Below, piece by piece: positions 1 to 30,880 of a stretch of DNA of 30,880 nucleotides. Both the position numbers and the translations under genes were made by a program. The stretch lies in the IMG/VR virus record IMGVR_UViG_3300047476_000119, positions 1 to 30,880 of that record, one strand, 5' to 3'. Source of the DNA: a virus. Numbering within the stretch: position 1 is the stretch's first letter; the number at the start of each line of letters is the position of its first letter. The notes below the pieces were generated by a model. The model saw only the letters and a program-made list of their open reading frames with translations. It was not told where the DNA came from and ran no database searches.

Positions 1-1
1 A

Positions 2-127
2 CAAATAAAAGAGTTAAGTGATGAGGAAATAATTGAAATAGGTAATGCAGTTGTAAACCTTATTGATTCCAATGAAGGATGGATTGAATTTGCTAAAGCA
101 ATACTAAAGAAAGCGAGTGAGAAATGA
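2..127 (+). CDS. Array gene 1, 3' end only (LSDEE / AILKKASEK family)
   Basis: Partial gene cut by the left edge of the window; 41 codons are visible in frame from base 2 to the TGA at 125-127. The visible protein has KELSDEE near its start and ends FAKAILKKASEK. Both pieces recur in the downstream genes, so it belongs to the same family. Its stop overlaps the next start as ATGA (124-127), which implies translational coupling. The 3' end is one of the 39-base repeats. Function is unknown: no enzyme motif, signal or membrane segment is visible. Confidence 0.75.
   Translation, partial: QIKELSDEEIIEIGNAVVNLIDSNEGWIEFAKAILKKASEK
89..127 (+). repeat. 39-base gene-junction repeat, copy 1
   Basis: Encodes FAKAILKKASEK plus the stop and contains the next gene's ATG. 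It is identical to 762-800 and differs by one base from 1209-1247. Its 3' core, GAAAGCGAGTGAGAAATGA, also occurs at 352-372 (one change), 976-996 and 1379-1399. Confidence 0.9.
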
Positions 128-372
128 AACAAGAACCTGTTGCATGGACTGATGGAAAATTATGTTTAAGTTTTGCTGAGTCAGGTGTATGTCCGATTCC
201 ACTTTACACCGCACCAAGAGAGCTAAGTGATGAGGAACTCAATAAAGCGTTTGATTACTACTGCCAAACCGATGAAGGTGTATTGAGATTCAATTATGAA
301 CTGCGTGATGAGTGGAAGAAAGAGCAATTAAGCCGTTGGAAAGAAGCATTTAAGAAAGCGAGTGAGAGATGA
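124..372 (+). CDS. Array gene 2: small PVAW/YTAP family phage protein
   Basis: 82 residues. It starts MKQEPVAW, has a central IPLYTAPRELSDEE and ends FKKASER. The EPVAW...PLYTAP pair is a recurring signature of small uncharacterised proteins of phages and prophages. The C-terminal half is charged and probably helical. The start at 124 is fixed by the ATGA overlap with the previous gene, and the stop overlaps the next start (369-372) in the same way. The segment at 203-237 is repeated exactly inside the next gene. No biochemical role can be named. Confidence 0.85.
   Translation: MKQEPVAWTDGKLCLSFAESGVCPIPLYTAPRELSDEELNKAFDYYCQTDEGVLRFNYELRDEWKKEQLSRWKEAFKKASER
203..237 (+). repeat. 35-base internal repeat, copy 1
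   Basis: Encodes most of YTAPRELSDEE. An identical 35-base copy lies at 670-704. Shorter related pieces are at 11-32 and near 1100-1120 (ELSDDE). This indicates duplication or recombination between neighbouring small genes. Confidence 0.85.
352..372 (+). repeat. Gene-junction repeat, copy 2 (one mismatch)
   Basis: Same junction core as the other copies but with GAGAGATGA instead of GAGAAATGA, so the protein ends KKASER rather than KKASEK. It carries the ATGA overlap between array genes 2 and 3. Confidence 0.85.
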
Positions 373-800
373 ATAATGAACCAGTGGCTTGGATTTATAA
401 ACGAAATGATGGCGTTAAGTTTTTAAACTGGAAAACTTGGAAAGATTGCGAAACATGTAATGGCGAGTTTATTCCACTCTACACCGCACCGCAAGGTGAT
501 GGATGCGGTAATTGCCATGCTTGCTTAGTTGGTGTTATTGAAAACCACATGCCTGTTACATCACAAAGAATGATTGTGTGTTCTGACTGCGGTAATAAGC
601 GATGCCCTAAAGCATCAAACCACCGCCATAAATGCACAGGAAGTAATGAAGTTGGTCAGTATGGAAGCATTTACACCGCACCAAGAGAGCTAAGTGATGA
701 GGAAATAAAAGCAATAGCCAATAATTTAACTTGCACCCCAGATAAGAATTGGAATGTTTTATTTGCTAAAGCAATACTAAAGAAAGCGAGTGAGAAATGA
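369..800 (+). CDS. Array gene 3: duplicated PVAW/YTAP protein with cysteine-rich insert
   Basis: 143 residues, about twice the length of its neighbours. It starts MNNEPVAW, has a first IPLYTAP near residue 36, then a cysteine/histidine-rich stretch at about residues 46-90 (GCGNCHAC, CSDCGNKRC, HRHKC), then a second IYTAPRELSDEE and the terminal FAKAILKKASEK. The Cys/His pattern suggests bound zinc. The insert resembles the CxxC restriction-alleviation-type small zinc proteins of phages, but that is only a resemblance. Two YTAP units in one protein point to fusion of two array members. It is coupled by ATGA on both sides. Confidence 0.85.
   Translation: MNNEPVAWIYKRNDGVKFLNWKTWKDCETCNGEFIPLYTAPQGDGCGNCHACLVGVIENHMPVTSQRMIVCSDCGNKRCPKASNHRHKCTGSNEVGQYGSIYTAPRELSDEEIKAIANNLTCTPDKNWNVLFAKAILKKASEK
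670..704 (+). repeat. 35-base internal repeat, copy 2
   Basis: Identical to 203-237; encodes most of YTAPRELSDEE in array gene 3. Confidence 0.85.
762..800 (+). repeat. 39-base gene-junction repeat, copy 3
   Basis: Identical to 89-127. It covers the C-terminal FAKAILKKASEK codons, the stop and the start codon of the next small gene at 797. Confidence 0.9.
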
Positions 801-973
801 CAGCTATTGGATTTGTAATGTTAGTTATAGGCACTTTAATTAATAGAATGTGGGGAGTGCCATTTGAAGAAATGCCATATAAAGGCGATTACCTTGTTTT
901 TGTTTTGCAAGTTGGTGGGTTTTTTCTTTTATTAATTGGTATTTTTATTTGGCTATATAGAGTAATGCCTTGA
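797..973 (+). CDS. Array gene 4: small two-helix membrane protein
   Basis: 58 residues, starting MTAIGFVMLVIG at an ATGA overlap (797-800) and ending at TGA 971-973. There are two hydrophobic stretches, at about residues 3-14 (weak) and 35-55 (strong, ending FIWLYRVMP), so it is probably an inner-membrane protein. It lacks the LSDEE and KKASEK segments of its neighbours. The junction repeat instead follows its stop as untranslated sequence. Function unknown. Confidence 0.7.
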   Translation: MTAIGFVMLVIGTLINRMWGVPFEEMPYKGDYLVFVLQVGGFFLLLIGIFIWLYRVMP

Positions 974-975
974 TA

Positions 976-996
976 AAGAAAGCGAGTGAGAAATGA
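976..996 (+). repeat. Gene-junction repeat, copy 4, outside any reading frame
   Basis: The 21-base core is identical to the copies at 107-127 and 780-800, but it lies two bases after the TGA at 971-973 and is not the 3' end of a gene here. It supplies the ATG at 993. Its conservation without coding for KKASEK argues that the DNA or RNA sequence itself matters, probably as a ribosome binding region (GAGTGAGAA before ATG). Confidence 0.85.
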
Positions 997-1247
997 AAAC
1001 ATGGGATGGATTAAACGCAGAAGAAATCGCATCAATACCTAGGGATGAGTATTGCTTTCAAAAGATAGAGCGAATACTCAGAGAGCCTAACGAAGTAAAA
1101 GAGTTAAGTGATGATGAAATAGAAGCTCTTGGTAGAGAGCATATTGATATTGAATGGTTTGATGAGGGCGAGTATGGAATGGAGTACAACATGTATGGTC
1201 TTGTTGATTTTGCTAGAGCAATACTAAAGAAAGCGAGTGAGAAATGA
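993..1247 (+). CDS. Array gene 5: LSDDE / AILKKASEK family protein
   Basis: 84 residues. The N-terminal half (MKTWDGLNAEEIASIP...) is unlike its neighbours. It then has KELSDDEIEAL and an acidic stretch, and ends FARAILKKASEK. The protein is strongly acidic in the middle and probably helical at the end. The start lies in the untranslated junction repeat, with GAGTGAG upstream acting as a weak Shine-Dalgarno. The stop overlaps the next ATG at 1244. Function unknown. Confidence 0.85.
   Translation: MKTWDGLNAEEIASIPRDEYCFQKIERILREPNEVKELSDDEIEALGREHIDIEWFDEGEYGMEYNMYGLVDFARAILKKASEK
1209..1247 (+). repeat. 39-base gene-junction repeat, copy 5
   Basis: Differs from 89-127 by a single base, giving FARAILKKASEK instead of FAKAILKKASEK. 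It carries the ATGA overlap with the next gene. Confidence 0.9.
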
Positions 1248-1399
1248 TATTAACAGAACAAGCATTAAAACTTGCCGACAAATTAGCAAGCACTTATGTT
1301 ATGACTGATAGTGGGCTTTATCAATCTGATGACTATAAAAAAGCATACAGAATGATTCGTAGATTAGCCCGTGAACTAAAGAAAGCGAGTGAGAAATGA
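1244..1399 (+). CDS. Array gene 6: small helical protein ending KKASEK
   Basis: 51 residues, MILTEQALKLADKLAS... to ...LARELKKASEK. It is rich in Lys, Ala and Leu and probably two helices. Start and stop both lie in ATGA overlaps (1244-1247 and 1396-1399). Only the last residues match the rest of the family, so the junction repeat has been joined to an unrelated N-terminal part. Function unknown. Confidence 0.75.
   Translation: MILTEQALKLADKLASTYVMTDSGLYQSDDYKKAYRMIRRLARELKKASEK
1379..1399 (+). repeat. Gene-junction repeat, copy 6
   Basis: Identical 21-base core, encoding KKASEK and a stop, with the next ATG at 1396. A degraded seventh version, encoding KKAKKK, ends at 1647. Confidence 0.9.
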
Positions 1400-1647
1400 A
1401 TGAAGAACTAATGAAAGACTTTTGGAGTCAGGTCAATGAAATTGAGCAATTGAGCTGTAAAGTAAATAGTTGTCAGTCTATAATTGCCATCTGCGCAGAA
1501 AGAGCTTTAGGTGATGACTCTGGCGCATTGTGGGCTGCATCAGATATTCTTAACGATATAGAATCCAAAATGGATGACAGAGTTCACAAATTATTAATGA
1601 TTTATAGACAACTTCAAGAACCAGTTAAAAAGGCTAAAAAGAAATGA
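1396..1647 (+). CDS. Array gene 7: small helical phage protein
   Basis: 83 residues, MNEELMKDFWSQVNEIEQL... to ...LQEPVKKAKKK. It appears mainly helical (heptad-like leucines at residues 10-35 and 60-75) with a basic tail. It is coupled by ATGA to the gene on either side. The C-terminus KKAKKK looks like a degraded form of the family KKASEK ending. No motif is recognised. Confidence 0.8.
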   Translation: MNEELMKDFWSQVNEIEQLSCKVNSCQSIIAICAERALGDDSGALWAASDILNDIESKMDDRVHKLLMIYRQLQEPVKKAKKK

Positions 1648-1745
1648 ACCTAGAAAAAGACTTTACCCTCTCAGAAGAAGAACTAGAAGTAATCAGAGAG
1701 GCTATTAGACGAACAATGGAACAATATTTAGCGAGATTGCAATGA
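1644..1745 (+). CDS. Small acidic helical protein
   Basis: 33 residues, MNLEKDFTLSEEELEVIREA... ending EQYLARLQ. The ATG at 1644 overlaps the previous stop and the TGA at 1743-1745 overlaps the next ATG at 1742, so it sits exactly in the coupled chain. It is predicted to be a single amphipathic helix. The support is the overlap pattern rather than homology. Function unknown. Confidence 0.6.
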   Translation: MNLEKDFTLSEEELEVIREAIRRTMEQYLARLQ

Positions 1746-2215
1746 TTGATATTAAAGACATTTACGAATATAGGGATGGCAGCCTTTTTTGGAAAGTTGC
1801 TAACTCTAATGTCGTAAAAATTGGTGATAGAGCTGGATACATCACGAAGCATGGATACAGAAAAGTCATGATGAATGGCAGGCAACTCTATGAGCATAGA
1901 GTTATTTTCTTTATGCACAATGGTTATATGCCAAAAGAAATAGACCACATTGACGGAAATAAGTTAAACAACAAGATAGAGAATCTAAGAGAAGTTACTC
2001 ATTCTCAAAATGCCATGAATGTTAAAAAATTTGTTACAAATACATCTGGAGTTAAAGGTGTTTGCTGGGACAAAGCTAGAAAAAAATGGATGGTTCGTAT
2101 TTCTGTAAATAATAAATGTATTAATATTGGTCGTTATGATGATTTAGAGCTGGCAGAGCTTGTAGCGATAGAAGCTAGAGATAAATACCATAATCAATAT
2201 GCAAAATATGATTAG
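1742..2215 (+). CDS. HNH endonuclease with AP2 DNA-binding domain
   Basis: 157 residues. Residues about 50-95 form an HNH_3 nuclease core (YEHRVIFFMHNG, PKEIDHIDGNKLNN, NLREVTHSQN), with His52, Asp68-His69 and the Asn cluster as metal and catalytic residues. Residues about 102-150 (SGVKGVCWDKARKKW...IGRYDDLELA) match the AP2-type DNA-binding domain often fused to phage HNH enzymes. The family cuts DNA at specific sites and spreads its own gene. It is coupled by ATGA to the preceding gene and overlaps the next by 17 bases, so it sits neatly in the operon rather than interrupting a gene. Confidence 0.9.
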   Translation: MIDIKDIYEYRDGSLFWKVANSNVVKIGDRAGYITKHGYRKVMMNGRQLYEHRVIFFMHNGYMPKEIDHIDGNKLNNKIENLREVTHSQNAMNVKKFVTNTSGVKGVCWDKARKKWMVRISVNNKCINIGRYDDLELAELVAIEARDKYHNQYAKYD

Positions 2216-2417
2216 GTGGACAGGTACATTCCTCTGTTTATGCGGTATAGCCCTGACTTCTCTCAATATATACCCTTTAAACCTATTATTTGGGCTTGTA
2301 GGCAGTTTTCTGTGGACAGTCCAAGGCTACCTATACAGAGATAATGCTTTGCTCTTGGTGGAGCTTGTAGCAGTTCTTATTTATTTAGCAGGAATAGTTA
2401 GTATATTTATATATTGA
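2199..2417 (+). CDS. Small membrane protein (DUF6552-like)
   Basis: 72 residues, mostly hydrophobic. Candidate membrane helices are at about 7-24, 28-45 and 50-70, with few charges in between (YRDN). The pattern RWTGTFLCLCGIALTSLNIYPLN and a late LLLVELVAVLIYLAG segment resembles the small DUF6552-type membrane proteins seen in many phages; this is from memory and unverified. The start could be 2199 or the Met at 2208. It is the last plus-strand gene before a convergent minus-strand gene only 17 bases away. Confidence 0.75.
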   Translation: MQNMIRWTGTFLCLCGIALTSLNIYPLNLLFGLVGSFLWTVQGYLYRDNALLLVELVAVLIYLAGIVSIFIY

Positions 2418-2434
2418 CTAAAATTTCATGCACT

Positions 2435-3439
2435 TTACACAGTCCAAATCTTTCCTCGGAAAGTAACTTCACCTTTATCTTCATTCCAGACTTGCACTAA
2501 CTCAGGTGGTAGCAACTTGCCATCTACAAAAGTTAGAACTGCGAATCCGCTTCTCCAGTCTTTAGGGTTGTCCTCGGTATAGTCAGAGAACTGGTCACCC
2601 ATTGGGTTAGCTAGGCAGCCTGTCTGCACACCATAGCGAGTTCCCTTGTAGTCTGTGAATGGCTCTACCTTTAGTTGGTGAGTATGACCTGTAACAATAG
2701 AAGTGCCAGCAAAGGTTGTGTTGTTTGACCCTGCGTAGCGACCACCTTTCCATCTGTGTTTAATCACAGTATCCTCATTAATCCAGAATGACCAACAAGG
2801 TTGCCATAGTGGAAAATGGTCTTTAAGGGTAAATCCTTGGACTCCTTCATATTGCGGAGCTTGAGCTGCTAGGAAGTTCTCGAATCGAGCATCATGGTTA
2901 CCTAGAGTCCAGATAAGATTAGACTTGTGGACTGAGGCTTCTTCAATAGCAGATAGATGGTCTTGAACTGCCTTGAGTTCTTCGATTACAGAAGGCTTTG
3001 AGTCCCAGCCAATTCTAGGATGTCGGCTGATAGATGCACCATCAAAAGCATCACCATTGTTAATAATGACTTCTGGCTTGTGGGCTTTAATGAATGTCAG
3101 CAATGCTCTAAAGGCTGTGCTGTAATCATTAGGATAGAAGTGAGCATCAGAAAAGACTACTACTTTGCCATTCTCAATAACTGTGCCTCTGCGGACAGAG
3201 TGCCTAGTTTCTTCTAGCTTCTCTGCTAGTTTTTGCTTTGCGACATTTCTATCAAAAGTAATGGTTTGCTTTAAAGGATTATCAGTTACTAAAGAAATAT
3301 TGTATTTAGACTCTAGATAATTTCTTCGCCTCATAATGGCACGAACATCAACACCAAGAGCTTTGCTCATTCCTGATGGTGACTGGACTTGTTTCCATAA
3401 CTCAATAAACTCTTGGTCTGTGCAAACTGCTTTTGTCAT
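2435..3439 (-). CDS. Calcineurin-like metallophosphoesterase with N-terminal HTH-like region
   Basis: 334 residues. The phosphoesterase metal site is complete: SDAH (Asp98, His100), NGD (Asp130), GNHD (Asn181, His182), His228 and GHTH (His252, His254). The family hydrolyses phosphoester bonds using two metal ions; the phage substrate is unknown and could be DNA, nucleotides or a phosphoprotein. Residues 1-50, with SGMSKALGVDVRAIMRRRN, look like a small helix-turn-helix, suggesting nucleic-acid contact. It starts one base inside the stop of the upstream SprT-like gene (TAATG), so the pair is co-translated. Confidence 0.9.
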   Translation of the reverse strand: MTKAVCTDQEFIELWKQVQSPSGMSKALGVDVRAIMRRRNYLESKYNISLVTDNPLKQTITFDRNVAKQKLAEKLEETRHSVRRGTVIENGKVVVFSDAHFYPNDYSTAFRALLTFIKAHKPEVIINNGDAFDGASISRHPRIGWDSKPSVIEELKAVQDHLSAIEEASVHKSNLIWTLGNHDARFENFLAAQAPQYEGVQGFTLKDHFPLWQPCWSFWINEDTVIKHRWKGGRYAGSNNTTFAGTSIVTGHTHQLKVEPFTDYKGTRYGVQTGCLANPMGDQFSDYTEDNPKDWRSGFAVLTFVDGKLLPPELVQVWNEDKGEVTFRGKIWTV

Positions 3440-3786
3440 TACAATTCCTTGGGGTCAAATCCTAAAGTAATAGCAATCTTATGGGATAACTCATTAAAGT
3501 TTGCATCATGCTTATCCCAGTTCTTGCATCCCTTCAGGTATAGCCTCATGTGGATAATCTCATGGGCTACAGTTTTTACAACAGTATCCAGATGCCCATT
3601 CTTTGCCTCAGAAATCCTGATGACATGGGGTTCTGGCTCGTATTCACCCAAGCAGGTAGGGTCTTTGTGGACTTCAAACCCTACTTGTTTAGATGGTGGT
3701 AGATTCCACCGATTGAATGGTGGCAGACAAATTAACATCTCATATACTGCTTGAACAGTTGGTGGAGTTACTAATTTCATCTGCAT
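3439..3786 (-). CDS. SprT-like zinc metalloprotease
   Basis: 115 residues. HEIIH at residues 75-79 is the HExxH zinc and catalytic motif, followed by KHDANFNEL (His93), which corresponds to the third ligand region of SprT/Spartan-type peptidases. It is much shorter than cellular SprT and lacks the C-terminal zinc ribbon, as is usual in phages. It could process virion or host proteins. The start could be the Met at 3780. Its stop overlaps the phosphoesterase start by one base. Confidence 0.8.
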   Translation of the reverse strand: MQMKLVTPPTVQAVYEMLICLPPFNRWNLPPSKQVGFEVHKDPTCLGEYEPEPHVIRISEAKNGHLDTVVKTVAHEIIHMRLYLKGCKNWDKHDANFNELSHKIAITLGFDPKEL

Positions 3787-3800
3787 AGTATCCTATAGAT

Positions 3801-4247
3801 TTATGACAAGAACAAGACTCTCTCAGCTTCTCTCCGCCTTTTGAGTCCATTACTGACTTTACCGCTAGCCATATTCCACCTTAATAACTGGTCAGCAGCC
3901 TCATCCCACTTCTCTTGATTAATCTTTTGTCTAAGAGTGCTTGCCCTTAAATTACCAGCACCAAGATTGTAAGCAAAGCTAATAATAGCACCCAATTTAT
4001 TTGGGTAATTAACCAAAACAGGGCAAAGGCGCAATACAGAAGGAATGAAGATAGTAGATAGCGAATGGTCAAATAAATCATTACCAGTATCAATATCAAT
4101 TGCTTTGTCATTTAGGGTTACCTTAGTGCCATCTTTGTAAAATGTAGACCCATAACCAATGGTAGGAACTGAGGCACTACATAAGTAAGGTTTAGAGCGA
4201 AAACCCTCAAAATGCTTTATGAGAGTTATTGCTTCTTTAGAAATCAT
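3801..4247 (-). CDS. GH24 endolysin (lysozyme), E-C-T catalytic triad
   Basis: 148 residues, the usual length for a one-domain phage lysozyme (muramidase) that cuts the glycan backbone of peptidoglycan. Glu14 (IKHFEGFR), then eight residues, Cys23, then five residues, Thr29 (TIGYGST) matches the GH24 spacing E-8-D/C-5-T, with Cys in place of the more common Asp. The C-terminal region NLRASTLRQKIN...LRWNMASG...GLKRRREAE is typical of the family. There is no signal peptide or SAR segment, so export should depend on a holin. It overlaps the upstream holin-like gene as ATGA. Confidence 0.93.
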   Translation of the reverse strand: MISKEAITLIKHFEGFRSKPYLCSASVPTIGYGSTFYKDGTKVTLNDKAIDIDTGNDLFDHSLSTIFIPSVLRLCPVLVNYPNKLGAIISFAYNLGAGNLRASTLRQKINQEKWDEAADQLLRWNMASGKVSNGLKRRREAERVLFLS

Positions 4248-4711
4248 TTTTGCAATCGTCTTAGGGTTCTATCCGCAAAGAAATAACCAGCAATGACAGC
4301 CATTAGACCAATGTCAAAGCTATCCATTACAAAGCTCTGCTGATATAGCTTTAAACCCCATAGGATTAGTGCTACCTCTGCATACTGTGGTCTGATAGAA
4401 GCGTTCCAAGCATCAATCCAAAGAACACCACTAGGCTTATAGGACTGTTTAATAGCCTCTGTAAATGCTACAGCTTCTTCTATAGCGACATCTGACTCTG
4501 CTTTAACTTGGATTTGCTTGATGCCAAGTTCTGACTGTAACTTCATAGATTCTAGGTTTCTAGCATGGGCTTTATCGTCTAGCTCACCTTGCAATCTCAT
4601 TCTTTCTACTTCTTGAGAGTGTTCTTGCTTCTTTACAAAATAGGCAGAAACCTCACCCCAAATCATGCGGAAGGCAGAGCCACCCAAGAAAGATAAGACT
4701 GCTTCAATCAT
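4244..4711 (-). CDS. Holin-like membrane protein (GTA_holin_3TM-like)
   Basis: 155 residues. There is a short hydrophobic N-terminus (about 4-25), a long charged coiled-coil (about 28-75, with QEVERMRLQGEL and ESMKLQSELG), and a C-terminal pair of membrane segments at about 108-124 (AEVALILWGLKLY) and 132-147 (IGLMAVIAGYFFA). This layout fits the GTA_holin_3TM family, membrane proteins next to phage lysozymes. The adjacent endolysin, coupled by ATGA, supports a lysis role. The family name does not mean this is a gene transfer agent. Confidence 0.75.
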   Translation of the reverse strand: MIEAVLSFLGGSAFRMIWGEVSAYFVKKQEHSQEVERMRLQGELDDKAHARNLESMKLQSELGIKQIQVKAESDVAIEEAVAFTEAIKQSYKPSGVLWIDAWNASIRPQYAEVALILWGLKLYQQSFVMDSFDIGLMAVIAGYFFADRTLRRLQK

Positions 4712-4829
4712 ATTTAACCTTTGAATTTAATTCTGCAGCTTTAAACCCCTGATAAAAAGCATAAAAATACTCATCAGGTAATGCTAATAGTTTAAATAAT
4801 TTATATACCTCATCCTTATTTAAACTCAT
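4704..4829 (-). CDS. Small hypothetical protein in lysis cluster
   Basis: 41 residues: MSLNKDEVYKLFKLLALPDE, then YFYAFYQGFKAAELN and a KYD end. It fills the space between the coiled-coil/TM gene and the holin-like gene. Its TGA overlaps the next start by 8 bases, as expected in this operon. No strong ribosome binding site is visible, so translation may depend on coupling. It has aromatic residues but no membrane segment. Function unknown. Confidence 0.55.
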   Translation of the reverse strand: MSLNKDEVYKLFKLLALPDEYFYAFYQGFKAAELNSKVKYD

Positions 4830-4838
4830 ATATTTTCA

Positions 4839-5051
4839 TTATTTCATTGTCCAATGGCTTGTGATAAAGGTAACTAGACCGCCTACAATAGATGCAATAG
4901 TCATTCCCATCCAGAAGCCACCTTTAGACTTGTTAGCAAGTTCTAGTAGTTCTTCCATACCTGACTCTAGCTTATCAATCTTCTTTTCCATGGCTTCTAC
5001 TTGAGCGACTAGCTTACCGTACTTGTAAGGGTCAATTTGTCCTTCGTTCAT
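4839..5051 (-). CDS. Coiled-coil plus one-TM protein (XhlA/holin-accessory-like)
   Basis: 70 residues. The N-terminal 40 are a coiled coil (LVAQVEAMEKKIDKLESGMEELLELANK) and the C-terminal 25 form one membrane helix (GMTIASIVGGLVTFITSHW). This matches the layout of haemolysin XhlA-type and similar phage membrane proteins that assist lysis. Its place just upstream of the holin/endolysin pair supports that reading. Its direct partner and topology cannot be read from sequence. Confidence 0.7.
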   Translation of the reverse strand: MNEGQIDPYKYGKLVAQVEAMEKKIDKLESGMEELLELANKSKGGFWMGMTIASIVGGLVTFITSHWTMK

Positions 5052-5054
5052 TTA

Positions 5055-5600
5055 TTACTCCATTGATGGAAAAGATAAATCTAAACTTGCTAACTCCTCT
5101 ACAGAAGTTACAGCAGAGATACTAGCTTCTAATTCATCAGCCTTAGCCACTACAGAAGCCCTGTAAGCCACTACTTCAGCAGGAATCGCTACATCTCTTT
5201 CAACTTTGCGAGTAACCATCCAATCAGTCTGAGCTAGGATAGAGCCAGCAGTTTGTTTAACTTGAGCAATAAATTGATACTTTAGACCACGAGTAATCAA
5301 TCGCTTATCGCTGTCTACCATTACTGGATTCTCAGGGTCTGTCTTGTCTAATACTTTGACATAGAGAGGATTGCCATCTTCATCTACTTCTTCTTTATCT
5401 TCCAAAGCCTTTGGTAAGTCTTTAGACCAGTAGAAGCGATTGTCAAAGTTCATATCAACATCAGCTTCCCATACCAAGCCAATAGCTGACTTTTCTTCTT
5501 CAGTTGCTAGGCGAATCCAATTCGCTGGTCTTTGCACACCATCTTCAGTAGTGAATGGTGTATCTAGTGGAATTGTTTTATTTCCGATTTTGTAAGGCAT
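5055..5600 (-). CDS. Tail-fibre assembly chaperone-like protein
   Basis: 181 residues. The N-terminus (MPYKIGNKTIPLDTPFT...ANWIRLATEEEK) and the C-terminal pattern QTDWMVTRKVERDVAIPAEVVAYR are typical of tail-fibre assembly or chaperone proteins, where TDW...R...P..V..YR recurs. Such proteins help fold or attach fibres and lie just after the fibre gene; here the fibre is one gene upstream. A good ribosome binding site (GGAG, about 7 bases from ATG) lies inside the 3' end of the mobile endonuclease gene. Confidence 0.65.
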   Translation of the reverse strand: MPYKIGNKTIPLDTPFTTEDGVQRPANWIRLATEEEKSAIGLVWEADVDMNFDNRFYWSKDLPKALEDKEEVDEDGNPLYVKVLDKTDPENPVMVDSDKRLITRGLKYQFIAQVKQTAGSILAQTDWMVTRKVERDVAIPAEVVAYRASVVAKADELEASISAVTSVEELASLDLSFPSME

Positions 5601-6114
5601 TTCTATTCTCCTGTAAATATTTAATAGCTTTGGCTAAATTATCCTGATTATCTCTAAAATAACCAAGTCCACTATTGCAATGCTGACATAATAAGCCACG
5701 AACTTCTTTAGTTGTATGGCAATGGTCTACATAAGTATCGCCTTGCTTTTGACCAAATTCATAGCTACATATTGCACACTTGTTATCTTGGGCTTTTAGC
5801 ATTTGATTATAGGTTTCCATATCAAGCCCATACTTTCTTTTAATATGGATTTCTCTTGTATAGACAACATAATCTTCTTTGTTATTCTTCTTGTCTGCTC
5901 TACCATGCTTTAGCATCTTTTGTCTTGCAGACTCCTTTTGATAGCATCCACAAGAGCTAGTCTTGCCATTTCTTAAAAAGCCAGTTCTAGCTTTAAACTG
6001 TGAGCCACAATCGCAAACACAATTCCAGTATGTTCTCTTATTGACAGAATCGGATTTAGATACAGCAGTTAGTCTGCCATATCTTTGTCCTGTTATATCA
6101 ATCATACTTGGCAT
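5578..6114 (-). CDS. Endonuclease VII-type HNH enzyme with N-terminal zinc/DNA-binding domain
   Basis: 178 residues from the ATG at 6114, which directly follows the fibre stop (TAATATG); reading from further upstream would run inside the fibre gene. Residues 5-58 (ITGQRYGRLTAVSKS, WNCVCDCG, SSCGC) are the Cys-rich DNA-binding module often joined to phage homing nucleases. Residues 110-160 carry the endonuclease VII core: Cys113/Cys116, VDHCH (130-133), VRGLLCQHCN (Cys143, Cys146, Asn147). It lies between the fibre and chaperone genes and overlaps the latter by 23 bases, suggesting a free-standing mobile endonuclease. Confidence 0.88.
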   Translation of the reverse strand: MPSMIDITGQRYGRLTAVSKSDSVNKRTYWNCVCDCGSQFKARTGFLRNGKTSSCGCYQKESARQKMLKHGRADKKNNKEDYVVYTREIHIKRKYGLDMETYNQMLKAQDNKCAICSYEFGQKQGDTYVDHCHTTKEVRGLLCQHCNSGLGYFRDNQDNLAKAIKYLQENRNALQNRK

Positions 6115-6115
6115 A

Positions 6116-8503
6116 TTAACGACCCAATGAGTATTTAAAAGGATTTTCCGCAAAAGCGGCTACTACATAAGTGTTCCCATTTGTATTGATTGCAGAGCTA
6201 GTTCCTCTAATCTTAAATCCATTAGATAAAAAGTCTATATCTGCGAATGGGCTTCCACTACCCTCTGCACTTGATGATTGAGCTTCAAGAATTAAATCAA
6301 CAACATTAGATGTATCCCTAGCTGTATCATACATAATCCAAGCACCAGTGGCTGATGAATTCTTAATCATTACAAAGCGAGGGCGGAAGCCGAGATGCAC
6401 GAAAGTTCCGTCTGAGCTACCATTGCCTGTATATGAAGTGAAGGCAGAGTATCCTGCGATAGCTGAGAAGCAGTAGGCTACACATGGCTGTCCTGATGTA
6501 TTTCCAGCTTGATTTCCAATAGTGAATACTGTGCTTGTCGGTGTTGTGTTATTCCAAAACAACACATTTGTATCTTGAGCATTAGTAGCATTTAGATAAA
6601 TAGCGGCAGTATTCCCAATAGATGCGTGATATACAGTCCAGTTTGTTGCTGCACCTCTACACTTTGTAATAATCATCCTAGGCGCAACACCCAATCCATG
6701 TCCTACTGTGGCATTAGCACCTGTACCTGTATAAGTCACTACAGAGAACCCAGCACTTGTATTAGCACGAACCTGTGAACTGATAGAGCCTGATGTATTT
6801 GTTACTGTGCTACCGCCAGCGTTCCATTGCCAAGCCACATTTGTTACACCACTACCATTGATATTGCTATCAGAACCTACAGTAAATCCATTTGAATTAA
6901 ATGCTGTTAATGAATTTGCTAAGGTTGCCTCTGCCGCTGTTTGATTGCTAGATAAATAATTGTTTACACCACGAATTGAATCATATAAAAGATTTGATGA
7001 AACAGCACTTCTAGTTTTAGCCCAAACTAAGTCAGGTTGCATAGAGCCACTATTAGTAAGACTAAGTGTTGCTCCAGTTCCAGTCCACAAAGTAGCATCA
7101 AAATACTTATTAGCCTGTGTAGATGCTGTTGCACCAATAGTAGGAGTAGGTAGGTTAAAAGTGTTTAATGCTACAAAGCCTGTAGGGGGTGTGTATGCGA
7201 ATGGGCGTTGTCCGAAGTTGACATCAAAGAAATCGTTTGTTGTAAACGCGCTTGCTGCTGGGACAAACGTGCCTGACAAACTTGAATAAGCCGTTCCCTG
7301 TGATACGTTGTTTTTGTAAAACGTTAGAGTGCCAGCGTCTAAATCTAATGCAACACCAATTACATCACCAGTTGTGAACGTAGCGCCGTATGAAGTTCCT
7401 GCGTTATTGTTGTACTTCTGCCCGTTTGCTGAGTTGTATCCATAGCTTGCAGATGCTTGACCAACGTACACCGTTTGCCCAATATATTGAATGTCAGAGC
7501 TTGCAATGCCGATGAGAATTCCAGATGCGCTGACAGTACCGATGGTGTACTCGAAATACCATTTGCCAGTTGATACGGCGATGGTTGCTGGCGAAGTACC
7601 CCAACTATTACCAGAGCGAGTAAACCTCAAATTGGCATTGCCGACTTGCGAGGAAACCGCGCTGTTCAACGGGTTCAGCGTCGCATAATTCCCCCGCCCA
7701 TTCCCACCATCAGCCCACAGCGTTGGCACATCAGTCATTGAGTCGTAAGTAGCACCGCTAGTCAGACTGATATTGTTGGCCGTCCAGTTATTTCCGTTAC
7801 CAGAACGGTCTTGAGTTAGTGTGGTCGTGCTAGAGTTATCAGAGAATGGTAGGTAGAATCCATTAGTGCCATAAGTGCCAGCATACTTCTTAGGTTGCCA
7901 TACTCCTGTAGAAGCATTGGTAGCACCAAAGGATGATGGAGTTAGGGCTTGACCATCAATGAAGTTATATTCAGCCATATAGCCATCAAATTTTTCACCA
8001 AGATTGCGAGAGCCTATGCCAAACCCGTTGCCTGAAGTATTGAAATACCCATTGCTTCCAGCAGACCACATTGTATTAGTTGAAAATGATGTTATTTGTT
8101 GCCCGTTTACATAAATTAGAGCAGTTCCAGCAGTTGCATTTAAAGAAACAACAATATGATACCAAGCTGATGGGTCACGAAATACTTGCGTTGAAACAAG
8201 ATTTAATCTAACGACCCCACCCCAAGTGGTTGAAACAACAAATTTATCATTTGAGTCAAACCCAATATAAGAAGTATCGCTAGAGCTACCACCAACATTT
8301 AAGCCATACATTACATAAAGACCACTCAATGCCCCCCTTTTTACCCATGCACTTAATGTGCATACATTGGCTGCGGTGGGAGTTCCATAAGTTCTTTGTA
8401 AAAAAGCACTAGCACTACTGCGGAATCTTAGTGACCTAGCAATAGTGTAATCACCACCTTGACCACTAGCACCAGCTAATATGTTTGAGCCAATAACTGA
8501 CAT
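6116..8503 (-). CDS. Receptor-binding tail fibre/spike with LamG-like and SPRY domains
   Basis: 795 residues. The N-terminus (MSVIGSNILAGASGQGGDYT) is probably the virion attachment part. About 20-200 is a concanavalin/LamG-like beta-sandwich (SLRFRSSASAFLQRTYG, LSAWVKRG, WYHIVVSLNA, DGYMAEYNFIDGQ). About 310-445 is a B30.2/SPRY-like domain (KWYFEYTIGT, DVIGVALDLDAGTLTFYKNN). The C-terminal part, about 480-795, has repeats such as VGHGLGVAPRMIITKCR and VHLGFRPRFVMIKNSS, like the DUF7483-type fibre ends. It probably binds the host surface. The Shine-Dalgarno is AAGGA, six bases before ATG. Bases about 7150-7850 are visibly richer in CG dinucleotides than the flanks. Confidence 0.85.
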   Translation of the reverse strand: MSVIGSNILAGASGQGGDYTIARSLRFRSSASAFLQRTYGTPTAANVCTLSAWVKRGALSGLYVMYGLNVGGSSSDTSYIGFDSNDKFVVSTTWGGVVRLNLVSTQVFRDPSAWYHIVVSLNATAGTALIYVNGQQITSFSTNTMWSAGSNGYFNTSGNGFGIGSRNLGEKFDGYMAEYNFIDGQALTPSSFGATNASTGVWQPKKYAGTYGTNGFYLPFSDNSSTTTLTQDRSGNGNNWTANNISLTSGATYDSMTDVPTLWADGGNGRGNYATLNPLNSAVSSQVGNANLRFTRSGNSWGTSPATIAVSTGKWYFEYTIGTVSASGILIGIASSDIQYIGQTVYVGQASASYGYNSANGQKYNNNAGTSYGATFTTGDVIGVALDLDAGTLTFYKNNVSQGTAYSSLSGTFVPAASAFTTNDFFDVNFGQRPFAYTPPTGFVALNTFNLPTPTIGATASTQANKYFDATLWTGTGATLSLTNSGSMQPDLVWAKTRSAVSSNLLYDSIRGVNNYLSSNQTAAEATLANSLTAFNSNGFTVGSDSNINGSGVTNVAWQWNAGGSTVTNTSGSISSQVRANTSAGFSVVTYTGTGANATVGHGLGVAPRMIITKCRGAATNWTVYHASIGNTAAIYLNATNAQDTNVLFWNNTTPTSTVFTIGNQAGNTSGQPCVAYCFSAIAGYSAFTSYTGNGSSDGTFVHLGFRPRFVMIKNSSATGAWIMYDTARDTSNVVDLILEAQSSSAEGSGSPFADIDFLSNGFKIRGTSSAINTNGNTYVVAAFAENPFKYSLGR

Positions 8504-8511
8504 AGTTATCC

Positions 8512-9279
8512 TTAACTGTAGTTAGCAGTAAATACACAATGAATAGAACCAGTAGTTCTAACAATATAGTCTATTCTATCTACAGCATTAGCTGCTGTGC
8601 TTAGAGTAGGAGCAGTTCCACCGATAAAGTCATAGTAAGAGCCATAAGCAAGAGTTCTTGAGCCTGTACCATCCTGAGTAATAAAGATTGAACCTGACTG
8701 ACCAGCAACAATATTAGATGGGTTAGCAAGAGTTCTGTTACCGCCTAGAGTTACAGAGAAGTTATTAGAATCTGCTAGGTCTGGAGTAATAGTTGCACCA
8801 TCAGTTAAAGCAGTAATCTCACCTCTTTGACCTGCTGTGTAAGTCTGAGCTACATCAGTCTTGGCTGTGTCAGCATCATAGGCTTGGACATCAGTTCCAA
8901 TTGCTAGACCTAAAGAAGTTCTTAGAGTAGAGCCTGACTCGACCACAAAGTTAGTACCATTGCCGATAATAACTCCATTGTCTGTGGCAGATAAACCTGC
9001 AACATCAGCTAACTGGGCATCATAGGCTTGAACATCTGTGCCAATAACAAGACCTAGGGCAGTTCTAGCAGCAGAGGCTGTAGAAGCTCCTGTACCACCT
9101 GCAGCGATAGGAATAGTATCTCCGCTAGTACCAGCTTGTAAGTCCTTTAAATCAGACATAAGCTGACGAATAGCATTATTGATACCGCTAGGCGCACAGC
9201 CTTCTGCAATATTAATGTTATTGATGTCAGTATTGTTATCTGGGTTTACATCAAATTCTGATATTTTGGTTTTTGCCAT
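8512..9279 (-). CDS. Tail fibre protein with internal repeats
   Basis: 255 residues. The N-terminus MAKTKISEFDVNPDNNTDI...PSGINNAIRQLMSDLKDLQ is common at the start of short-tailed phage fibres that attach to the tail. About 70-140 holds an imperfect repeat (RTALGLVIGTDVQAYDA and RTSLGLAIGTDVQAYDA) typical of fibre shafts. The C-terminal part, rich in Gly, Thr and Ser, is likely beta-structured. It precedes the larger fibre gene with 8 bases between them, so the two may form one fibre complex. The ribosome binding site is AAGGA. Confidence 0.8.
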   Translation of the reverse strand: MAKTKISEFDVNPDNNTDINNINIAEGCAPSGINNAIRQLMSDLKDLQAGTSGDTIPIAAGGTGASTASAARTALGLVIGTDVQAYDAQLADVAGLSATDNGVIIGNGTNFVVESGSTLRTSLGLAIGTDVQAYDADTAKTDVAQTYTAGQRGEITALTDGATITPDLADSNNFSVTLGGNRTLANPSNIVAGQSGSIFITQDGTGSRTLAYGSYYDFIGGTAPTLSTAANAVDRIDYIVRTTGSIHCVFTANYS

Positions 9280-9296
9280 GATTATTCCTTAGTTAA

Positions 9297-11273
9297 TTAT
9301 TCTGCGCCTTCGTCAAGAGCATCAATTAATCTCTGCAATTCTACAGCACCTGTAGCTAATTGTTTCTGATTTTTTCCTGCTTTTGCCATATTTTCTAAAA
9401 TCTTAATACCATCTGGGCTGGTAATTGCTTTTGCAACATTCTCATAGTCTTTTCTATAGAAAATGGTTTGATAAGCAGTTCCCAATGCTTCTAATGGATT
9501 CTTTGCAGCCTTTGAAACAGTTGAAACAGATTCAGCAGCAATCATGCTTTTTTCAGCAGTAGGAGAGCCAGCAGGCAATCTGCGACCTTGAGCTTCTAGA
9601 ATGTCAATTAGATTATTTAAACCTCTTGCTGCTCTATCACCAGACTGACCATAAACCTCTTTAAATGCAGCTCGCAAGTTTTCTTTCTGTGTAGCATTTT
9701 TAACGATAGTGTTCGCAAACTTAGCACCAGTTGTTCCAGCAGCTCTTGATGCTTGGCTTTCTACTTGCTCTAAAGATGACCTCATATATTGAGTTAAGAA
9801 GTCTTTTGGCAATGCTGCATCAGACTGAGCCAATGATTTCATTGTCATAGTGACTTTCTGTGGTGTTAAGTTCACAGCAGCAGGATTCTTAGCAAATACC
9901 TCTGCAAACTGCACAGAAACCTCATTGTCCTTTGCAATTTTAGCAATAGGGCTTTCTTGAACTGGAGCAACAATCTTCTCTTTAGCTTGGAAGTAGTTTT
10001 CTCTAGCTGCCTTGTAATCAGGAATTTGAGAGTCTGCTTTTTCTAATAACTTCTTGCGAGCTTGGTCATAAGCTCTCATTTCGCCTGTAACTGTTGTACC
10101 GCCTGCAGCACCTGCTAAATTGTCATATTTATCTTTTAGATAAGTGCGCATTGCTTCAATTTTAGCAATAGAGTTATCCTTGTAACCCTTCATCATGTCT
10201 TGATATGTAGCTGTGTTGTCTACAGTTCTAGATGCTTCTGCAAGAACAGCACTTTCATTCTCAAGGTTTTTCATCCAAGAAGGTGGGATTGCTTTAGATT
10301 TAACAGCCTCAAAAGCCTGTCCAGCAGGAGAAGTGCTTAATTCTGTTTGAGTCTTTGCTAGTGTTCTTTCTGCTGCTCTTTGAGCTTCTGTTCCAAGTCT
10401 CTCTCTTGTTGTTTGTGGGAACATCTTTTGCAATGTAGACAATGTTTCTTCGCCACGACTACCCATAAACTCTGCCATTAAAGGTGCAGATGCAGGATTA
10501 GCTTCTAACTGTCTTTGCAAAGCTGGTAAATTTGTTCTGCCACCTGTTGTTTGCTGGATAGCCTCTACAGATGTAATTGGCATCTTATTTTGTGAAGCCA
10601 TCTGTTGCAGTCTTTCAGCAGTAGATAGCTCTTGTGGAGTTACTCTCTTTGTAGATTCTGCATACATTCTCTCTAAAGGAGACCTAAACATTGTAGGAGC
10701 AGGTACTAGTGGTGTAAACAATGCACCAGCAGTTCTAGCAGTAGACTCTAATGGAGTTCCTAAAAATGGATAAGCCACAGCTTCTTCACCTACAGCAGAG
10801 AGCAATGATGGAACTGCAGCACCAGCTACAGGAGCAGATACAACATTTCGCACTAAATTCTGAGCAGCTCTACCGCCAAATGTTTCTGCTCTTTGCATTG
10901 GTACACCTGCATCACCAGCAGCTCTAGTAATATCGCTAGGAGTAGGCAATCTAACTGCCATACGACCAGACTGAGCTTGTTCTGGGGTATACCCTAACAT
11001 TTCTGCAATCTTTTCTGTGCCAGCCTCTACACCTCTTTGTAAAAAACCAGCCAAACCACCTAAACCTGCAAAACCTTGAACAATTGGATAGTTAATTTTA
11101 GCAAGAGCTTCATCAGTCATGCCAGCAATGCCTTCTTTTTCAACAAAAGGCTTTTGCGACTTATCTCGCTCTAATCCATTCTTAGCTAAAATTTCATCTA
11201 CTCTAGACAAAGGTGTCTTAGAATCAAAATCTGCTTCAGTTCCATCCGTTAGTTTGAATACTGTTTTTGACAT
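9297..11273 (-). CDS. Internal virion (DNA ejection) protein, 658 residues
   Basis: Long, largely helical protein, rich in Ala, Lys, Glu and Gln. It has a Gly/Ala-rich hydrophobic stretch at about 60-180 (IVQGFAGLGGLAGFL, PVAGAAVPSLLSAVGEE) and a helical C-terminal half. In short-tailed phages such proteins lie between tail hub and fibre genes, are packaged in the capsid and help form the DNA ejection channel. The call rests on position and composition; no catalytic motif (such as a transglycosylase) is visible. The Shine-Dalgarno AAGGA is eight bases before ATG. Confidence 0.65.
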   Translation of the reverse strand: MSKTVFKLTDGTEADFDSKTPLSRVDEILAKNGLERDKSQKPFVEKEGIAGMTDEALAKINYPIVQGFAGLGGLAGFLQRGVEAGTEKIAEMLGYTPEQAQSGRMAVRLPTPSDITRAAGDAGVPMQRAETFGGRAAQNLVRNVVSAPVAGAAVPSLLSAVGEEAVAYPFLGTPLESTARTAGALFTPLVPAPTMFRSPLERMYAESTKRVTPQELSTAERLQQMASQNKMPITSVEAIQQTTGGRTNLPALQRQLEANPASAPLMAEFMGSRGEETLSTLQKMFPQTTRERLGTEAQRAAERTLAKTQTELSTSPAGQAFEAVKSKAIPPSWMKNLENESAVLAEASRTVDNTATYQDMMKGYKDNSIAKIEAMRTYLKDKYDNLAGAAGGTTVTGEMRAYDQARKKLLEKADSQIPDYKAARENYFQAKEKIVAPVQESPIAKIAKDNEVSVQFAEVFAKNPAAVNLTPQKVTMTMKSLAQSDAALPKDFLTQYMRSSLEQVESQASRAAGTTGAKFANTIVKNATQKENLRAAFKEVYGQSGDRAARGLNNLIDILEAQGRRLPAGSPTAEKSMIAAESVSTVSKAAKNPLEALGTAYQTIFYRKDYENVAKAITSPDGIKILENMAKAGKNQKQLATGAVELQRLIDALDEGAE

Positions 11274-11281
11274 ATATATCC

Positions 11282-12475
11282 TTAGAAACTTCTACGCTGA
11301 ACAGGAGCTTTACCTGTAATAGCTGTTACTTGCTCATTAAAGTTTGGCGGAAGAATCGCACCTAATGATTGGTCATATTCTCTCATAGCTTTTAATGAAT
11401 ATTTGCCTTGGCTGTAAAGTTGAGCAGCATAATCAGCAAGCAATTCATTTCTGTCAGCAAAAGCAGTATTGATGTTAGCCATTAATCTGCGACCTTGAGC
11501 GCTATTAGCTAGACTTGGCACAGACTGTCTGTAAGCATCAAATTCAATGTTAGATGTAGAGCCAGAGCCTTCTGGTCTTACTTTAACTGCTGTTTGTGTT
11601 ACCAAGGCTGCTGCTGCATCTGCTGATGCAATGCTTCCCTTGTCTCCAAGCCCTAGTGTTCTAGCCAAGTCAGTTCCAATTTGAACTGCTTTACCACCGC
11701 CTTGACCCTCAAGTAAATCAGCTACAACATTAGATGCAATAGCCATCTGTCTAGCACTTCCAGCTCTGTCGTAATAACCTTTTACAGCTTCAGATGTAAT
11801 CTTATCAATTCCTTTTTCGCCAAGGCTGATGTTTGTTTGTGGTGTTCCAGATGCTTTAAAAGCCAAGAATTGCTTTTGTTGTTCTGGACTCATTTTGCTA
11901 AATGCTTCAAAAGTTCTGATAGCATCAGGAGCTTTCTCACCAGTCATTGTTAGTTTTGCATATTCTAAAGGTGAGTATTCAGACAAAGCAGCCATGAATT
12001 TGCGCTGGTCTAATACACGCTCTTGTGGCAAATTAACATTAGACTGTAATGCTCGTAATGTAGATGACATACCTTCATCACCAAACTCTTTTATTTGGTC
12101 TGCTAACATCTGAGCCTGTGAGCCTTCACCAGTAGCTGTCAATCCAGTTCCTGATGGTCTATTAGTATATGCAGCACCGATTTGTTCTCTAAAACGCTTC
12201 TCACGAGCTTGCTTTTCAAGCATATCTTGAACTTGAGTAGCTTTTAGCATATCGCTAAGTGTCTTATCCATGCTTGACTGATAGCCACCAATACCACCGA
12301 TAAGGGCTTGACCTAGTGCCTGACCTGTTCCTACTGGTCTAGCTTGCGCACCAGATAGAGATAGTAACTGTGCAATAGCATTTAATGCACCCATATTTAG
12401 GGCTGTATTCTCTGCCTTTTGCATCTGCTCTTGACCAAGCAATTGAGCTAATGGGTTAGTTCCTAATAGTGCCAT
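11282..12475 (-). CDS. Internal virion protein, 397 residues
   Basis: Ala/Gln/Leu-rich helical protein, MALLGTNPLAQLLGQEQMQ... with a hydrophobic Gly/Ala segment near residues 45-75 (GQALGQALIGGIGGYQSS) and a charged helical remainder. Composition and position match the group of ejection or core proteins on either side. The gene ends 8 bases before the next and uses a TAGGA-type ribosome binding site. No enzymatic motif is recognised. Confidence 0.65.
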   Translation of the reverse strand: MALLGTNPLAQLLGQEQMQKAENTALNMGALNAIAQLLSLSGAQARPVGTGQALGQALIGGIGGYQSSMDKTLSDMLKATQVQDMLEKQAREKRFREQIGAAYTNRPSGTGLTATGEGSQAQMLADQIKEFGDEGMSSTLRALQSNVNLPQERVLDQRKFMAALSEYSPLEYAKLTMTGEKAPDAIRTFEAFSKMSPEQQKQFLAFKASGTPQTNISLGEKGIDKITSEAVKGYYDRAGSARQMAIASNVVADLLEGQGGGKAVQIGTDLARTLGLGDKGSIASADAAAALVTQTAVKVRPEGSGSTSNIEFDAYRQSVPSLANSAQGRRLMANINTAFADRNELLADYAAQLYSQGKYSLKAMREYDQSLGAILPPNFNEQVTAITGKAPVQRRSF

Positions 12476-12479
12476 TTTG

Positions 12480-13217
12480 TTATCCTAATAATGAATATAC
12501 ATTCGGAGTAGATACTCTTTGTTGCAATAAAGATAGTGTTGGTGAATAGTCCACCATGCCTCTTGGAGCTACCTGTGGCATCTGCATACCTTGAGGAGTT
12601 TGAGCTTGTGGTTGTTGTCCTAGCAATGTCTGACCTAATCTTAATGCTCTTTGTGCATCACCTAAACTAAGAGTTGCAGGAGCAGTTACACCTGCCATTC
12701 CTGCTGTTCCTGCTGGCAAAGCTGATGCTCCACCTAAGTAGCCTAAACCACTTGTTGCACCAGTTCCTACACCACCCATTCCAGCACCTAATGCTGTCCC
12801 TGCTAATGAGCCTGTGCTAATACCTGTGCCACCAGCAGCACCTGCTGTAGTTCCTGCACTTAATCCAAATCCTGTAGTTCCAGAACCTACTGCACCTGTT
12901 GTTGCACCACCAAGAGCTTGTGAACCTAAAAAGTCTGTAGCTCCACCTGCAATAGCAGCTTCTGTAGCAGTCGCAGCACTAGCACCAGCAGCAGCAGCCT
13001 CGGTAGCAGTTGCTCCACTAGCCAAAGCACTAGCCTCTGCAGCATTACCTGCAGCAATTGCTTCAGCACCAAGATAAGCACCGCCAGCCAAAGCAGCTAC
13101 ACCAATCCACCCCATTGGGATTTCCTCATTGACCTTATCGTCAATCCATGAGCCAGCATCCTTAACAGGGTCTACTACTGCATCTACTAAGTTGTCTATT
13201 GGACTACCGCCACTCAT
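12480..13217 (-). CDS. Ala/Gly-rich internal virion protein
   Basis: 245 residues. The short N-terminus (MSGGSPIDNLVDAVVDPVKD) is followed by about 150 residues that are nearly all Ala, Gly, Thr and Ser, with periodic ATEAAAAG and GTATG-like units, then a Gln/Pro-rich end. It may be membrane-interacting or part of the ejection apparatus. The start ATG at 13217 overlaps the stop of the upstream reading frame as ATGA. The low complexity makes homology uninformative. Function is inferred from position only. Confidence 0.65.
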   Translation of the reverse strand: MSGGSPIDNLVDAVVDPVKDAGSWIDDKVNEEIPMGWIGVAALAGGAYLGAEAIAAGNAAEASALASGATATEAAAAGASAATATEAAIAGGATDFLGSQALGGATTGAVGSGTTGFGLSAGTTAGAAGGTGISTGSLAGTALGAGMGGVGTGATSGLGYLGGASALPAGTAGMAGVTAPATLSLGDAQRALRLGQTLLGQQPQAQTPQGMQMPQVAPRGMVDYSPTLSLLQQRVSTPNVYSLLG

Positions 13218-13618
13218 AGCTTATTCTCCACAATTACATACTTTTCTGTAAATCCTAATCTTCTCCAAAGTCTAGCAATTGATTCTCTTGCTGCACCTTG
13301 AACCTTAGTAGCTCCTTGAACTTTTAGTAGTTCTGTGAACTCCTTGTAAATCTGTTTGTCGCTTATAAACTTACCGCCAATAGCTGTAATAAAAGCAACT
13401 CTGTCATTCGGATAGTTTTGGAAAGATACTGTGCAACATCCTTTAATCTGTCCAAAATCATCTAAAGCAACTATTAACTGCCATTGTCCATTTGTTAAAT
13501 AGACTTTAACTTGGTCTAGTGAGTAGTCTCCATCAGCATACTGTAAAGCATCCTCAATAAATCTACTGACTAGATTCCAAGTTTGTGAAACGAAGTTTTT
13601 ATTAACTAGTTTTAGAAT
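13214..13618 (-). CDS. GNAT-like phage protein with no standard start codon
   Basis: An open frame runs from an in-frame stop within the upstream gene to TGA 13214-13216, with no ATG, GTG or TTG at all. From the ATT at 13618 it gives 134 residues, beginning ILKLVNKNFVSQTWNLV. The end, with GGKFISDKQIYKEF and AARESIARLWRRLGF, resembles GNAT-fold proteins of phage head/core clusters (inference). The ATT is preceded by AGGTGG six bases away. The frame is -1 relative to the upstream gene, so frameshift readthrough is the alternative. The ATGA overlap with the downstream gene supports real translation. Confidence 0.7.
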   Translation of the reverse strand: MLKLVNKNFVSQTWNLVSRFIEDALQYADGDYSLDQVKVYLTNGQWQLIVALDDFGQIKGCCTVSFQNYPNDRVAFITAIGGKFISDKQIYKEFTELLKVQGATKVQGAARESIARLWRRLGFTEKYVIVENKL

Positions 13619-14529
13619 AACAATCCACCTAATACACCGCCTAAACCAGCTCCGATAACACCTTGAGAAACTGGGTTCATCAAGCCACTACCGCCCAAGA
13701 ACTGACCACCTAAGTATCCTAAACCAGCACCTGCTAAACCGCCCATCAAAGGATTTCTTGGCATAGTGGTACTTTGTGTCTGTGTGCCAAAGTTACCCAT
13801 AGGTGAACCATAAACTGAAGATAAATAGCCAGATAACTGTTGGTATGGTAACTGCTGACCAAAGTTGAAACGAGCCATCTGTTCTTGTAATGGTTGAGCT
13901 GCAATGGCTTCTCTCGCTGCACCAACTTGTGCCAATTGCTGAGAAGGCAAGAACTGCTGTGAGTAGATGCTTGGAGCTGCTGCTGCTAATTGAGCCTGTG
14001 CCAATTGAGCTTGTTGCTGTAAGCCTCGCTCTTGCTGATACTGTTGTCCTGCGATATTAGAGGTAATATCACCTAGACCTCTTGTATATGCTTCTGTAGC
14101 TTGACCAAGAGCATTTTGCATAGCACCAGAACCATAGCGACCAGAGCGAGAATAAAGACTAGCAATTTGTGGCAATACCTGATTAGAGAACTGTTGCTCC
14201 AATGGTCTTGTAGCAGCTTGCATCATCTGAGCTTGGTAAGGGTTTCCACCTAGGAATGAACCAGCAGCAGTCGCACCAACTCCACCTAAAGACTGTTGGT
14301 AGGCTTGTTGAGCCTGTTGCAATACAGGACTTGCCTGACTTGCCAAAGCCTCTTGTTGAGCCAAAGCCTGTTCAGTCTGAGCAGAAGGGCTAACAAATGT
14401 CTGACCTTCAAAGAACTTAGGTTGCTGACCTGTCAAGAATAGACTTTGCGCTCTTTCAAGACCTTGGGTAAGGTAAGGAAGTAAAGCTGGGTCTATATTT
14501 GATGTAGATGAAGTTGTCTGAACTGCCAT
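13612..14529 (-). CDS. Gln/Ala-rich virion protein
   Basis: 305 residues. The Gln-rich helical region at about 50-230 (QALAQQEALASQASPVLQQ, LQQQAQLAQAQLAAAA) is followed by a Gly/Leu-rich hydrophobic end (GLAGAGLGYLGGQFLGG, IGAGLGGVLGGLLF) that could insert in a membrane. Such proteins occur among the internal or ejection proteins of short-tailed phages. The ribosome binding site is GAGGAAA before ATG at 14529. The -1 frame is open across its 3' end and leads into the next reading frame. Confidence 0.65.
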   Translation of the reverse strand: MAVQTTSSTSNIDPALLPYLTQGLERAQSLFLTGQQPKFFEGQTFVSPSAQTEQALAQQEALASQASPVLQQAQQAYQQSLGGVGATAAGSFLGGNPYQAQMMQAATRPLEQQFSNQVLPQIASLYSRSGRYGSGAMQNALGQATEAYTRGLGDITSNIAGQQYQQERGLQQQAQLAQAQLAAAAPSIYSQQFLPSQQLAQVGAAREAIAAQPLQEQMARFNFGQQLPYQQLSGYLSSVYGSPMGNFGTQTQSTTMPRNPLMGGLAGAGLGYLGGQFLGGSGLMNPVSQGVIGAGLGGVLGGLLF

Positions 14530-14542
14530 GATATTTTCCTCT

Positions 14543-15325
14543 TTATCCTACTACTATATATTTGTAAGTCTTATTTGCTGTATCGTTAGCAAAATGAGAC
14601 AGGGTTGCGCTTCCATTTGTTTGGGAGCTGATATAAACATTGCCTGATGATAGTGGTGCTATATATTGAACTGTAGTAATCGCTGCAGGTATCGCAGGTC
14701 TTGGAATCACAGTATCTGCGACATAATGCTCTAATGCTACATCTGTGCTACTTGTTGTTCCTGCAATCTCAACATATTGCCCTGCTTGCATCTCAATAAA
14801 GGTATTAACTGTGCCAATGACATGGCTAGGATTACCCTCACTTTTGCGAGCTGGAATATCAAATCTACTAGCACTTCTTGGGACATCTGTGCCATTCAGC
14901 CTAAACCAGACATCTGCATACTGAGCAGCATTGTTGTTATTTACTAGCTGTATTGAGAACTGGACATTGTAGATGCCATAGTTTCTAACATACAGCCTTG
15001 AGCTATTAGCTAGATAAACACCACTTGCTTCTTCTGTTGTGTCATATACCACTACCGCAGTAGAGCCTACACTTGGAGATAACTGGTCTGAATTGTTTGT
15101 AAAGCATCCATAAGGAGCTGCATCACTCTCGGCAGCATCACTAGATGGAATTACTATAATTACTGAATCTATACCAATGCGAGCATCTGTAATGGTTGTG
15201 CTTGTTGCCCACCCTGTAGCCAAGGTAACAAGACCTGTATTGTTGGTCTTGCCATTCATAATGCCATTGACTACCTCTGCTATACCCCTAGGGTCTGAGC
15301 CGAATGGTGGCAGAACTCTATACAT
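14543..15325 (-). CDS. Probable minor tail or virion decoration protein
   Basis: 260 residues. About 30-60 has a Val/Ile-rich beta region (ARIGIDSVIIVIPSS). About 80-200 looks like a beta-sandwich (SRLYVRNYGIYNVQFSIQL, YADVWFRLNG, FIEMQAGQYVEIAG), the pattern of C1q/TNF-like jelly-roll proteins used as phage fibres or spikes. It starts one base inside the tail hub stop (TAATG), so it is co-translated with the hub and probably attaches near it. The function is inferred. Confidence 0.6.
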   Translation of the reverse strand: MYRVLPPFGSDPRGIAEVVNGIMNGKTNNTGLVTLATGWATSTTITDARIGIDSVIIVIPSSDAAESDAAPYGCFTNNSDQLSPSVGSTAVVVYDTTEEASGVYLANSSRLYVRNYGIYNVQFSIQLVNNNNAAQYADVWFRLNGTDVPRSASRFDIPARKSEGNPSHVIGTVNTFIEMQAGQYVEIAGTTSSTDVALEHYVADTVIPRPAIPAAITTVQYIAPLSSGNVYISSQTNGSATLSHFANDTANKTYKYIVVG

Positions 15326-16773
15326 TATCGACCACCCATAGGTACAATTTCTACATCAGCACCAATGATTGAGTCCCAGTTAGCACCAGTAGGGGTAAAT
15401 TGTAGTCTGTGGTATCTTCCCATGCTTCTTACTGAAACCCTATTCTCTGAATCTGCAGCAGTTGATGAGCCAAAAACAACTTGAGTTGTTAGCAAGTCTC
15501 TAGAGAAAACAGCTACATTACAAGAACCATTGTCTACAATAGGCTGAACCAAAGTAATGGCAGTCTTACGATTTTCAAGAGACAGCTCTCCTGTCTGAAT
15601 TGTAGCAGTAGAATTTGCTCCTGTAAATGTCACAACTTTGTTTCCTCGGACACCTGCAAATAGCAATTTACCACCCAGCCAAATCCTAGAATCAAAGCTA
15701 GTTCCCAAAGCATCAATAGAAGCAGAGATAACATCCAAGCCCTCTAGGGTTGTAGATGGGCTAGAAGATGAAGCCACTCGGTCTACATCAGTAGTGCCAG
15801 ATGACCACTTCTTAGTTTGGAAGTTATAAATCAACAACTTATTGACATTACCGCCCTGACCTTTTGATGGGTAAGCCCAAATCACTAGGTTTTTAATAGG
15901 GTCAATGGCAGCCGACATATTGAACAAATACTCCTCATCTACATCTGAGAAGAAGAATCTGTCTACCTTTTCACCACCAATGGTTACGACATTTTGACCA
16001 TCACAAGCATAGAATCCATCATCAGCCAAGAAGAAAGTCATGCCTTGGTACTGAATAATTGAGTTAGCCTCATAACAGCCTAGGTTTCTAGAGATATTGT
16101 CAAACTGGAATACCAATGGACTGCCGACATAAGTCATGCGATAGATTGACCTATCCATCAAGATTAAGCCAAATTCACCACCAGTAACACCAACAATAGA
16201 GCCACCATCAGGAATCTCTTGGTAGTCTGACTGAGTTGTCGCTGAGTCTGTCCAGCTTGTCTCGTCATTCAAAGCTGACCACTTAACCCTAAATGGGTAA
16301 GCTGTGCCAATATGACCTGATACCACAAAGTCTCGAACTACTGTGACATAGCGAGCTGTAGGAGCATCTGCTGCTAAATTAGCCCAAGCTGTAGAAGTTC
16401 CTAGTAACCATCCCTGTAACTTATCATAGCCATTGGCTGCAATTACTCGGTTACCAAACTGTGTAAATCTCCATCTTTGGTCTACAGGAGTTGCATAAGT
16501 CGCACCTGATACATCATCCAAAGACATATCTGCAGAATCTAGCTTGTATAGGTTAGTCTGGCTACCAGCAAAGATAGTTGTTGAACCATCAGGGTTTTTA
16601 CCAGCTACCACATTGTTTAATGGCTCAGAAGCTGCCTGAGTGTAGTCCACAGCAGAAGGAACACCACCATAGCCGATAGCTCTAGAGTAGACATTATCTG
16701 CCTTCATTAAAGCACCAGTTACAGATGGTTGGTCTGGTAACCACTCACCAAAGGTTATGCGCTGATTTGCCAT
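15325..16773 (-). CDS. Tail hub / packaged-DNA stabilisation protein (P22 gp10-like)
   Basis: 482 residues. It contains repeated beta-blade motifs (NPDGSTTIFAGSQTNLYKL, RWRFTQFGNRVIAANG, GGEFGLILMDRSIYRMTY, GMTFFLADDGFYACDG) ending with RFTPTGANWDSIIGADVEI. This beta-propeller pattern matches the tail hub proteins of podoviruses related to P22 gp10, which close the portal after packaging and hold the fibres. The start MANQRITFGEWLPDQP is typical of this group. It overlaps the upstream repeat protein by 19 bases. Confidence 0.8.
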   Translation of the reverse strand: MANQRITFGEWLPDQPSVTGALMKADNVYSRAIGYGGVPSAVDYTQAASEPLNNVVAGKNPDGSTTIFAGSQTNLYKLDSADMSLDDVSGATYATPVDQRWRFTQFGNRVIAANGYDKLQGWLLGTSTAWANLAADAPTARYVTVVRDFVVSGHIGTAYPFRVKWSALNDETSWTDSATTQSDYQEIPDGGSIVGVTGGEFGLILMDRSIYRMTYVGSPLVFQFDNISRNLGCYEANSIIQYQGMTFFLADDGFYACDGQNVVTIGGEKVDRFFFSDVDEEYLFNMSAAIDPIKNLVIWAYPSKGQGGNVNKLLIYNFQTKKWSSGTTDVDRVASSSSPSTTLEGLDVISASIDALGTSFDSRIWLGGKLLFAGVRGNKVVTFTGANSTATIQTGELSLENRKTAITLVQPIVDNGSCNVAVFSRDLLTTQVVFGSSTAADSENRVSVRSMGRYHRLQFTPTGANWDSIIGADVEIVPMGGR

Positions 16774-17723
16774 TGTTCATTTCCACTTGTTGTAGCAGTC
16801 CAGCTTTCTGAACCTGCTGAGATTTCTGTCCAAGATTCGTTGCCTGCAGTTATATCAGTCCAGTTAGGAGTTTCTGGCGTTTCTGGAGTCCAAGACTCAT
16901 TGCCAATAGAATCTAAGCTCCAATTATCACCTAGGATGTTACCCAAGCACCTGATAGTAGCTGAGTTATTAACTGCGCCTGATGCGCTAAATACTGCATT
17001 TGCTGTGCTTGATACTGTTGCAATGCCTGTAATCTCTGCAATGCCTGAGTATTCAACACCGCCCAATGCTGTAACTGTAGATAATCCATTGATTGCTCCA
17101 GTAGAAGTTCTTACCCTGATAGAGTCAGCAGATACTGTTGATGAGCTGGTAATCGCTCCAGAAAAATCAAGAACCCTTGCACCATTCGCTGTAACTATTG
17201 CTTCAGAGCTAATATCAGCAAGACCAGAGTAAATTCTAAATCCATCAGCAGAAAGGCTCGCTGTTGAGTTTATTTCTCCTGATACAGTCCTTACCCTAAA
17301 TGAGTCGCTAGAAACGCTTGCAGAGGCTGTAATCGAGCCTAAACCACTATATACAGCATATCCATTGGCTTCAGTCTGTGCATTACCTGTAATTGAGCCA
17401 CTAAAGAACATTATTCTTGAGGCATCAGCAGTAACACTAGCCTCTGAGCTAATAGCTCCTGTTGCTAATCTTTCTCTATATCCATCTGCTGAAACTGAAG
17501 CAGTAGAGCTAACACTTGCAGGATTAACAAAATAAACAGTTACTGAGCCATTCCATAGCTCGCTGTCGAGAGACAGGTTAAGGCTGTCGATTGAACCAAT
17601 GCCATCTAGGGCTTCTAAAGTCCAATTGCCTGTAACTCTGTCCTCATACCAGTCTAGGTCTAGAGAATAATTTAAATCATCTAAACTTCCAAACTGGTCT
17701 AACTGTTCTAAAGTTAGTGGCAT
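16755..17723 (-). CDS. Structural protein with about ten 20-residue tandem repeats
   Basis: 322 residues in three parts. Residues 1-65 hold two copies of a Leu-Asp-rich unit (LDQFGSLDDLNYSLD, LDGIGSIDSLNLSLD). About 66-262 holds about ten tandem repeats of 20 residues, consensus SGxIxSxAxVSADGxRVxxx. About 263-322 holds Trp repeats (NWSLDSIGNESW, ITAGNESWTEISAGSESW). The 20-residue period and alternating hydrophobic residues suggest a beta-rich fibre or solenoid on the virion. It starts one base inside the previous stop (TAATG). No named family is recognised with confidence. Confidence 0.75.
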   Translation of the reverse strand: MPLTLEQLDQFGSLDDLNYSLDLDWYEDRVTGNWTLEALDGIGSIDSLNLSLDSELWNGSVTVYFVNPASVSSTASVSADGYRERLATGAISSEASVTADASRIMFFSGSITGNAQTEANGYAVYSGLGSITASASVSSDSFRVRTVSGEINSTASLSADGFRIYSGLADISSEAIVTANGARVLDFSGAITSSSTVSADSIRVRTSTGAINGLSTVTALGGVEYSGIAEITGIATVSSTANAVFSASGAVNNSATIRCLGNILGDNWSLDSIGNESWTPETPETPNWTDITAGNESWTEISAGSESWTATTSGNEQWQISA

Positions 17724-18109
17724 TATGCCAAGGTGACTGACAAGTTACCAGAAGCAATCTTGAAGATGTCTCCTGTAGCAATAGCCTTAGAAGTATCTAA
17801 AGCTGTATGGAATAGCAAGTTGCCAGATGTCTGAGCATCATGGATACCGATATGAGTCACAGTACCCCAGCTACCTGTAGCTTGTGGGAACTCTACTGCT
17901 GCGCTGTTAGTAGTCACACCATTGCTAGGTGAGCCAAAAGTAACTGCTGTGCGAGCATAAGAGCCACCTGATACTTCAGTACCAGAGCCAGCATCTGTAG
18001 GGTCAGAAGTAAAAAGACCTACATAAACTGTTGTAGGGCTTGTGTAGCTTGTGTTGCGGAGAACTGCATTGATAATTGCATTTTCCAAATAGTTTGACAT
18101 TTCAGCCAT
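17723..18109 (-). CDS. Small virion/tail-fibre-like protein (Gp80-like)
   Basis: 128 residues. MSNYLENAIINAVLRNTSY, PTTVYVGLFTSDPTDAGSGTEVSGGSYAR and FPQATGSWGTVTHIGIHDA form a pattern found in many small phage structural proteins (Gp80-type), probably a beta-sandwich decoration or fibre-base protein. The Met at residue 4 is an alternative start. It is the first of a coupled set (TAATG overlap with the repeat protein), so the two may assemble together on the tail. Confidence 0.75.
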   Translation of the reverse strand: MAEMSNYLENAIINAVLRNTSYTSPTTVYVGLFTSDPTDAGSGTEVSGGSYARTAVTFGSPSNGVTTNSAAVEFPQATGSWGTVTHIGIHDAQTSGNLLFHTALDTSKAIATGDIFKIASGNLSVTLA

Positions 18110-18118
18110 GATATTTCC

Positions 18119-18739
18119 TTATCTTGAAGTAATTTTCATTTGTAATGGGACACCGCTATATTCTGAGCCTTCATCTGCCTCAGAGATAGAGTTAATGGCT
18201 CGGTCATAAAGACTAATCCATAACTGAACCCTAGCATCATTGATGAGATAAGGCTCTGCCTCTGCCAATGCGCCATAAAGCAGAGCATCAGGATAGTTGG
18301 CTAAGAATACATTGCTTGCATTGCTATCTGACAAAGCAGCAGGTTTTGCATAGTAAAGAATCTCTAGTGTTCTTGTTCCATCAGGAATAGGAGCGAATAG
18401 AAACTCTGAAGCTAATACTGTGTAATAAACAGGTAAGCCAGACTCATCTGCCCTAGCATCTCTTGTGAAGGCACTAGGAGCTAGATAAGTAACAGGCATC
18501 CTTGGGTTGCCTCGGATATATAAATCTCTAACTTCAAGAAAATCTGTAGGCAATGCGACTTTGGCATCACCACTAGTCATGGAAGAAGTGGCTGACTTCA
18601 ACATCTGTCTTGTTCGCAACTCTCTAGCAAGACGAGTTTCAGCTAAAGTAATAAAGTCAGGAATCTGAGTAGTTAAATCAGACCGACCTAAGTAATTAGC
18701 TACTGTGGTCTTTAATGCCGAGTAGTTTGTGAAAGCCAT
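18119..18739 (-). CDS. Head-to-tail adaptor protein
   Basis: 206 residues from the ATG at 18739 (MAFTNYSALKTTVANYLGRSD), two bases after the glycosyltransferase stop; a longer reading would overlap that gene. It is largely helical, with FITLAETRLARELRTRQM early, LPTDFLEVRDLYIRGNP in the middle and YPDALLYGALAEAEPYL late. This is the typical signature of phage adaptor proteins that sit below the portal (SU10/P22 gp4-like). Position between capsid and hub genes agrees. Confidence 0.8.
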   Translation of the reverse strand: MAFTNYSALKTTVANYLGRSDLTTQIPDFITLAETRLARELRTRQMLKSATSSMTSGDAKVALPTDFLEVRDLYIRGNPRMPVTYLAPSAFTRDARADESGLPVYYTVLASEFLFAPIPDGTRTLEILYYAKPAALSDSNASNVFLANYPDALLYGALAEAEPYLINDARVQLWISLYDRAINSISEADEGSEYSGVPLQMKITSR

Positions 18740-18741
18740 GT

Positions 18742-19371
18742 TTAATCCATCTCTATATTGTGCCACCCATACTGATAAGACCCAATGTGCTTAATCTCTT
18801 TAGACAAATCGTGGTCTACATAAGTCTTATACCCTGCATCACTAGCCTTTATGCAGAAGTATATGTCCTCACCTAGTATCTTATGGTTTGGCAATTGTTC
18901 AAAATAAAAGTAGGGCTTTTCTATGCCCTTAATAACCTCGGCATCAATGAGCATTACCCCACAGCCGATTCCATCAACTACTTCAATACCTGTTGCCTCT
19001 TTAGACCAAACTGGATGCCATACTACATGGTCATCAAACACTTCTAGCTTCTTGGCTGTAGGCTTTACTGGCTCAGACCTAGTAGTAGCATTTACCCCTA
19101 CTATGCCTTTGTTATGATTCAACAAACGGATAAGAGAGTCGTTAGGGAATCTCATATCTGCATCTATAAATAGGATATGTGTGCAGCCATCTTGTAAGGC
19201 TGTTTCTACCATATTGTTTCTTTGGTCAAATATCAGAGTTCCCATAGATGTATAGAGCTTAATCTCTATTCTTGAGTTCTTATTTGTATAGTTCACCAAA
19301 GCAGCCAAATCAAAGGCTGTTCCTACTTCTACCTGTCCCCTTGCAGGGATACATATACCAACTTTAGACAT
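18742..19371 (-). CDS. GT-A-type glycosyltransferase in head gene cluster
   Basis: 209 residues from the ATG at 19371 (a GTG at 19377 is the alternative; AAGGGG lies seven bases before the ATG). The start MSKVGICIPARGQVEVG and the LFIDADMRFP segment give a Rossmann-like nucleotide-sugar fold with a DxD metal motif (DAD). GIGCGVMLIDAEV and GEDIYFCIKASDAGY are typical of GT2-like phage enzymes. It may glycosylate a virion protein or modify host surface sugars; the target is not known. It overlaps the upstream gene by 8 bases. Confidence 0.85.
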   Translation of the reverse strand: MSKVGICIPARGQVEVGTAFDLAALVNYTNKNSRIEIKLYTSMGTLIFDQRNNMVETALQDGCTHILFIDADMRFPNDSLIRLLNHNKGIVGVNATTRSEPVKPTAKKLEVFDDHVVWHPVWSKEATGIEVVDGIGCGVMLIDAEVIKGIEKPYFYFEQLPNHKILGEDIYFCIKASDAGYKTYVDHDLSKEIKHIGSYQYGWHNIEMD

Positions 19372-19687
19372 TGCCACCCCTTGTTCTAAAAACTACATTA
19401 TCTGGGTCATTTAACCATCTTTTGAAAGCTGGGCTATCAACAACAGCGTATCCACGCATGATGCCTTTTTTATTCAGCTCGTCAATGATAATGTTAGGGA
19501 TAGTAGCGATTTTGTTTCTAGGGTCTAGGATTTCTTCACCCCAGCCACATTTACCGCTTCGTTCATTGTATTGTGCTTTATTGGCTTCGATAATAGATGT
19601 CAAATCGACTTTAGTCTCAATGATTAATCCGCCATCACCATCAGCATATACTTCTTGATTCTGTTTGAGTTTGCCTAATCTAGACAA
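19364..19687 (-). CDS. Capsid-adjacent hypothetical protein, TTG start
   Basis: 107 residues, MSRLGKLKQNQEVYADGDGG... to ...DNVVFRTRGGNV, read from a TTG at 19687. The TTG is supported by AGGAG seven bases upstream, and there is no suitable nearby ATG. Short proteins of this kind follow the capsid gene in related short-tailed phages and may be minor head proteins. It follows a terminator, so it should be expressed less than the capsid gene. No motif is recognised. Confidence 0.7.
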   Translation of the reverse strand: MSRLGKLKQNQEVYADGDGGLIIETKVDLTSIIEANKAQYNERSGKCGWGEEILDPRNKIATIPNIIIDELNKKGIMRGYAVVDSPAFKRWLNDPDNVVFRTRGGNV

Positions 19688-19698
19688 TTTGCTCTCCT

Positions 19699-19729
19699 AA
19701 AAATGAGGGTGAGTTTCCCCACCCCCATT
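19699..19729 (-). terminator. Factor-independent terminator after major capsid gene
   Basis: On the minus strand AATGGGGGTG (19729-19720) pairs with CACCCTCATT (19711-19702), ten base pairs including one G-U, with an 8-base loop, followed by a run of five T (19703-19699). It lies 13 bases after the capsid stop. The next gene's AGGAG follows at once, so partial readthrough is expected. Confidence 0.85.
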
Positions 19730-19741
19730 CTACACCAGCTA

Positions 19742-20701
19742 TTAGGCTGCGTTCAAGTCAAACACACCACCATGAGCTGCTTCATTGCGAACTTCCAATG
19801 TCAATTCAGCCAAGATTTGTGTCTTGTCGCTGTCACCAGCTTTTGCCAATTCGATAGTTTGGAATGGGCGCAAGTAAGCCAATGCTGCGTACTCTGGGTC
19901 TAACACCAAAGCATCACGACTACGCATAAAGCGGTTAGGAACAATGCTGATTTGACCGAAGTCTGACTGATAGATGTCAGCACCAGCCAAGATTGTTGCT
20001 TGACCGCTTACAGGAGCTTGATAGCGAGTAGCTGCCAAACCTGTGAAGCCTGATACAGTTTGCTTCAATGCTGGAGAAACCATCAATACTGAAGGTGTGC
20101 CACCAGATGCGAATACTTCACGAACTACCTCTTTCAACATAGCTTCTGTGAAAGTGCGAGTTGTGTCAGCATCTACACGAGCAGATACACCGATAGTTGT
20201 AGGGTCAGCACCAGCAGTAGTTGTACCAGCACCTACTGAAGTGTTTGTCTTGATGAAAGACAACAATGATGACATCTTACGAGCTGTGTTAGTGCCATTA
20301 CCAGCAACTTGAGCTTGGTTAGCAGTAATGATAGTCTCGATGTCACGCTTGATTTCAGCAGAAGCCTTAGCCAACTGATAAGCCTTCTCAGACTTGCGAC
20401 CAGCCTTGTCTACTGACTCCAAAGTGCCAGAAACTTGGATTGTCTTACCAACGATTTGTGTCAAGTTGCCAAGACGAGTTGTTGGAGACAAAGTAGCAGA
20501 AGTAGCATCAGCACCTTCAACCAATGCGTTAGCAGTAGTTGCAGCAGCCAAGCTGTCAGTTTGCCACTCATGGTTTACAGCAGTAGCTTTAGTCTTACCA
20601 ATAGATGACATGATTGGTGTATCTGTTGGAGAGATGTTGTAGATTACATCAGATAAATCTTCACGCTGACCAACAGCGTCATATTTTGTATATGTAGGCA
20701 T
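19742..20701 (-). CDS. Major capsid protein (SU10-type, DUF5309-like)
   Basis: 319 residues, HK97-fold capsid subunit. The start MPTYTKYDAVGQREDLSDVI and the early ISPTDTPIMSSIGK...HEWQTDSL are hallmark segments of the DUF5309/SU10 major head protein family, as are LVEGADAT, later SPALKQTVSGFTGL, and YLRPFQTIELAKAGDS near the end. It follows the scaffold gene with 12 bases between. The Shine-Dalgarno is AAGGAAA. A strong terminator follows directly. Codon choice is more C-rich than in neighbouring genes, as expected for a highly expressed protein. Confidence 0.92.
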   Translation of the reverse strand: MPTYTKYDAVGQREDLSDVIYNISPTDTPIMSSIGKTKATAVNHEWQTDSLAAATTANALVEGADATSATLSPTTRLGNLTQIVGKTIQVSGTLESVDKAGRKSEKAYQLAKASAEIKRDIETIITANQAQVAGNGTNTARKMSSLLSFIKTNTSVGAGTTTAGADPTTIGVSARVDADTTRTFTEAMLKEVVREVFASGGTPSVLMVSPALKQTVSGFTGLAATRYQAPVSGQATILAGADIYQSDFGQISIVPNRFMRSRDALVLDPEYAALAYLRPFQTIELAKAGDSDKTQILAELTLEVRNEAAHGGVFDLNAA

Positions 20702-20713
20702 TTCTATTTCCTT

Positions 20714-21697
20714 TTAAATAAATTTTTCAAATAATTTAGCAGCATCTCGCTTATTGCCTGATTGCTTCAGCTTCTGAAACTGCTTTTTAACTGCTTCTTG
20801 CTCAGATGTTCCCTGTGGTTGAGCTGCACCAGAGCGCAAAGTCTTAGGAGCTTCTGATACCTTTTTAGTGGCTACAGACTTGCCCTTCATCAACTTCTCA
20901 TACTGCATAGCCTTGTAAAGCGTCTGGACTGCTCTAGCATCATAGACATTCGCAAGTTCTTGGTCTGAAAAGCCTATAGACTTTGCATACGCTTTAATCT
21001 CTTTGCGAGCTAAATCAGCTTTCACTTCATCCTTAAACTCAGGAATCCACTCCTTGAGCTTTTGTGCTTCTTGGGCTAAATGTGCCTTTAGCTGTTCTTG
21101 CTGTTCTGCCTGTTGCTGTTGAGCAATACGCTGTTTCTCAGCTTGAACTGCTTGTAGTTGCTTTTCTCTTTCTGCTCTCTCAGCGACCTTAATAGCATAA
21201 CCAATAGGGTCTGACTCTTTCAATTCGGATAGATTCTCATTGTCAGGGTTCTGATTGAGCATCTGTTCGATTATCTGTAGTCTTTGAGCATAAGTGTCTC
21301 GCAACTGTTTAGCTTCTTCGATTTTCGCTTTCTCGGCTTCTACAGCCTTGCGAGTCTCAGCCAAAGCCTGAGTTTTCTTTGTGTAATCTTTTGTGCGACT
21401 GTAACCTTGCTGAAGCTCCTCTAAGGTGACCTCAATTTCTTCATTGTCTACTTTGACTTTGAATCGCTGTGGTTCTTGGGTTTCTTCTTCTTGGTATTCA
21501 GTTTCTTCTGCATTTTCATCTGTGTAGTCCTCTGAACTATCCTCGGAAGAATATTCAACTTCTTCCAATTCCTGCTCTTGTTGGTCTACCTCTGGTTGAG
21601 CTTGCGCTTCCTCAGTAGGTGAGTCCATCAAAGACAAAAATGCACTAGCTGCTTCGTTTACACTTACACTTCCTTGCGGATTGGTGTTTTCACTCAT
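20714..21697 (-). CDS. Capsid scaffolding protein
   Basis: 327 residues. The N-terminal 85 residues are very acidic (QQEQELEEVEYSSEDSSED). The middle, about 110-210, is a long Gln/Glu/Lys coiled coil (RKAVEAEKAKIEEAKQLRD, REKQLQAVQAEKQRIAQQQ). The C-terminus is basic (RSGAAQPQG to QKLKQSGNKRDAAKLF). Acidic coiled-coil proteins with a basic C-terminal capsid-binding end, placed directly before the capsid gene, are typical scaffolds that are lost during head maturation. It should act inside the procapsid. Confidence 0.85.
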   Translation of the reverse strand: MSENTNPQGSVSVNEAASAFLSLMDSPTEEAQAQPEVDQQEQELEEVEYSSEDSSEDYTDENAEETEYQEEETQEPQRFKVKVDNEEIEVTLEELQQGYSRTKDYTKKTQALAETRKAVEAEKAKIEEAKQLRDTYAQRLQIIEQMLNQNPDNENLSELKESDPIGYAIKVAERAEREKQLQAVQAEKQRIAQQQQAEQQEQLKAHLAQEAQKLKEWIPEFKDEVKADLARKEIKAYAKSIGFSDQELANVYDARAVQTLYKAMQYEKLMKGKSVATKKVSEAPKTLRSGAAQPQGTSEQEAVKKQFQKLKQSGNKRDAAKLFEKFI

Positions 21698-21718
21698 TGT
21701 CGTTACCTTTTATGGTAG

Positions 21719-21949
21719 TTAAAAAATCTTCCACTTCTTGTCTTGTATCTGCGTATCATCTGCGATAGCTTGGATACTAGCCAGAAGCTCCTCAATAGCT
21801 TTGTATTTTGTTAGAGACTTCTCTCGAAACTCCACATCATCTTCATTGCTATTAAATATGTTGTTTTTATACAACAGTTTTTGGTTTTCCACAAGTTCCA
21901 TAAGAAACTCGTCACTTAGTAATACTCTTGCTCTTTCAGACTTGTTCAT
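21719..21949 (-). CDS. Small hypothetical protein between portal and scaffold
   Basis: 76 residues, MNKSERARVLLSDEFLMELV... to ...QDKKWKIF. It is helical and charged. It overlaps the portal stop (ATGA at 21949-21946), so it is probably translated with the portal. Proteins of this size often lie here in related phages and are thought to take part in head assembly. No motif is visible. Confidence 0.75.
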   Translation of the reverse strand: MNKSERARVLLSDEFLMELVENQKLLYKNNIFNSNEDDVEFREKSLTKYKAIEELLASIQAIADDTQIQDKKWKIF

Positions 21950-24009
21950 AGATTAGGAATGTTAGGGATGTTAGTTAATCCTGCACCTACTTGCATAGCC
22001 TTGAACTGAGCTTCAGCTTGGAACTCTGCAGTCTTTAGCTCTAAGTCAGCCATTGCTTTCTCTCGCTTCAACTGGATTTCTGCCTGTGCCTTCTGTTGTT
22101 GCAACATCAAATCAGACTCTGCCTTCTGTTGGGCTAGAGCCATCTCTTGCTGTGCCTTGGCTTGGTCAATCTGCATCTGAGCCTGAGCTTGAGCCATGTA
22201 AGCCTGTACCGCAGGGTCTGGCTGTGGTGGCTGTGGCTGTGCCATCTGTTGCTCTAGCTCTGGTGGAATCTCTTTGAAGAACTCTTGAGAATCCTTAAAT
22301 CCAGCAGCTTCAATGAATCTACCTAATGTCTGACGATACTGAGTCAATGTTACCAATGGGTTATTAAAGCCTTGAGTCTGTAGAATCTGCTCTTGCTTCT
22401 GCATTACTGCAGCAATCATAGCCATCTGTTGCTGTTTGTCACCAGTTCCCAAACCTACATTGATAGACAAGTCAAAGCCATTTTCCCACTCTCTTGGGTC
22501 AATAGCGATATAACGACCTCTCAAGCGAATGATGCGAGCCTTGTCCTGATACTTACATAGTAAGTGCAACATCTTCTCAAATAGGTCTTTAATACCTGTT
22601 TCTGCAAAGATACGAGCAATCATCTCTACCTTACCAGCAGCAGCATTTTGAACCATAGCCACAGCAGTAGCAGTAGTGTTCTGCAAGATGTTGGCATCTA
22701 AGCCTTGGCTCATCTCATTGATACCTGTGCGCTTTGCTTGAACTTGGTCTAAATACTGCAACAATGGGAATGACTGAGCTGCTGTCGGTGGAACTACTAC
22801 TGGGTTCAAAGCATTAGGGTTTTTAACTCGAATCACACCATTAGCTGTAACTGTCAATAGGTCATCTAGGTTTACTTGACCTTCAACTGCTGCCATTCTT
22901 GGTGAGTTCACCATATACATATTGTCTAGGATTTGACGAGTAACAGTAGACTTAATCAACTGTAGGTCTGTAGCTCTGTCTGCCAATGACTGACCAAAGA
23001 ACTTGTGTGGCATAGGAATAGGACAGATTGAGCAGAATGGCACAAAGTCCACTTCCTCATTGTCCAAAATATCTTTGCCAGCATAAGTTACTTTTCGCAA
23101 CTCAGCGATACCATCACCATCAAAGTCTACCTTGATATAGCACTCCATGACTTCCACATCTTGCATGGTGTGGTCTAGGCTTGATACCTCGTCTGGCATC
23201 TCTCCTCGGTCATAGCGAGCAATACGCTCCTCAGAATATGTTAGGTCTGAGTAAGCTGGCAGAGCATCTACCAATGTCTTGTCAAAGCCCATAGCTACCA
23301 ATTCGCTACGAGTTGTTAGTTTTCTGTGTGCCACAAAAGGAGCATCAGCAATAGTTCTTGCCTTCTTGCTGATTAAGAACTCCTCTGGTGGGACATTCTC
23401 AACAATAACCTTGCCTGTCTTTTTAGTGCGCTTTAGCTTTACGCTGTATGAAAACACAGGTGGAACTGGCATACCTGTTACTGGGTCTTGACTAGCAGGT
23501 ACTAATTCTTCCATGTCTTGACTGACCACTTCTACTTCTGGGTCTGCCAAAAGCATGGTTAATTCTTCTTCGTTCAAGCCTTCATACTTCTCTTTGGTTA
23601 CATCTGTCTGGTCATCCCAGTAGACTTTAACGATACCATTCTTCTGCAACAAGGCATCCTTGAACCAGTTATGGAATAGGATTGTTCCTTGATTGTCGTG
23701 GTTTAGCACCCAGTTAATATACTCAGTCGCTTGCTTTGCCTTTTCTTCGTCACCAGCATTTTTAGGCTCAAAGCGAACCATCTCGTCTGAAGAAGTGAAA
23801 ATGCGCAGTAATTGTGGCAATGCACCATCTACTACCTCGGCTACCTCACCTGTAACAATAGAGCTTCTGCCCTCAACTTCGTTACCATAAGGCTCTCGAT
23901 TGTAGTATTCAAGAGCTTTTCTACGAGCATCTGTAGTCTCTGTCTCAATGAAGCCAAGAGAGTTATCAATCTCAGCATCAAGAATACCTTTTAATTGGTT
24001 AATGTCCAT
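21946..24009 (-). CDS. Portal protein (SU10/P22-like)
   Basis: 687 residues from the ATG at 24009 (MDINQLKGILDAEIDNSLG); an ATG at 24027 would overlap the upstream gene more. GRSSIVTGEVAEVVDGALPQ, FKDALLQKNGIVKVYWDD, FGQSLADRATDLQ and TRQILDNMYMVNSPR are typical of the large portals of short-tailed phages. The last 100 residues are a Gln/Ala/Lys-rich helix (barrel-like), in keeping with P22. It forms the 12-fold ring through which DNA is packaged and ejected. It overlaps the HNH gene by 11 bases. Confidence 0.92.
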   Translation of the reverse strand: MDINQLKGILDAEIDNSLGFIETETTDARRKALEYYNREPYGNEVEGRSSIVTGEVAEVVDGALPQLLRIFTSSDEMVRFEPKNAGDEEKAKQATEYINWVLNHDNQGTILFHNWFKDALLQKNGIVKVYWDDQTDVTKEKYEGLNEEELTMLLADPEVEVVSQDMEELVPASQDPVTGMPVPPVFSYSVKLKRTKKTGKVIVENVPPEEFLISKKARTIADAPFVAHRKLTTRSELVAMGFDKTLVDALPAYSDLTYSEERIARYDRGEMPDEVSSLDHTMQDVEVMECYIKVDFDGDGIAELRKVTYAGKDILDNEEVDFVPFCSICPIPMPHKFFGQSLADRATDLQLIKSTVTRQILDNMYMVNSPRMAAVEGQVNLDDLLTVTANGVIRVKNPNALNPVVVPPTAAQSFPLLQYLDQVQAKRTGINEMSQGLDANILQNTTATAVAMVQNAAAGKVEMIARIFAETGIKDLFEKMLHLLCKYQDKARIIRLRGRYIAIDPREWENGFDLSINVGLGTGDKQQQMAMIAAVMQKQEQILQTQGFNNPLVTLTQYRQTLGRFIEAAGFKDSQEFFKEIPPELEQQMAQPQPPQPDPAVQAYMAQAQAQMQIDQAKAQQEMALAQQKAESDLMLQQQKAQAEIQLKREKAMADLELKTAEFQAEAQFKAMQVGAGLTNIPNIPNL

Positions 24010-24559
24010 AATTTTTAATCCATTCATAAGGCTCTGTTAAAGCCATTTTGTTTGCTTTTGTTACATTTAATTTTTCAGGAATAACTTGTATGTTGTTCGC
24101 ACAATGTAAACCACAACAATTTTTTGCTTGTAATGGAATCATATGGTCAATGTGCCACTTTATTCCAGTAGATTCTCTTAAATTTGCTAAATCAAATGCT
24201 TCTTCCATTACCAATTCATCTAATTCTCCATACCAAGATGGTATAGATTGTAGCTTCACAGACCTTCTTTTTGCGTTATATTTTGCAATTTTAGATGGAT
24301 TTTCTTGCTTCCATTGTTTATTCTTTAAATCAATAGATTCTTTATTTTTTTGATAGTTTTTTGCTCTTATTGCTTGTTGTTTTTTTGGGTTTTCTTTAAT
24401 CCAATTTGAAACTATAGAATTTCTAAACTGCTTACATTCAGAGCATAAGCAATCTCCATTTAACTTTCTCTCAGCAACACCACCTCTTTTACATGGCTTG
24501 CCAGTAAAGTAAGTTTTTAATCCTAAGACTTTTGCTTCTTTCCTTGAACTAATTTTCAT
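23999..24559 (-). CDS. HNH endonuclease inserted between terminase and portal
   Basis: 186 residues from the ATG at 24559, which overlaps the terminase stop as ATGA (an ATG at 24568 is in frame). The N-terminus has TYFTGKPCKRGGVAERK and CLCSEC (zinc-binding Cys). A basic helical linker follows. The C-terminus has the HNH core WHIDHMIPLQAKNCCGLHC, NNIQVIPEKLN and KANK. This is a common free-standing phage homing endonuclease type. The AT-rich codons (many AAA, ATT) contrast with the terminase and portal on both sides, suggesting a recent arrival. Confidence 0.88.
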   Translation of the reverse strand: MKISSRKEAKVLGLKTYFTGKPCKRGGVAERKLNGDCLCSECKQFRNSIVSNWIKENPKKQQAIRAKNYQKNKESIDLKNKQWKQENPSKIAKYNAKRRSVKLQSIPSWYGELDELVMEEAFDLANLRESTGIKWHIDHMIPLQAKNCCGLHCANNIQVIPEKLNVTKANKMALTEPYEWIKNYGH

Positions 24560-25815
24560 ACCACCCATTTAGTGTTAATCTGTAGTGGCTTAGACCACGA
24601 GCTACCTGTGTTATCTAGACCTATTGCCAAGTACCTAAAAGCATCTGAACCATGAGAAGCCCAGTCATGCAAAGGTTTCTCATAGTAAACATTTCGCTTT
24701 TCGTCAAACTCTCTCCTATAGTTTCTCAGACAATCAACTCCTTGTCTAACTCTAGGCATATTGAACCAACATTTCGGTAACAATCGTCTGACTGATTGAA
24801 TACCATCATCTACCGACAATCTAGGTAAAACATCTACATTCAGTCCTGCACCTTGTAGCATCTCTAACCTAGATTTTCCTGTACCTAATTCTCTGACTGA
24901 CACATCATGCGGAAGTTTATGGCTTGCATTAGTCCAGCCATTATCCTTAATCCAGTTCACATACCAGTCTAATCCTTGACCATGATTTTCTACATAGTCC
25001 ATGATTCTTACCTCTTGACCTGTTACTTGAGCGACCCAAATAGCTGTGGAGTCACCCATTCCCAAGTCCCAAGCAGTAAATGTCTGGCATAGGTCATCTC
25101 TTGTAACCTCTACCATTCTGCCTTTTTCTTCCAAGTCATTCATCAGTTTGCCATAGTAACTGCCCTCTACAGCAGCATGGAAGCTACACTCGAACTCTTG
25201 CTGATACTTGTCCTCTCCCATCTCAGCCCTAGCTGCCTTCAGCTCTGACTCTGGAACTAGCTTTGTCTCGCTTGCCTTGAACTCTAGCAGTCCCCACTCA
25301 GGAGTATCTTCTGCTCGGTCTCTTAGGTCTTTAAAGTGATTCTGTCCCTTCGGAGTTCCAATGAACAAACACCAGCCTAATCTGTCGGCTAGTGCAGGTC
25401 TTAGAATTTCTGTCCAAATCTTAGGGTTCTGGTCACCAATCTCATCTAGGATGACACCATCAAAATACTGCCCTCGGAGTGAATCAGGGTTATCAGAGCC
25501 ATATAACTGGATTCTTCTACCCATGAAGTCCACTCTCAACTCAGAGATATTCTCTGTACCGCCTAAAGGTCTTGCATACTTACAAAGGTAATCCCAAGCT
25601 ACTCGCTTTGCCTGTCCATAAGTAGGAGCAATATAAGCATATCTAGGGTTTTCCTTAGTATTTAGAACAGCATCCTTAATCAGATGGTTAATCGCACTAA
25701 CTGTCTTACCCATTCTTCGGTGAGCTACCACTACCCCAAATCTATGGTTATCCATCAGCTCGTGAATTGCAAGCTGTGGTTCTCTAGGTTTGTAAGGAAT
25801 GATTATTTCTGCCAA
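24556..25815 (-). CDS. terL: Terminase large subunit
   Basis: 419 residues. The ATPase has Walker A AHRRMGKT (31-38), Walker B VILDE (121-125) and coupling motif FIGTP (151-155). The nuclease is RNase H-like, with Asp250 (FTAWDLGMGDST), Asp304 (LPHDV) and Asp391 (HGSDAFRY) as likely metal ligands. It drives DNA into the procapsid and cuts it. The early R-R-M-G-K-T Walker A is the usual deviant form in phage terminases. It overlaps the small terminase gene by 13 bases. Confidence 0.95.
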   Translation of the reverse strand: MAEIIIPYKPREPQLAIHELMDNHRFGVVVAHRRMGKTVSAINHLIKDAVLNTKENPRYAYIAPTYGQAKRVAWDYLCKYARPLGGTENISELRVDFMGRRIQLYGSDNPDSLRGQYFDGVILDEIGDQNPKIWTEILRPALADRLGWCLFIGTPKGQNHFKDLRDRAEDTPEWGLLEFKASETKLVPESELKAARAEMGEDKYQQEFECSFHAAVEGSYYGKLMNDLEEKGRMVEVTRDDLCQTFTAWDLGMGDSTAIWVAQVTGQEVRIMDYVENHGQGLDWYVNWIKDNGWTNASHKLPHDVSVRELGTGKSRLEMLQGAGLNVDVLPRLSVDDGIQSVRRLLPKCWFNMPRVRQGVDCLRNYRREFDEKRNVYYEKPLHDWASHGSDAFRYLAIGLDNTGSSWSKPLQINTKWVV

Positions 25816-26192
25816 GTAACCACCATCTTTAGGTCTTGACCATCAGCACCACTAATCTCTTGTTTGAGTCTGTCTGAGTATTTTCTAGGGAATCTTGCAG
25901 CCATGCTTCTAGACCATAATCCTTGGTTTAGTTTAGCTGCATCTTTCTCCTCAATCATATAAGACTGAGCCATTTCTTCCCACCATGCTTGCTCATAGGC
26001 TTGAGCTTCTTCCAAGGCATGACAAAATTCCTCATATTCTTTGCGCCATCTGCATAAAGTTCTATAAGAAACATTGAGTTGCATTGCCATTTGCTCAAAT
26101 GACTTGCCTAGCTTGCCAAGCTCTATAACCTTGTCACAAAAACTAGGGTCATAGTCTGTTGGTCTACCTACTGGGTTCTTTACTTCTTCCAT
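25803..26192 (-). CDS. terS: Terminase small subunit
   Basis: 129 residues. NPVGRPTDYDPSFCDKVIELGKLG is followed by a helix-turn-helix (SFEQMAMQLNVSYRTLCRWRK, about 30-50), then a helical oligomerisation region and a basic end. This is the usual pattern of small terminases that recognise phage DNA and pass it to the large subunit. It sits directly before terL and overlaps it. No clear packaging site can be pointed out from the sequence. Confidence 0.88.
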   Translation of the reverse strand: MEEVKNPVGRPTDYDPSFCDKVIELGKLGKSFEQMAMQLNVSYRTLCRWRKEYEEFCHALEEAQAYEQAWWEEMAQSYMIEEKDAAKLNQGLWSRSMAARFPRKYSDRLKQEISGADGQDLKMVVTWQK

Positions 26193-26258
26193 TCCAATCC
26201 TTGCGGTTCTTGGTTGATGATTGTTTAAGTTTATATTAACTGTTGTTTTTATGCAACA
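26193..26258 (-). promoter_or_regulatory. Short gap before the packaging genes, weak promoter-like sequence
   Basis: Read on the minus strand it has TTGCAT, 15 bases, then TATAAA upstream of the small terminase. The spacing is short, so this is weak. Just upstream, CAACAC (26254-26259) and GTGTTG (26267-26272) can form a six-base-pair hairpin that overlaps the stop of the preceding small gene. Confidence 0.25.
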
Positions 26259-26417
26259 CTAGTGAAGTGTTGGTCTATCACCAATGAACTGTATCCTGTC
26301 TGTATTTAGTTCATCAGCTAATTCTAGTAAGTAAGGATAGAGTTGGCTTAAAAATATATCTTTCTCTGCTAAGCTATCCCATTGTATTTGTAGGTTCTTT
26401 AGGTGAATTACTACCAT
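26259..26417 (-). CDS. Small hypothetical protein before terminase
   Basis: 52 residues: MVVIHLKNLQIQWDSLAEKD, then a helix FLSQLYPYLLELADELN and a basic end. It starts inside the upstream DUF6321-like gene (overlap of 7 bases), as in the other coupled genes of this cluster. It is leucine-rich and helical, with no motif. The overlap is the main support. Confidence 0.6.
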   Translation of the reverse strand: MVVIHLKNLQIQWDSLAEKDIFLSQLYPYLLELADELNTDRIQFIGDRPTLH

Positions 26418-26701
26418 TTAACCTTGTCTGCCCAGTAAGCTGCACTCATTTTGCCTTTAGCAATATTGGCTGAGTGTCTAGCCTTGAATGACTTTCTTCT
26501 TGCTTTATCAGCCTCGGACTCACCTTTTTTAGCTGGTGAACCTGATACACCTTGCTGACCAAAGCGGATTGTCTTGGTCTTATCACCTTCTTTAGCCACT
26601 ACTACATGGCTTTTAGTAGGATGATTAGGAGTTCTTTTTGGCTTGTTAAATCCATCCACCCCAATTCTCTCAAGAATCTTGGCAGCTTCTCTAATCTTCA
26701 T
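26411..26701 (-). CDS. DUF6321-like small phage protein
   Basis: 96 residues. GVDGFNKPKRTPNHPTKSHV and VVAKEGDKTKTIRFGQQGV in the first half, then RRKSFKARHSANIAKGKMS and AAYWADKVKW at the end, are the conserved pattern of the DUF6321 family of phage proteins. It is very basic and may bind nucleic acid, but no activity is known. It begins by ATGA overlap with the upstream DUF6496-like gene. Confidence 0.85.
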   Translation of the reverse strand: MKIREAAKILERIGVDGFNKPKRTPNHPTKSHVVVAKEGDKTKTIRFGQQGVSGSPAKKGESEADKARRKSFKARHSANIAKGKMSAAYWADKVKW

Positions 26702-26859
26702 TTTTTGTAGCGAGCTTTTTTAGATGCTTCGCTAATCGCAATCGCAATGGCTTGCTTTGGGTTAGTGACCACTTTGCCACCTTTGCCAGAGTGCAGAGTG
26801 CCTTCTTTGTATTCACCCATTACTTTGCCAATTTTCTTCTGAGTCTTAGTCATTTTCAT
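26698..26859 (-). CDS. DUF6496-like small basic protein
   Basis: 53 residues. TQKKIGKVMGEYKEGTLHSG, KGGKVVTNPKQAIAIAISEA and KKARYKK match the DUF6496 pattern (a mobile SGKG..VTN.KQAIAIA core). It is small and basic, probably DNA- or RNA-associated. Starts are possible at 26859 or 26853. Its stop overlaps the next gene as ATGA and its start overlaps the previous stop as ATGA. Confidence 0.75.
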   Translation of the reverse strand: MKMTKTQKKIGKVMGEYKEGTLHSGKGGKVVTNPKQAIAIAISEASKKARYKK

Positions 26860-27014
26860 TTTTTAGCCTTGTATGGTTTAGCTGTCTTTGCAGCAGCTTT
26901 AAAGTCTTTAGCACTAGGAGCAGCCTTGCTACCAGCCTTGTTCATCTTTTCACCAGAACCTGCAGCGATACGCTTGCGCTTTGCATGGATATTTCCGTAT
27001 AGACTATTCTTCAT
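26856..27014 (-). CDS. Small basic phage protein
   Basis: 52 residues: MKNSLYGNIHAKRKRIAAGS, then GEKMNKAGSKAAPSAKDFKA and a Lys-rich end. Proteins with NIHAKRKRIAAGSGEKM are widespread next to DUF6496-like genes in environmental phages. The strong positive charge suggests nucleic-acid binding. It overlaps the upstream gene by 11 bases and the downstream gene as ATGA. Confidence 0.75.
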   Translation of the reverse strand: MKNSLYGNIHAKRKRIAAGSGEKMNKAGSKAAPSAKDFKAAAKTAKPYKAKK

Positions 27015-27372
27015 AGTCACCTTCCATTTCTTCCATTTCTTCTTCTTCTGTCTTTACTTCGAACTCATCACAGCCATTCTTCTCTGCACAGGTGAACTCG
27101 AACTTCTCGCAGAAGCCCATGCCTTTACCCATACCACAAGTCGGCATATCTTTAGAAGGACAGAAATACTCACAATCCATGCACTTAGCTACTGGCTTGT
27201 CTGTATAGTTAGCGACCACTACCGCTTTCCGCTTGTTACCTTCGTTGATAACTTTGTCTTGTGTTGCCAATGGACAAGCAGAGACATCACTCTCAAGAAG
27301 TCCACCCTCTTTGCTCTCAGCCATCTTAGGTTTACCACCTAACAGACCTACCATGATTGTTGTCTTGTCCAT
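27004..27372 (-). CDS. Cysteine-rich small protein with acidic tail
   Basis: 122 residues. Nine cysteines lie between residues about 33 and 101 (CPLAT, KCMDCEYFCPS, PTCGMGKGMGFCEKFEFTC, NGCDEF), consistent with one or two zinc sites. The last 20 residues are nearly all Glu (KTEEEEMEEMEGDYEE). It is the first gene after the terminator at 27382-27406 and starts a run of overlapping small genes. No family is recognised. Confidence 0.75.
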   Translation of the reverse strand: MDKTTIMVGLLGGKPKMAESKEGGLLESDVSACPLATQDKVINEGNKRKAVVVANYTDKPVAKCMDCEYFCPSKDMPTCGMGKGMGFCEKFEFTCAEKNGCDEFEVKTEEEEMEEMEGDYEE

Positions 27373-27381
27373 AAAATTCCC

Positions 27382-27406
27382 AAAAAAAATGCCCTATTGC
27401 TAGGGC
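27382..27406 (-). terminator. Factor-independent terminator between operons
   Basis: On the minus strand GCCCTA-GCAA-TAGGGC (27406-27391) forms a six-base-pair stem with a four-base loop, followed by ATTTTTTTT (27390-27382). It ends the replication/regulation genes. It is only 10 bases before the next ATG, so it may also act as an attenuator for the small-gene and packaging operon. Confidence 0.85.
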
Positions 27407-27431
27407 TAAAATCACTTCTCACTATTAATAC

Positions 27432-27452
27432 GAAAGTGCAAGAAACACTTTC
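27432..27452 (-). other. Second hairpin upstream of the terminator
   Basis: GAAAGTG (27432-27438) and CACTTTC (27446-27452) form a perfect seven-base-pair stem with a seven-base loop. It lies 25 bases upstream (in transcription order) of the terminator and has no T run. It could be an RNA processing or antitermination element, or simply protect the 3' end. Confidence 0.6.
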
Positions 27453-27475
27453 CCAAGGCAATGTTACTATATTTT

Positions 27476-27661
27476 TTAAGATTCAACAAGTTTTTCTTTA
27501 CAATCCCTACAAATCCATCTTTGGTTCAGACCATTGTTAAATTTCTGGAAGTATCCTGTGTGCTTTGGTTTCTTAGTCCTGCAGTTATCACAAAGCCTTG
27601 TCTCTTGATAGTTTCCGATTAAGCTCTTTGCTAATTCTTGTTCTGGCTTCTTGTAGGTCAT
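27476..27661 (-). CDS. Small CxxC zinc-ribbon-like protein
   Basis: 61 residues. Two CxxC pairs, CDNC and CRDC, are spaced by 25 residues (RTKKPKHTGYF and FNNGLNQRW between), a pattern of one zinc site. It overlaps the upstream gene by 74 bases in another frame, an unusually long overlap here. The only start available is the ATG at 27661. Similar small CxxC proteins are common in phages; the role is unknown. Confidence 0.65.
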   Translation of the reverse strand: MTYKKPEQELAKSLIGNYQETRLCDNCRTKKPKHTGYFQKFNNGLNQRWICRDCKEKLVES

Positions 27662-27974
27662 TCTCTAATTTCTTTACATTGATTCTAAGGTAGTTAGCGA
27701 TAGAATGGTTACTCTGGTATGGATGGCTGACATAAAATGCTTTTAAAGCCCTTCTATGGTGTTCTGGAAGGTCTTTCATACAAGACTCTACTAGCTCTCC
27801 ATCTTTCCAGTCAATACTCGGCATATCAGGGTAATCTTCTTCCATGACATTGCCTAGCTCTGGGTTGTAGTTCTTTTCAAAAGAGCGACAAGTAGATGGC
27901 TGCTTTGGAGAAGGGTCATCTAGCCACAAAGTGACATAGTATGACCAGTTAAGCAATCTCTCGTGAATATTCAT
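27588..27974 (-). CDS. Antiterminator Q / sigma region 4-like regulator
   Basis: 128 residues. The C-terminal part (CMKDLPEHHRRALKAFYVSH, HSIANYLRINVKKLENDLQEAR) looks like the sigma-70 region 4 helix-turn-helix found in phage Q-like antiterminators. The N-terminus (MNIHERLLNWSYYVTLWLDD) is aromatic-rich, as in that group. It could let polymerase read through the terminator at 27382-27406 and so switch on late genes; this is inference from position. It overlaps the Ref-like gene start by 4 bases. Confidence 0.65.
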   Translation of the reverse strand: MNIHERLLNWSYYVTLWLDDPSPKQPSTCRSFEKNYNPELGNVMEEDYPDMPSIDWKDGELVESCMKDLPEHHRRALKAFYVSHPYQSNHSIANYLRINVKKLENDLQEARTRISKELNRKLSRDKAL

Positions 27975-28237
27975 AATAAGTCCAAAGTATATTCTAAAAG
28001 TTCTTCTTCGGTAACCCCATATTTTCTTTCAAAAGCCTTTCTTCCCATTCCATGAACTCCTGTATTTCCTCTGTGGTGTTCGGTACACAATGGTATGACT
28101 GGTGCATTACTTCGTTTCCCTGCTCGTCTAATATGGTGTAACTCAGGCGGTGATTCTCCGTACCCAAGATAACGACACAGGGAACATCCGAGATTTGCCA
28201 CTTTCGCATAATGCTCCTTTTCTGCTTTTGTAGTCAT
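27971..28237 (-). CDS. Ref-like RecA-dependent HNH nuclease
   Basis: 88 residues. LGCSLCRYLGYG (Cys18, Cys21), PELHHIRRAGKRSNAPVIPL (His34-His35), CTEHHRGNTGVHGMGRKAFE (Cys51, His54-His55, His62) match the C-terminal nuclease domain of the P1 Ref family. In P1, Ref cuts DNA at RecA-made displacement loops. This version lacks the basic N-terminal extension of P1 Ref. It sits among replication genes, so a recombination role is plausible. It overlaps the downstream regulator as ATGA-type. Confidence 0.85.
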   Translation of the reverse strand: MTTKAEKEHYAKVANLGCSLCRYLGYGESPPELHHIRRAGKRSNAPVIPLCTEHHRGNTGVHGMGRKAFERKYGVTEEELLEYTLDLL

Positions 28238-28269
28238 GTATACTTCAATCGTCTATTGGTTTAGAAGGG

Positions 28270-28629
28270 CTATTCATTGCTCTCAGTTTGTTCATACCAC
28301 CTCTTAATGAATAATCTTAGCTCAAGCAAAGAATCGCCTCTATGCCTTAACAAATCAAATTCTACCTGCCAGAACTTATCTACTACCATTTCTTCGTCTG
28401 TGTGACCTTGCACGATTAAGACAGTAAAATTAGGTTGTTTAGCCAAAGCCTTTAAAAGTAGCTTCTGACCACCACCAAATTCTTCGTTAGGTCTTTTCCA
28501 TTCACACAGCAAGAACTGTCCTTTACGCTCCATCAGCATATCAATATTAGATGGCAGCCACTTAGGATTATCAGGAATTATTCCAGATAGCCCTGCGAAG
28601 TTTAGATGCTTTGCATCAGGGTTTCGCAT
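28270..28629 (-). CDS. PD-(D/E)XK nuclease-like protein
   Basis: 119 residues from the second of two adjacent ATGs (28632 and 28629). SNIDMLMERKGQFLLCEWKR has Asp30, Glu43 and Lys45 spaced as in the PD-(D/E)XK nuclease fold, and Gln55 follows. The start codons lie at the 3' end of the frameshifted DUF3310 gene. It could be a resolvase- or VRR-NUC-like nuclease used in replication or packaging. Substrate unknown; the fold call is from the motif only. Confidence 0.65.
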   Translation of the reverse strand: MRNPDAKHLNFAGLSGIIPDNPKWLPSNIDMLMERKGQFLLCEWKRPNEEFGGGQKLLLKALAKQPNFTVLIVQGHTDEEMVVDKFWQVEFDLLRHRGDSLLELRLFIKRWYEQTESNE

Positions 28630-28830
28630 CATATTCAAGTTCCATAAGCAACTCAATGTAGTGCTTTGCTTTTTGTAGGTCTGCTAGTCCATTCTTGGTT
28701 TTATGTCTGCAAATATACTTGATGACATTTGCTTCCATAAAAGGAATGTTTTTGCATGAATGAACTGTATTGGCTGTATTACAAGCTCTTTGTAATGGCT
28801 TCCAGATACCTGTTTATCTAGTGCGCTCAT
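28616..28830 (-). pseudogene. DUF3310-like (SaV-like) gene with one-base frameshift
   Basis: The ATG at 28830 overlaps the previous stop as ATGA. The first frame gives GSHYKELVIQPIQFIHA and then leaves the family pattern. Shifting by -1 at the five-A run (minus strand, 28753-28749) gives NIPFMEANVIKYICRHKTKN, GLADLQKAKHYIELLMEL and a stop at 28616-28618, the expected DUF3310 ending (about 71 residues). The protein would be continuous with one more A. It is either a real frameshift (inactivated gene), a sequencing error or -1 slippage at A-AAA. Confidence 0.8.
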
Positions 28831-29183
28831 CTTGTAAGTCTTTCCTCATGCCTTCTGCTTGCTTCCATTGTTCTGGCTAGTTCAGCTCTTAGCTTTGCTG
28901 CCTCTAATAACCAGCGCAGCCTGTCCTCTTGATACATTGCAGCCTTGATTCCATCAATATTTATCAAATAGTCTGGATGAGCTAAAGCATATGCTTCTGC
29001 TCTGCTGACAGGCTCATTCTTGCAGTCTTGCATAAGTCTAGCCTTAATGACCTTTGTCATATTCTCTAGATGCACTCTATTGCTATGAGATTCTGCAAAC
29101 TTCTCAGCATTATCAATAATAAAATTGACAGCCTTTTGACCATCAATTACCTTCATACTTTCTATTGCTTCTTGTTTATCCAT
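28827..29183 (-). CDS. Helical hypothetical phage protein
   Basis: 118 residues, MDKQEAIESMKVIDGQKAVN... to ...LARTMEASRRHEERLTR. It is all helix by composition, with a conserved-looking middle (SRAEAYALAHPDYLINIDGI) and an Arg-rich end. Similar proteins occur in the replication region of short-tailed phages, without a known role. It overlaps the upstream gene by 22 bases and the downstream gene as ATGA. Confidence 0.75.
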   Translation of the reverse strand: MDKQEAIESMKVIDGQKAVNFIIDNAEKFAESHSNRVHLENMTKVIKARLMQDCKNEPVSRAEAYALAHPDYLINIDGIKAAMYQEDRLRWLLEAAKLRAELARTMEASRRHEERLTR

Positions 29184-29347
29184 AATTGAGTTAAACCTTC
29201 CTTTAGTTTTTCAAGCGACTTTACTCCTCGCTTATCTAACACTAATGCCAAATACTTTCTTCTTCCTGACAAATTCATGCTTGCAACAAATCTAAGTTCG
29301 CACTCATGCCTGTATTGCTCGCTTTTGTTTATCTCTGAAATCTTCAA
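29162..29347 (-). CDS. Small basic protein (DUF7696-like), TTG start
   Basis: 61 residues. YRHECELRFVASM and YLALVLDKRGVKSLEKLKEG resemble a small phage family (DUF7696-type) with an ECE.R motif; the match is from memory. It starts at TTG 29347, with GAGGAAG six bases upstream, and no ATG fits. It overlaps the replication protein gene by 44 bases. Function unknown. Confidence 0.65.
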   Translation of the reverse strand: MKISEINKSEQYRHECELRFVASMNLSGRRKYLALVLDKRGVKSLEKLKEGLTQLWINKKQ

Positions 29348-30146
29348 TAAACTTCCTCATCTCAAAATAGCTGTTAAATCTAGCTTTTGTAGGGTCACCA
29401 CCACACTCAACTTTATAAGCATGAGCTATTTGTTGTTCTGTTCCTAGTGGTAATTTCCCTACCTTGCTTTCTTCTGGTTTAGCCCATTCAGCTTTAAAAC
29501 CTACCCAGTTTCTTTCACAACAAAGTTGCATAACATCTTGTAAAGACATCTTAGCTTTCTCAGCTTCTCTTTGTAGACCTTTGAGAGCAGTCTGAGTCCA
29601 AGGAGATTTCTTAGCTTTTCTAACAGCTAAATAATCTTTAAAAACAGAATCAGAAACTCCGTCAGGAGTTATATGTTTTTTATTTTTAGGTTCAGGTTCA
29701 GGTTCTAGTTCAGGTTCAGACTGTTGCGCAACAGATACAGAACCGCTATCCAACTGTTGCGTAGCTGTTGTTTTTGATGCTAACATCTTGAGTTTATTAA
29801 ACTTTTCTATAGCATCTTCGTCATCTATATATAATGACTCTGGTGGAATAGGATATTTAATCCTCTTGATTTGTAGTCGCTGTCTAAACTTAGGAATGAT
29901 TCCAAAAGTCTTTTTGCCATCAGAATATAACCTGATTAGGTCTACATCATTAAGCATTGAAAGCAATCTTTGAATATGCTCTTTCTTTAAATCAGCTCGT
30001 CTTGCCAATCTAAACTCAGTAGCCTCAAATAACCCCATATCATCTGCTGTAAGGCAAATAGCAATATAAAGCCATCTAGCTTCAATTGTTAATGACAATA
30101 CTGCTTCAGACTCAAGCAATCCATCTCTTATAAGTCTATTAGGCAT
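29304..30146 (-). CDS. Winged-helix replication protein (DnaT/primosome-like)
   Basis: 280 residues. The N-terminal 100 residues (LSLTIEARWLYIAICLTADD, FEATEFRLARRADLKKEHIQ) form a winged-helix domain typical of phage replication initiators. A Glu-Pro linker (EPELEPEPEP, about 143-152) follows. The C-terminal domain (DYLAVRKAKKSPWTQTALKG, LCCERNWVGFKAEW) is shared with phage primosomal and DnaT-like proteins that bring the host helicase to the origin. The ATG at 30146 overlaps the stop of the small leader frame by 8 bases. Confidence 0.75.
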   Translation of the reverse strand: MPNRLIRDGLLESEAVLSLTIEARWLYIAICLTADDMGLFEATEFRLARRADLKKEHIQRLLSMLNDVDLIRLYSDGKKTFGIIPKFRQRLQIKRIKYPIPPESLYIDDEDAIEKFNKLKMLASKTTATQQLDSGSVSVAQQSEPELEPEPEPKNKKHITPDGVSDSVFKDYLAVRKAKKSPWTQTALKGLQREAEKAKMSLQDVMQLCCERNWVGFKAEWAKPEESKVGKLPLGTEQQIAHAYKVECGGDPTKARFNSYFEMRKFIEDFRDKQKRAIQA

Positions 30147-30255
30147 AAATACTCCATTTGGTAGCGGGCTTGGGGACTAGCCAAGCAGATACAAAAAGCC
30201 CTAGAGGAAGCCTTTTATATCCTTTTCCGCTATCAAATAAAAAAATTGTTTGCAT
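30139..30255 (-). CDS. Short leader reading frame before replication gene
   Basis: 38 residues: MQTIFLFDSGKGYKRLPLGL then FVSAWLVPKPATKWSIYA. It has a good Shine-Dalgarno (AGAGGA, 4 bases before ATG 30255), and its TAA (30139-30141) overlaps the next ATG, so it could couple translation of the replication protein. The Shine-Dalgarno can pair with codons inside this frame (30201-30209), suggesting control. It may be a regulatory leader rather than a functional peptide. Confidence 0.55.
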   Translation of the reverse strand: MQTIFLFDSGKGYKRLPLGLFVSAWLVPKPATKWSIYA

Positions 30256-30266
30256 GATTCCTCTAG
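30201..30266 (-). promoter_or_regulatory. Inverted repeat that could hide a ribosome binding site
   Basis: On the minus strand CTAGAGGAA (30266-30258) pairs perfectly with TTCCTCTAG (30209-30201), nine base pairs with a 48-base loop. The first arm contains the Shine-Dalgarno of the leader frame. Folding would block its translation and, by coupling, that of the replication gene. Confidence 0.55.
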
Positions 30267-30301
30267 TTAAGATGTTGGGTAGTCAGCCCAATAACTCCAC
30301 T

Positions 30302-30583
30302 CTAAACCATATTTTTTACAAAATCAATAGCTTCTTGTGGATTATTTATTCTTACTACTGGCGCACCCAGCCAAGTCCTTTGAAACTCTAGCTGCGCAGG
30401 TGTAAATGATGCTTTGTCATCTCGCTTAACTTCAATAAGGTAGGTTATATTGTCTTTTCCTACAAGAAGGTCTGGTATGCCTTTTCCGCACTCATGGAGA
30501 TGAACTACAGAACAGCCTGAGTCTCTAAGGGCTTTAACCACTTCTTTTTGGTTTACATCAACACGCTTGGCATATTTAGACAT
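30302..30583 (-). CDS. VRR-NUC / Holliday-junction-type PD-(D/E)XK nuclease
   Basis: 93 residues from the ATG at 30583 (a TTG at 30625 would add 14 residues without gain). CGKGIPDLLVG (Asp38), TYLIEVKRDD (Glu51, Lys53) and FTPAQLEFQRTWLGAPVV match the VRR-NUC-like nuclease fold, small phage enzymes that cut branched DNA. It is the first gene of the leftward operon. It probably supports DNA repair or resolution during replication. Confidence 0.88.
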   Translation of the reverse strand: MSKYAKRVDVNQKEVVKALRDSGCSVVHLHECGKGIPDLLVGKDNITYLIEVKRDDKASFTPAQLEFQRTWLGAPVVRINNPQEAIDFVKNMV

Positions 30584-30685
30584 ATTAGGGAAAGTACCTA
30601 GAAAAAAAGTTGATGATGTAAGCAAATTGTAAGCTAACTAGTCCATTATCTCTATTACTGAAGTTTAATTGTTTAAGGAGTTTAT
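30584..30685. promoter_or_regulatory. Divergent intergenic region
   Basis: 102 bases between the leftward nuclease gene and the rightward small gene, so it must contain the promoters of both operons unless they are further away. GTAAGC occurs at 30618-30623 and 30629-30634, eleven bases apart (one helical turn), a possible regulator site. No convincing -35/-10 pair was found on either strand. Confidence 0.5.
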
Positions 30686-30766
30686 ATGAAAGTTACTAAG
30701 TTAGATATTTTTGGTGCAGCAATTTTAGGCGCAGTTATTGGTTCAATGTTTGCTTTGTTTATTTAA
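30686..30766 (+). CDS. Tiny one-TM membrane protein
   Basis: 26 residues: MKVTKLDIFGAAILGAVIGS then MFALFI. It is a single membrane helix with a basic N-terminus. A strong Shine-Dalgarno AAGGAG lies five bases before the ATG. The next gene's AAGGAG follows right after its stop, so it heads the rightward operon. Function unknown; small hydrophobic early proteins of this size may act on the host membrane, but this is only speculation. Confidence 0.6.
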   Translation: MKVTKLDIFGAAILGAVIGSMFALFI

Positions 30767-30773
30767 GGAGAAG

Positions 30774-30880
30774 ATGATGACTTTTGAAGAACTAGTTAAT
30801 GACTTTATGGCTGATGAATATAACCCTTGCAAGGTTAATAACTTCCTAGAAGCAATGGAACAGACCAGCAAAGAGCAAGG
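30774..30880 (+). CDS. Acidic early protein, 5' end only
   Basis: Starts at ATG 30774 or the next ATG 30777, with AAGGAG (30765-30770) upstream, and runs off the window. The visible part is MTFEELVNDFMADEYNPCKV and NNFLEAMEQTSKEQ. It is acidic and probably helical. It is the second gene of the rightward operon. No family is recognised from 35 residues. Confidence 0.6.
   Translation, partial: MMTFEELVNDFMADEYNPCKVNNFLEAMEQTSKEQ

Follow-up and report, generated by a model that had tools for sequence, protein, structure and literature searches.

The question raised by this locus is whether a frame that offers no standard initiation codon is expressed as a protein, and where its translation begins. 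The window, i.e., the whole stretch of DNA that was analyzed, is an entire IMG/VR virus record (IMGVR_UViG_3300047476_000119) of 30,880 bases. It carries genes with matches to portal, major head and terminase families, and the phage is of a freshwater type and probably short-tailed. On the minus strand, 134 sense codons followed by TGA extend from 13618 to 13214, and the TGA forms an ATGA overlap (13217–13214) with the ATG of the next gene, which encodes 245 residues rich in Ala and Gly (12480–13217, minus strand) and had no match in the family search. Upstream lies a Gln/Gly-rich gene of 305 codons (13612–14529, minus strand), which matches PHROG 4287 (DNA ejection protein) with an E-value of 2.2e-17 and ends at 13612 with TTG TTA TTC TAA in another frame. 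The frame in question is open for 69 bases 5′ of an ATT at 13616–13618, up to an in-frame TAG, and from this TAG onward no ATG, GTG or TTG occurs in it until a GTG at codon 130. The late block on this strand is almost gapless, and without the ORF a hole of about 395 bases would remain. The description of a protein-like frame of 134 codons with an ATGA end and no standard start, given in the first-pass annotation, was borne out by reading the frame and by its conserved homologues. The ORF, which is located between virion protein genes, is very probably an authentic gene of the late block of a tailed phage.

Relatives were searched in IMG/VR with the window protein, resulting in 37 loci, and with a profile, for which the best 80 of 168 relatives were read; these belong partly to the same contigs. 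An ATT is present at the same codon in 12 other contigs (L001–L009, L011, L017 and L035), which share 90–100% protein identity with the window over the part that they hold. The ATT contigs originate from different metagenomes and, including the window, represent 8 distinct start regions. Beyond these, dozens of more distant homologues were found. Judged by this conservation, the frame is more than a chance ORF.

Five further relatives with 89–90% protein identity to the window carry a standard start at the codon that is ATT in the window. In L010 and L014/15 it is an ATG in a TAATG overlap with the upstream stop, and in L012/13 a TTG directly after the TAA. Every one of the distant relatives (about 42–64% identical) has an ATG, GTG or TTG close to this codon, and in most of them it forms an ATGA overlap with the end of the upstream gene; for 65 loci among the best 80 of 168 in the profile scan (L055–L119), such a codon is located within a few codons of the ATT position. 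A direct search with the window protein yielded a single annotated phage, Methylophilales phage Venkman, whose homologue (gp47) also has an ATG start. In the scan of genome contigs no relatives were detected, and therefore no link to a host or prophage can be drawn. The alignment of homologues, which had been proposed as a check, places the starts of the standard-start relatives at the ATT codon and shows the position of the ATT to be conserved.

Within codons −8 to 20, codon 1 (ATT) is the only near-cognate start common to all 8 start regions, and the next common one is codon 21, which is located within the first helix of the predicted structure. No standard start is available 5′ of the conserved coding region, and the ATT is conserved where homologues start. 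Initiation at another non-standard codon, e.g., an ATT or GTT that precedes codon 1 by one or two codons, could be considered, as at least one further ATT is present just upstream in each ATT lineage, two codons earlier in the window, L003–L005, L011 and L035 and one codon earlier in L006, L008 and L011. However, none of these upstream codons is common to all lineages and the standard-start relatives align with codon 1, so that such a start is very unlikely. The conservation of the ATT itself has to be read with care, since it overlaps the upstream gene's Leu-Phe codons and is constrained by them for other reasons. About 35–55% of the Leu codons of this gene are TTA, and the invariant A is therefore weak evidence for an ATT start. 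It also counts against initiation at AUU that the ATT lineages are not independent of each other.

With high likelihood, a free protein of 134 residues would be translated from the AUU at 13618, as indicated by the comparison of start regions. Ribosomes would arrive from the upstream gene, whose TAA stop (13612–13614, minus strand) begins four bases 3′ of the first base of the AUU and may serve as the site of reinitiation. In most lineages, they would be helped by a Shine-Dalgarno-like AGGTGG within the upstream gene (13625–13630, minus strand). This motif had previously been noted six bases before the ATT and was found there, at 13630–13625. Its predicted duplex with the anti-SD sequence has an energy of −7.4 kcal/mol, which is among the best 4–5% of random positions and comparable to the values at the stronger gene starts of the window. 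The corresponding value is −10.8 kcal/mol for L006 and only −3.8 kcal/mol for L003, which has no good SD sequence. The initiator tRNA would read the AUU with a mismatch at the third position, the first residue would presumably be Met, and expression of the gene may be low. In nearly all relatives, the start lies directly beside the upstream stop or overlaps with it, which makes translational coupling the likely route to the ATT start, and coupling or termination-reinitiation at this stop may contribute to initiation. It is conceivable, though rather unlikely, that selection maintains the AUU as a weak start reached by reinitiation behind the stop, by which the product would be held at a low fixed ratio to the ejection protein or made dependent on IF3; many starts of this kind may be hidden in phage virion operons.

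Besides the ATT start, the first-pass annotation had considered a −1 extension of the Gln-rich virion protein, i.e., a programmed frameshift close to where the upstream gene ends, which would yield a fusion of the 305 + 134 residue type and would make a free protein unnecessary. The open frame upstream of the ATT in the window is in line with this, as are T_TTA tetramers (GGT TTA or GCT TTA) in most ATT lineages and the ability of SD-like sequences to stimulate frameshifting (PMC4066793). However, the −1 frame of L003 is closed by a TAA three codons 5′ of the ATT, and the remaining TTG TTA TTC TAA contains no Z_ZZN motif, a class of motif that is required for −1 frameshifting (PMC4066793). The T_TTA sites have no conserved place among the lineages, no X_XXZ_ZZN heptamer is present at the junctions, and the predicted RNA folding of the junction is no better than that of shuffled sequences (z +0.64). 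Furthermore, the gene of L012/13 follows the TAA in frame 0, the frame of the upstream gene, with its own TTG start, so that it is out of reach of a −1 shift, and separate starts are present in L055, L059 and Venkman. In summary, neither a slippery motif at a conserved place nor a conserved −1 relation with an open overlap was found. Due to the closed frame of L003, the frame relation in L012/13 and the negative results for motifs and folding, frameshifting was rejected and the fusion is regarded as very improbable. The ATT start is the mechanism retained, in agreement with its conserved codon, the homologous starts and selection on the gene.

As a further alternative to translation from the AUU, the gene could be a pseudogene that lost its ATG through a change at the junction and is decaying in the ATT lineages. 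ATG and ATT junctions indeed differ by 6 bases in the stretch from the upstream stop to codon 5, so that an indel either removed or introduced the normal start. Nevertheless, dN/dS is 0.057 at a dS of 1.07 between the window and L006, both with ATT, and about 0.06–0.2 for the other ATT pairs, so that low values hold up to a dS of about 1.1. Most pairs of an ATT and an ATG member show about 0.04–0.12; the exception is L011–L014 with 0.34, which is based on only six synonymous changes. None of the ATT members contains an internal stop or frameshift, and the ATGA junction with the next gene is kept in them. Judged from these rates, purifying selection keeps the ATT gene intact in several related phages. 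The low dN/dS values and the intact frames argue for translation of the gene in lineages that lack a standard start, and the pseudogene explanation, rejected on dN/dS, is extremely improbable. The probability of an assembly or sequencing error that hides an ATG in the window is close to nil: homologues with an ATG at this codon exist (L010, L014 and L015), which the first-pass annotation would have taken as a sign of such an error, but twelve contigs from other IMG metagenomes have this ATT in frame as well, with independent differences in the bases around it, and the ATT is thus a real variant.

The history of the start region was traced with a tree of the codons past it, on which the ATT state requires three changes. 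From the difference of 6 bases it follows that the start changed together with an indel of two codons. The AGGTGG motif is located 12 bases from the start in the ATG relatives, and due to the indel it lies closer to the start in the ATT lineages. Between L011 and L014 (around 2935–3060), the gene bodies are nearly identical (dS 0.08) and the start junctions are ATT and ATG, respectively; the C-termini of the upstream genes differ too. Taken at face value, these junctions suggest that recombination moves the start region.

The product was modeled with AlphaFold2 from 53 sequences, with a mean pLDDT of 92.4. The predicted secondary structure consists of strands at residues 2–5, 46–52, 58–68, 73–82 and 105–108 and helices at residues 7–25, 34–42, 88–100 and 112–120, and the model shows the GNAT order β1-α1-α2-β2-β3-β4-α3-β5-α4. 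The first strand directly follows the ATT, and a later start would therefore remove part of the fold; a start at codon 21 would delete this strand and most of helix 1. Pfam scans of the window protein and its relatives gave nothing above the cut-off. Weak matches were obtained to Acetyltransf_1 (one member only, E-value 0.17) and to a glyphosate N-acetyltransferase in the PDB (E-value 0.92), and a profile match to a ‘putative acyltransferase’ of Roseobacter phage CRP-738 reached an hhalign probability of 96.9. The GNAT assignment thus looks to be one of topology together with a weak sequence link. By direct reading, the acyl-CoA loop motif Q/R-x-x-G-x-G/A between β4 and α3 is absent, the loop being AIGGKFISDK, and enzymatic activity is therefore doubtful. 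In podoviruses (cobaviruses), a GNAT protein beside the internal virion proteins has been proposed as the counterpart of T7 gp13 (PMC6775973). The ATT gene is similar to it in its place by ejection or internal virion genes and in the order of strands and helices. Its product has no direct sequence match to T7 gp13, only the weak link to CRP-738, and membership in the T7 gp13 family (PF11090) was rejected (no PF11090 match; hhalign probability of 0.4 against T7 gp13). The product is probably GNAT-like, similar in kind to the proteins encoded beside internal virion proteins in podoviruses.

Several other features were observed elsewhere in the window. On the plus strand, five small tandem ORFs are located at 124–1647, several of them with ATGA overlaps. 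Four of the five end with KKASER or KKASEK and the fifth with KKAKKK, and their sequences suggest small genes that arose by duplication and share a C-terminus. A very hydrophobic ORF of 54 codons on the minus strand (3947–4111), which lies out of frame within the endolysin gene (4247–3801), may be either a lysis gene nested in it or a product of chance. ORFs that look HNH-endonuclease-like are found at 24568–23999 (minus strand), 6153–5578 (minus strand) and 1742–2215 (plus strand), with terminase and portal on either side of the first, the second within the tail region and the third within the plus-strand block; they are possible homing-type genes.

AUU starts are established for few genes. 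The infC gene of E. coli, encoding IF3, starts with AUU (PMC5472188) and is an example of bacterial AUU initiation as proposed here. In infC the AUU serves autoregulation by IF3, a loop that cannot be claimed for the phage gene, which differs from infC in being probably coupled to an upstream stop. In bbe22/pncA of Borrelia burgdorferi, an AUU start was missed by annotation, and structure and homology showed that the N-terminus is needed (PMC13398362); that start was proven biochemically, whereas the one described here is derived by comparison and prediction. Natural switches from AUG to AUU are very rare (1 of 61,358 ancestral AUG starts; PMC5622118), which counts against the AUU reading. Reinitiation in E. 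coli can be studied with non-canonical starts and matching mutant initiator tRNAs, and it is limited by IF3 (PMC2268962). As in coupled E. coli operons, where the start overlaps or adjoins the stop, the phage relatives with standard starts show TAATG, TTGA or ATGA overlaps. Coupled starts in nature are normally standard codons, whereas for the ATT gene reinitiation at an AUU beside the stop is what we infer. Among the phage genes in the literature searched, none was found for which an AUU start has been proven, although one may already have been published.

The best explanation is that the ATT gene is a new conserved member of the small known class of genes with AUU starts. Gene callers restricted to ATG, GTG and TTG, as PHANOTATE is by default (PMC6853651), would miss it. 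The putative AUU start is common to several phage lineages, and in near relatives this codon is ATG or TTG. Together, these AUU, ATG and TTG variants are a natural series in which the choice of start codon can be tested in combination with stop-coupled reinitiation.
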